DNA from: Salsuginibacillus kocurii DSM 18087 | GTDB taxonomy: Bacteria; Bacillota; Bacilli; Bacillales; Marinococcaceae | Length of the DNA: 64,000 nucleotides | Direction of reading: 5' to 3' | NCBI RefSeq assembly: GCF_000377705.1 | Contig: NZ_KB898623.1 | Location: 186,001 to 250,000, forward strand | Shown: in pieces, positions 1 through 64,000 of the stretch | Numbering within the stretch: position 1 is the stretch's first letter | Layout of the letters: each line of letters starts with the position of its first letter | Notes under the pieces: generated by a model | Database searches by the model: none | What the model saw: only the letters and a program-made list of their open reading frames with translations | What the model was told of the DNA's origin: nothing | Position numbers and translations under genes: made by a program

Positions 1-185
1 TTTCCTTCATTTTTAGTAGGTTTTTTTTGTTCTGTTTTATCTGCACGCTCACTAGTATTGGTATTGCTTTTTTTGTAAACAAAAGGCCGCTCCTTTGAAG
101 TTGGTATCGCTTGCTCCTGTGGTTGATCAATATAGAAAAACGGGCGCTTTTTTGATTCCCGGTTGGATGATTTAGGCACAGCCAT
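1..185 (-). CDS. cotO: Spore coat protein, CotO-like (partial, N-terminal 61 residues)
   Basis: The frame opens with ATG at 185-183 behind a strong ribosome site (AAGGAGGAGGG) and stays open to the window edge, so the C-terminus is missing. The visible N-terminus has a basic stretch followed by RPFFYIDQP, then a second similar block (RPFVYKK) and a lysine/threonine-rich run. From memory, CotO-family coat proteins begin with this kind of short xxPLFYIxQP segment. In B. subtilis cotO lies next to fabI, and fabI is about 1.7 kb away here, which supports the call. CotO helps assemble the outer coat and crust of the spore. The assignment rests on a short N-terminus plus gene order, so confidence is moderate. 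Confidence 0.5.
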   Translation of the reverse strand, partial: MAVPKSSNRESKKRPFFYIDQPQEQAIPTSKERPFVYKKSNTNTSERADKTEQKKPTKNEG

Positions 186-374
186 CCCTCCTCCTTAGTC
201 TACTTCTATGCCTATGCCGTGCTTGTTTATTTATGATTATCTGCATGAAATGATTTGCAGTTGAGTAGGACAAGTTCATATTCTTTGCTGAGTTGGGGTA
301 GAACGTTTTTTGCTGCTCCTTTTTTATTCATACCCATATGGACAAAGCATATTTTGTGGTGAGGTGATTTATTC

Positions 375-785
375 ATGCTTTGGCTTTTGCTTTCTTGTCA
401 TATGCTTATGCTTCTCCTAGCCTGGTTATTTCTTTTTAAAGAGAAACGGTTTATTAATTACCATTTAGGAATGAATGTGGCTATGGTTCCCACCGGTTTG
501 TTCAGCCTTTCAGCTGGATTAATTTTACTCTCACTTTATCCAGAAGCATTCATTATGATTACTATCATAACCACATGTATTGGACTGGCTACTGGCATTT
601 TTTTTGGGAGTTTGATTGATAAACAAGGAGCGTTAATGGGATTTAGCAGTGGAATCATGAGTGGAATAATGGCTCCGATGTTAGGAGCCATGGCCGCCGA
701 TATTTCACCGCTTCTCACCTTCAGCACTCTCTTATTTTTAACGGGGATGACTTGGCTTATTTTTCCTACGAATCGGAGAGCTTAG
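375..785 (+). CDS. Small polytopic membrane protein of unknown function
   Basis: The predicted product has 136 residues and about four hydrophobic segments, so it is almost certainly an integral membrane protein. The third and fourth segments carry a Gly/Met-rich stretch (GFSSGIMSGIMAPMLGAM), a helix-packing type of sequence. The ATG at 375 is preceded by GAGGTGATT at a good distance. No catalytic motif and no family are recognised. It stands alone between the divergent coat gene and the next small gene. Confidence 0.65.
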   Translation: MLWLLLSCHMLMLLLAWLFLFKEKRFINYHLGMNVAMVPTGLFSLSAGLILLSLYPEAFIMITIITTCIGLATGIFFGSLIDKQGALMGFSSGIMSGIMAPMLGAMAADISPLLTFSTLLFLTGMTWLIFPTNRRA

Positions 786-855
786 CTCAGGCAGAGTAAG
801 GCAACTGCCCTTTTATAAAATGGGGATAAAGATCATCTCACCACTTCTTCTTCTT

Positions 856-918
856 TTCATAGGCTATAGCAGATAGACAAAATCACGATGTTGGTGCTCA
901 TGATTTTAGCCTATGAAA
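856..918 (+). promoter_or_regulatory. Long inverted repeat in the leader of the 948 gene
   Basis: A 12-bp perfect inverted repeat (TTTCATAGGCTA at 856-867, TAGCCTATGAAA at 907-918) encloses a nested pair AAAATCA (879-885) and TGATTTT (901-907). The folded leader would end about 17 nt before the Shine-Dalgarno site of the downstream gene. No T-run follows, so it is not a simple terminator. A protein-binding or RNA-structural role is possible but unproven. Confidence 0.45.
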
Positions 919-947
919 CATGGCCACATAAAAAAGGAGGTAGTGAG

Positions 948-1334
948 ATGTATCCACCAGAGGAAGAATTCGAACGCCAGCAGGTGACCCCTCAACTGGT
1001 TCCACCTGTTGTTATTAACCGTTATATCAATCAGTGGATCACCACATATATTCCTGGCTATGGTCAAGTAATTGCTTATGTATTAGATTATAATCGGCGT
1101 ACAGGGATGGTTTCACTTATCATTTACCCGAGACGTAGACGGCGAGGCCAGTACTTGCAAGTGCATTATAGTGATATGGTGGGAATCAGCCCATACTTTG
1201 GCCCCACACCAGGCCCTCGGCCAAGGCCCCCATTTGGACCAGGGCCTGGTCCGGGTCCAGGACCGGGTCCAGGACCGGGACCAGGACCGGGACCAGGAGG
1301 GTTCTGGCCGTGGTTGTGGCAGCATCTGTTTTAA
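948..1334 (+). CDS. Hypothetical protein with a Gly-Pro repeat tail, possible spore-coat type
   Basis: The product has 128 residues starting at ATG 948, chosen because AAAAAGGAGG lies 7 nt upstream; an in-frame start at 888 lacks such a site. The N-terminal 75 residues include VVINRYINQWITTYIPGYG and a basic patch (PRRRRRGQY). From about residue 82 the chain becomes (GP)n-rich, formed by near-identical 12-base units GGACCGGGTCCA and variants around 1230-1300, and ends GGFWPWLWQHLF. Such low-complexity GP tails are common in spore coat and surface proteins of bacilli, and a CotO-like gene is nearby, but no family is recognised. Confidence 0.6.
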   Translation: MYPPEEEFERQQVTPQLVPPVVINRYINQWITTYIPGYGQVIAYVLDYNRRTGMVSLIIYPRRRRRGQYLQVHYSDMVGISPYFGPTPGPRPRPPFGPGPGPGPGPGPGPGPGPGPGGFWPWLWQHLF

Positions 1335-1361
1335 CGAATTCAGCAAGAATAAAAAGCAAAA

Positions 1362-1393
1362 AAGCCAACCGGAGTTTTTTCGGTTGGCTTTCA
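1362..1393. terminator. Rho-independent terminator-like hairpin
   Basis: A 10-bp perfect stem AAGCCAACCG / CGGTTGGCTT with a 9-nt T-rich loop lies 28 nt after the preceding stop codon. The A-run on its left side gives a T-run on the minus strand, so it may act in both directions. Confidence 0.7.
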
Positions 1394-1639
1394 CAAGTTT
1401 AGGGAGAGAAAGTCTTATCCCCCCGTTAGCAATTTCGCTATGATATTATTTTTCAGCTGATTAAAAAACTAGTGCCCTATCGTTTAAATAAGGCCAGACT
1501 TCTTTCAAAGTCACGAGTACCATAGAAAAACCTGATCTACTCCCTGCCACCTTAGCATATCGCTTGTGGGCTGGACCTGAGCGGCGCATGCACCCTCCTC
1601 GGCGGTGAAGAAGGGCCCTGCGCCAATGTTCAGGCGCCC

Positions 1640-1889
1640 TCCGCTTTTCTGTCCAGCTGCAAGCGGCAGGGGCTCGAGGTCAAAAGTCGCGCCCTTTCAA
1701 AGCCAAAAAGCGGCTTTGGCAGTGCTCGTCTTTTGCTTGACGCCCCTAACCGCCGCTTTCCGCTTTTCTTTGTCCAGCTTCGGCGTCTAGATGCTCGAGC
1801 TTTTCTTCTCCTGACTCCGAGTCGCAAAGCGCCGCTGCGCAGGCGCAGAAAAACCTGTCGCATCTGAACAAGACGCCTCCGCTTTTCTT
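1640..1889. repeat. GC-rich intergenic repeat block, about two and a half degenerate copies
   Basis: This stretch is much richer in G+C than its surroundings and repeats the phrase CCGCTTTTCT(TT)GTCCAGCT followed 15-20 nt later by GCTCGAG. Copy one is at 1641-1677 and copy two at 1760-1800; a remnant CTCCGCTTTTCTTT ends at about 1887, just beyond the fabI stop. From memory, very similar TTGTCCAGCT...CTCGAG elements are scattered between genes in many Bacillaceae genomes. No plausible gene is present: the open frames here on both strands are low-complexity and lack ribosome sites. The rest of 1394-1640 shows nothing recognisable. Confidence 0.6.
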
Positions 1890-1890
1890 T

Positions 1891-2673
1891 CTACATGCCG
1901 GTGATGTTGTAGCCTCCGTCTACGTGGATGAGTTCTCCTGTAATACCACGGGCTAGGTCGCTCATTAAAAAGAGTGCAGTGTCACCGACTTCTTCTTGTG
2001 TTACAGAGCGGCGAAGCGGGGCTTCTTCTTCCATTTTTTTCAACACATCATTGAAGCCGCCAATCCCCTTGGCTGCAAGTGTTCGAATAGGACCGGCCGA
2101 AATAGCGTTAACGCGAATGCCTTCCTTTCCTAAATCATTGGCTAAATAGCGGACACTTGCATCTAGAGAAGCTTTGGCTACTCCCATTACGTTGTAATTT
2201 TTCACAACTCGTTCTCCGCCTAAATACGTCATCGTAATAATGGATCCGCCATTTGCCATGACATCATGTTCTTGTATCGCTTTGGCTACCCCTGTTAAAG
2301 AATAAGCACTAATGTCATGAGCTAGGTGAAATCCTTCCCGGGTTGTGTTCAAATAGCCTCCTTCTAGCTCTTCTGCTTTTGCAAAAGCAATACAATGAGC
2401 CAATCCGTCAATTGTGCCCACTTCTTCTTTGATTTGCTTGAAGGTTTGATCGATTTCGCTATCGTCTGTAATATCACAAGGCAGAATCACGGAATCATCA
2501 CGGTCCAATGTTTCTGCCAATTGTCTTACATTTCGTTCCAGGCGCTCACCAGCATATGTAAATACAAGCCGAGCTCCAGCCTTTGAAAGGCTTTGTGCTA
2601 TGCCCCAGGCTATGCTTCGTTTATTAGCCACTCCCATGACTACATATGTTCGTCCTTCTAATGATAAGTTCAT
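1891..2673 (-). CDS. fabI: Enoyl-[acyl-carrier-protein] reductase (NADH/NADPH)
   Basis: FabI reduces the enoyl-ACP double bond in the last step of each type II fatty acid elongation cycle in the cytosol. The 260-residue product has the short-chain dehydrogenase fold: an N-terminal nucleotide-binding segment (YVVMGVANKRSIAWGIAQ), the central Tyr-x6-Lys catalytic pair (Y...MGVAK) and the C-terminal VDGGYNITGM typical of FabI. Length matches the family (about 258). It is transcribed alone, away from prpE, with an FapR-type operator at its promoter, which fits control by malonyl-CoA levels as for other fab genes. Identification is firm. Confidence 0.96.
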   Translation of the reverse strand: MNLSLEGRTYVVMGVANKRSIAWGIAQSLSKAGARLVFTYAGERLERNVRQLAETLDRDDSVILPCDITDDSEIDQTFKQIKEEVGTIDGLAHCIAFAKAEELEGGYLNTTREGFHLAHDISAYSLTGVAKAIQEHDVMANGGSIITMTYLGGERVVKNYNVMGVAKASLDASVRYLANDLGKEGIRVNAISAGPIRTLAAKGIGGFNDVLKKMEEEAPLRRSVTQEEVGDTALFLMSDLARGITGELIHVDGGYNITGM

Positions 2674-2704
2674 ATTAAATTGCTCCCTTCGCTCTCGTCT
2701 TTGT

Positions 2705-2732
2705 ATTAAGACCTGGTACCAATTGTATTATA
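2705..2732 (-). promoter_or_regulatory. fabI promoter -10 and FapR-type operator
   Basis: On the plus strand ATTAAGACCTGGTACCAAT (2705-2723) is an imperfect palindrome. On the minus strand it sits 3 nt downstream of a perfect -10 box TATAAT (2732-2727), where transcription of fabI should start. It agrees at 16 of 19 positions with the element upstream of fabH in this window and resembles the FapR operator of bacilli (TTAGTACC...-type palindrome, from memory). The -35 box is poor. Confidence 0.75.
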
Positions 2733-2770
2733 GCATGGTTCTCCCGTCCAACCTATTCGTACTTTTGATT

Positions 2771-2799
2771 TTGTTCAGCTATTGTATTTTTGATATGCT
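2771..2799 (+). promoter_or_regulatory. Probable sigma-A promoter of prpE
   Basis: TTGTTC (2771-2776), 17-nt spacer, TATGCT (2794-2799), ending about 30 nt before the prpE start. Four of six bases match at -35 and five of six at -10. Confidence 0.5.
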
Positions 2800-2830
2800 T
2801 TGAGAATAAGAATAGAAGGAGTGAGCCGTG

Positions 2831-3622
2831 ATGACATACGACTTCATCGGTGATATACATGGTTGTTTTGAGGAACTTGAAGCATTACTCCATACTCTTT
2901 CCTATCAAAAGTTTGAAGGAATATATCACCATCCTGAAGGAAGAATTCCAGTTTTCATTGGAGACTTGACTGACCGTGGTCCCGATTCTATCTCCGTTAT
3001 GAAATTAGTAAGCCAAATGGTGTTAAAGGGAAAAGCAAAATATGTTCCGGGTAATCATTGTGACAAATTGTACCGCTACTTGCTTGGAAATAACGTCAAA
3101 ATTACACACGGCCTAGAAACAACCGTGGCTGAACTTGAACAACTGTCTAAGCAAGATAAGCGCGAGGTAAGTCAGTCCTTTCGCAGATTATACAAAGATT
3201 CACCTCTTTATTTAGCGCTTGCAGATAAACAAGTCTATGCTGCTCACGCTGGTTTGCGGCGTACATACCAGGGACGCACAGATAAAGCGGTGAAAACCTT
3301 TGTCCTCTATGGTGACGTAACTGGGGAAAAGCATCCGGACGGCTCCCCCGTACGCCGTGACTGGGCCCGGCTTTATGATGGCGAGGCCTGGGTGGTATAT
3401 GGACATACACCTGTGCTTCAGCCACGCGTGAAAAATCGTACTATCAACATTGATACTGGCTGTGTGTTTGGAGGTTCGCTTACTGCCTTCCGCTATCCGG
3501 AAATGGACATTCACTCGATTCCGTCAATGCAACCCTATCTCCCTGAAAAATTTAGTAAGTTTGCAGACTCAGATCCTCTCCCTACTACTAACGAATCGAA
3601 CCCCGGAGGTAAAAAGATATGA
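2831..3622 (+). CDS. prpE: Bis(5'-nucleosyl)-tetraphosphatase PrpE (metallophosphoesterase)
   Basis: PrpE hydrolyses diadenosine tetraphosphate asymmetrically and has been linked to spore germination in B. subtilis. The 263-residue product has the metallophosphoesterase signature in order: GDIHG (7-11), GDLTDRG (44-50) and GNH (74-76), with later H and GHTP motifs (VVYGHTPV). AAGGAG precedes both GTG 2828 and ATG 2831; I take the ATG. It is near rluD-like and nadK genes, as in B. subtilis. Its last codons overlap the next gene by 4 bases, indicating co-translation with the lipoprotein. The acidic/polar tail beyond about residue 240 is longer than I expect for the family. Confidence 0.9.
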   Translation: MTYDFIGDIHGCFEELEALLHTLSYQKFEGIYHHPEGRIPVFIGDLTDRGPDSISVMKLVSQMVLKGKAKYVPGNHCDKLYRYLLGNNVKITHGLETTVAELEQLSKQDKREVSQSFRRLYKDSPLYLALADKQVYAAHAGLRRTYQGRTDKAVKTFVLYGDVTGEKHPDGSPVRRDWARLYDGEAWVVYGHTPVLQPRVKNRTINIDTGCVFGGSLTAFRYPEMDIHSIPSMQPYLPEKFSKFADSDPLPTTNESNPGGKKI

Positions 3623-4059
3623 AAGCTGTCCTGTTTTTAGTTACGCTATCAACCCTAATCGCCTGCACACCTGAGGCGGAGCTATCTGTAGATGAAGATG
3701 AAAGTACAATTTATTGGCATGAAGATGAGAATCTGCTCGCTTTTCATGTTGTTTTTACAAATCAAGCTTCCCTGCCGGCAGAAAATCATTATGCCGCTTT
3801 TCGAATTAATGATGAAGACCTTGCCGAAGCTGTCGGCGATGATTATTTACTATTAGAAACGGAGAGCGGTGATGGTGAACCCATGACCTTTGACTTAGAT
3901 GGAGGAGATCGCTTTTTTGTTAATGAAACGCTTGGTTTAGCAGAAGATTCAGGTTTAACGACTGAACAAATTAAAGGCCAAGTTGAAGCTGTCCTCTTAA
4001 ATGAAAATGATGAGGAAGTGTTTTCCTACACTTTGGCTAACATTAACGAAGAAAGTTAA
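3619..4059 (+). CDS. Small acidic lipoprotein of unknown function
   Basis: The 146-residue product begins with a short signal peptide ending in a lipobox (STLIAC), so it should be lipid-anchored on the outer face of the membrane. The mature part is strongly acidic (for example SVDEDEST, DLDGGDR) and looks like one compact beta-rich domain with alternating hydrophobic residues. The start ATG overlaps the prpE stop (ATGA) and has GGAGG 7 nt upstream inside prpE, so the two are an operon. No family is recognised. Confidence 0.75.
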   Translation: MKAVLFLVTLSTLIACTPEAELSVDEDESTIYWHEDENLLAFHVVFTNQASLPAENHYAAFRINDEDLAEAVGDDYLLLETESGDGEPMTFDLDGGDRFFVNETLGLAEDSGLTTEQIKGQVEAVLLNENDEEVFSYTLANINEES

Positions 4060-4072
4060 GAAAGTCGCTTTT

Positions 4073-4106
4073 AAAAAAGGAGTGAGTCTGTCTACATCTC
4101 ACTCCT
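4073..4106 (-). terminator. Terminator of the pseudouridine synthase gene, possibly bidirectional
   Basis: A 9-bp stem AGGAGTGAG / CTCACTCCT with an 11-nt loop is followed on the minus strand by a T-run. The stop codon of the minus-strand gene lies in the loop, and the plus-strand lipoprotein gene ends just before it. Confidence 0.8.
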
Positions 4107-5015
4107 CCTGTTTCGATCTACTTCCCCTTCTCCCAATAACACATTCATATCGGCAGGTAACGGAGCTTCTATTTCCAACCGTTCTCCTGATAAAGGATGA
4201 GTTAACTCTAAGCGCCATGCGTGTAATGCATGCCGTTTTATGAAATAATCATTTCCTCCATATAGTGAATCTCCGAGCAAGGGATAACCGGCATGCGCCA
4301 TATGAACTCGAATCTGATGGGTTCGGCCGGTTGCTAGCTGAAAAGATACCAGGCTCCATTCTTTCCTTCTGCTTATACACTCATACTGGGTAAAAGCTTC
4401 TTTTCCATCTGTTCGAACACAATGTTCAATCAAACTATGTTCTGCTGGTCCAATCGGAGCAGTAAAGATGCCTCGATTTCCCGGAAACTCTCCCTCACAA
4501 AGCGCTAAATATGTTTTTTTTAGCTTAAGATCCAAATTATTTGCTTCCTGCAAGAAACAATGGCTGTAGCGGTGTTTGGCTACAATTTGGAGTCCGCTCG
4601 TATTTTTATCAAGGCGCCCGATGGGATGGAAGGATGCTTCCCAATTTTTCCAGATATACTCATAAAACACTGCGCTGGCGAGTGAAGGTTCAGCCTGGTT
4701 CCTTGATGGAATCGTAGGAAGGCCACTTGGTTTGTTAAGTATGAGAAGATGATCATCCTCATATAACACATTTAATGGCAGCGGCACTGGCCTTATCGAT
4801 TCTGAACGGATTTCTCTCGGCAAATAAATCGCAATTTCATCGCCTTGAGCTATCGTTTTGCCGAGATACCCTCTTTCTCCATTTACCAACAAGCCATCTG
4901 CTTGTTTTAAAGCTGTTAACAGCCTACTGGAACAGCGTTTATGCTGTTTTAAAAACGTCTTAAGTGTAACGCCTTCCATCTCTTCTTCTACAATCCAACA
5001 CCATTTAATCAACAT
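4092..5015 (-). CDS. RluD/RluA-family pseudouridine synthase (YjbO-like)
   Basis: Enzymes of this family isomerise uridine to pseudouridine in ribosomal or transfer RNA. The 307-residue product shows an S4-like RNA-binding region (about 10-65) and the catalytic motif HPIGRLDKNTSGL with Asp136, followed by GRTHQIRVHMAHAGYPLLGD. The start is ATG 5015 because GGAG lies 7 nt upstream; an earlier in-frame ATG at 5036 has none. In B. subtilis the equivalent gene (yjbO) follows the NAD kinase gene, as here, though here a 375-nt gap with a repeat separates them. The exact target uridine cannot be told from sequence. Confidence 0.9.
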   Translation of the reverse strand: MLIKWCWIVEEEMEGVTLKTFLKQHKRCSSRLLTALKQADGLLVNGERGYLGKTIAQGDEIAIYLPREIRSESIRPVPLPLNVLYEDDHLLILNKPSGLPTIPSRNQAEPSLASAVFYEYIWKNWEASFHPIGRLDKNTSGLQIVAKHRYSHCFLQEANNLDLKLKKTYLALCEGEFPGNRGIFTAPIGPAEHSLIEHCVRTDGKEAFTQYECISRRKEWSLVSFQLATGRTHQIRVHMAHAGYPLLGDSLYGGNDYFIKRHALHAWRLELTHPLSGERLEIEAPLPADMNVLLGEGEVDRNRRSEM

Positions 5016-5068
5016 ATCTGTTCTCCAGGGTGACATATAGTTAAGGTAGTTTTTTAAACGATAGTATT

Positions 5069-5217
5069 ACTAGCATTGCAAAAGGCCACAGGTTCATCAA
5101 ACATTAGTTTAAACATTCAAATGGTGGCTTTAGTTCTTCGCTCCAGGCCGACGCTTTCACAAAAGCACAAGGGTGATATCTGCTTAGAGCGAGGTTGCGT
5201 TAGCGTCATTCACCACT
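5069..5217. repeat. Dispersed intergenic repeat, copy 1
   Basis: This copy contains ACTAGCATTGCAAAA, then CCACAGGTTCAT, AAACATTAG, and TAGTTCTTCGCTCCAGGC before GACGCTTTCAC. The same blocks in the same order occur near 47436, and a more diverged version near 24333; both this copy and the 24.3 kb copy end in GTCATTCAC. It fills most of the gap 5016-5390. No reading frame is conserved between the copies, so it looks non-coding. Confidence 0.7.
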
Positions 5218-5390
5218 TGAGACAGATTAGAGATAAATAAAAACCCATTCTTATACGATAAGCAGTTTTTGTGGCTCTTACTTTTTCTTCAGCCGGATTT
5301 GCCGCATTGTCTCATATGGTTTTGCTTCGCACTGTAGCTGCCTGACTCTTTCTTCAAGGTTTTGAGCAAAGAGAACAAGTTTGTAATTAA

Positions 5391-6185
5391 TTAATCTCCA
5401 ATAAATGATTCTTTGACACGCTGCCAAAATGGAAAAGGCCTGAATCGTGCAAATCGAATTTTTTCTTCGGCGACGCGGCATTGAATCGATTGAATGTTAC
5501 GGTCCACCATTGAATAATGATCGACAGTTAACTGCATTTCCACATTATTTAAAGGCTTGAGCAAACACGTATGATGCTGAGGAAGCACCAGCGGCGACCC
5601 AATTGTACGATAGATCCGATTATTAATAGAAGCCATCTCTGCAACCTGCATGGATTCAAGAGACGGGTGTAATATTGCTCCTCCCAGTGCCTTGTTGTAA
5701 GCCGTGCTTCCAGATGGCGTAGAAATACACAAGCCATCACCTCGAAATGTTTCAAAAATCTCGCCTTTAATTTCAATATTGGATACGAGCGAGCCTTCCA
5801 TTGTTTTTACAGTACATTCATTCAAGGCTAAATACCGGTCAGGCTCTTCTGCATCTAAATGGCGGACGACCACTTCCAACAGAGGATATTCCACTACTTG
5901 GAAAGGCGTTTTCGCAATATGGATAACCAAACGCTCCACTTCTTCAGGTTTCCAATCAGCGTAGAAGCCAAGGTGGCCTGTATGTATACCGACAAAAGAG
6001 GTTTCCTCTAAACGATGCAAATAACCGTGAAAAGCATGCAATAATGTGCCGTCCCCGCCTACACTAATCACAATCTCTGGTTCTTCTTCACTTTCTGTCA
6101 GGCCAAACTCGGTTAAATAATTACGAATTCGCTGACAGAGTGCGTCTGAAGTTTCATCTCCTCGTGATCTCACAAAGTAGTTCAT
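5391..6185 (-). CDS. nadK: NAD kinase
   Basis: NAD kinase phosphorylates NAD to NADP using ATP or polyphosphate, setting the cytosolic NADP pool. The 264-residue product has the GGDGT motif (43-47) in the N-terminal domain and the glycine-rich/diphosphate segment ([22 protein letters not shown]) in the C-terminal domain, with a conserved NE pair (ALNECTV). Length fits the short NAD kinases of bacilli (YjbN/PpnK type). AGGAGGG precedes the ATG. It lies 22 nt after relQ on the same strand, so yjbL, relQ and nadK form one transcription unit. Confidence 0.95.
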
Positions 6186-6207
6186 CTTACCCTCCTACCA
6201 TTATAGC

Positions 6208-6843
6208 TTAAGAATTTGAACGATTTTCAAACTGTTTACGCGTAATAATTTGCTGGGCTTCACGCACTTCATCTTGTATTTTAGACATTTCTTCGTCTAA
6301 ATTAAACGCTGCTTCAGCTGCGCGCTGCAGACGACGTTGAATATCTTCAGGAATTTCACCGCTATATTTATAATTAAGTGAATGCTCAATAGTAGCCCAA
6401 AAGTTCATAGCAAGGGTACGAATCTGTATCTCTACAAATACATACTTCGTCCCTTCAATCGTATGAACAGGATATTGAATAACCATATGATAAGAACGAT
6501 AGCCGCTATCCTTTTTTTCTTTGATATAATCCCGTTCTTCAATGACTGTAAAATCAGTGCGGTCATGAATCATTTCTACTATTGTATCTATATCGGTAAC
6601 AAATTGGCATACAAGCCGGATACCGGAAATGTCGGTAATCTCTTCTTCGAGCTGGTCCATTGTTATTTGTTTTCTATTTACTTTTTCAATAATACTTACA
6701 ATCGGTTTAACCCGCCCTGTAACAAACTCAATCGGTGTATGTTTAGAAGACATTGTATATTGTTCGCGAAGACCTTTCATTTTAACCTTTAATTCTTCCA
6801 CCGCTTGTTTATAGGGAGCAAGGTAAACTTCCCAATTACTCAT
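6208..6843 (-). CDS. relQ: Small alarmone synthetase RelQ (GTP pyrophosphokinase)
   Basis: RelQ makes (p)ppGpp or related alarmones from ATP and GDP/GTP during cell-envelope and other stresses; it lacks a hydrolase domain. The 211-residue product has the RelA/SpoT synthetase core with DISGIR (71-76), GYRSYH (114-119) and VEIQIRT...WATIEH, and a C-terminal helical region with RRLQRAAEAA. The length equals that of B. subtilis YjbM as I remember it. The start is ATG 6843, which has GAGGTGGG just upstream; a longer frame to 6903 would overlap yjbL and has no ribosome site. Between yjbL and nadK in one operon. Confidence 0.94.
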   Translation of the reverse strand: MSNWEVYLAPYKQAVEELKVKMKGLREQYTMSSKHTPIEFVTGRVKPIVSIIEKVNRKQITMDQLEEEITDISGIRLVCQFVTDIDTIVEMIHDRTDFTVIEERDYIKEKKDSGYRSYHMVIQYPVHTIEGTKYVFVEIQIRTLAMNFWATIEHSLNYKYSGEIPEDIQRRLQRAAEAAFNLDEEMSKIQDEVREAQQIITRKQFENRSNS

Positions 6844-6856
6844 GATCCCACCTCGT

Positions 6857-7240
6857 TCAATTCGCCTGTGATTCAGGAAATGCCTGTGCCACCACGTGTT
6901 CAAAGTCTTCCCCGTAGTTATTGTTTCCGGGAATGTTTTCTAATAAAAAGTCGAGTTCACTATGAAAGCTTGTTAACTCAATCTCTGGTGCTTCTGCTAA
7001 TACAACAGGAAGCCGTTCTTTTCTCGCTTCATTTAACACCGGCCAAGTATGTTCAGCAAAACGTACTTGAGTAAACATACCACCTTGATCAACAATATAG
7101 ACAAAAGCAAAGTCATTAGAATCGGTTAAGAGACGTTCAGTAGGAGTGATCTCTTTAAGCTCTTGCTTGCTTTTGTCTTTTAAATAAAGGCGAACCGCTT
7201 GTTCATTTATTTCAGCGTGTTCAACATGCATAACTGTCAT
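6857..7240 (-). CDS. YjbL-like protein (UPF0738 family), unknown function
   Basis: The 127-residue soluble protein starts at ATG 7240 with GAGGTGA 7 nt upstream. It ends 13 nt before relQ on the same strand. Position, length and lack of any membrane segment fit YjbL of B. subtilis, an uncharacterised family. Visible features are a charged, beta-rich N-terminus (RLYLKDKSKQELKEI) and an acidic C-terminus. Constant linkage to relQ suggests a stress-related role, but nothing in the sequence shows one. Confidence 0.75.
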   Translation of the reverse strand: MTVMHVEHAEINEQAVRLYLKDKSKQELKEITPTERLLTDSNDFAFVYIVDQGGMFTQVRFAEHTWPVLNEARKERLPVVLAEAPEIELTSFHSELDFLLENIPGNNNYGEDFEHVVAQAFPESQAN

Positions 7241-7464
7241 AACAAAATCACCTCTAGTAGTATTCGATAGTTCACGATGTTTCCCTTCTATTCAAGAAGT
7301 ATCACATGTGGCATAATAACTTCCAGTTAGTATTCTTCCGTTTGATAATAGCTGCATCTCCCCCCCAATGTCAGTTATACGAAACGATATAGGGTATGAG
7401 AGTCACTGACTTAAATACTAACGAAGCCAGGAAATAAAGCACCTATAAAAAAGGAGGTAATAAC

Positions 7465-8052
7465 ATGTCTGAAGAACTTGAAATCGAAGGGAAAAATTTA
7501 GTTACAGCTGCTGAATTTGAATCGCTTCTCTCTTATTTTAATAAAGGATGGAACGATTTCGTTACCCAGCGCAATCACTATTTTGACACAGCTGATTTCC
7601 AATTAAAAGAGAAAGGGTGCGCTCTCCGCATTCGAGAAAAAAATAGTACGCACACTTTAACTCTAAAGCGTCCTCATGCAGAAGGGCTGCTAGAAATACA
7701 CCAATCTCTTTCAGAAACAGAAATGGCTCAGGCCTTGTCAAAGGGCCCATTACCAGCGGGAACAGTAGCAGAGCAACTATCCAATAACCTGCAGCTCTCT
7801 CCTGAGAATTGCCTGTACCTAGGCACACTTGAAACGAAACGTGTAGAAGTTGCTGCTTTTGACGGCCTTTTCGCCTTAGATTATAGCACGTACTTAGGAA
7901 CGGATGATTATGAAATTGAATTTGAAGGCACTTCGCGCGCTCACGTCAACCAGATCTTAAACGATCTGTTCGAACGTTACGAAATCCCCAGCCGTGAAAC
8001 GCCAAACAAAGTGAAGCGCTTCTTTACAAGGAAGAAAGAAATTACGTCTTAG
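7465..8052 (+). CDS. CYTH-domain protein (YjbK-like triphosphate tunnel metalloenzyme)
   Basis: CYTH proteins bind triphosphate compounds in an eight-stranded tunnel and include inorganic triphosphatases. The 195-residue product begins with the ExExK signature (E6, E8, K10) and has the later basic and acidic residues of the tunnel (RIREKN, TLKRP, YEIEFEG). GGAGGTAATAAC precedes the ATG. It is divergent from the yjbL-relQ-nadK operon, the arrangement of B. subtilis yjbK next to yjbL/yjbM. The link to alarmone synthesis suggests triphosphate or alarmone turnover, but that is inference. Confidence 0.9.
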   Translation: MSEELEIEGKNLVTAAEFESLLSYFNKGWNDFVTQRNHYFDTADFQLKEKGCALRIREKNSTHTLTLKRPHAEGLLEIHQSLSETEMAQALSKGPLPAGTVAEQLSNNLQLSPENCLYLGTLETKRVEVAAFDGLFALDYSTYLGTDDYEIEFEGTSRAHVNQILNDLFERYEIPSRETPNKVKRFFTRKKEITS

Positions 8053-8124
8053 TGACTATTAGCAATTGTCGGTTTCTCTTCCTTTTGGTATAGTTACAGT
8101 ACTACTTTTATTGAGGTGACTTGA

Positions 8125-8820
8125 ATGAACGAGAGCCTTTGGAGCTCATCTCTCTTTTCCCCTATTGGCCAAAAACTCCCTCTTGCTGGGACAAACTCTA
8201 ATCAGTCTACGTCTTTGAATGATCAAGCTTCGTCCTTATTTGCTGCTTACTTGCAACATGCTTTTGCAGGACCATCTTCAACCTGGATGGCCGAAGATAC
8301 TAGCACAGCCAAGATGAAAGACTCCTTATATCTACATCCCGAGCTGCATGATCCAGCCTTTCAGACGGCAGCGTTTTCGCAAGAAATGGAAGCTGTCCCG
8401 GCAGCTGGTACTTCTGAAGCTGACGACCTTCCAAATTCAGCGGCATATAAAGAGTTAATAGAAGAAGCTGGTGCAAAATATGATGTCGATCCCTCCCTTA
8501 TCTATGCGGTAATGAAACAAGAATCTAATTTTAATCCAGATGCAAAAAGCCATGCGGGCGCGATGGGCTTAATGCAGCTAATGCCCGGCACCTCAACTTG
8601 GCTAGGCGTAAATGACCCTTACGATCCGAAAGAGAATATAGAAGGCGGAACCAAATACCTGCGTGATATGTTAGACCGTTACAACGGTAATACAGAGCTG
8701 GCCTTGGCTGCCTATAATGCTGGTCCTGGCAACGTCGACAAACACGGTGGCATTCCACCATTTCAAGAAACTGAACATTATGTCCCTACAGTAATGGGTA
8801 CGTATCGATCGTTTGCATAA
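8125..8820 (+). CDS. Lytic transglycosylase-like protein (YjbJ-like, SLT domain)
   Basis: The C-terminal part (about 110-231) is a soluble lytic transglycosylase domain: the catalytic glutamate is E133 in MKQESNFNP, followed by GAMGLMQLMP and AAYNAGPGNVDKHGG. Such enzymes cleave peptidoglycan between MurNAc and GlcNAc. The N-terminal 100 residues are low-complexity, polar and without a clear signal peptide, so how the protein is exported is not apparent from the sequence; this extension seems longer than in B. subtilis YjbJ. GAGGTGACTTGA precedes the ATG. The last codons form the left arm of the terminator. Confidence 0.88.
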   Translation: MNESLWSSSLFSPIGQKLPLAGTNSNQSTSLNDQASSLFAAYLQHAFAGPSSTWMAEDTSTAKMKDSLYLHPELHDPAFQTAAFSQEMEAVPAAGTSEADDLPNSAAYKELIEEAGAKYDVDPSLIYAVMKQESNFNPDAKSHAGAMGLMQLMPGTSTWLGVNDPYDPKENIEGGTKYLRDMLDRYNGNTELALAAYNAGPGNVDKHGGIPPFQETEHYVPTVMGTYRSFA

Positions 8821-8838
8821 AACGATCGATTTTTTTTA
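8804..8838 (+). terminator. Terminator overlapping the end of the SLT gene
   Basis: An 11-bp perfect stem ATCGATCGTTT (8804-8814) / AAACGATCGAT (8820-8830) with a 5-nt loop is followed by eight further T residues; the TAA stop codon spans the loop and the right arm. Confidence 0.92.
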
Positions 8839-8916
8839 TACCTGGATTTACTCGGAAAAGCAATCTTCTTCATTCTTTATCGCTTAAGTGATCTAATGTT
8901 GCTGGAATCAAAATGC

Positions 8917-8946
8917 TTGCATGGAGTGTAAAGCATGTCATATGAT
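8917..8946 (+). promoter_or_regulatory. Probable sigma-A promoter of the trHb-spxH operon
   Basis: TTGCAT (8917-8922), 18-nt spacer, TATGAT (8941-8946), 51 nt before the globin start and after the upstream terminator. Confidence 0.5.
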
Positions 8947-8997
8947 GTATCATAGTCAATAGCTTCATTAATTATATGCATGTAAGGAGTTCAAATT

Positions 8998-9405
8998 ATG
9001 AGTAGACCATCCCTCCCTTTTGAAGAGGTAGGTGGAGAAGAGATCATTCATGAACTCGTTGAAGCATTTTACGCACGAGTTCAACAACATCCAGATCTTG
9101 CCCCAATCTTTCCAGCCGACTTAACAGAAACCGCTCGTAAACAAAAGCAGTTTTTAACTCAATTTTTTGGTGGGCCTTCTTACTATACGGAGGAACATGG
9201 TCACCCTATGCTTAGAGCTCGACATATGCCTTTTGAGATCACACCTAAACGAGCAGAAGCTTGGCTCTGGTGTATGGACCAAGCAATGGATGAAATAGAT
9301 ATCCCTCCTGCAATGAAAGAAGCAATGCTGGAGCGCCTCACGCTCACTGCTCATCATATGGTAAACTCCCAAAACGATGAGAATAAAGAGAGTGATCGTT
9401 CATGA
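8998..9405 (+). CDS. Group II truncated hemoglobin (YjbI-like)
   Basis: Truncated hemoglobins bind haem and react with O2, NO or peroxide. The 135-residue product matches the group II pattern: PFEEVGG at the N-terminus, VEAFYARV containing the distal tyrosine, a phenylalanine-rich QFFGGPSYYTEEHGHPMLRARH stretch with the probable proximal His76, and the W-containing AEAWLWCMDQAM helix. AAGGAG precedes the ATG. The stop overlaps the start of spxH by 4 bases (ATGA), so the two are translated together, as in B. subtilis yjbI-yjbH. Confidence 0.93.
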   Translation: MSRPSLPFEEVGGEEIIHELVEAFYARVQQHPDLAPIFPADLTETARKQKQFLTQFFGGPSYYTEEHGHPMLRARHMPFEITPKRAEAWLWCMDQAMDEIDIPPAMKEAMLERLTLTAHHMVNSQNDENKESDRS

Positions 9406-10304
9406 GCGAAGATAAGCACTATTTATTTTGTGATAACGAAACCGGAACGTGCGACGGGCTTCCAATTAACGCCAAAAAAGTGGAACTTTATGTATTCACT
9501 GACCCTCTCTGCCCTGAGTGCTGGGCTTTTGAACCTAAATTGAAAAAATTAAAAATGGAATACGGTCATTATTTAACGATTCGTTTTTTTGTTGCTGGCC
9601 ATTTACAAACATGGAACATATGTGAGCAAACAGAATCGTATACCACCCAAAAGCAAAAAGATCTGGCTTCTCAATGGGAAGAGACTGGTAGCAGAACAGG
9701 GATGTCCTGCGATGGAGATTTGTGGCTTGAAGATCCTATATCATCTGCGTGCGTACCTTCCCTGGCCATAAAAGCTGCGGAGATGCAAGGACGTCAACTT
9801 GCCACCATTTTTCTTAGAAAGCTGCGAGAAGCTCTGTTTTTAAATAAACGAAACATTGAAAAAGAACAGGAACTTCTGCTTTGTGCTGAAAACGCAGGGC
9901 TGGACCTAGAGGAATTTAAAAAAGATCTTCATTCTAACGGGGCAATAAAAGCATTACAATGTGATATGAGGACAACAAGAGAGATGGAGGTTGAAAAAGC
10001 ACCTACGTTTGTTTTTTTTAATGATTGTATTGAAGATGCTGGTTTAAAAGTGTGCGGTTTGTATGATTATGCAGTGTATGTAAACATTTTGTCTGAGTTA
10101 GTCGGCGAGCATCTCTATGCAGAAGATAAAGTAGACCTGCCTGACTTTCTTAAACAATACAAATATGTGGCCACAACCGAAGTAGCTGAAGTTTACGATT
10201 TAAGCATTAACGAAGCCGAGTGCAAATTAAAACAACTGCAGCTTCAACAGAAAGTAGAAAAAGTACCCGTGAAATACGGGACGTTTTGGCGCTATCTTGA
10301 CTAA
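9402..10304 (+). CDS. spxH: Spx adaptor protein SpxH (YjbH), DsbA-like thioredoxin fold
   Basis: SpxH delivers the redox regulator Spx to the ClpXP protease. The 300-residue product has a thioredoxin-fold CPEC motif (C37, C40) after YVFTDPL, a DsbA-like helical insert, and a C-terminal region. Extra cysteines near the N-terminus (C10, C17) are a known YjbH trait and may bind zinc. It is coupled to the truncated hemoglobin gene. Its substrate Spx is encoded about 5 kb away in this window. Confidence 0.92.
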   Translation: MSEDKHYLFCDNETGTCDGLPINAKKVELYVFTDPLCPECWAFEPKLKKLKMEYGHYLTIRFFVAGHLQTWNICEQTESYTTQKQKDLASQWEETGSRTGMSCDGDLWLEDPISSACVPSLAIKAAEMQGRQLATIFLRKLREALFLNKRNIEKEQELLLCAENAGLDLEEFKKDLHSNGAIKALQCDMRTTREMEVEKAPTFVFFNDCIEDAGLKVCGLYDYAVYVNILSELVGEHLYAEDKVDLPDFLKQYKYVATTEVAEVYDLSINEAECKLKQLQLQQKVEKVPVKYGTFWRYLD

Positions 10305-10369
10305 ATGACTAAAGCCGGCTTTGAGCCATATTTAGTCCTACCATCTACCATCTGTCAGGAGGAATCGGC

Positions 10370-10546
10370 ATGCCTCGTTGGATGATAGCACTCATCGGTG
10401 GAACAGCTATCCTTGCCAGTTTCATAGCATTCATCCTTGGATTAATGTACTTTATCCCTGTTTGGATTGGTTCAGTCGCTTTATTTCTATCAATCTTATG
10501 GACGGTTTACAAATGGAACGAAAGTAAACGGTTCAAAGGTTTTTAA
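10370..10546 (+). CDS. Small two-helix membrane protein (58 residues)
   Basis: An ATG at 10370 follows AGGAGGAATCGGC. The product is 58 residues long, with two hydrophobic helices separated by a short turn (GLMYFIPVWIG) and a basic C-terminal tail (KWNESKRFKGF). It lies 65 nt after spxH on the same strand and before the terminator shared with pepF, so it may be the last gene of that operon. No family recognised. Confidence 0.65.
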   Translation: MPRWMIALIGGTAILASFIAFILGLMYFIPVWIGSVALFLSILWTVYKWNESKRFKGF

Positions 10547-10641
10547 CGTACCGCTCATTCCTCCCATCGGACAACAGATCATAAATTAAGTACCTTTTGC
10601 TTGTATAACGTCTTTATTTTCCCTATATGTTTTTGATTTTT

Positions 10642-10680
10642 AAAAGAGGGTCTCGCCAATAACAGGGAGACCCTCTTTTC
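10642..10680. terminator. Bidirectional terminator between the spxH operon and pepF
   Basis: A 9-bp stem GAGGGTCTC (10646-10654) / GAGACCCTC (10667-10675) is flanked by AAAA and TTTT, so it can serve both convergent transcription units. Confidence 0.9.
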
Positions 10681-10686
10681 TATTAT

Positions 10687-12510
10687 TTATTTCTCCTCGT
10701 TTAGTAAGTTTTCCATTTCATCTAAGGTTTTCGCAAATACATTCATCGCTTCTTGAATTGGTTCTTTTGAAGTCATATCAACACCGGCTTTTTTCAACAG
10801 CTCAATCGAATAATCTGAGCTCCCAGAAGATATAAAATCTAAATAACGCTTAACGGCCGGTTCTCCTTCTTCAAGAATTTGATTCGATAGAGCTGTAGCA
10901 GCACTAAAGCCTGTCGCATATTGGTAGACATAGAAATTCATATAGAAATGGGGGATGCGAGCCCACTCTCTTGCGATCTCATCACTAACATGCAGGCCTT
11001 CACCGAAATATTTTTCGTTCAGTTCATAATACCAGGCATTTAGCCGTTCTGGAGTTAATGGTTCTCCTTCTCCAGCTTTTTTATGAATCAGCTGTTCAAA
11101 TTCAGCAAACATTGTCTGGCGAAAGACAGTGCCGCGAAAATCCTCTAAAAAATGATTTAACAAATACATTTTTTCTTTGCGGTCATCCGTCTTTTGTAAC
11201 ATATGTTGATTTAACAGCATCTCATTTAAGGTGGAGGCTACTTCAGCCACAAAGATGGTATAATTCGCATAAGGATAGGGTTGCTTTTCTTTCGTATAAT
11301 AACTGTGTAGTGAATGACCCAATTCATGGGCAAGGGTAAAAAGGTTATTGAGATCATCCTGCCAATTCATCAAAATATAAGGCATGGTTCCATAAGCACC
11401 AGATGAGTAAGCTCCGCTCCTTTTCCCCACATTTTCATACACATCAATCCAGCGGTTTCTAAACCCTTCTTTTACGCGTTCACGATATGTTTCTCCTAAA
11501 GGCTCCACCCCTTTAAGCACCAGTTCTTGAGCTTCTTCATAGCTTACTTCCATGTCTACATCTTGAACAAGGGGGGTGTATAGATCATAGCTGTGCAACT
11601 CTTCTACCCCTAACACTTTTTTCCGTAGTTCAACGTAGCGGTGAAGCAAGTGCAAGTTTTCATTCACTGTTTCCACTAACTGGTCATAAACCGTTTCAGG
11701 AATATGGTTTTTACTTAAAGCAGCCTGGCGGGCAGACTCATAATTCCTAACATTTGCATAAAATAAATTGCGTTTTACCTGACCACTTAATGTACCTGCA
11801 AACGTATTTTCATATGCGGCATATGTTTCATACATTGCTTCAAAAGCTTCTTTGCGCACGCGCCGGTCAGAACTTCGTAGAAAGCCAAGAAAACGTCCAT
11901 GTGTCACTTGGACTTCTTCTCCATTCTCATCCGTAATATAGGGAAAGGTTAAATCAGCATTATTTAATAAGCCGAACGTATTACCGGGCACCGCTCCTAC
12001 TTCCCTGCTTTGGGCCAAAATAGACTCTTCGGCTTCAGAGAGAACGTGATCACGTTGTTTGTTAACTTTTTCTAAGAAATGTTCATACAACTTCAAGCCC
12101 TCATGCTCTTTAATAAAAGATTGAAGCGTTTGTTCAGATATACTCAAAATTTCAGGGACAATAAACGATGTTTGTTGACCTGCTTGACTTGCTAAATTTT
12201 GAGCTCGGTCGTCCAACCCCTGATAGTAAGAATTTCCTGTATCCTGGTCAGACCGCATATGGGCATATGTGGCTAACCGCCCTAACCTTTCACTTAGCTC
12301 ATCTTCGAGGGATAATGCTTTATAAAGGTTTTCCGAACTCTCAGCGAGAATGCCTTTAAATGCTTGAATATCGGGCAGACGGTTCTTCACCTCTTGAAAC
12401 TCTTTCTCCCAATTTTCATCTACTGGGAAAATATCCTCTAAATTCCACGTAAATTCAACAGGTACTTCTTCACGCTTTGGAAGCGTTTTATTCTTCGTAC
12501 TACCTGCCAT
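10687..12510 (-). CDS. pepF: Oligoendopeptidase F (M3 family metallopeptidase)
   Basis: PepF is a cytosolic zinc peptidase that cuts peptides of about 7-17 residues. The 607-residue product carries the zinc site HELGH at 395-399 (FTLAHELGHSLH) with the downstream glutamate in AEVASTLNE, and the conserved C-terminal YQYATGFSAATAL segment. AGGAGGTGAG precedes the ATG. It lies directly downstream of coiA on the same strand, the order of B. subtilis coiA (yjbF)-pepF (yjbG). Full length and intact. Confidence 0.96.
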   Translation of the reverse strand: MAGSTKNKTLPKREEVPVEFTWNLEDIFPVDENWEKEFQEVKNRLPDIQAFKGILAESSENLYKALSLEDELSERLGRLATYAHMRSDQDTGNSYYQGLDDRAQNLASQAGQQTSFIVPEILSISEQTLQSFIKEHEGLKLYEHFLEKVNKQRDHVLSEAEESILAQSREVGAVPGNTFGLLNNADLTFPYITDENGEEVQVTHGRFLGFLRSSDRRVRKEAFEAMYETYAAYENTFAGTLSGQVKRNLFYANVRNYESARQAALSKNHIPETVYDQLVETVNENLHLLHRYVELRKKVLGVEELHSYDLYTPLVQDVDMEVSYEEAQELVLKGVEPLGETYRERVKEGFRNRWIDVYENVGKRSGAYSSGAYGTMPYILMNWQDDLNNLFTLAHELGHSLHSYYTKEKQPYPYANYTIFVAEVASTLNEMLLNQHMLQKTDDRKEKMYLLNHFLEDFRGTVFRQTMFAEFEQLIHKKAGEGEPLTPERLNAWYYELNEKYFGEGLHVSDEIAREWARIPHFYMNFYVYQYATGFSAATALSNQILEEGEPAVKRYLDFISSGSSDYSIELLKKAGVDMTSKEPIQEAMNVFAKTLDEMENLLNEEK

Positions 12511-12541
12511 TTACTCACCTCCTATAGCATTCATTTCCATT

Positions 12542-13735
12542 TTACATGAACTCTTTCGATTTAGGAATGAAATTTACCTGCTTCTTGTACATGACAGCTA
12601 ACTGCTGATCCCGTTGAAAGCCTTCCTCTAAACTCTCAGGAAGCCTCAACGCCTTTTTCCAGCTGATCTTTCTTCCACTTATCGTTACAAGCCCGAAAGT
12701 TTTTAATACATGCAAATATTCATGACATAGCTGATTAAAGCAAAAAGACACCATCGGGAGCGACCTTACTTTTATTGTTTCCATCTGAACAAACTGCTTG
12801 ATCATTTCTACTACATGCTCTACATAAAAATCTGTCCCAGGCGTGAACCGTTCAATTAGTTTAAAGAGCAGAAGGGATTGCCATATATAGCTTGAGGTAA
12901 GGATAGGAAAAGCAGATTGAAGGGGCCAACCGACTTCCGGCGGGAAATAAGGAAAGGAGCGTTTATAAGAAGCGAATAACTGTTGAAGCTCAAATGGTTG
13001 ATCCCGGAGATTATTACGTCCAAATCTTATGTTTTTACGGTGTCGCAGCCAGTCAATAAAGGGAAACGTTGGAAACAGCGGGGAAGGCTGTAATAAACCA
13101 GAGACTGTTAGCTTATTCATGGGAATAGTAATACTTTTAGAAAATGCTTTATTCTTAGAGAGGGGATATGAAACATGGAGATTAAAAAATAACTCGGAGG
13201 AAGGGTTAAAATAATATAGGTGGGGCAGCGCTTGGACATCAGTTTGTCTAAGAGCACTCCACGCAAAACTTCCAATCGAAACAAAAGAAGTGCTGGGGCG
13301 CCGCGGGTAATGATGATGGCTGAATATCCAGACCGGATAAATGTCTTGTTTAAGGTAATCCAAGGTCCGTTCTGTTAAATCTTGCGCAGGCAACGTAGAA
13401 CATTGAAATTCAATCGCAACTTTGCCCTGAGAAGTAAGCAGAAAAATGTCTGGCTGTCTTTGAATCGTCGGTAAATACTTTTCTAGAGAAACCTCATAAC
13501 CATGGTTCTTCACCCACTTATATAACTTTATTTTTCCCTCCATATGCTCTTTCGTTTCTGGTTCACCTTGAATTAAACAAAGAGAGCTTTTGTTATGGGC
13601 AAAATGCGGACGAATAATGGCCCCCTTTTTTAAATGTACAGGATGCTCGCAGGCCGGGCAATAAAGCGATTCGGTCAATAATGGCTCATCTAAAGCATTT
13701 ACATATTGTTTATTTTTTGTAATTGCAATGAACAA
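12542..13735 (-). CDS. coiA: Competence protein CoiA
   Basis: CoiA acts in natural transformation, influencing processing of incoming DNA. The 397-residue product has an N-terminal zinc-ribbon-like CPACEHPVHLKK with RPHFAH, then a nuclease-like core (PDIFLL, KVAIEFQCS, YPVWIFSHHHY) typical of the family. I start at TTG 13735 because AAAAGGAGG ends 6 nt before it. The ATG six bases upstream of the TTG touches the Shine-Dalgarno site, and longer frames to 13870 add an implausible hydrophobic leader lying in the mecA terminator. This suggests that competence genes are present in the organism. Followed by pepF. Confidence 0.88.
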   Translation of the reverse strand: MFIAITKNKQYVNALDEPLLTESLYCPACEHPVHLKKGAIIRPHFAHNKSSLCLIQGEPETKEHMEGKIKLYKWVKNHGYEVSLEKYLPTIQRQPDIFLLTSQGKVAIEFQCSTLPAQDLTERTLDYLKQDIYPVWIFSHHHYPRRPSTSFVSIGSFAWSALRQTDVQALPHLYYFNPSSELFFNLHVSYPLSKNKAFSKSITIPMNKLTVSGLLQPSPLFPTFPFIDWLRHRKNIRFGRNNLRDQPFELQQLFASYKRSFPYFPPEVGWPLQSAFPILTSSYIWQSLLLFKLIERFTPGTDFYVEHVVEMIKQFVQMETIKVRSLPMVSFCFNQLCHEYLHVLKTFGLVTISGRKISWKKALRLPESLEEGFQRDQQLAVMYKKQVNFIPKSKEFM

Positions 13736-13818
13736 AAGCATCCTCCTTTTAATAAAATATGGCATAAAGAGTGTAAAAAGGGTAATTAGAAAATGGGGGG
13801 AGTAGAAGGGGATAAAGG

Positions 13819-13856
13819 TAAAAAAAGAACGACCGCAAAATGTGCAGCAGTCGTTC
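13819..13856 (-). terminator. mecA terminator
   Basis: On the minus strand GAACGAC...GTCGTTC (7-bp stem, with further inner pairing) is followed by a run of T residues. It lies 18 nt after the mecA stop. Confidence 0.85.
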
Positions 13857-13874
13857 TCAGCGAAAACCATATAC

Positions 13875-14546
13875 TTAGGTGTGGAAATGTTGACTTAACG
13901 TCCGTAACCCGTTTTCGCCTACGACCGTAGTACCATACTCACGAATGCGATGAATGGAGATATCAGACTCATCACCAAATTCAAGTACACGGCTCAGCAT
14001 ATTATCTTGCTCGTCCTCAGAATAGTAATCGTCAAACGCAATATAAAGATAATACGTACCATCAAAATGGTAAATTTCATTTTGAACTTGCTCTAGCGTA
14101 AAGGACTGACTTAAGAAGAGAAGATCTTCAAGGTCTTCAAAAGCCACGACTAATTCAAGATCTTCACTTTGACTTGATCCTTGATTTTGCTGTTCTTTAT
14201 TTCCTTTTCGAAATTGCTCATCTAGCATATCGACAATATTATCATCAACTGGAGTCTCGTCATTTTGGTCCTGAACTGGAATTTCAAGTTTCACATTCCC
14301 ATCCGAGATTTGCCCCCGGGTAACTACCATTTCCAGCCCTTTTTCAAGTGCTTGAACCTGAATCCATAACGGGCCTTCTATCTCAAAGTTCTCATGATCA
14401 TGAGCTTCATTCATCATATCAAATAAAAGCTCTTCACCTCGTTCACGGTTATACCAAATTTCATCACGATCAAAGCCACGATCTTCAATGTCTTTGTACG
14501 TAATGAAAAATTTCAGCGTTGAGTCGTTAATTCTCTCTATTTCCAC
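13875..14546 (-). CDS. mecA: Adaptor protein MecA
   Basis: MecA targets proteins such as ComK to ClpCP and is needed for ClpC assembly. The 223-residue product has the conserved N-terminal domain (MEIERINDSTLKFFITYKDI, GFDRDEIWYNRERGEELLFDMM), an acidic linker (about 90-125) and the C-terminal ClpC-binding domain (LVVAFEDLEDLLFLSQSF ... LYIAFDDY). Length agrees with B. subtilis MecA. It is transcribed alone between spx and coiA, with its own terminator. Confidence 0.96.
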   Translation of the reverse strand: MEIERINDSTLKFFITYKDIEDRGFDRDEIWYNRERGEELLFDMMNEAHDHENFEIEGPLWIQVQALEKGLEMVVTRGQISDGNVKLEIPVQDQNDETPVDDNIVDMLDEQFRKGNKEQQNQGSSQSEDLELVVAFEDLEDLLFLSQSFTLEQVQNEIYHFDGTYYLYIAFDDYYSEDEQDNMLSRVLEFGDESDISIHRIREYGTTVVGENGLRTLSQHFHT

Positions 14547-14650
14547 AGTGTCTCCCTCCCAGAAGGTAAGGTGGAATGCAGGGATTACTTAGCCCATTCG
14601 ATTTACCTAAAGATTGCTTGTTGTTTATTATGGTAAGTTACCTACTTTTA

Positions 14651-14694
14651 TTTTATACGATTCCCGTTAGCTTGTTAAGGATAACCGTATAAAA
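14651..14694. repeat. 9-bp inverted repeat upstream of mecA
   Basis: TTTTATACG (14651-14659) and CGTATAAAA (14686-14694) are perfect inverted copies 26 nt apart in the spx-mecA gap (14547-14835). The spacing is too long for one classical operator and no T-run follows. Possibly two binding half-sites; function unknown. Confidence 0.35.
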
Positions 14695-14835
14695 AGTGTG
14701 GAATTTTTGTTCGACAGTTCATGCACTTTCCACTTCGTTAAATTAACATTTTGAAGGTAACACCTTATTCTGTCAACCCCATGCACATTACTACCTTCTT
14801 CAATACGGATCTTATTTTCAATCAGCTTCTTTAAA

Positions 14836-14880
14836 TGAGAAAAACTCCTACTGTAAATTTCATAGTAGAAGTTTTTCTCA
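14836..14880 (-). terminator. spx terminator hairpin
   Basis: An 11-bp outer stem TGAGAAAAACT / AGTTTTTCTCA plus an inner CTACT/AGTAG pair lies 3 nt after the spx stop. The T-rich right arm on the minus strand probably supplies the uridine tract. Confidence 0.75.
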
Positions 14881-14883
14881 CCT

Positions 14884-15279
14884 TTAATTAACAAGCTTTT
14901 GCGCCTCTTGCAAATGGTACGTTCGAACTTGCCGCGGTAGGAACCGACGGATTTCCGCTTCATTATATCCTACTTGCAGACGTTTATCATCAAATATAAT
15001 CGGGCGTCGCAACAGCCCTGGATGCTCACTGATTAAATTGAACAAATCTTGTAGAGGCATCGCATCTAGGTCTTGATCTAAATCTTGATAAACTTTGGAA
15101 CGTTTTGAGATAATTTCATCCGTTCCATCTTCAGTCATCCGAATCACTTGTTTGACTTCTTCTACAGTTAATGGTTCTGCGAACACATTGCGTTCGTTAA
15201 ATTCAATCTCATATTCTTCAAGCCAACTTTTGGCTTTTCGACAAGATGTACAACTCGGAGATGTTAACAAGGTAACCAT
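14884..15279 (-). CDS. spx: Transcriptional regulator Spx
   Basis: Spx binds the RNA polymerase alpha subunit and redirects transcription during thiol stress. The 131-residue product is the canonical length, with the redox switch C10-x-x-C13 ([16 protein letters not shown]), the [19 protein letters not shown] segment and the C-terminal [13 protein letters not shown] region recognised by the degradation machinery. Its adaptor SpxH is also in this window. Upstream lie a YjbC-like acetyltransferase gene (separated by a terminator) and a PerR-like box at its promoter. Confidence 0.97.
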
Positions 15280-15346
15280 GATAAAATTTCTCCTTTCAAT
15301 ACTCGATGCGCCTCTAATTCCTTATACCTTCTTTTGTCACAAGTTA

Positions 15347-15367
15347 AGTATACAATAATAATTCTAA
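15347..15367 (-). promoter_or_regulatory. spx -10 box with PerR-like operator
   Basis: On the minus strand TTAGAATTATTATTG (15367-15353) matches the PerR box TTATAATNATTATAA at 11 of 14 fixed positions and abuts a -10-like TATACT (15352-15347). No good -35 box lies 16-18 nt upstream. PerR control of one spx promoter is known in B. subtilis, which makes the match meaningful, although the motif is AT-rich. Confidence 0.5.
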
Positions 15368-15838
15368 TTTGGGTAGAGTTATAAAAAATTTACCAGAGGT
15401 GTTCACAATATTGTATAACATTTGACTTCTTCAATACATGAGTCTTTAACCGCTTTGATTGATATTTAAACACGGTTTTAAGAAAACGGAATTTTCGGAA
15501 AACATTTGCACGATAAGTCAGTCTTCAGCAAAAGTCCTTTGCCAACAGGAGTCCCATATTCCGGGTACTGACTATTTTTCGTACCCTAAACTGCCCTGTA
15601 GTTACTGCCCAAGTTACTCCACCTAGAATGTTTCATTAATCATACAGTCGCTGTAGTTATTTATGCCTTCCTTCTTTCGACAGCATTAATAAATTGAACT
15701 GTCATTACTTAAATGCCTTACTATACAACCGCAGCCCTAGCTCATAATGAAAACTTGGCAAAGCCAAGCCTACGGCGTAGGCTGAGTCTTAGTTAAACTT
15801 TTACTGTTTCCTTCAAATACCTATACATTCTTAGGGTG
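15368..15838. other. Gene-free spacer upstream of spx with small hairpins
   Basis: No frame with a ribosome site was found on either strand. Visible structure: GGGTAC (15563-15568) / GTACCC (15581-15586), and two adjoining hairpins CTTGGC-AAA-GCCAAG (15754-15768) and AGCCTAC-GGC-GTAGGCT (15767-15783), which share bases and so would be alternatives. Nothing else recognisable. Confidence 0.4.
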
Positions 15839-15874
15839 AAAAAAGAGCCCTACCTAAGTGGTCGGCTCTTTTTG
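15839..15874. terminator. Terminator after the 42-residue gene
   Basis: A 9-bp stem AAAAGAGCC (15841-15849) / GGCTCTTTT (15864-15872) has A- and T-runs on the two sides and should work for the minus-strand small gene. Confidence 0.88.
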
Positions 15875-15896
15875 CAGTCTAAGCCTAAAAGTCAGC

Positions 15897-16025
15897 TTAT
15901 TTCCCTGCTGTGGCTGGGCCCTTATGCGGACTGGGGACACCTTTTAAATCTTTTACATTTTTCTTTAACAAATCACGCATGACTTCTCGTTTCTTTCGTA
16001 ATTTTTGTTTTTGTTTGTTTTTCAT
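15897..16025 (-). CDS. Very small basic protein (42 residues), unknown function
   Basis: ATG at 16025-16023 follows GAGGAGGG with an 8-nt spacing, and a strong terminator follows the stop, so the frame is probably translated. The product is highly basic at its N-terminus (alternating Lys/Gln, then LRKKREVMRDLLKKN) and ends PSPHKGPATAGK. Such lysine-rich small proteins could bind nucleic acid, but no family is recognised. It lies between the YjbC-like gene and spx. Confidence 0.6.
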   Translation of the reverse strand: MKNKQKQKLRKKREVMRDLLKKNVKDLKGVPSPHKGPATAGK

Positions 16026-16073
16026 TTCTCATCCCTCCTCATTTTATTAGTTAAAGAAGGATATACGAACATG

Positions 16074-16631
16074 TTATGATTTTACTTCTTCGCTATCAAA
16101 AGTTAATACTCGGTCCACATCTTCATATGATGCTCCGTAAAATTCTACATCCTTATAGGTGTGGATTTCTTCATAGGTTTGTTTCATTTTCTCATATATG
16201 CTTTCTTCTGCTTCATCTGTAGGAGACCAAAATAAAATTTCTAGGACATTTTGGTCATTAGTTGCTAGTGAACGACGTCTGTATCCGATTGATTTAGCGT
16301 GCGTAAATCCTTCTCGTTCATAAAAATTCAAGCGTTTATACGTGTCAGAATCTTCATAATCGAGCGGCTCCACTTCCAAAATAATCGGCTTTTCCTTTTC
16401 CTTTAGTTTGCTTATTAGCTTATGCCCTAACCCTTGGCCACGGGCCTCAGTAGAGACGAACAGGTAATCAATAAAAGTGAAATGAGGTGTTTCAGCATAC
16501 ATCATGACGTGATGAGGCCCTTCATCTTTATGGTAGAGGTCACTCTTTTCTTTGAGTAACGTCTCCATATGCTCCTTTGACTTCATTTCTTCCACAGGAA
16601 AATATTCACTTAACTTATCATACCAGTTCAT
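16074..16631 (-). CDS. GNAT-family N-acetyltransferase, YjbC-like
   Basis: The 185-residue protein has the acetyl-CoA-binding signature of GNAT enzymes (FVSTEARGQGLGHKLISKL) after a central beta strand (FTFIDYLFV), followed by RLNFYEREGF, the usual motif near the C-terminus of the fold. An acidic tail of about 50 residues follows. In B. subtilis the acetyltransferase gene yjbC lies directly upstream of spx; here it is upstream on the same strand with a small gene and a terminator in between. The substrate is unknown. Confidence 0.82.
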   Translation of the reverse strand: MNWYDKLSEYFPVEEMKSKEHMETLLKEKSDLYHKDEGPHHVMMYAETPHFTFIDYLFVSTEARGQGLGHKLISKLKEKEKPIILEVEPLDYEDSDTYKRLNFYEREGFTHAKSIGYRRRSLATNDQNVLEILFWSPTDEAEESIYEKMKQTYEEIHTYKDVEFYGASYEDVDRVLTFDSEEVKS

Positions 16632-16762
16632 CTTGTATTATAACCTCCAATATGCTTCTACCCTTATTATAAGAAACTAGCCGCTTTTTGAAAATGGTTG
16701 TTACTCTCATTTTGCTACGATATGCGTCTACTATACATCATGTTGACAAATTATCCTGCAAA

Positions 16763-16797
16763 TAAAAAAGCTTTTCCCGTTCTTCGCGGGAAAAGCT
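16763..16797 (-). terminator. Terminator of the secreted hydrolase-like gene
   Basis: An 11-bp perfect stem AGCTTTTCCCG (16769-16779) / CGGGAAAAGCT (16787-16797) is followed on the minus strand by TTTTTAT; it lies 15 nt after the stop codon. Confidence 0.92.
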
Positions 16798-16812
16798 CCT
16801 CTTCTTATGCTT

Positions 16813-18015
16813 CTAATCAAGTGGCGTGTAGTCAACGCCTTCAGAGTAATTATTTGAAGCGTTCCATAATAAAAACTCATCGACCCCTTCTTCATTAAAT
16901 GCCCGAATTTGCTTTTCTACTTCTTCAGCCCCGTATTCACGGTAATTCCCTTCGCCCAGGTATGGAGCCGTAAAATCCTGCAGCCATGGACGGCTGGTTG
17001 GAGGGTCATCTGCCTCCTCAAGAATTTCATTTTCTAACTTAGCATATTCTTTGGTCACTTCATACGGATGTAAATCAGGGTTGTCATAACCAAAATGAGC
17101 CGTCCAATGACTTGGATACGGCATCGAGGAAATAACGTCTACCTCCTCTGCCATTTCAGCGAAATTCTGACCAATACCTGGCGCTTCTTCAAGCGTTGCT
17201 GTATAACCGAATATATCTGCAGACACATCCACATCATAAGGCTCAAGTTCTTCTTTAGCTTCTGCTAAAAAATCATTGATTGCATTCACTCTTGCGCGTA
17301 CATTGTCTTCTTCTTCTTCATAATTACCACGGGAATAATCTAAGTCTTCATCCCTTGTTTCAAATCCTTCCGGAAAACGCACGTAATCAAACTGAATATC
17401 TTCAAAGCCCATCTCAGCTGCTTTTTTTGCCACTTCTATATTATATTCCCATACTTCTTCCATCAATGGATTGACAAAGGCTTCTCCACGTGAGTTTTTC
17501 CAAACTTCTCCATTATCAGTAAAAGACCATTCTGGCTTTTCTTCGGCTAATAAGGTGTCTTTAAATGCAACAATTCGAGCAATAGGATAGATTTCATTCT
17601 CTTCTAATGTTTCCATCATTTCTTCTGGGTCAGATATCATGTTTTGGCTCATATCGTAATATGGATCGTCTTCGTCAGGCCTAAAGGTTATATACCCCTC
17701 ATCTTCTTTAATATCGATAACCATTGCGTTCAGATCCGTTTCATTAGTGAGCTCCACTAATTCATCAAACTTGCTCCCGCCGGCAGAATGGCCTGTGACA
17801 AATATACCTCGCACCGCATCAGGATATTCAAAATCATAACCAGAATCATATGTAAAACGTGACATGTCTTCAGGCACTTCCCGATCATTATTTTCAACTT
17901 GTTTATAAGAATGAGCAGAAGCAACTAATTCCTCATTAGCTTCTGCGTAAGGAACACTAACTATGATGCCTGTCGCAAAAGTCGCTAACAGAAGTGATGA
18001 AGTGAATCTTTTCAT
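16813..18015 (-). CDS. Secreted putative glycoside hydrolase (DUF4015-like TIM barrel)
   Basis: The 400-residue product starts with a signal peptide (MKRFTSSLLLATFATGIIVS...AEA), so it is exported. The rest resembles the putative glycoside-hydrolase family DUF4015: VRGIFVTGHSAGG, LNAMVIDIKEDEG, YPIARIVAFKD, the probable active-site strand FEDIQFDYVRFPEG, then VDVSADIFGY and VDVISSMPYPSHW. The protein is acidic. ATG 18015 is preferred over a TTG at 18060 because it begins the signal peptide. Substrate unknown; cell-wall or extracellular polysaccharide is likely for the family. Single-gene unit with its own terminator. Confidence 0.85.
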   Translation of the reverse strand: MKRFTSSLLLATFATGIIVSVPYAEANEELVASAHSYKQVENNDREVPEDMSRFTYDSGYDFEYPDAVRGIFVTGHSAGGSKFDELVELTNETDLNAMVIDIKEDEGYITFRPDEDDPYYDMSQNMISDPEEMMETLEENEIYPIARIVAFKDTLLAEEKPEWSFTDNGEVWKNSRGEAFVNPLMEEVWEYNIEVAKKAAEMGFEDIQFDYVRFPEGFETRDEDLDYSRGNYEEEEDNVRARVNAINDFLAEAKEELEPYDVDVSADIFGYTATLEEAPGIGQNFAEMAEEVDVISSMPYPSHWTAHFGYDNPDLHPYEVTKEYAKLENEILEEADDPPTSRPWLQDFTAPYLGEGNYREYGAEEVEKQIRAFNEEGVDEFLLWNASNNYSEGVDYTPLD

Positions 18016-18320
18016 TATATTTCTATCCCTTCTATATATGTTCATGTTGAAAAATCTCAAGTTCTTCCAAAATCAATTATACAAGTGATAATACCTCACA
18101 CCAACCATTTTTTAAGAAAAACTTAAATTCCTCTGCCAGCCTCACGTTACTCTGGTTCTTATTCAAATAATGCGGTATACGAACTGACAACGCCCTCATA
18201 GCCAGTGGAAAGCAACATGCTCTTCACTTCACTGTCATAGTGTTTAAAGATATGCTTTTTCGGGCAGTTACATGACTATATAAATGTACTATAGGCGTTT
18301 ATATGTGAGTAAAATGCAGC
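18016..18320. other. Intergenic region between divergent genes
   Basis: It should carry the promoters of the secreted hydrolase-like gene and of the HD-domain gene. Apart from the latter, no operator, repeat or small gene stands out. Confidence 0.4.
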
Positions 18321-18349
18321 TTGCATTCGCTTTTCCAACTGTTTATAAT
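18321..18349 (+). promoter_or_regulatory. Strong sigma-A promoter of the HD-domain gene
   Basis: TTGCAT (18321-18326), 17-nt spacer, perfect TATAAT (18344-18349), 44 nt before the start codon. Confidence 0.8.
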
Positions 18350-18393
18350 TGTAGAAATATACCTTTTTGATGGTATTAAAGGAGGTTTGTTTT

Positions 18394-18930
18394 ATGCGAA
18401 AGGTTACCTTAACCGAATTGTTCAGCCACCCGATCACCCAGAAATATGTGAAACGTGCAGGGTTAGCACATGCTATTTCTACAGCCTACCATGCTTTCCG
18501 GTTAGCAAAAGAAAACGGAGTTAACCCTGATCTCGCCACGAAGGCTGCGTTTTTGCATGATATGGGTCATTACACTTGGTACCGAAATGGAAAGTGGGAT
18601 TTTGAGTTGTATAAACAAAATGATATCCATGCGATTAAAGGAGCCGAACGAGCTCATAAATTATTAGTACGCTGCGGTGAAGACTTAAAAGTCGCTAAAG
18701 AAGTATCGTTAGCTGTTCTCTTGCATACTGATTCCTACTTGCCAGATGAAAATGTTAACCGCACCCCCCTTCAACAAGTCGTTAAAGAGGCCGATGAACT
18801 CGACGAGGAACCAGATGGAAAACACCATTACCGGGAAATATCAGATGAGCTAGCACACAAAAAATTAAATGACCTTGATGAGAAAATCAATCAGGCCATG
18901 CTCGAACGGCCTCTGTCGTCCTCTAGCTGA
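18394..18930 (+). CDS. HD-domain phosphohydrolase-like protein
   Basis: The 178-residue protein has the HD metal-binding pattern: an early histidine (GLAHAISTAYHAFRLA), the paired HD in AAFLHDMGHYT, a later His/Asp in HTDSY, and D in KEADELDEE. HD proteins hydrolyse phosphate esters of nucleotides or similar compounds using divalent metals. ATG 18394 has AGGAGG at 8 nt. It is a single-gene unit with a strong promoter and terminator. The substrate cannot be deduced. Confidence 0.85.
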   Translation: MRKVTLTELFSHPITQKYVKRAGLAHAISTAYHAFRLAKENGVNPDLATKAAFLHDMGHYTWYRNGKWDFELYKQNDIHAIKGAERAHKLLVRCGEDLKVAKEVSLAVLLHTDSYLPDENVNRTPLQQVVKEADELDEEPDGKHHYREISDELAHKKLNDLDEKINQAMLERPLSSSS

Positions 18931-18931
18931 T

Positions 18932-18966
18932 AAAACATGCTCTTACTTAGACAGAGCATGTTTTAT
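18932..18966 (+). terminator. Terminator of the HD-domain gene
   Basis: A 12-bp perfect stem AAAACATGCTCT / AGAGCATGTTTT with a 9-nt loop follows the stop directly and runs into TTTTATT. Confidence 0.92.
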
Positions 18967-19120
18967 TATGTAACTGAAAGTAACAACGACCTTTCGATCC
19001 CCTTCGACCTTCCTTTCCCTCTTTTCTTTCCATTCAATCCTTTTTCAATAAACTATTTTATCTCGGCCTGGCCCTCGTCCTTACTTCTAGAAGCAGACCA
19101 GAAATTAATGCACAGCTTGT

Positions 19121-19993
19121 TCACTGTTTATTGATAAATTTGTACATCGCACTCATATCTTTCTTTTTCAAATCTGAATGCGCAGCTTGTTCAAATTGTG
19201 AGGTCACTTGGCGGCCAATAGTTAGCGGAGTATCACTTTCTTCTGCCATTTCTCGCACCAAGTCTAAGTCTTTGAACAATAACTCAATTGCAAAGCCTCC
19301 ATCAAATTGATCTTTTGCAATAAAGTTCGGATAATGTCTGTCATAAAGTTTACTTTGCGCAAAACTCTGGCTCAATATTTCATAAACAAGTTCCGGGTCT
19401 ACGCCTGATTGTTCTGCTAACCCAACACCTTCAGCAACTGCTAAGGTATGCATGCCCACCATATATTGATTTAGAAGCTTTACTTTTGTGCCGCTGCCGG
19501 CAGCCCCTGTATGGAAAATTTGTTCCCCTACACTTTTAAACAATGAATATAACTGGGAAAAAACCTCTTTTTCTCCTCCAACCATTACTGTTAATGTTCC
19601 CGCTTCTGCACCAGTTGTGCCTCCGCTCACTGGAGCATCGACAAAATGTATATTTCTTTGGTGACACACTTGATACAAGTGTTCTGCTAACTTTGGAGAA
19701 ATCGTACTAAAATCAACAATGTACAACCCTTCTTTTGCATGGTTTAAAATGCCGTCCTCCCCTAATACCATCCTTTCTACATCTTCTGGTTTTGGGAGAC
19801 ATAGACAAATCACATCTTCTGTTTCAGCTAACTGAGCAACAGAGTAGCCTACTTTACCTCCAACTTCTGAAAACCCTTGTTCTTTCCCTTTTGAACGGTT
19901 AAAACCTGTCACTACATATCCCTCTGCCATCATATTCTTTGCCATCGGCATGCCCATATTCCCTAAACCAATAAATCCAACATTTTTCATCAT
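19121..19993 (-). CDS. NAD(P)-dependent 3-hydroxyacid dehydrogenase family oxidoreductase
   Basis: The 290-residue protein belongs to the 3-hydroxyisobutyrate dehydrogenase / tartronate semialdehyde reductase family: dinucleotide-binding GFIGLGNMGMPMAKNM at residues 5-20, the substrate signature DAPVSGGTTGAEAGTLTVMV, and the catalytic lysine in GSGTKVKLLNQ. Members oxidise short beta-hydroxyacids. It stands alone between an HD gene and a divergent exchanger gene, so context does not fix the substrate. Confidence 0.88.
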   Translation of the reverse strand: MMKNVGFIGLGNMGMPMAKNMMAEGYVVTGFNRSKGKEQGFSEVGGKVGYSVAQLAETEDVICLCLPKPEDVERMVLGEDGILNHAKEGLYIVDFSTISPKLAEHLYQVCHQRNIHFVDAPVSGGTTGAEAGTLTVMVGGEKEVFSQLYSLFKSVGEQIFHTGAAGSGTKVKLLNQYMVGMHTLAVAEGVGLAEQSGVDPELVYEILSQSFAQSKLYDRHYPNFIAKDQFDGGFAIELLFKDLDLVREMAEESDTPLTIGRQVTSQFEQAAHSDLKKKDMSAMYKFINKQ

Positions 19994-20171
19994 TACAACC
20001 TACCTTTCGTCAACAATTAAAATTAAGCGAAACATATGCACGCTTAGTAGTAGATTAGATTTATTCCCTTCGTTTTCCTGCCTAAAGTCCCTCTTCGTTA
20101 AATGGGCCTGTTTCGTTGACCCTTAAAAGAGGTGGTGATACTCTAATCAGAGCAATTATGTCGTTCATTAC

Positions 20172-21173
20172 ATGTCGGAAACTGGGAGTATTTTGAAAAT
20201 GGTTTTTGTTTTGTTCATATTATCTGCATTAATTACTGTCCTTGCGGCTATTCGACTTTCCCGCTATGCTGATACATTAAGTAAAAAATCCATGCTTGGT
20301 GCTTCATTGATTGGAGCCTGGCTTTTAGCTGGCGCCACTTCTTTACCTGAATTAACTACTAGTGTAGCGGCTATTGCAGTAAATACGCCAGATTTAGCAG
20401 TAGGAAACGTAATTGGAAGTAATCTTTTTAATATCTTAATCATCGCTTTTTTTGATATATATTATCGTAAAAAAAGGGTATTTGTTTCTGTTTCGAATGC
20501 TTATAAAACGTCTGCGGTGGCTGGAGCCGTATTATCACTTGTTACGACAGCCATACTTATTTGGCCGCTGGAATATCAACTTTCTATTATCAGCGTGCAA
20601 AGTATTGCGATCCTTATTACATATAGTGCTGCTATTTATATGTTACAAAGAAGACAGCCGAATTTAAGCGCCGATGAATCAGAGCTCCCTCCTTTTCCTG
20701 TTTCCACGCGAAGAGCTGTGTATGGCTTTACGCTCGCTGCTCTTCTAATCTTGTTAGCTGGGTCAATCTTAACGTACACCGCAGATGAAATAGCACTTAC
20801 CACAGGGCTTGGGGCAAGTTTTGTTGGCAGTTTCTTTGTAGCAGCATCTACTTCTTTACCTGAAGCAGTCGCCGTACTTATCGCTCTTCAATTAAATAAT
20901 TACAACTTAGCTTTAGCTTCTATCCTTGGCAGCAATTTATTAAATTTACTTTTTCTTGTGTTTATTGATGCATTATACGGTCCAACAGCTCTGTACCCCG
21001 TGTTATCTGCTGCTCATATCGTAACCGCTGTTGCAGTTACCTTATTGTCATGCGGGCTTCTAGCACGAATGATGTACGCAAAAAAGACCATGCGAAGCTA
21101 TGCGAGTTGGCCTTCTATCCTGCTAATATTGCTATATTTCATTTGTACAGCTATCGTGTATTATTTTTCCTAA
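20172..21173 (+). CDS. Sodium/calcium exchanger family (CaCA) membrane protein
   Basis: The 333-residue product has about ten membrane helices arranged as two inverted repeats. Each has the alpha-repeat motif: ATSLPELTTSVAA...GNVIGSNLFNI in the first half and ASTSLPEAVAVLI...ILGSNLLNLLFL in the second, the acidic residue of which binds cations. It probably exchanges Na+ or H+ for Ca2+ or another cation, plausible in a salt-adapted bacterium. The start is uncertain: ATG 20172 has no ribosome site, while ATG 20199 has GGGAG 10 nt upstream and gives a more typical N-terminus. Confidence 0.88.
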   Translation: MSETGSILKMVFVLFILSALITVLAAIRLSRYADTLSKKSMLGASLIGAWLLAGATSLPELTTSVAAIAVNTPDLAVGNVIGSNLFNILIIAFFDIYYRKKRVFVSVSNAYKTSAVAGAVLSLVTTAILIWPLEYQLSIISVQSIAILITYSAAIYMLQRRQPNLSADESELPPFPVSTRRAVYGFTLAALLILLAGSILTYTADEIALTTGLGASFVGSFFVAASTSLPEAVAVLIALQLNNYNLALASILGSNLLNLLFLVFIDALYGPTALYPVLSAAHIVTAVAVTLLSCGLLARMMYAKKTMRSYASWPSILLILLYFICTAIVYYFS

Positions 21174-21253
21174 CCCCCCTTTACGACTCCATCTCTACAA
21201 GCGTCTGAAGGGACAAGACTCACTCAAACCATTCACCTAAGAGAGGGGCTTTT

Positions 21254-22159
21254 TCACGTATACAAAACAATCAAAATAACGCCGGCAAAAACAATAGCAG
21301 CTGACCACAAGGTATACTTGTAAATGCGTTCTTTTCCTTTTAAAAATAAGGTCGCTAAAATAATGGTAAGAAGCGGTTCTAAAGCTGCAATGACTGAGAC
21401 ATAAGAAACTTCAATGTATGTAATGCCTGTAAAAAATGAAATCATTGCAGCTCCAGTTGCTACCCCTGCACCAGCATAATAGAGGTTCCGATTTTTTATC
21501 TGATAAATAAATTGAGCTTTCACGTTGGTTTTAAAAGATTGTAAGGTAGTTAGTGCGACAAAGGCCACAACAGCGCTTACAAACGCTCCAAAAAATGGGT
21601 CAGGGAAAGCATCTACTCCTGGTTTTCTAAAAACCTGCCCCAGGCCAAATGTTAGCGCAGCCAGTAACGCGATCATGTAACCGACCCGCTCGTCTTTTTT
21701 TACAGCAGCTTGACTTTGTTCTCCTTCCGTTCTCACCATAAAATAGCCTTGAATAAATAAGCCAATCAGTACAAGTAATGCCCCCCATAAGGCCATCCCT
21801 TCCATCCGTTCATTAAAGAAAGTTACGGCAAACAAAATCGTAAACAAAGGTGCACTGTTTTTAATCGCAGTTCCCCGGGTCGGGCCTATTAACCGGATGC
21901 TTTTAAATAAAGTGGTTCTCCCTAAAAAAGTCGTGAAAATACCAGCTAGAATAAACCAGCCAAATCCGGTTAAAGAGAAAGGCACACTTTCAATTAAGAG
22001 ACGATAACCTAACGCTGCCACCCCTAGCATCAAGATATTCACCGTCAATGTCATAAAAACACCATTGTCTTCAGGTGAACGTTCCATTCCTTTACGAATA
22101 AGGATGTTACTTATAGCGAAAAATAAAGCGGTTAAAAACGCAAAAAAAATGCCCATCAT
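21254..22159 (-). CDS. EamA-family (DMT superfamily) permease
   Basis: The 301-residue product has ten predicted membrane helices in two EamA halves; the first half ends near residue 145 and the second starts after a hydrophilic loop (TEGEQSQAAVKKDERVG). A conserved feature is the GPTRGTAIKNSAPLFTILFA segment. DMT permeases export amino acids or other metabolites or take up sugars; the substrate here is unknown. It is convergent with the CaCA exchanger gene and I see no clear shared terminator. Confidence 0.88.
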   Translation of the reverse strand: MMGIFFAFLTALFFAISNILIRKGMERSPEDNGVFMTLTVNILMLGVAALGYRLLIESVPFSLTGFGWFILAGIFTTFLGRTTLFKSIRLIGPTRGTAIKNSAPLFTILFAVTFFNERMEGMALWGALLVLIGLFIQGYFMVRTEGEQSQAAVKKDERVGYMIALLAALTFGLGQVFRKPGVDAFPDPFFGAFVSAVVAFVALTTLQSFKTNVKAQFIYQIKNRNLYYAGAGVATGAAMISFFTGITYIEVSYVSVIAALEPLLTIILATLFLKGKERIYKYTLWSAAIVFAGVILIVLYT

Positions 22160-22230
22160 TTATTATCTCCTGACTAAGAGCTCCTGCCTTCATTATACAA
22201 TGTATAGCTACATAGTTCATATTTAAAGAC

Positions 22231-22686
22231 TTATAACTCGTCGATTAAAAGTCCCTTTTTATTTACCACTAAGTGAGCGGGAACAGATTGAATATCAAAA
22301 TGCTTGGCGGCATCTCCTTGATGATCGTAAACAATATTTAAGGTACTATCCTCTACTTGACGTTTTGCCGAAGAAGGGTCGGGTTCTAATTCGAGTAGAT
22401 GAATCGCAATATAAGGAGCTGGTTCTTCCCTTTTTTCCAACTGTGCAAGCTCCCTTTGACAAATTTCACACCACGTTGTAAAAAAGAAGAGATTCGTCTT
22501 TTCGTCATTCAAGAGTTCAATTAAAGCACGGTTTTCCCCTTCTTTTGTTTCGATAAGCACGTTTTCTGCTGCTTTTACGTCAGAGGGTTCTTCACTTATT
22601 ATAGAAGCAGTAACGCCACTAACTATTACTATGAAAGCTAACCACGGCTTAATCAGTTGGATACAGGTTTTGAGGATCACTTTCAT
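22231..22686 (-). CDS. Membrane-anchored thioredoxin-like protein (TlpA/ResA type)
   Basis: The 151-residue product has an N-terminal membrane anchor or uncleaved signal (about 13-31) and an extracytoplasmic thioredoxin-like domain with the redox motif C73-E-I-C76 in FFFTTWCEICQREL, then a cis-proline-type VPAHLVVN. It lacks some of the C-terminal length of ResA. Likely role: reduction or oxidation of thiols outside the membrane. The start is ambiguous: AAGGAG touches TTG 22689, so ATG 22686 or GTG 22680 may be used. It is divergent from a small membrane protein gene. Confidence 0.8.
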   Translation of the reverse strand: MKVILKTCIQLIKPWLAFIVIVSGVTASIISEEPSDVKAAENVLIETKEGENRALIELLNDEKTNLFFFTTWCEICQRELAQLEKREEPAPYIAIHLLELEPDPSSAKRQVEDSTLNIVYDHQGDAAKHFDIQSVPAHLVVNKKGLLIDEL

Positions 22687-22731
22687 CAACTCCTTGTTGT
22701 TAACGTAAATGATTGGAAAGGGGCCGGAACT

Positions 22732-22908
22732 GTGACATTATCTTTACTACGAATTGGATTAGGGCTTTTGGCCGTTTGGGTGGCAGCACTTATTATTATA
22801 AGTACAATTACAGGATCAGATCCGGGTGCTTGGCTTTTACTACCGCTGTTGTTAGCAATTCCACTTTGGATAGCAGCTTTATTCATCAAATATCGAAAAC
22901 CAAAATAA
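22732..22908 (+). CDS. Small two-helix membrane protein (58 residues)
   Basis: GTG 22732 has AAAGGGG at 8 nt. The product has two hydrophobic helices (LLRIGLGLLAVWVAALIII and AWLLLPLLLAIPLWIAALFI) and a basic tail KYRKPK, so the C-terminus is probably cytoplasmic. It lies 93 nt upstream of trpS on the same strand. Longer upstream starts lie inside the divergent thioredoxin-like gene and are less likely. No family recognised. Confidence 0.6.
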   Translation: MTLSLLRIGLGLLAVWVAALIIISTITGSDPGAWLLLPLLLAIPLWIAALFIKYRKPK

Positions 22909-22914
22909 GCCTAA

Positions 22915-23991
<1,077 letters not shown>

Positions 23992-24005
23992 ATCTTAAAG
24001 TAGAA

Positions 24006-24040
24006 GGAACCTACTCACCCATCATGGTGCAGGTTCTTTT
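24006..24040 (+). terminator. trpS terminator
   Basis: AACCTACTCACC / GGTGCAGGTT forms an imperfect stem of about ten pairs around a 6-nt loop and is followed by CTTTT; it begins 15 nt after the stop. Confidence 0.8.
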
Positions 24041-24332
24041 ATCACACCGGGGAGATCGGTTTCACCCCAGTACGGCGATCAGCTAATGAGTAGCGAAACT
24101 GAAGAGCAACTAATGACATCAAAGGACGCCATGCTTACATTTTACCGGTCATCTATTCATCTATGTCGGTAAACAAGCGCTTTTTCATTGAATTGCGGTC
24201 ATTTGTTTCGCTATTCTACCAAAATCCTATCTTTTTTAAGCTAACAGCTCAAATAGCTAAACGTATGTCCGTCAATTTTTCAAAAAAGGCAAGTTCAGCA
24301 AAATAACGGAATACCTGTTCATACGTGTTGCT

Positions 24333-24460
24333 AAACTGCCCCCAGGTTCTTAACCTTTAGATAAACATTCAATATAGTGATTTCAGTTCTTCGCGCCAGG
24401 CAGAGCACTTCCCGCTGGCCTGCACGGACGAAGAGGCTTTCTCTGCTGCTGTCATTCACT
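24333..24460. repeat. Dispersed intergenic repeat, copy 2 (diverged)
   Basis: It contains CCCCAGGTTCTTAA, AAACATTCAATATAGTG, ATTTCAGTTCTTCGCGCCAGGC and a terminal GTCATTCAC, in the same order as the copies at 5069 and 47436. The segment between 24041 and 24332 shows nothing recognisable apart from a few short imperfect inverted repeats. Confidence 0.6.
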
Positions 24461-24465
24461 TAAAT

Positions 24466-24513
24466 AAAAAAGAGCTGCCTTTGAAGATTTCCTTCATGTG
24501 GGCAGCTCTTTCT
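24466..24513. terminator. Bidirectional terminator-like hairpin
   Basis: AAGAGCTGCC (24470-24479) / GGCAGCTCTT (24501-24510) is a perfect 10-bp stem with an inner GAAG/CTTC pair, flanked by A- and T-runs. Confidence 0.8.
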
Positions 24514-24549
24514 TAGATGTTGAAGCAGTCTCATCTTTTTCAAGTGTTA

Positions 24550-24583
24550 AAAAAGGCTCACTGCCTGTCTCAGCAGTGAGCCA
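24550..24583 (-). terminator. Terminator of the 37-residue gene
   Basis: A 10-bp stem GGCTCACTGC / GCAGTGAGCC is followed on the minus strand by TTTTTT, about 10 nt after the small gene's stop. Confidence 0.88.
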
Positions 24584-24592
24584 CACTTTTCT

Positions 24593-24706
24593 TTAATAGC
24601 CATTATTTTTTCGCCATACTTTACCTACAAATAGGGCTCCGCCGACTGTACCGACAGCAAAGAGGATGGTCAACCATTGCATCACAATATATACGAAGTT
24701 GTCCAT
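24593..24706 (-). CDS. Single-helix membrane miniprotein (37 residues)
   Basis: ATG 24706 follows CAGGAGGTGGTGG closely, and a strong terminator follows the stop, so the frame is probably a real gene. The product has one hydrophobic helix (WLTILFAVGTVGGALFV) with a short basic C-terminus KVWRKNNGY. Its partner or function is unknown. It lies between trpS and yjbA. Confidence 0.65.
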   Translation of the reverse strand: MDNFVYIVMQWLTILFAVGTVGGALFVGKVWRKNNGY

Positions 24707-24856
24707 CTCCACCACCTCCTGTAAAAACGAGTCACTCTATACCTAAACCATATTATAGATAACTATCCCTCGCCTGTAAACGATCAATACATGACCGTTA
24801 CAAATTATCCACATCTTTTTTAACTGTATGGTATGATTTAGATATGAATTGGAACT

Positions 24857-25615
24857 TTAAATACCGTTTTCTTTGACAGTATCCTTATGTTCCAGGCTCC
24901 AAAGCTTTTCAAAAAAGGGCTGGCCCTTTACGAGGCACCGGCATAAATTATAATGACGTGTCGTCCATCCTTCACTTATTTCTCGGTATAAACGGTTCCA
25001 TATCTCCTCTCCTGTTAACGCATCAAGCCACGGGTAATCTTCAGGAGACCATTCTGTAAACCAATATTTTAATTTCGCACGATTCTTTGATGTATTCAAT
25101 TCATCAATAGCCATATACAGAAGCTGTTTTAATGCCCGTTCTTTTCTCGTTAAACCTGCCATATGTGCAGGAGGGGGAGATAAAATATGGTAGCTTTTTG
25201 GCGATGGTGTAAAACCCAATTCAAATGGAGTGCATACATCATGTTTTATTTTTTCTAATACGAGTTCTTCTTGTCGTGGTGTTAATCTACTTTTCTTAAT
25301 CGGGGTATGATAACCAGCTGTATCTACAGCAAGTACGTTTTCGCCGTCTGTAGCTATAAAACAGTAATCCAGGGTGATTTTTTTCATGTTTTTACGCAGC
25401 GTTGTTTTTTGATATACAGACGACATCAGGCTATCAGGTAACTCTTCGAGGCGGTCCTCAATGTAGTTTAGCAATGAAGGGGTGACGCGAACGATTTCTG
25501 CGTAATCCAATACCTCAATGTGATCTTCACTCCGCCATTCATGAAACGGGCAGACATTATATCCATTTTCTTCTCCTTCGAACCAATTGACCCAAACATC
25601 CCGAATTCTTGCCAC
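24857..25615 (-). CDS. YjbA-family protein (DUF3603), unknown function
   Basis: The 252-residue soluble protein opens with RIRDVWVNWFEGEENGYNVC, the hallmark of the YjbA/DUF3603 family as I remember it. GTG 25615 is chosen because AAGGAGGAGG lies about 4 nt before it; the frame extends 12 codons further with no second site. A conserved motif LDYCFIATDG and a C-terminal CRCLVKGQPFFEKLW are visible. In B. subtilis yjbA neighbours trpS as here. No function is established. Confidence 0.85.
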   Translation of the reverse strand: MARIRDVWVNWFEGEENGYNVCPFHEWRSEDHIEVLDYAEIVRVTPSLLNYIEDRLEELPDSLMSSVYQKTTLRKNMKKITLDYCFIATDGENVLAVDTAGYHTPIKKSRLTPRQEELVLEKIKHDVCTPFELGFTPSPKSYHILSPPPAHMAGLTRKERALKQLLYMAIDELNTSKNRAKLKYWFTEWSPEDYPWLDALTGEEIWNRLYREISEGWTTRHYNLCRCLVKGQPFFEKLWSLEHKDTVKENGI

Positions 25616-25703
25616 CGGGCCTCCTCCTTTCTTATTTTCCTGTAGTCCCATTATCGTCTGTACTTGTCCATTTTATTCCATAATTTGCTTAATTATTTGC
25701 TGT

Positions 25704-25925
25704 TCACTGTTTGCGGCGATTGTTTAGCTCAGGAATATAGAAGCTCGATGAAATTAAAATACATCCGGTGATAAAGAAGTAAAGCTCGATTCGATGAACA
25801 ATAAAATCCATAAATGTTCTGACGTCATACCCGGTGGCTAAATAATTAAAATACCCGATTAATGAGACCCCGCCTGAAACCGCTAGACTAAAACCGATCA
25901 CCATCAACCCGAATCGAAATATCAT
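25704..25925 (-). CDS. Small two-helix membrane protein (73 residues)
   Basis: Two hydrophobic helices (about 4-28 and 46-64) with a polar loop containing YNYLATGYDVRTF-like residues and a basic tail NNRRKQ. It lies about 90 nt upstream of yjbA on the same strand and could be co-transcribed with it. Its ribosome site (GGAGCGCCGCTCTC before ATG) is only moderate. Family not recognised. Confidence 0.6.
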   Translation of the reverse strand: MIFRFGLMVIGFSLAVSGGVSLIGYFNYLATGYDVRTFMDFIVHRIELYFFITGCILISSSFYIPELNNRRKQ

Positions 25926-26054
25926 GAGAGCGGCGCTCCTTTTTGCAACCTGTTTTCATTTTTTTTATACTGTCAGAAAGTACAGAAATCATAAACAAGG
26001 TTGTATATTCCACAAAATGGATGAATGTCTTTATGGCTAAAGGACGGATAAACC

Positions 26055-26354
26055 ATGACAACCCACAGAGAACGTTTACAGAAAGAGTATGATGAAGAAG
26101 TAAAACAATATGACGAACTTGTACAAATTCTTAATAAAAAAGGACGACGCTTAGCAATAGAACAAATGTTTACCCACTTACGTTTGTATAAAGAACAAAA
26201 AGACGAGATTGAAGATATTATGAGTTATTTCGATCGCATAGGAATGGATGCTAAAAATAATACAACGGAGACCATCATCGCCATGGCCTTAAAAGAATTT
26301 CATCACTATATTCTATCCCTCGATTCTTCAAGCGACTTATCTGAGCACGAATGA
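26055..26354 (+). CDS. Small charged helical protein of unknown function
   Basis: The 99-residue product is almost entirely charged and helical, with heptad-like spacing in the first 60 residues (RLQKEYDEEVKQYDELVQIL), ending in an acidic tail DSSSDLSEHE. This suggests a coiled coil or small helical adaptor. GGACGGATAAACC precedes the ATG, a weak ribosome site. The next gene on the same strand (26476) also looks helical, and the two may be expressed with the large fusion gene downstream. Not recognised. Confidence 0.55.
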   Translation: MTTHRERLQKEYDEEVKQYDELVQILNKKGRRLAIEQMFTHLRLYKEQKDEIEDIMSYFDRIGMDAKNNTTETIIAMALKEFHHYILSLDSSSDLSEHE

Positions 26355-26475
26355 CCTATATCAAGTTGGCTTTGCCAATGCTCCCGAGGAAGCGGACGGG
26401 TATGCACTCATCCTTCCAAGGTATGTCGTTTAGCCCCATGCTTTTTCAAGAGCCCACTAAAAATGATGGAGTGTG

Positions 26476-27135
26476 ATGATTATGGCCCGCATTCGCCCGG
26501 CTTCCTCTCTTAGAGCCAACCGTATAAGCTCATCGTATGTACATCGCATGACTCAGCCCGGCCAAGTTTCACGGGTAGAACCTATTGCTCCAACTCAAAG
26601 AACACGAGAAGTAGATCAACATCCGAGTCATCATGAAGCTGCTTCTTATGCCTTACTTGACACTAAACTTAAGCAACTCATTCAACAATTTAAAACGTTT
26701 TATAATCACCCAGAACGTGTAAACTATACACTTGAGCAAATAAACTCTAATAATAAAAAGAAGAAAAAAGTGATTGTGGAAACAGAGGAACTGTTAAGAA
26801 AATACAATGAAGTCATAAAGACCATTCAAGCAATTGATAAACAAGATGGTACGACCTTCGCTGAACGGCTGCACACCATTTATAAACAATATGAAACTAC
26901 TTTTGCTGATTATGGTATTTATGCTACTCCAAATTATGTACTCAAGCTAGAAGGCGATCGTTTTCTGCGCAAATTAAAAGCCGATGAACATGCTAATCAG
27001 ACTCTTTTTACGACGTGGCGGCAAGCAATTTTACGAGAATACCGCGCACTTGTTCAATTACAAACATCACTACACCACTATGATGAAAGAAATGACATGC
27101 CTGTAAAAGGCTTATTATTCGAAGCACAGTCTTAA
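26476..27135 (+). CDS. Hypothetical helical protein upstream of the DHH/CBS/nucleotidyltransferase gene
   Basis: The product is about 219 residues. The first 55 are polar and probably disordered (RPASSLRANRISSSY...), the rest is helical with NNKKKKKVIVETEELLRKYNEV and IYKQYETTFADYGIYATPNY. GGAG lies 4 nt before ATG 26476 and 10 nt before ATG 26482, so either may be used. There is no signal peptide or membrane segment. The stop is 46 nt before the start of the fusion gene, so the two probably share a transcript. A distant resemblance to filament-capping or flagellar-type proteins came to mind but cannot be supported. Confidence 0.6.
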   Translation: MIMARIRPASSLRANRISSSYVHRMTQPGQVSRVEPIAPTQRTREVDQHPSHHEAASYALLDTKLKQLIQQFKTFYNHPERVNYTLEQINSNNKKKKKVIVETEELLRKYNEVIKTIQAIDKQDGTTFAERLHTIYKQYETTFADYGIYATPNYVLKLEGDRFLRKLKADEHANQTLFTTWRQAILREYRALVQLQTSLHHYDERNDMPVKGLLFEAQS

Positions 27136-27181
27136 AAGATCATTTATGTCTATGCAGCGATGGGAAAGGTTGAAACGCTTT

Positions 27182-29767
27182 ATGATTATACTAGCAACGC
27201 ACGAACAAGCTGATTTTGATGCCCTTGCCTCACTGGTAGCAGCAAAAAAATTATATCCAGCCGCAGAAGCCGTTCTCCCTCCCTCTCAACAACCAGAGGT
27301 GAAACAGTTTTTAGCCTTATACCGTGATAGCTTTTCTTTTACTTCCCCGGCAGATATTCAAATGAACAACCCAGACCATGTTATTTTAGTGGATACAGCT
27401 GAGATCGAACGACTAGGTTCCTTTGCTTCAAATTGGCAGCCTGCACATGTAACAATTTACGATCACCACCTCGAAAAAAAGAATAGTTTATCTTCTGATC
27501 ATTACGGGGTTGTCGAAGCCACCGGAGCTTGTATAACCATTCTCATTGAAAAGCTGCAAAAAAAAGATATACGTATTAGTTCACTCGAAGCTACCTTATT
27601 TGGCCTAGGGTTGTATACCGATACCGGCTCTCTTTCCTATCCATCGACGACGGTGCGTGATTTACAAGCATCTGCTTTTTTGCTGGCGAATGGGATGAAT
27701 TTTGATTTAATCGGACGCTTTTCTGAACAGATTTTAAGTCAAGAAGAACAACACACCTTCCAGAAGCTGCTAGAGCAAGCTGAAGATATCGAACTTGACG
27801 GGCTAACTGTGCTTGTAACCACCCACGAACAAGAGGAGTACATAAGCGGCTTAGGTACGCTTGCCTCCAAATTAATGGAAACAACAGGGGTGGATGGAGT
27901 ATTTTTACTAATAAGAGCAGGCAAAAAAACATTTATCACAGCAAGGTCCAGCTCTGACCGTCTTGATGTCCGCCTGCTGATGCAAGTGTTTAAAGGAGGC
28001 GGTCATGCCCGCGCCGGCTCTGCCGTCCTTAAAGAGGCAGATATAACGGCTACAAAAAAAGAGTTGACCGACCATATTCATCAAGCGTTAAGACCTGCGT
28101 TAACTGCTGAAGTAATCATGTCCAGCCCGGTAAAATATACAGAAGAACACATTCGCATTGATGAAGTGAAGGAATTAATGTTTCGTTATGGGCATTCAGG
28201 ACTCCCTGTCGTAAAAGAAGGTAACTTAATCGGGATTATTTCAAGGCGGGACGTTGACAAAGCTATGCATCATGGTCTTGGCCATGCGCCCATTAAGGGC
28301 TTTATGAGCAAGGACCCAGTCAGTATTGCTTTGAATACATCACTTGAAGAAATTCAACGCTTGATGATTCAGCATAATATCGGGCGCTTGCCCGTAGTCG
28401 ATAAAGAAACAATGGTGGGCATCGTCTCCCGCACGAACGTTCTCGAAGTCTTACATGACGAAACCTTGCAGCAACAACTTCAACAAAAGAAGAATGTCAC
28501 CACCACGATGAATGAACACTTTCCTCAACCCATCTTTCAATTATTAAAACAAATTGGTAGACTGGCTGACGAAAAAAAAGTTAAAGCTTACATGATTGGC
28601 GGTATTGTTCGTGATTTACTATTAGAGCGAAAAAATGAAGATATTGATATTACGATTGAAAATGGAGATGCTGTAGAATTTGCTGAACAATTTGCAAACG
28701 ATGCGTTTGGCACAGTGCAGGAACATGAAACGTTTAAAACAGCGACAGTAAGCTTAGAGCGTGGGTACAAAATTGATTTTTCTACGGCACGCACTGAATA
28801 CTATGAGCAGCCTGCAGCCCTTCCAACTGTAACAGCTTCTAATCTTAAAGAAGATTTATCAAGACGAGATTTTACCATTAATGCTTTGGCCATTCAGTTA
28901 AACGACGGAGATTTTGGGCGTTTACTTGATCATTTCCGTGGCTTGACGGATATGAAAAATCGAAAAATTAGGGTCTTACATAATTTAAGCTTTGTAGAAG
29001 ACCCTACTCGCATTCTACGGGCTGTGCGGTTTGAAAATCGATTAAGTTACAGCATGGATGAAGAAACCGAAACCTTTGCCAGGCAGCGCCCAGATTCCAT
29101 TAAGCTATTATCTCATGATCGAATCTTGGCAGAATTTCAACTTATTCTTCAGGAAAATGATCCACACCTTAGTTTGCAAAGGCTCGCTGATTTGCAAGTA
29201 ATAGATGGTTTTTTGCCTGATGCTGGTTTTCATCACCCTATTCCGGCACTCTTTCAAAAAACTGAAGAATATATACAACAACAGCATAAAAGTAAAGAAA
29301 AGGCTTTTAGCAAAAAGGAGGAGACCTTCTTTAAACTGCTTACTCTTTATTTGGATTACGATGGGAAGAACTTACCTCAAGCCAAATTTCTATCGCAAAA
29401 TAAAAAATACCATACCATGATTGAGCAAATTAAAGAATGGACAGTTTTAATTAAATCAAGCAAAAACATTTCAATGGGAGAGCTTCATACTATAGGAGCA
29501 AACCATCATTCACTGATGTTGTGGTTATGTATATGGTGGGGTGAAGCGACTGGCAGCCCACAGATGTCAGAGCAATTGAAAACGTACCTTACCGCCCGTG
29601 AGCAACTGCCTAAACTTGTAGACGGGACCGATCTGCAACAGCTAGGAATCAGCCAAGGTCCTATTTATAAAGAATTGCTTTTTTCGATAGAAATAGGCTG
29701 GTTAGAAGGATGGATCCGTTCACGGGAAGATGCTATATACTGGCTGAAGCAGCAAATATCGTCATAA
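27182..29767 (+). CDS. DHH phosphoesterase - CBS pair - tRNA nucleotidyltransferase fusion (CCA/A-adding type)
   Basis: The product (861 residues) joins three modules. Residues 1-300 are a DHH/DHHA1 phosphoesterase: HEQADFDALAS, DHH at 94-96 in IYDHHLEKK, and GGGHARAG. About 305-430 are two CBS domains. From about 455 comes a class II nucleotidyltransferase: GGIVRD (473-478), metal-binding DIDI, RRDFTINALA and VEDPTRILRAVRFENRL. Known relatives add A or CCA to tRNA 3' ends; the DHH part may trim RNA and the CBS pair may sense adenyl nucleotides. Bacillus normally has a stand-alone cca, so this architecture is unexpected. The start is placed at ATG 27182, where family similarity begins; ATG 27146 is weaker. 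Confidence 0.88.
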   Translation: MIILATHEQADFDALASLVAAKKLYPAAEAVLPPSQQPEVKQFLALYRDSFSFTSPADIQMNNPDHVILVDTAEIERLGSFASNWQPAHVTIYDHHLEKKNSLSSDHYGVVEATGACITILIEKLQKKDIRISSLEATLFGLGLYTDTGSLSYPSTTVRDLQASAFLLANGMNFDLIGRFSEQILSQEEQHTFQKLLEQAEDIELDGLTVLVTTHEQEEYISGLGTLASKLMETTGVDGVFLLIRAGKKTFITARSSSDRLDVRLLMQVFKGGGHARAGSAVLKEADITATKKELTDHIHQALRPALTAEVIMSSPVKYTEEHIRIDEVKELMFRYGHSGLPVVKEGNLIGIISRRDVDKAMHHGLGHAPIKGFMSKDPVSIALNTSLEEIQRLMIQHNIGRLPVVDKETMVGIVSRTNVLEVLHDETLQQQLQQKKNVTTTMNEHFPQPIFQLLKQIGRLADEKKVKAYMIGGIVRDLLLERKNEDIDITIENGDAVEFAEQFANDAFGTVQEHETFKTATVSLERGYKIDFSTARTEYYEQPAALPTVTASNLKEDLSRRDFTINALAIQLNDGDFGRLLDHFRGLTDMKNRKIRVLHNLSFVEDPTRILRAVRFENRLSYSMDEETETFARQRPDSIKLLSHDRILAEFQLILQENDPHLSLQRLADLQVIDGFLPDAGFHHPIPALFQKTEEYIQQQHKSKEKAFSKKEETFFKLLTLYLDYDGKNLPQAKFLSQNKKYHTMIEQIKEWTVLIKSSKNISMGELHTIGANHHSLMLWLCIWWGEATGSPQMSEQLKTYLTAREQLPKLVDGTDLQQLGISQGPIYKELLFSIEIGWLEGWIRSREDAIYWLKQQISS

Positions 29768-29866
29768 GTTTCTGCAGACAAATTTAGACTTTCTTTTTAT
29801 TTTTCTTCTTGATCGTTTTATTCTCTGTTATAATCAAAGTTGTTATTGTAAGGGAGGGCAGTTTTT

Positions 29867-30913
29867 GTGATATCTCGACTTGATCGTAAGAAGCAGAGAA
29901 AAACCCGATTGCGCCGAAAGCTTTTATTGTTAACAGGCTTTTTAATGATAGGCGGAGGCACGATATTTGCTAATCAATATGAAACTATGAGTACAAGTTC
30001 AGATACAGAGACCATGGCAAATCAAACTGATGCAACTGAAGAAGACGACTTAGATAACGACGACATGGTTTCAGGCAATGAAGCAGCTGCAGCAGAAAAC
30101 GACCCATTAACTTTTCTACTGGTCGGTATTGATGATGAAGAGGAAGGCGGAGTGGCACGAACCGACACCATTATGCTGGCTCGGTATACCCCGAATCAGG
30201 ACGACCTTCGGCTTGCCTCGTTAATGCGGGACAGTTATGTTGAAATCCCGGACCACACGGATAATAAATTAAATGCAGCTTTCTCACACGGTGGAATTGA
30301 GCTGCTTGAAGAAACGATTGAAAAAAACTTTGACATTGAAGTAGACAACTATGCAAAAGTGAATTTTGATGGATTTACTGAAGTGGTTGATATTGTCGCC
30401 CCCGACGGAATTGAAATAGAGGTTGACGACCCTATGCATTATACAGACCAGGCAGGCGACCTCTCTATCGGTTTTGACAGTGGCACTCACCAATTAGATG
30501 GTTCAGAAACATTGAAGTATGTTAGATACCGCGGAGACCAGGACAATGATTTTGGACGAGTAAACAGACAGCAAGAAGTTCTTACACTTTTAAAAGATGA
30601 ATTATTCTCCTTATCCGGGGTGACAAAAGTTCCGCAACTCATCGGCTCTATTCGCCCAAATATAGCAACTGATCTTTCAGCTGGTAAAATGCTTTCCCTT
30701 GGCCGCGAAGCTTTAACTGGTGAAGTTGAGGACTTTGATACATTAACGGTGCCTGTAGAAGGGGCTTATGAAGACGAATATTACAGTCATGCAGGTGCAG
30801 TACTTGAATTACAAATGGAAGAAAACCGTGAAGCCTTGCATGAATTTTTAGGAGAAGACAAAGAGAGCCCTGAACAACTAGATCAAGCACGGCATACAAA
30901 CTCTACCGATTAA
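29867..30913 (+). CDS. LytR-CpsA-Psr (LCP) family cell-wall glycopolymer ligase
   Basis: LCP proteins attach teichoic acids or other polymers to peptidoglycan on the outer membrane face. The 348-residue product has a basic cytoplasmic start, one membrane helix (KLLLLTGFLMIGGGTIFA), an acidic linker, then the LCP core: FLLVGIDDEEEGGVARTDTIMLA with the catalytic arginine/aspartate, LRLASLMRDSYVEIP, NKLNAAFSHGG and YVRYRGDQDNDFGRVNRQQEV. GTG 29867 has AAGGGAGGG at 8 nt. Single-gene unit ending at a terminator shared with fabF. Confidence 0.93.
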   Translation: MISRLDRKKQRKTRLRRKLLLLTGFLMIGGGTIFANQYETMSTSSDTETMANQTDATEEDDLDNDDMVSGNEAAAAENDPLTFLLVGIDDEEEGGVARTDTIMLARYTPNQDDLRLASLMRDSYVEIPDHTDNKLNAAFSHGGIELLEETIEKNFDIEVDNYAKVNFDGFTEVVDIVAPDGIEIEVDDPMHYTDQAGDLSIGFDSGTHQLDGSETLKYVRYRGDQDNDFGRVNRQQEVLTLLKDELFSLSGVTKVPQLIGSIRPNIATDLSAGKMLSLGREALTGEVEDFDTLTVPVEGAYEDEYYSHAGAVLELQMEENREALHEFLGEDKESPEQLDQARHTNSTD

Positions 30914-30940
30914 GGGATGCAACGAAATAAAAGCATAGAA

Positions 30941-30975
30941 AAAGGATCGTGAGCCCACTCTCACGATCCTTTTTC
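30941..30975. terminator. Bidirectional terminator between the LCP gene and fabF
   Basis: AAAGGATCGTGAG (30941-30953) / CTCACGATCCTTT (30959-30971) is a 13-bp perfect stem with a 5-nt loop and flanking A/T runs. Confidence 0.95.
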
Positions 30976-30982
30976 TATTTCC

Positions 30983-32227
30983 TTACTCCACAAATTGTTT
31001 AAATGCTAGCGTAGCATTGTGACCACCAAAACCTAACGAATTACTTAAAGCTGCGTTGATAGAAACTTCACGTTTCTCGTTAGGTACATAATCCAGGTCA
31101 CAATCCGGGTCTGGCGTTTCATAATTAATCGTTGGCGGGATGACCCCGTCTTCAATAGCTTTGACGGTAAAGAGCGCTTCAATTGCTCCAGCTGCCCCGA
31201 GCAGATGGCCGGTCATCGACTTTGTGGAACTTACTAATAGCTCAGAAGCATGGGAGCCAAAGACTTTTTTCAATGCCATTGTTTCGTATTTATCATTATA
31301 TTCAGTGCTTGTCCCATGAGCATTCATATAGGTGATGTCTTCAGGAGCTAAACCGCCATCCTCTAACGCTTGCTGCATTGAACGCTGCCCACCCTCACCT
31401 TCTGGAGCAGGTGCTGTAATATGATAAGCATCTCCTGTGGCACCATATCCAACGATCTCCGCATAGATATGTGCGCCTCTTCTTTTAGCTGAAGTTAGGG
31501 ATTCCAAGATGAGGATTGCTCCTCCTTCCCCCATTACAAATCCATTACGGTTCGCATCAAACGGGCGCGATGCCGTAGCTGGGTCTTCCGATGTCGTAAT
31601 CGCCTTAGCTGCACTGAAACCAGCTACTGCAATATTTGTTATCGGTGCTTCTGTTCCTCCAGTAATCATAATGTCAGCATCCCCACGCTGAATTACTTTA
31701 AAGGAGTCTCCAATCGAATTCGTACCTGAGGCACAAGCTGTTACGCTACAAGAGTTAATTCCTTTTGCCCCCGTCGCAATGGACACTTGCCCAGAAGCCA
31801 TATCAGGAATCATCATTGGTACGAAAAATGGGCTGACGCGCCGTGCTCCCTTATCTAAAAAGTTTCTGAATTGCTGTTCGTAGGTTTCCATGCCGCCGAT
31901 TCCAGAACCGATCCAAACTCCTGTGCGTTCAGCATTATCATCATTTATTTCTAGGTCCGCATCTTTTAAAGCCATAAACGCTGAAGCTACGGCAAATTGA
32001 GTAAAACGATCCATTTTTCTCGCTTCTTTTTTGTCCATAAAGTCACCGGCGTTAAAGTCTTTCAATTCAGCAGCAACTTTCATAGGAAATTCATCTTTAT
32101 TTACTCTAGTCAATTCGCCTACTCCAGATGTCCCGGCAAGTGCCTGCTCCCAAGTAGTTTCTGTGTCATAGCCTAAAGGATTAACCGTACCTAGTCCAGT
32201 AACGACTACACGTTCTTGTTCACTCAT
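30983..32227 (-). CDS. fabF: 3-oxoacyl-[acyl-carrier-protein] synthase II
   Basis: FabF condenses malonyl-ACP with acyl-ACP in chain elongation. The 414-residue product has the thiolase-fold catalytic triad: Cys in [11 protein letters not shown], His in [12 protein letters not shown] and His in [17 protein letters not shown] 32227 has GAGG at 9 nt and gives the usual length; an in-frame upstream extension is unnecessary. It follows fabH by 88 nt, so both are probably transcribed from the FapR-type promoter upstream of fabH. Confidence 0.97.
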
Positions 32228-32315
32228 ACGAATCTGCCTCACTTTCTTCGTCGTTTGAGAGAACTCCAGCAATAAGCTCGGAGTTCATATTATTATTACC
32301 TCTTTAAGTGGTTGC

Positions 32316-33251
32316 TTACCTACCCCAACGGAGAGCAGCTCCGCCCCAGACAAGCCCAGAACCAAACCCAACCATAACGACAAGGTCTCCATCTTTAATT
32401 TTACCATTTTTTAATTCTTCGACCAGAGCAATTGGTATCGAGGAAGAAGAAGTATTTCCATATTTCGCTACCGTCACCGCCATTTTTTCTTTTGGCAGCT
32501 CCAACCGCTCCCTTGCTGCTTCCATAATGCGAATATTTGCTTGATGGGGAACGAGAAAATCGACATCTTTTTTCGAAAGTCCCGCTTTTTCTACAACATT
32601 CACACACGTTTCTCCCATTTGGCGCACAGCAAATTTAAATACTTCTCTGCCGTTCATTTCAACAAACTCTTCTTTTTTGATGTGCATTGCCCCTTCTCCA
32701 TCAGAGCCAAGCTCATGAGCTAGAAGACCTTTATCTTGAGAAACCGGTCCCATCACAACTGCACCAGCTCCATCCCCAAACAGCACCGCTGTATTTCGGT
32801 CATCCATATCTGTCCATTGGGTTAATTTTTCAGCTCCAATAATTAATACATTTTTGTGAGCACCTGTAGCAATAAACTGAGCTGCAGTAGCAATACCATA
32901 AATAAAACCAGCACAAGCAGCACTAAGATCCATGGCTCCCGCTTTTGTAGCTCCGAGTCGATGCTGAATTAATGAAGAAACAGAAGGGAACGGGTAATCC
33001 GGTGTCACAGTTGCCACTAAAATCATATCCAAATCTTCTGCTTTTACTTCAGCATTTTCTAATGCCTCGAGAGCCGCATAATATGCCATATCTGAAGTGT
33101 TTATATCTTCATGGGCAAAAACCCGCTGTTCAATTCCTGTTCGTGTTCGAATCCATTCATCATTTGTATCAAGCGTCTTTTCAAATTCTTTATTCGTTAC
33201 TACTTTGCCATCCACATAACGGCCTACTCCCCAAATACCAGCTTGCCTCAT
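32316..33251 (-). CDS. fabH: 3-oxoacyl-[acyl-carrier-protein] synthase III
   Basis: FabH starts fatty acid synthesis by condensing acyl-CoA with malonyl-ACP; in bacilli it prefers branched primers. The 311-residue product has Cys113 in [12 protein letters not shown], His in PHQANIRIM and Asn in [11 protein letters not shown], the FabH triad. ATG 33251 follows GGAGG by 8 nt. It is first in the fabH-fabF unit, with a FapR-type operator and a good promoter upstream. Confidence 0.97.
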
Positions 33252-33305
33252 CTCCGCTTCCTCCTTCATACTTCTCAAATCAACATATATTAATTTTCAC
33301 TTATT

Positions 33306-33351
33306 ATTATGACCTGGTTCTAATTTTAAGTAAAAAAAACCAGCTTGTCTA
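33306..33351 (-). promoter_or_regulatory. fabHF promoter overlapped by FapR-type operator
   Basis: On the minus strand TAGACA (33351-33346), 17-nt spacer, TAAAAT (33328-33323). The palindromic element ATTATGACCTGGTTCTAAT (plus strand, 33306-33324) begins at the -10 box and covers the expected start site. It matches the fabI element at 16 of 19 positions. This placement suits repression by FapR relieved by malonyl-CoA. Confidence 0.8.
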
Positions 33352-33456
33352 CTTATGATCCACTTTTAAGAGAAAAAACTTTACGTCCCTGGCAATATAG
33401 TACAGCTTGGTAGTATTTACTGGACCCACGTCTTTTATTAAAAGACCCTTCTATAC

Positions 33457-33495
33457 CGAAGAGCTGCCCACCAACAGGTCAGCTCTTCGTCCTTT
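33457..33495. terminator. Terminator-like hairpin after the QYGP-repeat gene
   Basis: CGAAGAGCTG (33457-33466) / CAGCTCTTCG (33480-33489) is a perfect 10-bp stem; CTTTT follows on the plus strand. It lies downstream of the minus-strand repeat gene. Confidence 0.7.
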
Positions 33496-33507
33496 TGATT
33501 TACCGTT

Positions 33508-33762
33508 TTAAAAGAAAGGACCCGATCCTAACTCTGGTCCAAATTGCGGACCGTACTGCGGGCCATACTGGGGACCATATTGGGGGCCGAACTGTGGACC
33601 GTATTGGGGACCATATTGCGGACTGTACACATAAGGGGGATACCCGCCATACGAACCGTAGCCGCCAAATAAAATGGGCCCTACCGCGAGTCCAGCTAAA
33701 AAGGGCAGAAAAGGAAAGTAACGAGTATCTGAGCGATGATGCCTCATATAAGGGCTATACAT
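33508..33762 (-). CDS. Small YGPQ-repeat protein, possible spore coat/surface protein
   Basis: The 84-residue product has a basic N-terminus (MYSPYMRHHRSD), a short hydrophobic stretch (FPFLPFLAGLAVGPILFGG), then Gly/Tyr-rich sequence and seven consecutive QYGP/QFGP tetrapeptides ending GPELGSGPFF. The repeats are encoded by near-identical 12-base units across 33540-33630. AGGAGG precedes the ATG at a good distance. Tyr/Gly/Pro repeats are typical of coat and cell-surface proteins that cross-link or polymerise; no specific family is recognised. Confidence 0.65.
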   Translation of the reverse strand: MYSPYMRHHRSDTRYFPFLPFLAGLAVGPILFGGYGSYGGYPPYVYSPQYGPQYGPQFGPQYGPQYGPQYGPQFGPELGSGPFF

Positions 33763-33895
33763 TATCGTTCCTCCTAAGCTATATGATAGTAGTATAGACC
33801 ATTATATGCGTACCAAGAGATGACGTGCTATATACGTGGTCGCTTCAAAACCTCGCTCTAGAGCATGAAATGGTAGCTGAAAACAAAATCCAAAC

Positions 33896-34069
33896 TCAGG
33901 AATTTCCATTGGTCAATATAGCACGGTAAGCTACTTCTGCCAAAATCGCGACCAGTATGGAAATAATCGCTGCCAGTGATCCTGAAAGGTTAAATCCATA
34001 ACTCATAATAAAGAAGGAAATAATGATAACCACACAAAATATGACCAAGCCTAACAAAAGTTCACGCAT
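33896..34069 (-). CDS. Small two-helix membrane protein, possibly YjzD-like
   Basis: ATG 34069 has AAAGGA at 7 nt and gives 57 residues with two hydrophobic helices joined by MSYGFNLSGS. In B. subtilis a small membrane protein gene (yjzD, DUF2929) lies just beyond argF, the same position, and the size agrees; sequence similarity is too weak to be certain. An upstream in-frame ATG at 34123 adds an unlikely leader. Confidence 0.55.
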   Translation of the reverse strand: MRELLLGLVIFCVVIIISFFIMSYGFNLSGSLAAIISILVAILAEVAYRAILTNGNS

Positions 34070-34181
34070 ATGAATATCCTTTCTCCAAAAGAAATGAATC
34101 CATCCAATTGTAACACTAACCAACGATGATGCTTTTTAAGATCTTTTAACGAATCACTTATTTTGTCACTTCACATAAAAT

Positions 34182-34212
34182 AACAGCCCCTTTTCGAAAC
34201 AGGGGCTGTTCA
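34182..34212 (-). terminator. Terminator of the arginine operon
   Basis: AACAGCCCCT (34182-34191) / AGGGGCTGTT (34201-34210) is a perfect 10-bp stem, followed on the minus strand by ATTTTAT; it lies 18 nt after the argF stop. Confidence 0.9.
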
Positions 34213-34228
34213 TACTACGTGATTTGAC

Positions 34229-35203
34229 TTATTGAATAACGGCTACTAACAGAGCTTTTTGTACATGAAGACGGTTTTCAGCTTCTTCATAGATCTCAGA
34301 ATGCGGCCCATCAATGATATCGGTATGAACCTCTTCTCCCCGATGAGCGGGCAAGCAATGTAAGAATATATAGTCATCTTTTGCTTGCCTTACAAGCTTC
34401 TCATTGACTTGATAAGGTTGAAACACTTTCTCTTTAGCTGATTGCTCTGCTTCATAACCCATGCTTGCCCATACATCTGTATAAATAACATCTGCATTAA
34501 CAACCGCATCATCAGGGTCATTCGTCACCTTCACGCTACCGCCATTTTCTTGGGCTACTTGCTCCGCACGCTTAACAACCTCTCTATCTGGCTCATAACC
34601 TGGCGGCGTAGCCACCACACCTTCCATACCCATTTTTGCAGCTGCCACAAGCAAGGAGTGAGAAACATTATTGCCATCTCCGACGTAGCATAGTTTCAAC
34701 CCTTTTAATGTTCCTTTCGCTTCTTTAATCGTCAACAAATCTGCAAGCGCCTGGCACGGATGATAATTATCAGTTAAAGCATTAATGACCGGAGCATTGG
34801 AATGCTGGCTGAACTCTTCAACCTCAGCATGCGAATTCGTACGAATCATAACAGCATCAACATAGCGGCTCATCACATTGGCCGTATCTTGAATGGGCTC
34901 CCCACGGCCAATTTGCATATCTCTAGAACTTAAAAATAAAGCATGTCCGCCCAACTGAGTCATTCCTGCTTCAAATGATAACCGCGTACGTGTTGAAGCA
35001 TTCTCAAAAATCATTCCTAATGATTTCCCAAGTAAAGGCTGGTACAGCTCTCCATTGCGCTGCCTTGTTTTTAAGTAAGCAGCATCATCAAGGAGAGCAG
35101 AAATTTCTTCTGCCTCTAAATCTAACAAGGTTAATACACTCCGCCCTGTAAGATTAGCTTGCAACGAGATCGTTTCCTCTGCCACATCGGCACCTACTTT
35201 CAC
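34229..35203 (-). CDS. argF: Ornithine carbamoyltransferase
   Basis: ArgF makes citrulline from ornithine and carbamoyl phosphate. The 324-residue product has the carbamoyl-phosphate motif STRTR at 70-74, HPCQ in NYHPCQALADL and the ornithine-binding HCLP (FLHCLPAHRGEEV). It starts 3 nt after the carB stop, so translation is probably coupled. Last gene of the arginine operon; the catabolic paralogue would normally lie with arcA, which is not seen here. Confidence 0.96.
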   Translation of the reverse strand: MKVGADVAEETISLQANLTGRSVLTLLDLEAEEISALLDDAAYLKTRQRNGELYQPLLGKSLGMIFENASTRTRLSFEAGMTQLGGHALFLSSRDMQIGRGEPIQDTANVMSRYVDAVMIRTNSHAEVEEFSQHSNAPVINALTDNYHPCQALADLLTIKEAKGTLKGLKLCYVGDGNNVSHSLLVAAAKMGMEGVVATPPGYEPDREVVKRAEQVAQENGGSVKVTNDPDDAVVNADVIYTDVWASMGYEAEQSAKEKVFQPYQVNEKLVRQAKDDYIFLHCLPAHRGEEVHTDIIDGPHSEIYEEAENRLHVQKALLVAVIQ

Positions 35204-35206
35204 GTC

Positions 35207-38200
35207 TTATTTCGCATAGTTTGTTTCTATCCATTCTTGAATCGAAGCGGGCTCTTGTTTGCCTTCTTCCATTGACTGAATTAATTCCTGTAATGTCTCT
35301 GGATTAGTCACAATGGTCTTCCGGTGAATAAGAGCCTGCCGCCTTTCTTCTTTCCCTGTAGATTCTCCTTTTTTCGGGATATTGATGAAGGCTACAGCTT
35401 CTTCTGAAGCTACCCAGTCTTCAAACGAAGGACCATCAGCTTCGTTATCTTGCTTATCTATCAGCGTATACCCTTTCGCCTGCAGCACCTCGAGTGCTTG
35501 CTTACAGGCCGGATATTCAGTTGTGTGAATATCTGTATAGACTGAGCCCTTTTTCTTATACAGTGCAGGGATTTGAGCTTCAGACCACGCAAACGCTTGA
35601 TTCAAGGCCTCTTCTTTCGTATAGGCAAGACTCATTAATTCACCGGTAGATTTCATTTCTGCACTTAAAATCGGATCTAGCCCTGGTAATTTATCATTTG
35701 AAAACACCGGTGCTTTGGCAGTGTAATAAGGTGTTTCTCGTTTCAACCCTGTTTCGCCGCCTGTTAGTTCAGGTAATGTTTTGCCAAGCAACAGCTGAAT
35801 GGTTAGGTCGATCATGTTAACTCCGGTTACTTTTGAAAGAATCGGTACAGTACGTGATGCGCGCGGATTCACTTCAATCACATATAGTTTTTCGCCCTGG
35901 TATACAAATTGAACGTTGAAAATCCCTCGGAAATTCATTCCTTTCGCGATCGATCGCACATCTTCTTCTAAATGCTTCAACGTTTCTTTGGAGATGGAAT
36001 AGGGCGGTGTTACGGCCATGGAGTCACCAGAATGAACCCCGGCCCGTTCTACATGTTCAAAAACCCCAGGGATAAGAATTTCTTCCCCATCTGTTAAAAC
36101 ATCTACTTCAAGTTCTTTTCCTGGCATAAAGGCATCAATTAATATCGGATAATGAACGGCTTCGCTCAAGTCACTCAAATAAGCCGTTAATTCCTCTTCA
36201 GTTGCTTGAATTGTCATGCCTTGACCACCAATAACATAAGAAGGACGCAGTAATACGGGATATCCAATCTCTTTCGCTTTATCAAGAGCATCTTCTTTAT
36301 TTACAGCTGTTACGCCTGGAATATGGGCAACATTCACCTCATTCATTAAACGGTAAAAGCGATCACGGTCTTCAAGTTGATCGATCGTATCTGAATCTGT
36401 TCCTACAACAGGCAGACCGGCAGCTTCAAGCTCTTCTGTTAGTGAAATGCCTGTTTGTCCCCCCAGTTGAACAATCACTGCCTGAACTTGCTCACGCTCA
36501 GCAACTTGTACGACATCTTCTGCAGTCAACGGTTCAAAATAAAGACGGTCGGCCGTCGCATAATCAGTACTCACCGTTTCAGGGTTGTTATTCATGATGA
36601 TCGTTTCGTAACCTGCACGCTGTAACGCAAAAACACCATGGACCGAACAGTAATCAAATTCTACTCCCTGCCCGATCCGAATCGGACCTGAACCGATTAC
36701 GAGCGCTTTTTTAGAGTTAGAGGTTGGTTCATCATCATGCTCGCCTTGATAGCTAGAATAAAAATAAGACGTCTCGGCAATAAATTCTGCTGCACATGTA
36801 TCTACCATGTTGTAAGAAGGCGTGCAGCCCGTTTCAAGTCGATGCGTGAGAATGTCTTGAGACTTAACGTCCCATTGGCTGGCAAGCCATTCATCGGAAA
36901 AGCCGAAACTTTTCCACTGCCGTAATTTATCAGCTGGAACAGCACTCCATTGATACGCTTTAATCTCTTCTTCCATCGCAATTAGCTTAGAAAAGCTATC
37001 TATATAGAAGGAGTGAATTCCAGTTTCCTTACGAATTTGCTCTTTGTTATCACCACGGCGCAATAGTTCCAACACGACAAAAAAGCGGCGGTCATCTTGC
37101 TTACTTACATCATCCCATAGTTCTTGCTCGCTTTTCGTTTTTAAATGCTGCAATTCCAATCCTACTTCACGAATATCTAAGGAGCGGACAGCTTTTTGTA
37201 AGGCCGCTTCTAAATTTCGTTCAATCGCCATGACTTCGCCGGTAGCTTTCATTTGCGTTCCCAACTTCCGGTCAGCATGGACAAATTTATCAAACGGCCA
37301 GCGCGGCATTTTTACGACTACATAATCAAGAGCAGGTTCAAAGCTGGCATAAGTATAACCTGTCACCGGATTTTTCAGCTCATGCAAATGATAACCGAGG
37401 CTTAACTTTGCCGCCATCCGTGCAATCGGATAGCCTGTCGCTTTGGATGCTAGTGCGGAGGAACGGCTGACCCGGGGATTTACTTCAATTAGATAATACG
37501 ATTTGCTGTTAGGGTCGAGCGCAAACTGGATGTTGCAGCCGCCTACAATGCCTAGGGCACGAATGACTTTTATCGATACGGAGCGAAGCATTTGATACTC
37601 TACATCTGTCAACGTCTGCGAAGGGGCGGTAACGATCGAATCACCGGTATGAACGCCAACTGGATCAATATTTTCCATATTGCAGACCGTAATGCACGAA
37701 TCATTCTCATCGCGCATGACTTCATATTCGATTTCTTTATAGCCAGCAATACTTTTTTCTACTAGACATTGATTGATTGGGCTCATTTCCAGTCCCGCAC
37801 TCATGATCCGCTTTAATTCATCTTCTGATTTGGCGATACCTCCGCCGCCACCCCCCAATGTATAAGCCGGCCGTACAATAATCGGATAACCGACACCACC
37901 AGCAAATTCCAATGCACTTCCTACATCTTCTACAATTTCACTTTCAGGTACAGGTTCATTTAGCTCATTCATTAAACTGCGAAAGGCTTCCCGGTCTTCG
38001 CCTTTAATTATCGATTCAATCGAAGTACCGAGCAGTTTCACGTTATAGCTTTCCAGAATGTTCTCTTCATATAGCGATAAGGCTAAATTCAGCCCTGTTT
38101 GGCCGCCTAATGTGGCGAGTAGTCCATCAGGACGTTCTTTTTTTATAATTTCTTCAACGGATTCTTTCGTTAATGGTTCGAAATAAACAGCGTCAGCGCA

Positions 38201-38377
38201 AGCATCATCCGTCATGACAGTCGCTGGATTATTATTCAAGAGAATGACACGCACACCTTCTTCTCTAAGCGCTAAACAAGCTTGCGTGCCAGAATAATCA
38301 AATTCCGCTGCCTGCCCGATCACAATCGGGCCTGAACCGATTACGAGCACACTTTGAATCGATTCATTTTTAGGCAT
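35207..38377 (-). CDS. carB: Carbamoyl-phosphate synthase, large subunit (arginine operon)
   Basis: CarB uses ammonia from CarA, bicarbonate and two ATP to make carbamoyl phosphate. The 1056-residue product contains two homologous ATP-grasp halves, each beginning with the VLVIGSGPI(V/R)IGQ motif (near residues 10 and 560), and a C-terminal MGS-like regulatory region. Its end (EWIETNYAK) is short compared with the pyrimidine-operon enzyme, as expected for the arginine-specific form. It overlaps carA by 8 bases. The split between two carbamoyl-phosphate synthases is usual in bacilli. Confidence 0.96.
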   Translation of the reverse strand: MPKNESIQSVLVIGSGPIVIGQAAEFDYSGTQACLALREEGVRVILLNNNPATVMTDDACADAVYFEPLTKESVEEIIKKERPDGLLATLGGQTGLNLALSLYEENILESYNVKLLGTSIESIIKGEDREAFRSLMNELNEPVPESEIVEDVGSALEFAGGVGYPIIVRPAYTLGGGGGGIAKSEDELKRIMSAGLEMSPINQCLVEKSIAGYKEIEYEVMRDENDSCITVCNMENIDPVGVHTGDSIVTAPSQTLTDVEYQMLRSVSIKVIRALGIVGGCNIQFALDPNSKSYYLIEVNPRVSRSSALASKATGYPIARMAAKLSLGYHLHELKNPVTGYTYASFEPALDYVVVKMPRWPFDKFVHADRKLGTQMKATGEVMAIERNLEAALQKAVRSLDIREVGLELQHLKTKSEQELWDDVSKQDDRRFFVVLELLRRGDNKEQIRKETGIHSFYIDSFSKLIAMEEEIKAYQWSAVPADKLRQWKSFGFSDEWLASQWDVKSQDILTHRLETGCTPSYNMVDTCAAEFIAETSYFYSSYQGEHDDEPTSNSKKALVIGSGPIRIGQGVEFDYCSVHGVFALQRAGYETIIMNNNPETVSTDYATADRLYFEPLTAEDVVQVAEREQVQAVIVQLGGQTGISLTEELEAAGLPVVGTDSDTIDQLEDRDRFYRLMNEVNVAHIPGVTAVNKEDALDKAKEIGYPVLLRPSYVIGGQGMTIQATEEELTAYLSDLSEAVHYPILIDAFMPGKELEVDVLTDGEEILIPGVFEHVERAGVHSGDSMAVTPPYSISKETLKHLEEDVRSIAKGMNFRGIFNVQFVYQGEKLYVIEVNPRASRTVPILSKVTGVNMIDLTIQLLLGKTLPELTGGETGLKRETPYYTAKAPVFSNDKLPGLDPILSAEMKSTGELMSLAYTKEEALNQAFAWSEAQIPALYKKKGSVYTDIHTTEYPACKQALEVLQAKGYTLIDKQDNEADGPSFEDWVASEEAVAFINIPKKGESTGKEERRQALIHRKTIVTNPETLQELIQSMEEGKQEPASIQEWIETNYAK

Positions 38378-39452
38378 ATACGGGTTCTCCTTTCTTCTTG
38401 TAAATTAAGTTGGTAAATTCCTGAAAAATCTCTTCTGTATCGGCCGGACCCGGGTGAGCTTCCGGGTGAAATTGAACCGATAAAATGTCGAGACTCTCAT
38501 GTTCAAGCCCTTCTAAAGAATTATCATTCACGTTGATAAAACGCGGGCGGAAGTCGCTGTTTTCAAGGGAAGCTTCAGTAACTACATAACTGTGGTTTTG
38601 AGAGGTCATATATACCCGTTTGGAATGAATGTCCTGCACAGGTTGGTTTGCGCCGCGATGGCCGAAGCGAAGTTTTTTCGTATCTCCACCAAAAGCCAAA
38701 GCAAGAAGCTGGTGACCTAAACAAATGCCAAGCGTTGGATAACAAGCTGCAAGCTTGCGTATTTTACCAAGTTCATTTTCGACTTGTTTTGGATTTCCAG
38801 GTCCATTTGAAAGCAGGAGGCCATCCGGTTTTAACTCGTGAATGCGCTCTTCAGAAGTGTGATAAGGAAGAACACATACTTCATAACCGCGATGAACAAG
38901 TGCCTCTACCATGGATGATTTATAACCAAAATCTAGTAACGCAATCCGTTTTGCTCCGCTTCCATATGTTTCTTCTTCCGCTACCGACACCTCGTCAATC
39001 ACATGTCGTTCTCCAAGCGGAGTATATACAGAAAAATCAATGGGTTGTGCTTTAGTCGTAACAACTGCTCCCATATCTCCATGTTCACGGATCCGTTTCA
39101 CGAGCGTCCTGGTATCCACATTGGTAAGAACTGGAACTTGGTGATAAAGCGCCCAGGCAGCAAGTGATTGATTAGACTGATAATGGTAGCCTTCGTGATG
39201 ACATGAACTTAAGACAATGGCTGCGGGTTGAATTTCTTTACTTTCAATATCGGTATCGTTAATTCCGTAATTACCGATTAACGGATACGTGAACACGACG
39301 ATTTGGCCTTTGAAGGAAGGATCGGTTAAAACTTCCTGATAGCCTGTCATTCCAGTGAAAAATACAGCTTCTCCGTAAATCTCGTCATTTGGTGTATGAA
39401 TGAATTCACCTGTAAAGGTTCCTCCATTTTCAAGGACAATGTGACCTTTCAT
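38370..39452 (-). CDS. carA: Carbamoyl-phosphate synthase, small (glutaminase) subunit
   Basis: CarA hydrolyses glutamine to supply ammonia to CarB. The 360-residue product has the class I amidotransferase triad: Cys in LGICLGHQLLALAFGG, with the downstream His/Glu in VQFHPEAHPGP, plus SNGPGNP. GGAGGGG precedes ATG 39452; a TTG two codons upstream is less likely. Member of the argCJBD-carAB-argF operon. Confidence 0.95.
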   Translation of the reverse strand: MKGHIVLENGGTFTGEFIHTPNDEIYGEAVFFTGMTGYQEVLTDPSFKGQIVVFTYPLIGNYGINDTDIESKEIQPAAIVLSSCHHEGYHYQSNQSLAAWALYHQVPVLTNVDTRTLVKRIREHGDMGAVVTTKAQPIDFSVYTPLGERHVIDEVSVAEEETYGSGAKRIALLDFGYKSSMVEALVHRGYEVCVLPYHTSEERIHELKPDGLLLSNGPGNPKQVENELGKIRKLAACYPTLGICLGHQLLALAFGGDTKKLRFGHRGANQPVQDIHSKRVYMTSQNHSYVVTEASLENSDFRPRFINVNDNSLEGLEHESLDILSVQFHPEAHPGPADTEEIFQEFTNLIYKKKGEPVYA

Positions 39453-39505
39453 ATCCAATCCCCTCCTTCATGGTTGGTTGTTTGTTTACTTTCTTAGTCT
39501 TTTCT

Positions 39506-40666
39506 TTATGAATGAACATAGGTTACGGTTTCTTCAATAAGGTCGGCTGCCTGCTTTAACTCGTCTTCGTTTATCGTTAACGGTGGCAGCAAGCGAATCA
39601 CATTCGGCCCGGCATTTAAGACAAGCAATCCTTTATTTCGCAAGGCTTGCATGTATTCCACCACATTTTCGGTAAGATCGAGCCCCACCATTAAACCTTT
39701 TCCGCGAATTTCTTTTACATGATCTAGTGACGCAAGCCGATCGGTTAAAAGTTGGATGAACTCTTCTCCTTTTGTTGTAACCTCTTGTAAAAAGTCAGGC
39801 TCAAAGGCGACGTCCAACGTAGCTGAGGCTGCTGCCATTGCCAGGGGATTACCGCCAAAGGTGGAACCATGAGAACCAGCAGAAAATGCATCTTTCAATT
39901 TCTGCTTTCCTATGACTGCGCCCACAGGAAAACCATTCCCTAAGCCTTTAGCTACCGTTACAATATCAGGGTCCAACCCTTCATGCTGATATGCAAATGG
40001 CTTTCCTGTCCGGCCAATCCCGGTCTGGACTTCATCAATGACAAGCATGGCATCATATTGTTTTGCAAGTGTTTGCGCTTTTTCTAAAAATGAAGTGCTG
40101 CCAACACGAATGCCACCCTCTCCTTGAATAACTTCTAACATGATGGCAGCAGTCTCCTCATCCACTTCTTCTTCAAGTGCAGCTGCATCATTAAATGGGG
40201 TGTAGGCAAACCCAGTCAGCATCGGGCCGAAACCTTGTTGAATGGACTCTTGGCCCGTGGCTGCCATCCCGGCATACGTGCGGCCATGAAATGAGTTTAC
40301 ACAGCTTACAATTTTTGTTCGGCCGGTCGCTTTGCGAGCTAATTTAATAGCCGCTTCATTAGCTTCTGCTCCGCTGTTGCAAAAGAAGACCTTCCCACCA
40401 TTTATTGCTTGGTCAGTAAGCTGGCCTGCTACTTTTTCTTGCAAGGGGTAATGAAAAAAGTTTGAGCCGTGCCATCCTTTTTCTAACTGTTCTTCAATCG
40501 CAGCTTTCACTGTTGGATGATTATGTCCTACATTTACAACCCCAATACCAGACATGAAATCAAGGTATTTATTATGGTCTGCATCTTCAATAGTTGTTCC
40601 TTCTGCCCGTTCAAATGTAAGGGGCCAGCGTTTATACGTTTGAAAAAGTGCACTTTCTTCCGGCAT
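39506..40666 (-). CDS. argD: Acetylornithine aminotransferase
   Basis: ArgD is a PLP enzyme that transaminates N-acetylglutamate semialdehyde to N-acetylornithine. The 386-residue class III product has CNSGAEANEAAIKLARK, the PLP-contacting VIDEVQTGIGRTG and the Schiff-base lysine in TVAKGLGNGFPVGAV. GGGAGG precedes ATG 40666, and argB ends 13 nt upstream. Operon position identifies it as ArgD rather than another class III enzyme. Confidence 0.95.
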   Translation of the reverse strand: MPEESALFQTYKRWPLTFERAEGTTIEDADHNKYLDFMSGIGVVNVGHNHPTVKAAIEEQLEKGWHGSNFFHYPLQEKVAGQLTDQAINGGKVFFCNSGAEANEAAIKLARKATGRTKIVSCVNSFHGRTYAGMAATGQESIQQGFGPMLTGFAYTPFNDAAALEEEVDEETAAIMLEVIQGEGGIRVGSTSFLEKAQTLAKQYDAMLVIDEVQTGIGRTGKPFAYQHEGLDPDIVTVAKGLGNGFPVGAVIGKQKLKDAFSAGSHGSTFGGNPLAMAAASATLDVAFEPDFLQEVTTKGEEFIQLLTDRLASLDHVKEIRGKGLMVGLDLTENVVEYMQALRNKGLLVLNAGPNVIRLLPPLTINEDELKQAADLIEETVTYVHS

Positions 40667-40679
40667 GCAGTTATCCTCC

Positions 40680-41462
40680 CTAGTTTATACTTTGTATCGG
40701 AGCTTTCTGAATGGCGGTCCCTGGTATAGTCTGTTGTTCATTTTCCTCCGTTGCTGCACCGTTAGTGATCGTAACCTTTTGAATCGACCCTTCCAAGCAC
40801 TGAACTGCAGCTTTCACTTTAGGGATCATTCCTCCGTAAATGGTTTCATTTGTAATCAATTGATCAATCTCATCTACAGTGACATACTCCAATACTTGAT
40901 TGCCTTTTAAAATTCCATCAACATCTGTAATAAATAACATTTCTTCAGCTTGGAGAGCATCAGCTACTGCTGCGGCTGCACTGTCTGCATTAACGTTCAG
41001 CCTTTCTCCTGCACCGTTGGAAGCGATCGGTGCGATACAAGGAATATAATCCTGTTCTAATAAGGAATGAATAAAAGTTGTATTTACTTCTTTCGGCTGG
41101 CCTACTAAGCCAAGCCGCTCATCGTTAACTTGCTCCGCTACAATTAACTGAGCATCTGTTCCGGATAAGCCAATCGTTTTTGCCCCGCATTGTTCAAACT
41201 TTGAAACAAGCTGACGCTGAACTTTTCCACAAAGAACCATCTCCGCAATATCAAGTACTTTGGCGTCTGTTTGCCGGAGTCCATCTACAAAATACGGCTC
41301 GACGTTTAAAGCCTCTAGCATATTATTTATAGCTGGTCCTCCACCATGTACGAGGACTGGATATTTCCCGCTTTTTTTCAAATTTACGACGCGTTCGAAA
41401 AATGTGTCCGTCAGTGACTCAATGGTTGACCCTCCACATTTAATCACCACTATCTCTTTCAT
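40680..41462 (-). CDS. argB: Acetylglutamate kinase
   Basis: ArgB phosphorylates N-acetylglutamate. The 260-residue product has the amino-acid-kinase fold: IKCGGSTIE at the start, LVHGGGPAINNML, NVNADSAAAAVADAL and LFITDVDGIL. The length fits the short ArgB of bacilli lacking the N-terminal helix of arginine-sensitive forms. Between argJ and argD on one strand. Confidence 0.95.
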   Translation of the reverse strand: MKEIVVIKCGGSTIESLTDTFFERVVNLKKSGKYPVLVHGGGPAINNMLEALNVEPYFVDGLRQTDAKVLDIAEMVLCGKVQRQLVSKFEQCGAKTIGLSGTDAQLIVAEQVNDERLGLVGQPKEVNTTFIHSLLEQDYIPCIAPIASNGAGERLNVNADSAAAAVADALQAEEMLFITDVDGILKGNQVLEYVTVDEIDQLITNETIYGGMIPKVKAAVQCLEGSIQKVTITNGAATEENEQQTIPGTAIQKAPIQSIN

Positions 41463-41494
41463 ATACCGACCGTCCTTTTTACTTAAACTGAAAG

Positions 41495-42727
41495 CTACGT
41501 ACGATAACCTGCATTAATACGTACATATTCGTAAGACAAATCACAGCCCCAGGCCTTTGCAAAGCCATCTCCTTGCTGTAAGTCTACGTGAAACGTAACC
41601 GTGTCTTGTTGTAAGTAAGCCGTTGCCTCTTCTTCTGAGAAAGAAACCGGTCGGCTGTCTTTTAAGGTTTGAATTGGACCGATGGCAATATCAATCGTTT
41701 CAGGGTTGATGGTGGCGCCGCTGTAACCAATCGCACAAATGATACGCCCCCAGTTTGCATCTGTTCCGTATACTGCTGTTTTTACAAGGTCAGAGCCCAC
41801 CACTTGCTTGGCAACCTGCCCAGCTTCTTCATCATTGACCGCCCCGCTCACTTGCACTTCTACAAGCTTACTTGCTCCTTCACCGTCGCGAGCAATTTTT
41901 TTAGCGAGGATTTCACATGTTTCTTTTAAAGCAGCAAGAAATTGATGCCAATCCGAATGCTCCGGATTCAGTGGTTCATGTTTGGCATGCCCATTTGCCA
42001 TGACGACAACCATGTCATTCGTTGACGTGTCTCCGTCTACGGTAATTCGATTGAATGTTTTATCTGTAACAGTCGATAAAGCATGTTGCAGCCAATACGG
42101 CGAAATATTTGCATCCGTTGTAATAAAGCTGAGCATCGTTGCCATGTTTGGGTGAATCATGCCTGATCCTTTTGCCGTTCCGCCGATAGCAACCGGCTCG
42201 CCGTCAATACTGGTTCGAAAGCAAGCGTGCTTTTTCACTTTATCCGTTGTTAATATAGCTTCGTTAAAAGCATCGGCCTCTGTAAATGTTGGTCCTGGCT
42301 TCAGCGCCTCAATCCCGGGAATGATTTTATCCATAGGCATTGGCTCGCCAATGACTCCAGTGGACGTGACGGCTACTTCAGTTTCCGCAAGGCCAAATGT
42401 TGCTGCACTTTTTTCCCGCATCTGAAGTGCATCTTTCATACCTTGTTCTCCAGTGCACGAATTTGCATTACCGCTATTAACTACAATAGCCTGCAGTGTG
42501 CCGTCCTCAGCAATACTTTCCTTCGTTACTTGAAGAGGGGCAGCTTGAATTTGATTTAACGTATATACAGCCGCTGCGGAAGCAGGCTGGTCGGATAGGA
42601 TTACACCGAGGTCTTTGCGTTTTCGCTTCACTTTGGTATGGAATCCAGCTGCTGTAAATCCATTGGGTGTCAAAATACTTCCGCCTTCTACTTCTGTAAT
42701 CTGTTCATTCAATGTTAGTTGCCCCAC
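41495..42727 (-). CDS. argJ: Bifunctional ornithine acetyltransferase/N-acetylglutamate synthase
   Basis: ArgJ recycles the acetyl group from acetylornithine to glutamate. The 410-residue precursor contains the self-cleavage motif KGSGMIHPNMATML; cleavage is between Ala196 and Thr197, the latter becoming the catalytic N-terminus of the beta chain. The C-terminus carries NRITVDGDTSTND-type and YSYEYVRINAGYRT-like family segments. Located between argC and argB, 32 and 19 nt apart, with no separate promoter visible. Confidence 0.95.
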   Translation of the reverse strand: MGQLTLNEQITEVEGGSILTPNGFTAAGFHTKVKRKRKDLGVILSDQPASAAAVYTLNQIQAAPLQVTKESIAEDGTLQAIVVNSGNANSCTGEQGMKDALQMREKSAATFGLAETEVAVTSTGVIGEPMPMDKIIPGIEALKPGPTFTEADAFNEAILTTDKVKKHACFRTSIDGEPVAIGGTAKGSGMIHPNMATMLSFITTDANISPYWLQHALSTVTDKTFNRITVDGDTSTNDMVVVMANGHAKHEPLNPEHSDWHQFLAALKETCEILAKKIARDGEGASKLVEVQVSGAVNDEEAGQVAKQVVGSDLVKTAVYGTDANWGRIICAIGYSGATINPETIDIAIGPIQTLKDSRPVSFSEEEATAYLQQDTVTFHVDLQQGDGFAKAWGCDLSYEYVRINAGYRT

Positions 42728-42746
42728 AACAAATCCCCTCTACTTT

Positions 42747-43787
42747 CTATGGATAAATCGGAACGATATCTAGACCGCTCTTTTCGTCAAAGCCGTGCAT
42801 CACATTCATATTCTGTATCGCCTGGCCAGAAGCGCCTTTTACTAAATTGTCAATCACACTTACGATTGTCAGGCGCCCGGTGCGTTCATCGATTGTTAAA
42901 CTTATATCACAGTAATTGCTTCCGTACGTTTCTTTTGTACTTGGAAAACAATCTGAGGTTCGAACTCGGATAAACGGTGCATCTTTATACACATCGGTTA
43001 ATACCTGCAAGTGATCAGCTGCTGATGCACCCGTTTCAGTTGGTTCCGCATAAATAGTTGCCATAATTCCTCTAGGTATAGGCAAGAGATGCGGAGTAAA
43101 TGTTAGTGTTTCTCGGGCTCCGCGTACAGTTGAAAGTTCTTGTTCCATTTCTGGCAGGTGTTTATGCTGATTTACTTTGTACGTCTTAAAATTTCCGGAA
43201 AGTTCACTAAAATGAGTCATTTCCGAAGGAGAACGACCTGCTCCTGTTGTCCCTGTTTTCGCGTCAATGATAATACTGTCGGCTTTAATCATATCCTGCT
43301 CTACTAGTGGTAGCAGCGGAAGCAGTGAAGCCGTTGGATAACAACCTGGATTTGCAATAACTTGAGCTGTTGCAATGGCCTCATTGTTCCATTCTGTCAA
43401 TCCGTAAACAGCTCGCTCAAGCAGGGCCGGTCCTGCTGTATTCTGTCCATACCACTCTCGGTACGTACTCTCATCATTAATGCGCAAGTCTCCGGACAAA
43501 TCAATCACTTTAGCGTGCGAAGAAAGAATTTTCTCTGTCCATTCCGCAGAAACCCCTGCTGGCGTTGATAAAAAGACGACATCATATTGATTGGAAACCA
43601 GACTGTCATCAAGCTGTTCTAATGTTTTTTCCTGAATCGAATTCATATGCGGATAATTTTTATTCAAAGCTTCCCCTGCTTGGGAAGAAGAAAATAGTGT
43701 AATGTCTGAAACATGCGGATGTTGATGCAAAAGTCGAAGCAGTTCAATTCCACCATAACCTGTAGCGCCTACCACGGCAATATTCAT
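42747..43787 (-). CDS. argC: N-acetyl-gamma-glutamyl-phosphate reductase
   Basis: ArgC reduces N-acetylglutamyl phosphate to the semialdehyde. The 346-residue product has the dinucleotide-binding VVGATGYGGIELLRLL and the catalytic Cys149 in ANPGCYPTA, with the later HKHLPEMEQEL histidine. First gene of the operon, preceded by a strong promoter that contains an ARG box, so arginine should repress it through ArgR/AhrC. Confidence 0.96.
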   Translation of the reverse strand: MNIAVVGATGYGGIELLRLLHQHPHVSDITLFSSSQAGEALNKNYPHMNSIQEKTLEQLDDSLVSNQYDVVFLSTPAGVSAEWTEKILSSHAKVIDLSGDLRINDESTYREWYGQNTAGPALLERAVYGLTEWNNEAIATAQVIANPGCYPTASLLPLLPLVEQDMIKADSIIIDAKTGTTGAGRSPSEMTHFSELSGNFKTYKVNQHKHLPEMEQELSTVRGARETLTFTPHLLPIPRGIMATIYAEPTETGASAADHLQVLTDVYKDAPFIRVRTSDCFPSTKETYGSNYCDISLTIDERTGRLTIVSVIDNLVKGASGQAIQNMNVMHGFDEKSGLDIVPIYP

Positions 43788-43834
43788 AAAGTTGCACCCC
43801 GTTCTATCTTTATACGAATTAACTAGTAACTCCT

Positions 43835-43863
43835 ATTATAGAAATGAATAAAAATTAATGCAA
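43835..43863 (-). promoter_or_regulatory. argC promoter with ARG box (ArgR/AhrC operator)
   Basis: On the minus strand TTGCAT (43863-43858), 17-nt spacer, perfect TATAAT (43840-43835). The spacer is filled by an ARG-box-like element: on the plus strand ATGAATAAAAATTAATGC (43844-43861), close to the CATGAATAAAAATTCAAG operator of B. subtilis argC (from memory). A weaker second element with GTGAATTACTG lies about 45 nt upstream (near 43895-43905). Confidence 0.85.
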
Positions 43864-43983
43864 CTGTATTTTTATATTTTCTTTACATTTTTATTGTGAA
43901 TTACTGCGCCCATTCGTAAGAACATGGATGAAACCCCTATTTCTCTGGATTTATTAGCTTTTATACAACTAGGTAAAAGCCAT

Positions 43984-44023
43984 AAAAAAACCTTAGCTTT
44001 CCCCAAAAGAGAGAAGCTAAGGT
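43984..44023 (-). terminator. Terminator of the ctaG-SCO-selenoprotein cluster
   Basis: ACCTTAGCTT (43990-43999) / AAGCTAAGGT (44014-44023) is a perfect 10-bp stem with TTTTTTT following on the minus strand, 9 nt after the stop at 44033. Confidence 0.93.
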
Positions 44024-44032
44024 ATTCATTCC

Positions 44033-44545
44033 TTATTCATTTTCATTCAATGCGTCTTGAATGCGTGCTGCTGTGTCTTCCATTTGCTCTGCAAAGTGAT
44101 TATTTTCATGGCTCGTCAGCACTTCGCCATTTTCATCTAATACGCTAAAGCCACGCAACGCTTGTTCCTCGTCCCCCATGTCCGTATGTGACATGATCGT
44201 TAAGTCAGGGTCAGACAAAATTGTATAATCTATACCTGCTGCTTCTTTGAATTCTTCATGGTTAGCTGGGGGATCAGCACTGATTGCATAATAATCGAGG
44301 TCCATTTCATCAAATCGTTCCTTCTCTGCTTGCAGCTGCACGAGCTGCTGTTGGCAAAGACCTCAGTTTACTCCGGTAAAATGAAATAAGACAGTGGGCC
44401 TCTCGTTGTTAGCAAGTGATACTTCTTCATGTTCTTCATCCAAAGCTGTAAGCTCTTCTTCTTCGCCGTCACCACAGGCTGCAGCTAGAACGGCAAAGAT
44501 AAGTACAGTAAGCAGCATAAGGATTGATTTTTTATAACCATGCAT
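44033..44545 (-). CDS. Probable selenocysteine-containing redoxin lipoprotein (peroxiredoxin/thioredoxin-like, UxxC)
   Basis: Two abutting frames join into one 170-residue protein if TGA at 44365-44363 is read as selenocysteine. The N-part has a lipoprotein signal (VLIFAVLAAAC), an acidic linker and the strand TVLFHFTGVN. Then comes U61-G-L-C64, QQQLVQLQAEKERF and YYAISADPP, matching the AhpC/TSA pattern vvLvF..xWCPxCrxqLxqL...aiSaD, so U61 sits exactly at the first redox cysteine. No other in-frame stop or frameshift exists, and a good stop and terminator follow. A SECIS-like hairpin is at the right distance. ATG 44545 follows GGAGGAG and AAGGGGGAG. Third gene after ctaG and SCO; probably an extracytoplasmic thiol or peroxide reductase. 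An automatic annotator would split or call it a pseudogene. Confidence 0.85.
44332..44348 (-). promoter_or_regulatory. Candidate bacterial SECIS hairpin
   Basis: On the minus strand GCAGCT-CGTGC-AGCTGC forms a perfect 6-bp stem with a 5-nt loop; the loop starts 20 nt after the TGA, and its second base is G. A lower extension TTTGC/GCAAG (5-9 and 30-34 nt after TGA) competes for the last two stem bases. From memory, bacterial SECIS elements have the apical loop about 16-37 nt after UGA and a G in the first two loop positions, so this qualifies. Confidence 0.75.
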
Positions 44546-44628
44546 CTCCTCCACTCCCCCTTTCTTAGGATCAAACTGATTATACTGTAGCGGTTGAGTC
44601 AATAAGCGTCAATAATTATGCTTGATTG

Positions 44629-45249
44629 TCACTCTTCATTCACCAGTGCTTCAATCTCTTCTACATATGCATCCGTATCACTTTCCAGCCCGTCATATGA
44701 ACGAACCACTTGACCATTCGGATTGACAAGAAAAAAGCTGGTGGCATGCATAATGTCATCATCTTCTGGGACAGCTTGTACGACACTGTTAAAAGACTCC
44801 TCTGCAAATGTTTTAATCTCATCATCTGTATATCCCGTTAAAAAGTGCCAAGTATTAAGATTTGCATTATAAGATTCCCCGTAATCTTTTAGTCGTTCAG
44901 GCGTATCAAACTCAGGGTCGACGGTAAAAGATACCATTTCTACAGCTGTATCCTCTTCTTCCAATTCCGCCTGCAAGCTTGACATATTCGGGCTCATTAA
45001 ATTACAAACACTTGGACAGCGGGTAAATACCATATTTGCCAACCAGTATGACCCTTCCAAGTCTTCCAATCCCATCTCGTCCCCTTGTTCATCTGTAAAC
45101 GAAAAATCTTCTACATATAAGTCGGCCTCGGTAAGGTCCTGTCCTTCTCCGTCTGCATCTCCACTACTTTCAGATTCATACAGCCAGCCACAGCCTGAAA
45201 GAAACAAAAACATGCAACCAACTATTATGAGGCGTCCCTGAATTTGCAT
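44629..45249 (-). CDS. SCO1/SenC family lipoprotein
   Basis: SCO proteins deliver or reduce the copper centre (CuA) of cytochrome c oxidase. The 206-residue product has a lipobox (FLSGC20), an acidic linker and the thioredoxin-like domain with the copper motif C78-P-S-V-C82 (VFTRCPSVCNLM) and the ligand histidine in DIMHATSFFLV. AAAGGTGAAGG precedes the ATG. It lies between ctaG and the selenocysteine redoxin on one strand, 27 and 83 nt from them, suggesting a joint role in oxidase assembly or copper-thiol chemistry. Confidence 0.94.
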   Translation of the reverse strand: MQIQGRLIIVGCMFLFLSGCGWLYESESSGDADGEGQDLTEADLYVEDFSFTDEQGDEMGLEDLEGSYWLANMVFTRCPSVCNLMSPNMSSLQAELEEEDTAVEMVSFTVDPEFDTPERLKDYGESYNANLNTWHFLTGYTDDEIKTFAEESFNSVVQAVPEDDDIMHATSFFLVNPNGQVVRSYDGLESDTDAYVEEIEALVNEE

Positions 45250-45276
45250 TGTCCTTCACCTTTCTTTGTCCATCCT

Positions 45277-46197
45277 TCACTCTGTCACTTTAGCCCCTTT
45301 AGGTATATCGCTGATTGAGACGTCTCCTTCCTGAAACTTCTCTTTCTTCAACCATTGTTTAAAGATATAGCCTATCGTTATGCCATACGTAACTTCCTGC
45401 ATCACTTTCATAAGCACTCCTGCTAATTGCTGATCCAGTAACGGTGTTAAAAACACGTTATCCGTCCAATTAAACATTTCTAGTGGGATAGTATCTCCGG
45501 CGGGCAGGCAGTATGCCATTACAGTCGCCCATGTACTGGCGTCTGTATAGGTATTATACATAGGGTCATTTGCAAAGATTATCAATGCACAGGCAGGAGT
45601 AATCAATAAGCCATTGGCAAAGACATAACCAATTCTCCGCAAATCAGTAAGCCCGCCTTCTGTCGGCAGTGGAGAAATCATGTGCCACCACATCAACATA
45701 GCACTCATTAATAAAAGAACTTCATAGAAACTGTGCATGCCCACATTGAGCATCAGCGCGTCAAAAACCCCTGGTATATGATAAAAAGAAAAAAGCGAGT
45801 TAAATGCCAGCAGGCCGATCAAAGGATTCATAATTACACGGTTCGTTAACGGCGAAATCTCTTTCCACTTGTTCATTACGATATATAAAAGCCATTTCGG
45901 CATAGCCAGAATAAACAGAGGTGCAGCAACAAAATAAGCCGCCACCATTTGTGCCATATGTATACTGAGCACCATATGACCGGCAGCATACAACGGGCCG
46001 CCCCAACCGATATATAAAGCAGCCAGCCCTAATATAAAATAGGCATCTTGTTTTTTAGACTGCGGTTCACTTTCCACAAATCGGTGCCGCCATTTTCTCG
46101 TCAGCAAGTAATATATGCCAAAAACGACAAGAAGTACAGCGATTAGCTCTGGCGTCCAAAGACCACGAAAAGATAAGGTGGAAAAATATTCTCCCAT
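45277..46197 (-). CDS. ctaG: Cytochrome c oxidase assembly factor CtaG (caa3-type)
   Basis: CtaG is a polytopic membrane protein needed for the caa3 oxidase in bacilli. The 306-residue product has seven or more helices with conserved histidines (YAAGHMVLSIHMAQM, MWWHMISPLP) and the ILAMPKWLLYIVM and NPLIGLLAFNSLFSFYHIP segments typical of the family. ATG 46197 has AAAGGAG at 9 nt; the frame continues 26 codons upstream without a site. First gene of the cluster with SCO and the selenocysteine redoxin. Confidence 0.92.
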   Translation of the reverse strand: MGEYFSTLSFRGLWTPELIAVLLVVFGIYYLLTRKWRHRFVESEPQSKKQDAYFILGLAALYIGWGGPLYAAGHMVLSIHMAQMVAAYFVAAPLFILAMPKWLLYIVMNKWKEISPLTNRVIMNPLIGLLAFNSLFSFYHIPGVFDALMLNVGMHSFYEVLLLMSAMLMWWHMISPLPTEGGLTDLRRIGYVFANGLLITPACALIIFANDPMYNTYTDASTWATVMAYCLPAGDTIPLEMFNWTDNVFLTPLLDQQLAGVLMKVMQEVTYGITIGYIFKQWLKKEKFQEGDVSISDIPKGAKVTE

Positions 46198-46769
46198 TTC
46201 TATACTCCTTTCAAACTGCCGTAAAAAACGACTACTTTCTATTTTCAACTCATGGTTTGGTTCGTCACCTTTCATTTAACCTATAGATCGGTTAAACGAC
46301 CTTGAAAAGGGAACACTCTTCAAATTTAGAAATGAAAACAACAGTGGCACATAAGTCTAGTCAAGCTGCGAATGTTTACTCTATCTTGGTCTGTCACGTG
46401 TTTATACGAATGCTGTGTTTTGAAGGGTTGTTGCGTTTCCAACTGGAGCAGTAACATTTAGCTTCTTTCAGGTGTTGAAATGAAACCTTCCATAACGTTT
46501 GTGAAAACACTTATAAGAAAAGTGTACCCATTGCATCAATACTATAGCATATTTTCTTCACTACATGGATGGACAAGATGTTACAATTTCACCTTCAAAT
46601 AAATTGCATATCCCTTTCGTTTTTCTATTATTCTTATACCAATACCGAGAGCTTTGGACCCATTTTCTTATCATCCTAAAATTTCACTAAAAGTACTTTC
46701 CTATTCTTCTTAATGTCTTCATATATTGAATAAACTACGGCTCCCCTTAAAATACGGTAGTTTAAAAAG
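46198..46769. other. AT-rich spacer between ctaG and the GNAT gene
   Basis: No gene is supported. It holds a hairpin ACACTT-ATAAGAA-AAGTGT near 46509-46527 (perhaps in the ctaG promoter region) and an inverted pair AAACTAC (46732-46738) / GTAGTTT (46757-46763) just before the GNAT promoter. Confidence 0.4.
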
Positions 46770-46798
46770 TTGATCTTACACAGTCTTGCAATTATGAT
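46770..46798 (+). promoter_or_regulatory. Sigma-A promoter of the GNAT gene
   Basis: TTGATC (46770-46775), 17-nt spacer, TATGAT (46793-46798), 59 nt before the GTG start. A 7-bp inverted repeat ends 6 nt upstream of the -35 box. Confidence 0.65.
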
Positions 46799-46857
46799 AT
46801 GATTAAGTCATTAAAGCTCATAATTCTCTATCAAGTGCTTGTAACGGAGGGGTTTCA

Positions 46858-47310
46858 GTGGAAATATTTCAAGTCCCAAATAATGCAGATGAACCTTTAA
46901 GACAGCAAATCTTCAATCTTCTGATGGGTCAGATGGATTCGGTCGGTGAACGTAATGCAGAAGAGCGGTTAGACCGGGCCATCGAAGAAACGTTAGAGGA
47001 TGACTCTCCAGCTTACTTGTTTATAGCTCAACACCAAGGCGAAGTACTAGGAGCAGCATTTTTAAATGTTGGCATCAGTTTATCTAAAGGCGGGCGTTAT
47101 ATTTGGCTGAATGATTTATATGTACACAAAGATCATCGACAGCAAGGGATCGCCAAAAAATTATTACTACATATTATATACTGGGCTGAAAACAACAATT
47201 TAAAAGGCATTGAATTAGAAACAGGAGTAAATAACCAAGCTACGAAAGCCCTTTACAACTCTCTTGGCTTCTATGATGTTGTAGCCAAACGTTATGGCTT
47301 CAGTTTTTAA
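46858..47310 (+). CDS. GNAT-family N-acetyltransferase
   Basis: The 150-residue product has the acetyl-CoA motif LYVHKDHRQQGIAKKLLLHII following WLNDL, and the C-terminal LETGVNNQATKALYNSLGFY segment, typical of single-domain GNAT enzymes that acetylate amines or small metabolites. GTG 46858 has GGAGGGG at the right distance. Monocistronic; substrate unknown. Confidence 0.88.
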   Translation: MEIFQVPNNADEPLRQQIFNLLMGQMDSVGERNAEERLDRAIEETLEDDSPAYLFIAQHQGEVLGAAFLNVGISLSKGGRYIWLNDLYVHKDHRQQGIAKKLLLHIIYWAENNNLKGIELETGVNNQATKALYNSLGFYDVVAKRYGFSF

Positions 47311-47435
47311 TAAGAGAAAGGGAGCTGCTAGGTGGCAGACCAATAAGTTCTGAGTATCTGGGGAGGCCTGGCCGTACGATATGTTCAACTACAGCTAACA
47401 TGAAGCACCTCTGTTTTCATAACGGACCTACATTC

Positions 47436-47560
47436 ACTAGCATTGCAAAACTCTCCACAGGTTCATAAAACATTAGGTTTGTATGATATAGTGGTTTCAG
47501 TTCTTCGCTCAGGTGGATGCTTTCACTACAGGCACAAGCTCGACATCAGCTTGGTCTTTT
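47436..47560. repeat. Dispersed intergenic repeat, copy 3
   Basis: ACTAGCATTGCAAAA, CCACAGGTTCATAAAACATTAG, GTTTCAGTTCTTCGCTC and GATGCTTTCAC are shared with copy 1 near 5069 in the same order, with an insertion before CCACAGG. The flanking stretch to about 47700 also has no supported gene. Confidence 0.7.
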
Positions 47561-47726
47561 CTTCGTTTGACTTCGCCGTGTCTACTTTGTCACGGACAAT
47601 ACTTGCATTTCCTCTGAAAACCCGCCCTGCCAGGTCTTTAGCTGCGAAAGGCAGCAAACCGCTTCAAGCTTCGCTCTGCAGGGTGCACTTTTAAAAATAC
47701 TCCCCATATCGAATGAAAGACTAATT

Positions 47727-47749
47727 CTCGCCGGGCAGGCGAGTTTTCT
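47727..47749 (+). terminator. Terminator or attenuator hairpin in the azlC leader
   Basis: CTCGCC (47727-47732) / GGCGAG (47738-47743) with a 5-nt loop is followed by TTTTCTT, 39 nt before the azlC start. It may end an upstream transcript or attenuate azlCD. Confidence 0.6.
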
Positions 47750-47787
47750 TATGCCATACTAGCAGCTTAGACAATGGAGGGATGAAC

Positions 47788-48507
47788 TTGGCTTATGTAG
47801 AAACACAAACTCTATCTAATTCTCAATTTAAACAAGGGCTCTCCAGCGGTCTTCCAATTGCTCTTGGTTACGCCCCTGCAGCCATAACCTTTGGATTTTT
47901 AGCGGAGACTACTGGCCTTACCTTAATGGAAGCGACTGCAATGAGCATGTTTGTATTTGCAGGGGCTGCTCAATATATGGCTTTAAATTTAATTGCGATT
48001 GGAACTGGTGCTCTTGAGATCATCTTTACCACCTTTATCGTTAATATTCGCCATTTTTTAATGGCAGCATCTTTAGAAAAAAAGTCAGAACCTGATAAAC
48101 CATTAAAGAAAGCCGGTTATGCTTTCGGTTTAACAGATGAAGTTTTTGCTGTAACAGCTACACGCCCCAACATAGTCACTACTGGTTTTATTTTTGGAGT
48201 GTTCCTTATTGCTTATGGAAGCTGGGTAGCAAATACTATCATAGGTCATTGGATGGGGGGATTCTTGCCAGACCTTATTCAAAACAGTATGATGATCGCT
48301 CTATACGCTTTATTTATCGCCCTGCTGGCGCCTGCGATGAAAGAAAATCGAAAAGTAATCCTGCTTGCCATATCAGCTGCCTTGTTAAATGGGGTATTCT
48401 CTTTATTCATGGCCGAAGGATGGGCGATTGTTCTTGCAACCATAGCAGCTGCTGTCCTGCTTGAACTTCGCAGCATTTATGACCGCAAAATGAAAGGAGA
48501 ACTGTAG
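47788..48507 (+). CDS. azlC: AzlC-family branched-chain amino acid exporter, large subunit
   Basis: AzlC with AzlD forms an exporter of branched-chain amino acids (and analogues) in the cell membrane. The product (about 239 residues) has multiple helices with the family segments GLPIALGYAPAAITFGFLA, FAGAAQYMALNLIA and NIRHFLMAASL. GGAGGG directly abuts ATG 47782, so TTG 47788 (6 nt spacing) is the likelier start; the family N-terminus allows both. The stop is 1 nt before the azlD start. Confidence 0.92.
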   Translation: MAYVETQTLSNSQFKQGLSSGLPIALGYAPAAITFGFLAETTGLTLMEATAMSMFVFAGAAQYMALNLIAIGTGALEIIFTTFIVNIRHFLMAASLEKKSEPDKPLKKAGYAFGLTDEVFAVTATRPNIVTTGFIFGVFLIAYGSWVANTIIGHWMGGFLPDLIQNSMMIALYALFIALLAPAMKENRKVILLAISAALLNGVFSLFMAEGWAIVLATIAAAVLLELRSIYDRKMKGEL

Positions 48508-48508
48508 G

Positions 48509-48826
48509 ATGTCTATAGAAATCTTGCTCTTAATTGCTGGCATGGGGATTGTGACATACCTGCCCCGAGTAATTCCCTTCCTTTGGTTAGGAAATAAAAC
48601 CTTGCCGCGCTGGCTTGAAAATGTATTGCAAAATGTGCCTTATGCAGCTTTAGGAGCCCTTATTTTCCCTGGCATCTTATGGGTTCATGACAATGTATTA
48701 TTTGGCCTACTTGGCGGTGCTGTAGCTTTTTTCTTTGCTTATCGGGGGTCTCATATGATCGTAGTTGTCTTTTCAGCTATCTTTGCCCTATTACTATTAA
48801 ATCTTTTTGTTGAACCGTTTTTCTAA
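48509..48826 (+). CDS. azlD: AzlD-family transporter subunit
   Basis: The 105-residue protein has three or four hydrophobic helices and the family motif MGIVTYLPRVIPFL followed by LENVLQNVPYAALGALIFPGIL. It works with AzlC as the small subunit. It begins 1 nt after azlC, with GAAAGGAG inside the azlC end, so the two are translationally coupled. Confidence 0.92.
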   Translation: MSIEILLLIAGMGIVTYLPRVIPFLWLGNKTLPRWLENVLQNVPYAALGALIFPGILWVHDNVLFGLLGGAVAFFFAYRGSHMIVVVFSAIFALLLLNLFVEPFF

Positions 48827-49139
48827 ACTGGCCTTTCTTTTAGAGCCTTTTAAAAGACTTTGTTGATTTACACGGCACTTACAGCAGCTACTGTAAGGCG
48901 TCTTACTTGCTCCACTCTCATCAACTACTTCTCACTATAAGGTGAATGGTATGATGATGAATGCAACTAGCGGTGAATGGATGAATGGATTCGTAACCTC
49001 AGTGCCTTTCCTGCTAGAGCATTCCTGTTGAGGGTGTCTCCGGGTTTTTGAAGAACATGCTTTCCCAGGAGTCACCGCCTTTGCTACGTTGCTACAGTTC
49101 AACAACAAACGTTAACAATTCCTTCTTTTAAAGCAAACT
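48827..49139. other. Spacer after azlD
   Basis: No gene is supported. A short hairpin CTTACAG-CAGCTA-CTGTAAG lies near 48878-48897; it lacks a T-run, so its role is unclear. Confidence 0.35.
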
Positions 49140-49175
49140 AAAAAAGACTCCGTTACCCATTTCGGAGTCTTTTTT
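49140..49175. terminator. Bidirectional terminator downstream of the BsuPI-like lipoprotein gene
   Basis: AAAAAAGACTCCG / CGGAGTCTTTTTT is a 13-bp perfect stem with a 10-nt loop, 5-6 nt after the minus-strand stop. Confidence 0.93.
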
Positions 49176-49180
49176 ACTTC

Positions 49181-49654
49181 TTATTGAAAATCATCAGGCC
49201 AATCCATGCGGAGAGCCCGCTCGGCTTCAGGAATCTCTTCTCCATTCCAGTGGGTTGCAGTTACAGTTACCTTCAAGGTATCAATATCTTCTTTTACTTC
49301 ATGAGCTGATATATGCTCAGTCCACGAAGCCGAAGTGTTTGCTTCGACGAGAACATCTTCAATGACTTGGGCAAATACTTTGTCAGCACTGGAATTATAG
49401 ATTTCCGCCCCTTTACTGTTTAACAATTGTACTCGAATCCGTTCGGAGGTAGGAAACGTGAGTACAAGATCTTCAGAAGTCGGGTTAGATACTTCTGTTT
49501 CCACCACCCATTCATCTTCCTCTTCTTCCAGACTAACTGATAGTTCCCATTCTTCTTTCACTGTTTCTCCCCCTTTATTTTGCGAGGTTTCTGTGGTCTG
49601 ACAAGAAGCAAGCAATAACAATATACATGTAACTAATAGAAAGAACCTTCCCAC
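49181..49654 (-). CDS. Lipoprotein with BsuPI-type (intracellular proteinase inhibitor) domain
   Basis: The 157-residue product has a lipobox (LLLASC) and is therefore surface-anchored. The mature domain follows the BsuPI pattern: a beta sandwich with LVLTFPTSERIRVQLLNSKGAEIYNSSADKVFAQ-type sequence, then EANTSASWTEHIS. The domain was named for a B. subtilis proteinase inhibitor but occurs widely with other roles. Strongly acidic linker and tail. It lies 23 nt after the YitT-family gene on the same strand, so the two are probably one operon. Confidence 0.82.
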   Translation of the reverse strand: MGRFFLLVTCILLLLASCQTTETSQNKGGETVKEEWELSVSLEEEEDEWVVETEVSNPTSEDLVLTFPTSERIRVQLLNSKGAEIYNSSADKVFAQVIEDVLVEANTSASWTEHISAHEVKEDIDTLKVTVTATHWNGEEIPEAERALRMDWPDDFQ

Positions 49655-49677
49655 TTTCCTGTTCCTCCAATACTATG

Positions 49678-50532
49678 CTAACTATCCTTCCGAAATGTAC
49701 CAAAGATTCCAGAGGTATTCATTACGTTGGTGAAGGCTTCGGGGTCTACTTCTTCAATAATTTGTTTAAGCGTATACAGTTCATATCTAGTTATTACAAT
49801 CATCAACACTTCTTTATCATTCGCATCATATCCGCCTTTTGCAGGCATTCGAGTAATTCCTCTAGTAATATGCTCATGAACTGCTTCGCGAACCTCATCG
49901 GCATTTTTAGTAACAATCATTGCTGTCAATTTTACATGACGTGTATGAATAGCGTCGATTACCCGTGAAGTTACGTAAATGGCCACTAATGTATACAGAG
50001 CTTCTTCAAGATCAAACAATGCTCCTGCTGCAAGGACGATCATAGCATTTAATAAAAAGAAATAAGTGCCTACAGGCCGGTCGCTCATACGGGCCAACAC
50101 TAGAGCAATAATGTCCAGCCCCCCTGCAGAAGCACCATATTTTAAAGGAAGAGCAGCTCCGGCAGCTGAGATCACCCCGCCAAAAACTGCATTTAATAAA
50201 ATATCCTCAGAGATTTCATAAATAGGCAGGACTTCTAGGAAGAACGTCGTCAAGGCTACATGCATAAAACTGTAAAAAGTAAATAGCCTGCCTACTTTTT
50301 TCCACCCTAAGATAGCTACGGGAATATTTAGAGCAAATAAGAGAATACCAGCGGACAACGGCAATAAAGCAGCCAATATCTGGGCTATACCAGTCATTCC
50401 GCTCGCAAACACATCTGCGGGAATGAGGAAAAAGTTAAGTCCAACTGCTACGCCAAATGCCCCAATGACAATAACTCCTATTTTAATTAGTTCTGTCCAT
50501 AATGTGGTTTCACGAGTAATCAATAAAGACAC
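49678..50532 (-). CDS. YitT-family membrane protein (DUF161 + DUF2179)
   Basis: The 284-residue product has five or six membrane helices (GVAVGLNFFLIPADVFASGMTGIAQ is the family hallmark) and a cytoplasmic C-terminal DUF2179 domain (LTAMIVTKNADEVREAV ... ITRYELYTLKQIIEEVDPEAFTNV). Function is unknown; the soluble domain resembles small ligand-binding folds. The start may be GTG 50532 or TTG 50523, since GGGGTG precedes both. Followed by the BsuPI-like lipoprotein gene. Confidence 0.88.
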   Translation of the reverse strand: MSLLITRETTLWTELIKIGVIVIGAFGVAVGLNFFLIPADVFASGMTGIAQILAALLPLSAGILLFALNIPVAILGWKKVGRLFTFYSFMHVALTTFFLEVLPIYEISEDILLNAVFGGVISAAGAALPLKYGASAGGLDIIALVLARMSDRPVGTYFFLLNAMIVLAAGALFDLEEALYTLVAIYVTSRVIDAIHTRHVKLTAMIVTKNADEVREAVHEHITRGITRMPAKGGYDANDKEVLMIVITRYELYTLKQIIEEVDPEAFTNVMNTSGIFGTFRKDS

Positions 50533-50598
50533 CCCGATTATGTATCATTTATCCATTCAATGACGTCTTTTGATATAAGGCTGAATAAATTGTAAGTT

Positions 50599-50632
50599 AG
50601 AAAGACAAGGGTGCCTTTTCCCTTGTCTTTCT
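50599..50632 (-). terminator. Terminator of the 107-residue gene
   Basis: AGAAAGACAAGGG / CCCTTGTCTTTCT is a 13-bp perfect stem with an 8-nt loop, just after the minus-strand stop at 50641. The T-run on the minus strand is short. Confidence 0.85.
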
Positions 50633-50640
50633 AAAGTTTC

Positions 50641-50964
50641 TTAATGTTTAGGTCTTTCTGCGCCTTCCTCGGTCGGTTCAAAGGCATGTTCATCATTTTC
50701 TTGTTTTTCGTTGTAGTGGAGAACTGAATACATTGCGCCTTCATCGACCATTTTATTATCAGCAACATCTAAAGGGTCGGAATGGCCAATTTTATCACGC
50801 AAATATTCATCTTCTTCCTCTTTGCGGCTTCCTCGTACAGTTGCTAACCAGCGCTTGGAATTGTGAACAACTTTTTCTCGTTGTTCATCATTACGTAGTA
50901 AATAAAGTGTGGTTCCAGCTACTCCAGCCGCAAGCGTTGACCAAACAATTGTCGATTTTCCCAT
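50641..50964 (-). CDS. Hypothetical protein with N-terminal membrane anchor
   Basis: The 107-residue product has a hydrophobic N-terminus (TIVWSTLAAGVAGTTLYLL) followed by a long charged, mostly acidic region. The general shape resembles YtxH-type small membrane proteins, but no specific motif is present. GGGGGGAACC precedes the ATG. Single gene with its own terminator. Confidence 0.6.
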   Translation of the reverse strand: MGKSTIVWSTLAAGVAGTTLYLLRNDEQREKVVHNSKRWLATVRGSRKEEEDEYLRDKIGHSDPLDVADNKMVDEGAMYSVLHYNEKQENDEHAFEPTEEGAERPKH

Positions 50965-51048
50965 AAAGGTTCCCCCCCTGATTTCAACGTCTAATCTTAC
51001 TTTTCCCTTGCAGAGTGATTATAAACGTCATTTCCAGTTGAGGAAGAG

Positions 51049-52053
51049 TTATTCCTCATCGCGAGAGTTCTCCTGCTCATCCATGTCGTTCACTGATGTT
51101 TCTGTTTCTACTTGATACTTCCACAACCCAATCCTCTCAATGTCCTGATCTTCATCACTAATAAACCAGAGCGAACCATCCCGCACATGATAAATATAAA
51201 CTTGTTTGCCGTCAATGCGCTCTTCTAAGGTAGGCTGCCCATACATTCTGCGCACATCAAATAACTGATCTCCTACTTCTATTCCTTTTGTCGTCTGGTA
51301 GTCGTCTGAGGACAGAATCATATAAGTAAGTTCATTGTCTTTTAGTTCAAATTGGATATCTGGTACATCTCCACTGCGTTCATGACCGTAACGATCTGTA
51401 TAAGTGAACTCATGTAAATCGCCATAGTAGCCAATATAGTCTGCATTACTACTGTAAGCCGAGCCCCACTCAACATTAAAACTATTTTCCACCGTTTGTT
51501 GGGAAACACCTGGGCGCAGGCCTTCTACTTCTAATAAATCAGCGGTTTCAAAATGAAGGCGGGGAGGATTATCATACCAATACGCCTGGACACCGAAACC
51601 TTCGATATTTCGCACTGCTACACTTTCCTGTCCTCCAACCTCTTGAACTAACTCTTCATCTTCGAGATATCTTCTTGCTCCGTCTTCACTATAGGGAACA
51701 GATTCTTCCCGCACCGAGGCTGTATCTTCAAATTCATTTAATACTTGAACAGCAGCCGGAAGCGGAACAAATAGCTCTCCCCCAGCCCAAAATGGTTCTC
51801 CTGTATAGGTTTGTTTTTGACCATCGATATAGAGAGGCACTCCTGACTCTTCCTCTTCAAGCATTTCTTCTTCTGGATAATCAATGGAAGCTGGGTCTGT
51901 ATCGTATTGATTTTCCTCTAACAGCTCCTCTTCCAGCCCGTTATCAAATAGACCTTCTGAAGCTTCAATTGACTTAGCAAACGGCAATGATTCTATGACT
52001 AGTGAAAAAGAAAGAAAACTGAGAACTAAGAAACTACTAATTAACTTTTTCAT
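51049..52053 (-). CDS. Secreted protein with copper-amine-oxidase-like N-domain and CAP-associated-like C-domain
   Basis: The 334-residue acidic product has a signal peptide (LISSFLVLSFLSFSLVI...AKS), an acidic spacer (30-70), a segment like the Cu-amine-oxidase N-terminal domain (VPLYIDGQKQTYTGEPFWAGGELFVPL, about 72-100), and a C-terminal region (about 170-315) rich in YYGDLHEFTYTDRYG and LFDVRRMYGQP that looks like the domain found with CAP proteins. It is probably a wall- or surface-associated protein. The second assignment is from general pattern only. Confidence 0.65.
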   Translation of the reverse strand: MKKLISSFLVLSFLSFSLVIESLPFAKSIEASEGLFDNGLEEELLEENQYDTDPASIDYPEEEMLEEEESGVPLYIDGQKQTYTGEPFWAGGELFVPLPAAVQVLNEFEDTASVREESVPYSEDGARRYLEDEELVQEVGGQESVAVRNIEGFGVQAYWYDNPPRLHFETADLLEVEGLRPGVSQQTVENSFNVEWGSAYSSNADYIGYYGDLHEFTYTDRYGHERSGDVPDIQFELKDNELTYMILSSDDYQTTKGIEVGDQLFDVRRMYGQPTLEERIDGKQVYIYHVRDGSLWFISDEDQDIERIGLWKYQVETETSVNDMDEQENSRDEE

Positions 52054-52108
52054 ATATGTACCTCTTTCTAGCGGTAATTGTTTCTAGTAGTTTTATTATA
52101 TCCTAATA

Positions 52109-52146
52109 AAAAGTGAGACGGAAGGCGTATCCCTTCCATCTCATTT
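52109..52146 (-). terminator. Terminator of the 46-residue membrane protein gene
   Basis: GTGAGACGGAAGG / CCTTCCATCTCAT forms a long, slightly imperfect stem; TTTTTATTA follows on the minus strand. Confidence 0.82.
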
Positions 52147-52151
52147 TCTCG

Positions 52152-52292
52152 TCAAACTCGACGGCCAGTAATTAAATTGAAAATTGCCAGAACGAGCGCA
52201 ATTACAAGTAGAACATGAATTAATCCTCCAGCAACTTCAAAACTAAATCCTAATAACCATAAAATAATAATTAAACCGATAATAAACCACAT
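52152..52292 (-). CDS. Lmo0937-family small membrane protein (46 residues)
   Basis: ATG 52292 has AAAGGAGG at 7 nt. The product MWFIIGLIIILWLLGF... has two hydrophobic stretches around GFSFEVAGGLIHVLLVIALVLAI and ends NLITGRRV, the recognised pattern of the lmo0937 family of stress-related small membrane proteins. Function unknown; such proteins are often controlled by the general stress sigma factor. Single gene with its own terminator. Confidence 0.85.
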   Translation of the reverse strand: MWFIIGLIIILWLLGFSFEVAGGLIHVLLVIALVLAIFNLITGRRV

Positions 52293-52477
52293 GATAAGAC
52301 CTCCTTTGTTTCTTACTATCACTCAATAATGGCTATAATTCGTACATTACCTTTTTAGATTTCTTTAAAACGAGACTTTTTATTACGAAAATATAAAATA
52401 ATAAACTAAGAAAGAAGTCCTTTAATGAAAGCTTGTTTTCATATGTTGTTTTTCATCATGTTTTACAGGAAAAATAA

Positions 52478-52504
52478 AAAGGGCCGGCAGAGACCGACCC
52501 TTTG
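52478..52504 (-). terminator. Terminator of the rhodanese gene
   Basis: AAAGGGCCGG / CCGACCCTTT stem with one bulged A and a CAGAGA loop; TTTTTATTTT follows on the minus strand. Confidence 0.82.
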
Positions 52505-52513
52505 AATGAAGGA

Positions 52514-52885
52514 TTATGCTTCATATAAAATTGAAATTGAGCGAAGCGGATATTCTATCCCTTCTTTGATAGGTTCATCCCAAGCTAGCATACCGCCTGC
52601 ATAATTTCGCACATTTTCAATGCCATGGGCCTTAAAGTAAAGGGCTGCATGCTGGCTACGGCTACCATTTCTGCATACGAATAGATAAGAATAGTCTTTT
52701 CGAAATTGGTCAATTACTTCTGGCAGGTGGTGCATGGGCAGAAAAGGTACGCCTGGAATATGTCCTTCTTTATATTCTTCAGCTTCACGCACATCAATAA
52801 TAATGGTTGAATCTTCGTCATCATAAACGAGCTGTTTAAATTCTTCAGGACCAAGCTGTTCCACACCTTCAAGGTAATAACTCAC
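52514..52885 (-). CDS. Single-domain rhodanese-like protein
   Basis: The 123-residue protein has the complete rhodanese fold: IIIDVREAEEYKEGHIPG, then the active-site loop C71-R-N-G-S-R-S (FVCRNGSRSQHAALY) and the C-terminal NYAGGMLAWDE. It carries sulfane sulfur as a persulfide and is likely a sulfurtransferase in the cytosol. It lies 30 nt after the AI-2E permease gene on the same strand. Confidence 0.93.
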   Translation of the reverse strand: MSYYLEGVEQLGPEEFKQLVYDDEDSTIIIDVREAEEYKEGHIPGVPFLPMHHLPEVIDQFRKDYSYLFVCRNGSRSQHAALYFKAHGIENVRNYAGGMLAWDEPIKEGIEYPLRSISILYEA

Positions 52886-52915
52886 CTTTCTCGCCCCTTT
52901 CTTCCTTATTATCGT

Positions 52916-54016
52916 TTAGAGCGACGAATCATCGGCTGGATTGTGACGGAGTTTAATTAAGCGATACGTATGACTCACAATCACTTTTAAAATTGCATAC
53001 GTAGGGACAGCTAAAATCAAGCCTATCAACCCAGCAAAGCGGCCGGCTACAAGTAATAATAATAAAATCGTTACCGGATGGATGGATAGCTTTCTTCCCA
53101 TAACTTGCGGAGATATCAAATTGCTCTCAATCTGCTGGACGATCACAACAACAAGAACAACTAACAAACCAGTTAATACAGAATCAAACAGCCCTACAAT
53201 TACACCAGGAAACGTACCAATCCACGGACCAATGAATGGAATCACATTCGTAAACATGGCTACCAGGGCTAAAATTAACGGATAATCTAAACCAATAATT
53301 TGATAGCCTATGTAAACTAGCACCCCGACGCAAAAACTTACAATGATCTGCCCTTGGATATAAGAGCTTAACGCTGCATCCATATCCCCTAATACTCTCT
53401 TAGCTTCTTGTTCATTTTTAGGAGATAGAAAACGCGTAATTTGATTAGGTGCTTTTTCTCCTTCTTTTAACATGTAATACAGAATAAAAGGAATGATCAC
53501 AAGAAGAATTAAGAAGTTAGCCACTGCACCGAGAACATTTGTGACGTTAGCTCCTAAGTTCTGGACAAAGTTATTAATATAGGCAGCTGCTTCCCTAGTA
53601 AGCTCTTCCCACGAAAACTGCTGGTTCTGGGCCTGGAACTGCGCAATACGTTCATTGTTCTGCAATTCAATAAACATGTCCCGAACTTCATATATAAACC
53701 TGGGCATATTTGCAACCAAGCTATGAAATTGCCGTTGAATTTCCGGGCCCACGAGTAAAAACACTGTTGTAAGCATACCCACGCCTGTAACGTAGATTAG
53801 TAGAATAGCTATGCCTTTGGGCATCCAGTTAGAAAGTAACTTCACAAACGGGCGAAGTAAATAAAATAATACCCCTGCAAGCGCAATCGGCGTAAACAAA
53901 ATCTGCAAAATCATAAAAAGTGGTTGAAAGACAAAATCAATTTTTGATAATAGATAAATAATTAGGGTTACAATAATTATTGCATATCCTATTCGAAAAT
54001 ATTTCCCTTGAGGCAT
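52916..54016 (-). CDS. AI-2E transporter family (YhhQ/YdbI-type) permease
   Basis: The 366-residue product has about eight helices with the family layout: an N-terminal pair, a soluble periplasmic-type middle region (IQRQFHSLVANMPRF ... NFVQNLGANVTNVLG), and the C-terminal signature FTNVIPFIGPWIGTFPGVIVGL followed by QIESNLISPQVMGRKLSIHPVTILLLLLVAG. Members include AI-2 exporters and Na+(Li+)/H+ antiporters; the latter would suit a salt-adapted organism, but the substrate cannot be read from sequence. Confidence 0.9.
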   Translation of the reverse strand: MPQGKYFRIGYAIIIVTLIIYLLSKIDFVFQPLFMILQILFTPIALAGVLFYLLRPFVKLLSNWMPKGIAILLIYVTGVGMLTTVFLLVGPEIQRQFHSLVANMPRFIYEVRDMFIELQNNERIAQFQAQNQQFSWEELTREAAAYINNFVQNLGANVTNVLGAVANFLILLVIIPFILYYMLKEGEKAPNQITRFLSPKNEQEAKRVLGDMDAALSSYIQGQIIVSFCVGVLVYIGYQIIGLDYPLILALVAMFTNVIPFIGPWIGTFPGVIVGLFDSVLTGLLVVLVVVIVQQIESNLISPQVMGRKLSIHPVTILLLLLVAGRFAGLIGLILAVPTYAILKVIVSHTYRLIKLRHNPADDSSL

Positions 54017-54711
54017 AGCATCACCAAGCTTATTAATTTATTTCAAGTATAGCACAGGATAGGAGTTTGCTTCACTATTCCATGGCTCCTATAAAATCCG
54101 GTAAAAACTATCTATTAACTTGTATTCAAATGTCCATATGCACTCTTAAAACAACTTCTAATTTGTAGCCTTGTCGCAGACTCATTATTAGACATATATT
54201 CTTTCCTCAATTTTAACAACCTCTGTTAAAGTTTAGTAGTGATAGTTCTTTCATGACCTTCTTTAGTAGGGCGGTATCTTTAAAACATGAATGTTCTTTT
54301 CTCAAAATATACGGTTATTCCCAGCCATTATGTTGCCCCTCAACGCTAAGTCCTGTTTCCTAATGTGAAACTGCTGTACAGATTGCTTATTCCCTCTGTT
54401 ACGCTGCTTACGTATTATCCATATTTTTTTCCTGTTCTTTTATGCTTATTACACGGCTGATCTTTAAGAAACTAGTTTCATATTCCTTTTAACTGTGGCT
54501 GATATGAATGCACCTTGCTCTTGTTTTGTTACTAAATCCATTCTTCTTTACTAACAGCTAGTTACCGTTACTTCTATTAAATGGAGTTGTTAGAAAACCA
54601 GCTTTAAAAAACGAAGCAATAATTTCTCCAAGGGCATAGCTCCCTCTCGCGTGCAGATGAGAAACCACCAATGTTTTTTAATAGTATCTTTCCCATCTTC
54701 TAACAAAGTCT
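54017..54711. other. Long AT-rich spacer upstream of the TAXI-TRAP genes
   Basis: About 700 nt with no frame backed by a ribosome site on either strand. It contains many T-rich tracts and short direct repeats but no clear hairpin, tRNA or repeat copy. It may hold a long regulatory region or decayed sequence. Confidence 0.35.
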
Positions 54712-54763
54712 TTGACACTTTATAAACCTTTCATTAAAATAAATAATGTGAACATCTGTTCAC
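54712..54763 (+). promoter_or_regulatory. Strong promoter and palindromic operator of the TAXI binding protein gene
   Basis: Perfect TTGACA (54712-54717), 17-nt spacer, TAAAAT (54735-54740). Seven nt further lies a perfect 16-bp palindrome GTGAACATCTGTTCAC (54748-54763; 7-bp arms, 2-nt centre) at the expected start of transcription, the position of a repressor site. The regulator is unknown; the RpiR-type gene at 58414 is a candidate. Confidence 0.75.
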
Positions 54764-54791
54764 TGGTAAACATAGAAAAGGGGGAGTACAA

Positions 54792-55871
54792 ATGAAGTCA
54801 CGCTTAATGCTACTACTAGCTATGGTGTTTACACTCGGTTTAATCCTAGTTGCCTGTGGTGAAACGCCGGAAGACACAGATGAGGCATTGGATGACCTTG
54901 AAGAGGAAGAAGACGGCCTTGAAGATGAAGACGAAGATGCTGATGAAGACGAAGCAGAGGAAGAAATTGGTGCCGATGCCGATGCTGGCGACTTTCAGCT
55001 AGGTACAGGATCTACTGGCGGAACATATTATCCACTTGGTCAAGAAATGGCTACAGTTATGAATGATAATGTTGACCATGATGACTTTAACGTAAGTGCT
55101 GTGGCTACCGATGCATCTGTTGAAAATATTGCTATGATTAGTCAAGGTGATTTAGGACTTGGCATGACCGTGCACCTTACTGCAATTGATGCAGTTGAAG
55201 GCGAGAGTGATTTTGAAGGTGCTCAAGTAGACAACATGGGCTTTATGGGTCACATTTACCCAGAGGTTATGCAGATTGTAGCGCTTGAAGACTCTGGAAT
55301 CGAATCAATCTCTGATCTTGAAGGTGCAGATGTTGCTGTAGGACCACCTGGTTCAGCAACAAACGATGCTTCCCAGCGTATTCTTGAAGCTTACGGGCTT
55401 GAAGAAGGAGATTACAATGCATTTGATGAAGGCTTTGGCGATGCAGCCGACCGTATGCAAGATGGAAACTTAGATGCTTCCTTTGGCCTTTTAGGACTTC
55501 CTGATTCTGGAATTGGCGATGAACTTGCTAACCAGCGCGACATCACTCTTCTAGAAGTTGAAGGTGAAGCCCTTGAAGAAATCGAAGAAACGTCTGGTTA
55601 CGAGCAAATGACTATCACTGAAGACGATTACGATTTCCTCGATGGCGAAGTAAGCACAATTACAGCATATGCTGTGCTTGTTGGCTCTACTGACCTTATC
55701 GATGAGGATATGGGCTATGAGATTACAAAAGGCTTGTATGAAAACGTTGATGATGTGACGCATACACAAGGTGAACACTTGACGCTTGAAGATGTGATGA
55801 ACGGTTCTGATGACCTTCCACTTCACCCTGGTGCGGAACGCTTCTTCGAAGAAGAAGGTCTGCTTGACTAA
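54792..55871 (+). CDS. TAXI-family TRAP transporter substrate-binding lipoprotein
   Basis: The 359-residue product has a lipobox (LILVAC22), an extremely acidic linker (about 28-62, mostly Asp/Glu) and the TAXI binding domain: LGTGSTGGTYYPLGQEMA, MISQGDLGLGMT, and VAVGPPGSATNDASQRILEAYGL. TAXI proteins capture small acids such as glutamate for TRAP importers. GGGGGAG precedes the ATG. A terminator separates it from the permease gene, probably giving more binding protein than permease. Acidity fits a high-salt habitat. Confidence 0.94.
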   Translation: MKSRLMLLLAMVFTLGLILVACGETPEDTDEALDDLEEEEDGLEDEDEDADEDEAEEEIGADADAGDFQLGTGSTGGTYYPLGQEMATVMNDNVDHDDFNVSAVATDASVENIAMISQGDLGLGMTVHLTAIDAVEGESDFEGAQVDNMGFMGHIYPEVMQIVALEDSGIESISDLEGADVAVGPPGSATNDASQRILEAYGLEEGDYNAFDEGFGDAADRMQDGNLDASFGLLGLPDSGIGDELANQRDITLLEVEGEALEEIEETSGYEQMTITEDDYDFLDGEVSTITAYAVLVGSTDLIDEDMGYEITKGLYENVDDVTHTQGEHLTLEDVMNGSDDLPLHPGAERFFEEEGLLD

Positions 55872-55901
55872 CTCAACTTACTTGTACTTTTGTTCTACTT
55901 G

Positions 55902-55934
55902 GAGGCTGTCTATTGCAGACAGCCTCTTTTTTTA
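55902..55934 (+). terminator. Terminator between binding protein and permease genes
   Basis: GAGGCTGTCT (55902-55911) / AGACAGCCTC (55917-55926) perfect 10-bp stem with a 5-nt loop and a run of eight T residues or so. The remainder of the 55935-56265 gap shows only a weak promoter-like pair (GGGACA at 56210, TATGAT at 56233). Confidence 0.95.
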
Positions 55935-56265
55935 ACGTGTAGTTTGATCGTCTTTTCCGGAGGCTATTTTCGCAATCGCTAGTGTTTTCAAATGAAACGG
56001 ACCAATTCAACGAAAAATGGTAAGTGAACTCCCGTAACACGTACTGCCTTTAGAAGAAGAGCGTTGACCATGCTGAAAACGTCCGCCTCCAGGAGATGAA
56101 AAGGATATTCTTCGTTCAAAAGCCATAACCTTTTAGAAAACCCATCCTTCTCTTAAGAAAAGGATAAAATGTAAGTATTAGAAAAGCCTTGAATTTATGC
56201 ATAGAAAGCGGGACATGCCAATTCTTTTCTGTTATGATATCCTTAGCTTGTACATACACTCTTTG

Positions 56266-56296
56266 AAACCAGTCTGGTTACATTGACTGGTTTTAT
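56266..56296 (+). terminator. Attenuator-like hairpin in the TRAP permease leader
   Basis: AAACCAGTC (56266-56274) / GACTGGTTT (56285-56293) is a perfect 9-bp stem with a 10-nt loop and a short T-run, placed 24-27 nt before the permease start and after a possible promoter. It could terminate read-through or attenuate the permease. Confidence 0.6.
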
Positions 56297-56319
56297 AACT
56301 TAGACGGGAGGTGGGCCTT

Positions 56320-58311
56320 TTGGCAAACAATGATGACAAAAATAACTCAACAGATGAGATAAACGAGAATACTCAACAGCCAAGTGAAACGGAAATACTT
56401 GAGAAATACGACCGAGAATCGGCCGTTCGTCGTGATCTTGGAAGATGGATATGGGTAGCTGCGATTATTGGAATTTCGCTTACGATTTTTCATCTTTATA
56501 CTGGCTTACGTGGACCTTATACATCGATTATGCAAGGTGCTATTCATTTAGGAAGCGCCCTTGCCTTAATCTTTATTTTATACCCAGTTAAGAGAACACT
56601 CACTAAAAAAAGAGGCGTGCCTTGGTATGATGCGCTTTTAGCAATGACCGCCTTGTTCTGTAACTTCTATGTTATTTGGAATTACGAAAAATTAACAACT
56701 CAGGTCATTATTCATGGCTATAGCACACTAGATACAACTGTGGCTTTTCTCGGTGTTATTCTTCTTTTAGAGGCAACGAGGAGAGCTGTTGGGGTCCCGA
56801 TTGTAGTTATTGCAGCAGCTGCGCTATTGTACGGGGTTTATGGTAACATGGCCATTTTTGGTGAATTCCGCCACTCTGGTTTTGACTGGCCTTCATACAT
56901 GGAGCGGATGTTCTATAGTACCGAAGCTATTTTTGGTACGCCAATACAAATTTCCTCCACGTTCATTTATCTATTTTTATTCTTTGGAGTAATGCTCGTT
57001 CAAACAAACATTGGTCAATTCTTTAACGATTTGGCGTTTGGAGCAACAGGACGGTTTACTGGAGGAACGGCTAAAGCTGCTGTGTCTGCCAGTGCATTCC
57101 AAGGAATGGTTACAGGAAGTTCTGTAGCAAATACGGTCAGCTCGGGGTCCTTTACCATCCCGATGATGAAACGATCAAAATTCAAGCCGGAGTTTGCTGC
57201 CGGAGCCGAGGCTTCCGCCTCTACCGGTGGTCAGATTATGCCTCCTATTATGGGGGCAGCGGCTTTCATTATGGCAGATTATACTGGCGTTCCATATAGT
57301 GAAATTATCGTCATAGCATTAGTTCCAGCTCTTTTATATTTTTCCGGAGTATTTATGGGGACGCATTTTGAAGCCAAAAAGCAAGGCATTCGTGGTCTTC
57401 CAAAATCAGAGCTTCCATCAATGAAAAATATTATGAAGCGAATTGATTTACTTGCGCCACTTGTAGTCATCATTACGCTTTTATTGAATGGGTACACGCC
57501 AACTTATTCAGCTCTATATGGTATCGCCACAGCTTTTCTAGTTAGCTTTTTCCGAAAAGACACAAGGCTTACCATTCCTGCAATGATAGGTACGCTTGAA
57601 AAAGGAGCCCGTGTGGCTTTACCGGTGATCGTTGCCTGTGCCTCTGCTGGCATTATCGTTGGCACAGTAACAACTACTGGCCTAGGCGGAATTATTGCTG
57701 GAGGAATCATCAATTTAGCTGGAGGAAACTTCTTCCTTCTCATGTTCTATACTATGATTGCTTGTATTTTGCTCGGTATGGGACTTCCGACCACAGCTAA
57801 CTATGTGGTTACTGCTTCGATGGCAGCCCCAGCATTGATTGCAGTAGGGGTACCTGATATTGCTGCCCATATGTTTGTCTTTTACTTCGGCATTGTAGCA
57901 GATATTACACCGCCAGTTTGCCTTGCCGCTTATGCAGGGGCTGGTATCGCTAGAGCTAATCCATTATCGTCCGGCGTGAATGCATTCAAGATAGCAATAG
58001 CTGCTTTCATCATTCCGTATGCCTTTGTATACAATCCTGTATTAGTATTGGAAGAGGCTACATTCGCCACGCTTGCTCCTGCCTTGTTAACTGCTTTAAT
58101 TGGCATGATCGGAGTAAGTGCAGGTATGATGAATTACTTTTTCGCACACCCGAAATGGTATGAACGAATTCTCCTGCTTGCTGCCGGCTTACTGGCAATT
58201 TATCCAGGAAGCTTAATGATCTCACTGTCTGGTATCGGTATTTTAATCTTAATTGGCATTGTGCAGTACTTGCGCAACCGAAAAGACCATGATAATCTCC
58301 AGACTGCATAA
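56320..58311 (+). CDS. TRAP transporter permease, fused 4TM/12TM subunits (TAXI type)
   Basis: The product (663 residues) fuses the small (DctQ-like) and large (DctM-like) TRAP membrane subunits. A polar N-terminus is followed by about 17 helices. Characteristic segments are GSSVANTVSSGSFTIPMMKR with EASASTGGQIMPPIMGAAAFI, and the DctM signature LGMGLPTTANYVVTASMAAPAL with ADITPPVCLAAYAGAGIA. It imports the substrate bound by the upstream TAXI lipoprotein using a Na+ or H+ gradient. TTG 56320 is chosen because GGAGG is 8 nt upstream; GTG 56311 overlaps that site. Confidence 0.94.
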   Translation: MANNDDKNNSTDEINENTQQPSETEILEKYDRESAVRRDLGRWIWVAAIIGISLTIFHLYTGLRGPYTSIMQGAIHLGSALALIFILYPVKRTLTKKRGVPWYDALLAMTALFCNFYVIWNYEKLTTQVIIHGYSTLDTTVAFLGVILLLEATRRAVGVPIVVIAAAALLYGVYGNMAIFGEFRHSGFDWPSYMERMFYSTEAIFGTPIQISSTFIYLFLFFGVMLVQTNIGQFFNDLAFGATGRFTGGTAKAAVSASAFQGMVTGSSVANTVSSGSFTIPMMKRSKFKPEFAAGAEASASTGGQIMPPIMGAAAFIMADYTGVPYSEIIVIALVPALLYFSGVFMGTHFEAKKQGIRGLPKSELPSMKNIMKRIDLLAPLVVIITLLLNGYTPTYSALYGIATAFLVSFFRKDTRLTIPAMIGTLEKGARVALPVIVACASAGIIVGTVTTTGLGGIIAGGIINLAGGNFFLLMFYTMIACILLGMGLPTTANYVVTASMAAPALIAVGVPDIAAHMFVFYFGIVADITPPVCLAAYAGAGIARANPLSSGVNAFKIAIAAFIIPYAFVYNPVLVLEEATFATLAPALLTALIGMIGVSAGMMNYFFAHPKWYERILLLAAGLLAIYPGSLMISLSGIGILILIGIVQYLRNRKDHDNLQTA

Positions 58312-58324
58312 GCCTTACTAAAAG

Positions 58325-58366
58325 AAGAGCTGCCCTTATTTATAAAAAAGGACAGCTCTTCTTTTT
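58325..58366. terminator. Bidirectional terminator between TRAP permease and RpiR genes
   Basis: AAAGAAGAGCTG / CAGCTCTTCTTT long stem with inner CCTT/AAGG pairing, flanked by A- and T-runs. Confidence 0.93.
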
Positions 58367-58413
58367 TATTCATGCTATTGTATATGGTTTGCCAGAACTT
58401 ATTTACGTCTAAG

Positions 58414-59268
58414 TCAATCTTCAAATACACTGAATGTCTGCCACAAACCTTCTAATTCTTTTAAACGTCCTTCCACTTTCTCATGTTCCGATCTTGTGAC
58501 TGCGGTAACTAGCGCACTGACGATGCTAAGCGGGGCCGAAAAGGAATCTATAAAAGAATTGATTTCAGTAGCAGCCAAAAGCTTTTCATCTCCGTAAGGA
58601 ACGAGCGGGCTCATTAAGTGGTCGGTGATGACTAACGTTCTTGCCCCGCGCTGTTTTACATACTTTAAAACTTCAACCGTACGTTTTGTATAGCGAGAAA
58701 ATCCAAATCCAATTACTAAATCATCTTCTGTAATATCTAGTAGATGCTCAGAAACTCCGTCCGCTTGAGTGACCATTTCTGTATTTTGCAATACAAGGTC
58801 AAGATAAAATTCCAAAAATAATCCTAAGCTTGCTGCACTCCGATAAGCAATAATATAAATCCGTTTGGCCCCAATAATTTGATTAACTGCCCGTTCAAAC
58901 ACCTTTGGGTCAATTTGCTGAAGCGTCATGTTTAAATTTTGAATATCATCTGACAGGATTTCATTCACTGCCGTTTCTGGAGCTTCTTCGGTATCGGTGG
59001 TCCGGGCAAACACTTCTGCAGAAGTCCATTTGCGCTGCAATGCTTCTTGCAGATGGCGCTGCAAATCTGGATAGCCTTTATATTCAAGAAAGACAGCGAA
59101 GCGAACCACGGTAGCTTCTCCAACTTCTACGTGCTTCGCTAGCTTTGACGCTGTTAAAAAGGGGGCTGTTTCTGGATTGTTAATTAAATAATTGGCAATC
59201 TTTCGCTGTGATTTACTCATCTGGTCCTGCATCGTTGTGATTCGCTGGTACACATCACTTTCAAGCAT
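58414..59268 (-). CDS. MurR/RpiR-family transcriptional regulator
   Basis: The 284-residue protein has an N-terminal RpiR-type helix-turn-helix (about 1-77; ASKLAKHVEVGEATVVRFAVFLEYKGYPDLQ) and a C-terminal SIS domain (about 125-265) that binds a phosphosugar or other small acid. It lies between the TRAP permease and the class III aminotransferase genes and is likely to control one or both. Ribosome site AAGGGATG precedes ATG 59268. It is read in the same direction as the aminotransferase, with a hairpin between them. Confidence 0.9.
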   Translation of the reverse strand: MLESDVYQRITTMQDQMSKSQRKIANYLINNPETAPFLTASKLAKHVEVGEATVVRFAVFLEYKGYPDLQRHLQEALQRKWTSAEVFARTTDTEEAPETAVNEILSDDIQNLNMTLQQIDPKVFERAVNQIIGAKRIYIIAYRSAASLGLFLEFYLDLVLQNTEMVTQADGVSEHLLDITEDDLVIGFGFSRYTKRTVEVLKYVKQRGARTLVITDHLMSPLVPYGDEKLLAATEINSFIDSFSAPLSIVSALVTAVTRSEHEKVEGRLKELEGLWQTFSVFED

Positions 59269-59312
59269 GTAGCATCATCCCTTTTTACATAAACAACGGG
59301 TTGTTATTTATG

Positions 59313-59346
59313 CGCTAAATCTCCCCTGAATCGGGGGTGTTTAGCG
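59313..59346 (-). terminator. Hairpin overlapping the aminotransferase stop codon
   Basis: CGCTAAA...CCCC / GGGG...TTTAGCG, two stem blocks around a mismatch; the aminotransferase TAA lies in the right arm. There is no strong T-run, so termination before the RpiR gene may be partial. Confidence 0.55.
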
Positions 59347-60738
59347 GGATCTTCCATACACCTTCGGCACCACACGCTCATAAGCAGCGACGGTTTTATC
59401 AATATCTGCGCCCGTATGAGCTGTTGAGAGACTGTACCGGTTTAACGGTTTTGTATAAATGCCTTCATTCAAAAGCTCAATATCAATTTCTTTGCGGGTG
59501 GCCAGGTCCGTATCCTGAAGATCCCGGTAATTACGAATCTTCTTCTTATCTGTTAATACTACACTAAAGATTGACCCGCTGCCAACCGCTTTCATTGGGA
59601 TATTATACGCTGCAAATACTTTTTCCAACCGCTTTTTTAACTGTTCAGTTTTAAAAAAGACATCCTGTATTTCTTTTTCAAGAACTTGAATGGTAGCTAA
59701 CCCTGCTGCAAGAATCATCGGATGTCCATTGTACGTACCGCTGTGAAAAAGGACATCTTTGGCTGAGGATGTTTTACTCTGACTGCTGTCGAATACATCA
59801 GAACCTTGCGTAGGGCTTGAAGTCATCATAATCTCATCTTTTCCGCCGACCATCCCTACTGGAAACCCGCCGCCGACTACTTTACCTAGCGTTGTTAAGT
59901 CCGGCTTTACATTATATAATGCTTGAGCTCCACCTAGATGAACACGAAACCCAGTTTTAACTTCATCAAAGATCAAGACCATATTAAGTTCCTCGGTAAT
60001 TTCACGCAGTCCATGAATAAATGCTTCTTCAGCAGGGATAAATCCAGCTTGAACCGGTTCAATCATTACAGCAGCAACCTCATCACGGTGTTCGCGCAAA
60101 ATGTCTTTGCACGCTTTTAAATTATTAAATGGAAGGACAATAGTATTGCGTTGGTGAGACGCATGCATGCCTTTAGATTCACAAGTGGCAACTGGAGTGC
60201 TTTCCTCTCCCGCTTCATGGACAGGAGGATTTACGCTGACAAGCATTTGATCATAACCACCATGATAATGACCTTCAAATTTTGCTATTTTATGTTTTCC
60301 TGTGTACGCTGCTGCAAGTCTTAGAGCGAGCAAGGTAGCTTCTGTACCAGAGTTGGTATAACGGAGTTTCTCGATACTTGGATATAATTCTTTTAACTTT
60401 TGGGCCATATCAATTTCAAGCTGATGTGGTGCTCCAAACAGCCAGGTGCCATCTTCATTCATTTGTTCAATCATAGCTTCTTTAACGTCTTTATGGCCAT
60501 GCCCAAGCATTAATGCACCATAACTCATTAAATAATCAACGTACTCATTTCCATCCACATCCGTTAAGCGAGCACCGTTGCCATGTTTCATTGCAATTGG
60601 ACGTGGAGCAAAGTGTTTAATATTGGCTGTAACACCACCCGGCATTACATCACTTGCTTCCTCCATAAATCGTTTAGACCCTTCTGTTTTCTCCATTAAC
60701 TCCTGCACAGGGTGTTGTTGAAATTTTTCAACTGCCAT
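59341..60738 (-). CDS. Class III PLP aminotransferase, glutamate-1-semialdehyde aminomutase-like
   Basis: The 465-residue product belongs to the HemL-like branch of class III aminotransferases: MPGGVTANIKHFAPRPI, YTNSGTEATLLALRLA, KFEGHYHGGYDQMLV, IFDEVKTGFR (Asp258 binds the pyridine nitrogen) and the Schiff-base Lys286 in TTLGKVVGGGFP. It is longer than true HemL (about 430) and not in a haem gene cluster, so tetrapyrrole synthesis is unlikely. With the divergent KamA-type aminomutase and the TRAP importer next to it, it more probably acts on an amino acid or beta-amino acid. Substrate unproven. Confidence 0.85.
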   Translation of the reverse strand: MAVEKFQQHPVQELMEKTEGSKRFMEEASDVMPGGVTANIKHFAPRPIAMKHGNGARLTDVDGNEYVDYLMSYGALMLGHGHKDVKEAMIEQMNEDGTWLFGAPHQLEIDMAQKLKELYPSIEKLRYTNSGTEATLLALRLAAAYTGKHKIAKFEGHYHGGYDQMLVSVNPPVHEAGEESTPVATCESKGMHASHQRNTIVLPFNNLKACKDILREHRDEVAAVMIEPVQAGFIPAEEAFIHGLREITEELNMVLIFDEVKTGFRVHLGGAQALYNVKPDLTTLGKVVGGGFPVGMVGGKDEIMMTSSPTQGSDVFDSSQSKTSSAKDVLFHSGTYNGHPMILAAGLATIQVLEKEIQDVFFKTEQLKKRLEKVFAAYNIPMKAVGSGSIFSVVLTDKKKIRNYRDLQDTDLATRKEIDIELLNEGIYTKPLNRYSLSTAHTGADIDKTVAAYERVVPKVYGRSR

Positions 60739-61031
60739 CGCTAACCGATCCCTCTCTTAAGAATTTATTTTTTCATAATAAAAAACGAATGAATTCTTAA
60801 TTTCATAATACGGGGTTTTGTACATTTTGTGAAGGGGTTATTTCATTATATTTATAATTTGGAGGAAATAATTCATCGATTTTTTTTACACAATGAAAAC
60901 TCCTGTCATTTTTGAATGATATATTTCAAAAAGACCCACATAAGAATGTCAAATTTCTTTTTCAGTTCTTACAATTAATTTTTGGAGTTCATCTTTCATT
61001 TTTAATTTATACGTGATGATTTCTTTCTTTT
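60739..61031. other. AT-rich divergent promoter region
   Basis: This serves the aminotransferase (minus) and kamA-like (plus) genes. It is very T/A-rich with several TTTCAT/AAAATG-type tracts; no perfect palindrome comparable with the TAXI operator was seen. Confidence 0.4.
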
Positions 61032-61060
61032 TTGACCCTATTTGATTTACTTGTTATACT
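61032..61060 (+). promoter_or_regulatory. Sigma-A promoter of the KamA-family gene
   Basis: TTGACC (61032-61037), 17-nt spacer, TATACT (61055-61060), 33 nt before the ATG, which has AGGAGG upstream. Confidence 0.8.
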
Positions 61061-61093
61061 CACGACAGTTTCATTTCTTAGGAGGTTGATATA

Positions 61094-62293
61094 ATGGCGC
61101 AGCCGAAGTATGTAATGAATATTGACAAAATTGAAGCAATTCCAGAAGATGAACGCGCAAAACTAAAGCAAATTACCGAAAAATTTGTGTTTCGTGTCAA
61201 TGAATATTATTTAAGCCTTATCGATTGGAACGACCCGAACGACCCCATCAAAAATTTGGTCATTCCAAATGAAGGAGAACTTTCTGAATACGGCAGGTGG
61301 GACGCTTCAGATGAAGATACAAACTATGTCGTACCAGGGTGCCAACATAAATATGAAACTACCGCCTTACTTATTTGCTCTGAAGTTTGCGGCGCCTACT
61401 GCCGTTATTGCTTCCGCAAACGTTTGTTTAGAAATGACGTTAAAGAAGCCATGTCAGATGTCGACCCTGGTATTGAGTACATTCGCAATCATCCTGAGAT
61501 CAATAACGTCCTGCTTACAGGGGGCGACCCGCTTATTCTAGCCACTAAGAAATTACGTTATATTATTGAAGAATTGCGAAGTATTCCACATGTGAAAATT
61601 ATTCGCATCGGTTCTAAGCTTCCAGTCTTTAATCCTATGCGAATTTACGAAGATGAGGAGCTATTGGACTTGTTCCGGGAGTATTCCACGGTCGATAACC
61701 GCATTTATGTAATGGCTCATGTGAATCACCCCCGAGAAATTACTGCTGAAGCAAAGCGCGGCTTCCAGGCGCTTCACGATGCCAACGTAACAGTTGTCAA
61801 CCAGACACCAGTCTTAAAGGGAATTAATTCTGACCCGGATGTCCTGGCTGAATTACTTGATAAACTTTCCTGGGCCGGGGTAACACCTTACTATTTCTTT
61901 ATCAACCGTCCAGTAGCCGGTAACAATGATTTTGTTCTCAGCTTAAAAGAAGCTTATGAAGCTGTGGAAGAAGCTAAAGCAAAAACGAGCGGTCTCGGTA
62001 AGCGAGTACGACTGTCTATGAGCCATACATCTGGCAAAATTGAAATATTGGCGATTGAAGACGGCAAAGCGTATTTGAAGTACCACCAATCGCGTGACGG
62101 TAAGTACGGCAAATTTATGGTACTTGATTGTCCCGATGAAGCAGGCTGGTTTGATGACCTTCCAGGAAACGAAGAACACTGGGACCCGCCTAAGAAAAAG
62201 ACTGAAAACGTTGTCTCAGTAAATGAGATGCCGGATATGCCGCAAAAGAAAAAGCCCCGTGACCGAAAAATGCCGGCGAGCTCCTCAAAATAA
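61094..62293 (+). CDS. KamA-family radical SAM/PLP 2,3-aminomutase (substrate may not be lysine)
   Basis: The 399-residue product has the radical SAM cluster motif C99-x3-C103-x2-C106 (VCGAYCRYCFRKRLF) and aligns along its length with lysine 2,3-aminomutase (YYLSLIDWNDPNDP, VLLTGGDPLI, PHVKIIRIGSKLPV, VVNQTPVLKGIN). The PLP lysine is probably K315 in SHTSGK, replacing the PGGGGK of clostridial lysine aminomutase. At the two aspartates that hold the lysine side chain (D293, D330) I align R272 and S308, so an acidic substrate such as glutamate is more likely. The zinc-binding C-terminus is replaced by a Lys/Pro-rich tail. AGGAGG precedes the ATG. Confidence 0.88.
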   Translation: MAQPKYVMNIDKIEAIPEDERAKLKQITEKFVFRVNEYYLSLIDWNDPNDPIKNLVIPNEGELSEYGRWDASDEDTNYVVPGCQHKYETTALLICSEVCGAYCRYCFRKRLFRNDVKEAMSDVDPGIEYIRNHPEINNVLLTGGDPLILATKKLRYIIEELRSIPHVKIIRIGSKLPVFNPMRIYEDEELLDLFREYSTVDNRIYVMAHVNHPREITAEAKRGFQALHDANVTVVNQTPVLKGINSDPDVLAELLDKLSWAGVTPYYFFINRPVAGNNDFVLSLKEAYEAVEEAKAKTSGLGKRVRLSMSHTSGKIEILAIEDGKAYLKYHQSRDGKYGKFMVLDCPDEAGWFDDLPGNEEHWDPPKKKTENVVSVNEMPDMPQKKKPRDRKMPASSSK

Positions 62294-62417
62294 CAGATTG
62301 GTGCCTGTTATTGGGGCCACTCCTGCACGATGCCACCATAACCTATTAAACTAATTGTACAAATACAAGAATTAAGCAGTGTTCACCTAAGAAGCTGCTC
62401 TTTCAAACCGTTTGTAA

Positions 62418-62455
62418 AGCCTCCCGCTCCATTTTTCGGATCGGGAGGCTTTAAT
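62418..62455 (+). terminator. Terminator of the KamA-family gene
   Basis: AAAGCCTCCCG / CGGGAGGCTTT perfect 11-bp stem with a 16-nt loop, followed by AATA; it lies about 125 nt after the stop. Confidence 0.85.
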
Positions 62456-62734
62456 ATAGCAGGTCTCCCTGCGCCGTTCTTATAAAACCATCCACCAAAT
62501 AGATGAATTGTAAAGCTTAGGGGCGAGCATTACAAGAATAATCAAACTGTAGCTGCACAAACAGTCAGGGGACATTAAACTGTAGACTTTTCATGTAAGT
62601 AGCTTAATATTTGTACATAATTCTACGCAGTTAAAGGTACATGATCAGCTAAAATCAATCAGGAGAGCTTTTTCTATTTTGTTGTAACTCATGTTACACT
62701 TTGCATAGAAATAATTTGGAGAGATGCGAAACTT
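62456..62734. other. Spacer upstream of the lipoprotein gene
   Basis: No gene, clear repeat or operator was seen; a promoter for the next gene is expected near 62680-62715 (TTGTAACTCATGTTACACT contains a small GTAAC/GTTAC inverted pair). Confidence 0.3.
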
Positions 62735-63514
62735 ATGAAGCACATCACAATGATTCTGCCAACCCTCCTCCTGTTACATGGCTGTGCAAATAGTACCGAT
62801 GAAGAAGTTAAGAATGAGGAGGAAGGAGAGCAGGAGCAACAAAGCGAGACGTTCTATGAAAATCCTTTTTACCAGATCGTTTTTGAAGGCTGGGAAGAAA
62901 AGAGCATTGAGGGGACAAATGGCTTTTCAGCTCATTTCACCGTTTTTACCCAGGATGAGCGCAGAGAATTGAGACCTGAAGATGTTCGTTTAGCTCCTCA
63001 AGAAGATGCTGCTGATGACCAGGGCCACTCCTACCCATCTTCTGTTGATGACGCTTCTATTGAAGAAGGAGAACAGTCGAATGAACTAAACATCACTCTG
63101 TTCTATGAATCATTTATTAACCGTGAGGCTGAGCTTATTAAGCTCCCTATCTCTTTTCAACCTCGCCCGGAGACTACAAACCATCAAGTTACATTTGAAG
63201 ATATAACAGACGAAGAACTTCCCATCACCCATGATGATGTAATGATCAGTGACTTTGAACAAACTGGTTCATCCTTTTCCCTAGAAGCATTTGACTTGCA
63301 TTCCTTACAAGACGCAGGCCTGTGGATTTCTTTTGGAGAAGAAGTGATATATCCAAGCCATTCAACGACAGAGTTCGACAATGACGGACAAGTTCTAAAC
63401 GGAGAATATGAATTTGCGGTAGATTTACCGGAATCTTTTACCCTCCACCTTGAGCGCAGACAAACGCGAGAGATCAACTGGTCTCACACTTTTTCCTTTT
63501 CCCCCCAGGGATGA
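62735..63514 (+). CDS. Acidic lipoprotein of unknown function
   Basis: The 259-residue product has a lipobox (LLLHGC) and is rich in Asp/Glu (EEVKNEEEGEQEQQ). The mature part looks like two beta-sandwich segments, each containing a FEGWEEKS or FEQTGSSFSL-like strand and an Asp/Glu-rich loop, resembling secreted immunoglobulin-like folds of unknown role. GGAGAG precedes the ATG. Single gene with a terminator. No family recognised. Confidence 0.7.
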   Translation: MKHITMILPTLLLLHGCANSTDEEVKNEEEGEQEQQSETFYENPFYQIVFEGWEEKSIEGTNGFSAHFTVFTQDERRELRPEDVRLAPQEDAADDQGHSYPSSVDDASIEEGEQSNELNITLFYESFINREAELIKLPISFQPRPETTNHQVTFEDITDEELPITHDDVMISDFEQTGSSFSLEAFDLHSLQDAGLWISFGEEVIYPSHSTTEFDNDGQVLNGEYEFAVDLPESFTLHLERRQTREINWSHTFSFSPQG

Positions 63515-63539
63515 CTCGAATAGAACGTATAAACAAAGA

Positions 63540-63580
63540 AAGAGCACTACCTCCCCCTGCGGAGAGGTGGTGCTCTTTTT
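63540..63580. terminator. Bidirectional terminator between the lipoprotein and hydrolase genes
   Basis: AAAGAGCACTACCTC / GAGGTGGTGCTCTTT stem (one G-T pair) with a CCCCTGCGGA loop, followed by T residues on the plus strand and A-run counterpart on the other. Confidence 0.93.
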
Positions 63581-63583
63581 CCT

Positions 63584-64000
63584 TTAGCTGTCTGCCACGA
63601 TATTTTCCAGCCTGCCAATTCCCTCTACCTCAATTGTTATCTTGTCACCAGGTTGCAGAAACTGCGGAGGGTCCATTGCTTTGCCTACTCCGGCTGGAGT
63701 GCCAGTCGCAATAATATCTCCCGGCTCTAGAGTAATGGCTTGAGAAATCGTTTCAATGAGCGTTGGTACATCAAAAATCAGTTGATCGGTGGAGCCTTGC
63801 TGCCGCTCTTCTCCGTTAACAAACGTGGTTAACGTTAGTGGTTCCTCTGGCATGAATTCCTTAGGGACAATCCATGGTCCTAACGGTGCAAACGTATCTA
63901 AGCTTTTCCCCAATAAGAACTGGCTGTGCTTTTTTTGTAAGTCTCTCGCCGTTACATCATTGAACAACGTATAACCAAAGATGTATTGGCCAGCTTCTTC
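63584..64000 (-). CDS. Fumarylacetoacetate hydrolase-family protein (partial, C-terminal part)
   Basis: The frame runs in from the window end, so the N-terminus is missing (138 residues visible). It has GYTLFNDVTARDLQKKHSQFLLGKSLD, GPWIVP, and the C-terminal TGTPAGVGKAMDPPQFLQPGDKITIEVEGIG of the FAH superfamily, which hydrolyses or decarboxylates beta-dicarbonyl and 2-oxo acids with Mg2+. Typical substrates are acylpyruvates and products of aromatic degradation; the specific one is unknown. Confidence 0.92.
   Translation of the reverse strand, partial: EEAGQYIFGYTLFNDVTARDLQKKHSQFLLGKSLDTFAPLGPWIVPKEFMPEEPLTLTTFVNGEERQQGSTDQLIFDVPTLIETISQAITLEPGDIIATGTPAGVGKAMDPPQFLQPGDKITIEVEGIGRLENIVADS

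What the first reader, a model, noticed from the sequence alone, without database searches (positions are those of the whole stretch)
44033..44545. Undescribed-looking selenocysteine redoxin lipoprotein with a UGLC active site
Two adjoining frames, 44545-44366 and 44362-44033, become one complete 170-residue lipoprotein redoxin when the single TGA at 44365-44363 is read through. The TGA falls exactly where the first redox cysteine of AhpC/TSA-type proteins lies, giving U61-x-x-C64. Downstream sequence (QLVQLQAEKERF, YYAISADPP) continues the fold with no other break. Ordinary annotation would split it or call it a pseudogene. Selenoproteins are rare in aerobic Bacillaceae.
Basis: partly seen in the sequence, partly recalled or inferred. 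Interest (0 to 1): 0.93.

Follow-up and report, generated by a model that had tools for sequence, protein, structure and literature searches.

The report
Hidden selenium redox lipoprotein of bacilli
A gene that looks broken by a stop codon is most likely an intact gene for a membrane-anchored redox protein carrying the rare amino acid selenocysteine, and the same hidden gene occurs in many bacilli that have the selenium machinery.

Summary
The two frames join into a 170-residue lipoprotein redoxin if the TGA at 44365-44363 is read through. The genome holds tRNA-Sec, SelA, SelB and a SelD that itself needs a TGA read as Sec. TGA stands at the same codon in 38 loci (36 of 150 related genomes, the window's included) and in 72 of 72 Bacillales-type loci of a second, overlapping collection; no Cys orthologue was found. 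A hairpin 20 nt after the TGA fits the bacterial SECIS model; 93 of 100 genes form all six pairs against 5.5% expected by codon choice. Order-wide, 56 of 138 SelA+ and 0 of 161 SelA- genomes have it; in five SelA- relatives sco1 meets argC without it. Corrections: Sec aligns with the first Cys of CxxC, not with the peroxidatic Cys (that is C64), and UxxC peroxiredoxin-like selenoproteins are a known kind. New are a Sec-only lipoprotein subfamily of bacilli, below cut-off for every NCBIfam model where scores were printed, and in one clade linkage to ctaG-sco1, pointing by inference to thiol redox in copper-oxidase assembly.

The parts
44033..44545 (-). Sec-redoxin gene (170 aa, lipoprotein, U61-G-L-C64)
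44363..44365 (-). TGA read as selenocysteine (U61)
   Evidence: same codon TGA in 38 loci of 36 genomes, the window's own included, and in 72 of 72 loci L091-L162, nine of them in genomes already counted
44332..44348 (-). bacterial SECIS-type apical hairpin: 6-bp stem, 5-nt loop CGTGC with G at loop position 2, 20 nt after the TGA
   Evidence: model rules from PMC13188914
44474..44545 (-). signal peptide up to lipobox Cys C24 (invariant in 37 of 37 rows of A1)
44354..44356 (-). C64, partner of U61; aligns with the peroxidatic Cys of peroxiredoxins
44153..44155 (-). R131, invariant; aligns with R116 of AhpE
44546..44560 (-). purine-rich ribosome-binding site
   Evidence: sequence
43984..44022 (-). 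terminator-like hairpin with T7 tail after the gene (not reported by the scan)
   Evidence: fold -20.9 kcal/mol for a 61-nt stretch
44629..45249 (-). upstream neighbour SCO1/SenC (PF02630)
45277..46275 (-). ctaG, caa3 cytochrome oxidase assembly factor (PF09678, TIGR02737)

Best explanation
This is an intact selenoprotein gene. SelB with Sec-tRNA (made with SelA and SelD) decodes the UGA with the help of a hairpin 20 nt downstream, so that a 170-residue lipoprotein is made, exported and anchored on the outer face of the membrane. There U61 and C64 form a UxxC redox pair on a peroxiredoxin-type thioredoxin fold: the selenolate attacks an oxidised substrate (a disulfide or a peroxide) and C64 resolves it as a selenenylsulfide, which an extracytoplasmic thiol system (perhaps a CcdA-type protein) re-reduces. 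In the window's clade the likely client is the copper-handling ctaG-sco1 pathway of cytochrome oxidase assembly. Strongly supported by comparative evidence: the gene, the Sec decoding, the SECIS, the machinery, and by prediction the fold. Inferred: the redox chemistry (about 0.8), the reductant (about 0.4), the link to copper-oxidase assembly (about 0.35). The confidence given is for the selenoprotein itself, not for these later steps.
For: Machinery: tRNA-Sec 66.6 bits, over the cut-off of 47, also called by ARAGORN; SelA, SelB and a Sec-type SelD in one cluster. Conservation: TGA at the same codon in 38 loci of 36 genomes among 150, own locus included, one of the 38 decayed, and in 72 of 72 loci L091-L162 of a scan whose pattern lay behind the TGA (92 confirmed, best 80 kept). 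SECIS: 99.1% of cells paired, covariation score 0.210 against 0.085 in shuffles, 0 of 500 as high; 93 of 100 genes form all 6 pairs against 5.45% expected by synonymous choice; Leu68 is CTN, codon 70 ends in AG and Leu71 is YTG in 100 of 100. Co-occurrence: 36 of 74 SelA+ and 0 of 76 SelA- genomes; 56 of 138 and 0 of 161 order-wide, an overlapping set. Same family: 14 of 14 SelA+ (one decayed) and 0 of 15 SelA-, with ctaG-sco1-argC and no redoxin in five SelA- relatives. Fold: mean pLDDT 89.8; PrxQ Z 18.4, AhpE Z 18.1. Neighbours: ctaG-sco1 directly upstream in 27 of 108 loci, and one gene away in two more.
Against: No protein-level evidence exists. Two homologues are decayed (G010, G166) although their genomes keep SelA, so the gene is dispensable and is not the only thing that keeps Sec. 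More than half of SelA+ genomes showed no match: 38 of 74 (one of these, G098, has a divergent copy by the profile) and 82 of 138, one of these the decayed G166. The ctaG-sco1 linkage is confined to one clade, and argC is as conserved on the other side, so it could be plain synteny. Of the ten SelA- family members with a sco1 match, five have other genes behind the best-matching sco1, so they show no empty site; five more gave no sco1 match. Fisher p-values ignore shared ancestry. Only SelA, not SelB or SelD, was counted in relatives. The fold was predicted with Cys in place of Sec.
Confidence: 0.93

Rival explanations
1. A pseudogene or a sequencing error: the TGA is a true nonsense mutation.
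For: Read by the ordinary code it is split in two; decayed copies exist in G010 and G166.
Against: 36 other full-length homologues, 22-55% identical to it, keep the TGA at the same codon and are otherwise open; 72 of 72 further loci, nine of them in the same genomes, have TGA there; synonymous sites behind the TGA are constrained for a hairpin.
Confidence: 0.01
2. The UGA is read through by another amino acid (Trp or Cys by suppression or reassignment), not Sec.
For: Only that no protein has been seen.
Against: Sec machinery in the genome, a hairpin that meets the bSECIS model, no occurrence outside SelA+ genomes in two searches; in CPVC-type Prx-like relatives the residue in that place is Cys.
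Confidence: 0.02
3. It is a selenoprotein, but a true peroxidase (PrxQ/AhpE-like) that guards the cell surface against peroxide, with no special tie to copper oxidases. This rival concerns function only and is compatible with the selenoprotein reading.
For: The best solved matches are peroxiredoxins such as PrxQ and AhpE; the Arg that aligns with the Prx Arg is invariant; most loci show no copper-linked neighbour.
Against: The Prx TxxC motif is changed: Sec stands where its Thr aligns, and the pair sits as UxxC, the spacing of ResA/TlpA-type reductases (the ResA register is recalled).
Confidence: 0.35

Closest known systems
Prx-like thiol:disulfide oxidoreductase selenoproteins (PF00578, UxxC/UxxU; review PMC13188914, Table 1)
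   Same: PF00578 fold, UxxC motif
   Different: In the passages seen (PMC1794560, PMC2398784) they come mostly from anaerobes and marine metagenomes and have many Cys homologues; the present group is lipoprotein-type, from bacilli, and Sec-only in the sample. No sequence of the known type was available for direct comparison, so an overlap is not excluded; PMC1794560 counts three selenoproteins in Bacillales without naming them in the text seen.
NCBIfam NF040769 SelL-related redox protein and NF053656 TUGYCR motif thioredoxin fold (seleno)protein
   Same: Redoxins named for selenium-type motifs; TUG-x-C resembles the TTYTUGLC form
   Different: Window's protein: 30.4 bits against 120 and 12.8 against 100. 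At E 0.001 or better 34 and 6 of 37 members match them; the scores printed, for the window's protein and, are far below cut-off
PrxQ/BCP and AhpE peroxiredoxins
   Same: Fold (PrxQ Z 18.4, 2.3 A, 139 residues), conserved Arg
   Different: Peroxidatic Cys aligns with C64; their Thr is replaced by Sec
ResA/StoA/TlpA thiol-disulfide oxidoreductases
   Same: CxxC-type spacing of the redox pair; membrane-anchored and extracytoplasmic (recalled for these families)
   Different: Sec instead of the first Cys; weak sequence match (ResA 23.8 bits against a cut-off of 170)

Membership tests
Bacterial selenoprotein | In-frame TGA conserved at a redox position | tested here: met
Bacterial selenoprotein | bSECIS hairpin: loop 3-9 nt, stem 4-16 bp, G in the first two loop positions, 16-37 nt from the UGA | tested here: met
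   6-bp stem, 5-nt loop with G at position 2, 20 nt; rules. The MFE rule (-7.5 kcal/mol or lower) is met by the 38 single 54-nt folds (-7.7 or lower), though several of these folds differ from the common hairpin
Bacterial selenoprotein | SelA, SelB, SelD and tRNA-Sec in the genome | tested here: met
Bacterial selenoprotein | Selenium found in the protein | not testable with these tools
   needs 75Se or mass spectrometry
Peroxiredoxin (PxxxTxxC/U) | Thr three residues before the peroxidatic Cys/Sec | tested here: not met
   T57 is four residues before U61; C64 aligns with the peroxidatic Cys and U61 with the Thr
Peroxiredoxin (PxxxTxxC/U) | Thioredoxin-like Prx fold and active-site Arg | tested here: met
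   R131 invariant in 37 of 37
Prx-like thiol:disulfide oxidoreductase selenoproteins (UxxC) | PF00578 with UxxC | tested here: met
   PF00578 in 37 of 37 members; UxxC in 37 of 37 and in L091-L162
NF040769 SelL-related redox protein | Score over the curated cut-off of 120 | tested here: not met
   30.4 bits
NF053656 TUGYCR (seleno)protein | Score over the curated cut-off of 100 | tested here: not met
   12.8 bits
ResA (NF002854) | Score over the curated cut-off of 170 | tested here: not met
   23.8 bits

The most novel reading that the evidence does not exclude
A selenocysteine-obligate lipoprotein family, not found here in any Cys form, is a main reason why many bacilli keep the Sec machinery; in the alkaliphile clade it is the reductant of copper thiols in caa3 oxidase assembly, so that oxygen respiration there would lean on selenium.
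Probability: 0.25. Interest if true: 0.85.

Novelty: new variant of a known kind. Interest (0 to 1): 0.66.

Why it matters
It is a widespread selenoprotein subfamily that standard translation splits in two and that scores below the cut-off of every NCBIfam model (release 20.0) in the five members whose scores were printed. It gives a concrete candidate for why bacilli without a visible Sec formate dehydrogenase keep Sec decoding. The 2026 review (PMC13188914, section 10) says that aerobic bacteria rarely retain selenoproteins, while a 2016 survey (PMC5029168, passage) found aerobic and anaerobic Sec users about equally common; the present family bears on that dispute, though no oxygen requirement was checked here. 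The joint absence of gene and SelA, without any Cys replacement seen, makes it a test case for what Sec does that Cys cannot.

Tried and rejected
Rejected: pseudogene, sequencing error, non-Sec readthrough (see rivals). Considered and dropped: that the ctaG-sco1 linkage holds for the whole family; it holds in one clade only. Considered and dropped: that Sec is kept in family f1 solely for this protein; G010 is decayed but SelA+. In the list, formate dehydrogenase matches with a TGA stand in 13 genomes, none of family f1, and G001 and G010 have no match at 1e-100; but the list was cut, so absence of Sec-FdhA is not proven. Only the own genome was looked at whole (3 matches at E 0.001, none with a TGA).

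Led nowhere: a single-protein scan of genome contigs (no relative); plasmids by tblastn (no match); promoter and terminator scan of 43700-46700 (no more sites than in shuffles). The scan used the peptide CQ[QK]QLV[QE]L, which is itself coded by the SECIS stem, so it favours Sec forms. The tests for Cys forms that do not have this bias are. The matches without TGA that I translated, five and five, are by eye ordinary Prx-like, AhpC and TlpA-type proteins; G166 is a decayed fragment. The other weak matches without TGA (35.4 bits or less) were not translated, the lists were cut, and only 12 first-look candidates per genome were scored. One search is a lower bound: the profile finds a further divergent TGA copy in G098, one of the 150 (SelA+). 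L166 was misplaced by my script (codon CCT) and left unresolved. L170 (Gemmataceae, distant) has TGC. L124 is titled Pseudomonas but carries a gene like those of the Bacillaceae. The tree (76 rows) puts the 62 Sec forms of bacilli together, but with support 85/70 and a midpoint root only; no Cys row falls among them.

Literature: ten searches in an open-licence PMC library without preprints; among the titles and abstract starts listed I saw none on this protein, but several lists were cut. PMC13188914: abstract, sections 5 and 10, parts 1-2 of 3 of section 7, and passages. PMC5029168, PMC1794560, PMC9312934, PMC2398784, PMC5322559: passages only. PMC1794560 counts 3 selenoproteins of 3 families in Bacillales, and PMC5029168 Prx-like thiol:disulfide selenoproteins in 28 organisms; which ones, I could not see, so earlier sight of single members is not excluded.

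Full report
Observation. On the minus strand, 44545-44033 reads as one 170-codon frame with a single TGA (44365-44363) giving U61 in FTGVNUGLC. The protein matches AhpC-TSA (5e-19) and Redoxin (4e-13) across the TGA; a lipobox ends in C24.

Machinery. The window's genome (3.83 Mb, 99.88% complete by the tool's figure) has tRNA-Sec (66.6 bits, cut-off 47; ARAGORN agrees) and, within about 10 kb of it on the same contig, SelA, SelB and SelD. The SelD frame itself needs a TGA read as Sec (AGUGCK), so the genome holds at least two likely selenoprotein genes. Its three formate-dehydrogenase-like matches hold no TGA.

Homologues. Among 150 related genomes, the window's own included, 36 carry this protein with a TGA at the same codon, in 38 loci (one, in G010, is decayed behind the TGA). 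The 37 full-length ones align with invariant C24, T57, U61, C64, Q67, L68, L71, S89, R131, G132. In a second collection, a scan with the part behind the Sec codon confirmed 92 relatives and kept 80; the codon is TGA in 78, TGC in one distant Planctomycete locus and misplaced by my script in one. The 72 loci L091-L162 are from bacilli by title (Alkalihalophilus pseudofirmus OF4, Sinobaca, Halalkalibacter, Cytobacillus, Neobacillus, Planococcus, Fictibacillus and others; one is titled Pseudomonas) and all 72 have TGA; nine lie on contigs that match genomes of the first set by length. A profile search of 299 genomes of the order gave 62 with a match at 1e-12: 56 with TGA, one decayed (G166), five with ordinary Cys redoxins. 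No Cys orthologue was found, within the limits told under Tried and rejected.

SECIS. 20 nt behind the TGA lies a 6-bp stem with a 5-nt loop whose second base is G in all 37 rows of A2. In 36 distinct rows 99.1% of cells pair; the covariation score 0.210 exceeds all 500 shuffles (mean 0.085), and slid versions pair in 47% of cells at most; the number of pairs with a change on both sides (2) is not unusual (181 of 500 shuffles reach it). Because the stem is coding, I tested synonymous choice: in 100 genes (82 distinct 36-mers; 37 from A1 and 63 named, nine named loci left out as the same genomes), 93 form all six pairs against 5.45% expected from the codon usage of the same genes; Leu68 is CTN in 100 of 100 although TTA and TTG make up 48% of Leu codons elsewhere in these genes; codon 70 ends in AG and Leu71 is CTG or TTG in 100 of 100; the covarying pair is G-C 49, A-U 45, G-U 6, broken 0. 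This meets the published bSECIS model.

Co-occurrence. Full-length SelA is in 74 of the 150 genomes; the 36 redoxin genomes (decayed G010 included) all lie within them (Fisher 2.8e-14). In the order-wide set, which overlaps the first, 138 of 299 have SelA and all 56 redoxin genomes are among them (8e-23). These p-values ignore descent. Within the window's own family, 14 of 14 SelA+ genomes have the gene (one decayed) and 0 of 15 SelA- genomes. In SelA- relatives G005, G008, G016, G021 and G025, ctaG-sco1 runs straight into argC with 124-456 bp between; the best tblastn hits of the family there fall in sco1 or argC, none in the gap. In five others (G004, G011, G017, G022, G026) other genes follow the best-matching sco1, and five (G012, G018, G023, G027, G028) gave no sco1 match. 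Against a simple story, G010 and G166 keep SelA with a decayed gene, and more than half of SelA+ genomes showed no match.

Fold and active site. The AlphaFold2 model (Cys for Sec, 48 sequences) has mean pLDDT 89.8 and pTM 0.80. Among the best solved matches are PrxQ (Z 18.4, 2.3 A over 139 residues) and AhpE (Z 18.1). In the profile alignment to AhpE, C64 falls on the peroxidatic Cys, U61 on the motif's Thr, and R131 on R116. So U61-x-x-C64 sits as the CPVC of Prx-like proteins does (by eye), on a peroxiredoxin scaffold; the like register in ResA is recalled.

Surroundings. The gene lies 83 bp behind sco1, itself behind ctaG; a terminator-like hairpin follows it. In 108 loci (seven of them the distant ones), 27 have sco1 directly upstream and ctaG before it; two more have sco1 one gene away with a lipoprotein between (YtkA-like, tested for one). 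By my reading of the neighbour table these 29 belong to the FHFT-motif clade of 30 loci, the thirtieth being cut by its contig end. In six Fictibacillus-type loci a cupredoxin-like lipoprotein follows (tested for one). The other loci show no neighbour common to many. The copper link is therefore suggestive only. The own genome has one CcdA/DsbD-type protein.

Known or new. The 2026 review lists 119 families or subfamilies, among them Prx-like UxxC selenoproteins; the GOS paper lists Prx-like 1 to 3 with UxxC. No NCBIfam model reaches its cut-off for the window's protein or for the four other members whose scores were printed; one search gives only counts for the rest. I therefore call it a new variant: a Sec-only lipoprotein subfamily of bacilli within a known kind.

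Noticed in passing
L009:2063-3115 (G000:C2): SelD of the same genome itself needs a TGA read as Sec (AGUGCK); a standard frame call starts it too late.
   Followed up: yes
L009:3620-7147 (G000:C2): A phosphonate-type ABC transporter (PhnD-like binding protein, permease, ATPase) and a LysR-type regulator (by eye) lie between selD and selB; candidate selenium uptake genes. PMC5322559 (passages) reports LysR-like genes next to sel genes.
   Followed up: no
L163, L164, L165, L167, L168, L169, L170: Distant redoxins with [UC]P[YF]CQKQLV[QE]L and much the same hairpin in Gammaproteobacteria, Planctomycete and Verrucomicrobia records; L170 has TGC at the site yet keeps the stem, a possible recent Sec/Cys switch.
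   Followed up: partly
L045, L047, L048 (G096, G129, G056): A divergent second subgroup (FTG-x-x-U-x-x-C-x-x-QLV[EQ]L), also with TGA; G056, G140 and G263 carry two TGA-bearing copies each.
   Followed up: partly
L046 (G010) and L192 (G166): Decayed copies of the redoxin in genomes that still have full-length SelA.
   Followed up: partly
L187 (G004): In a SelA-negative relative, a CcdA-like gene and a TlpA/ResA-like gene (by eye) precede another sco1, a possible Cys counterpart of the arrangement.
   Followed up: no
G009:C1 and G013:C1: G009 has two full-length SelA genes; G013 has a second SelA broken into pieces.
   Followed up: no
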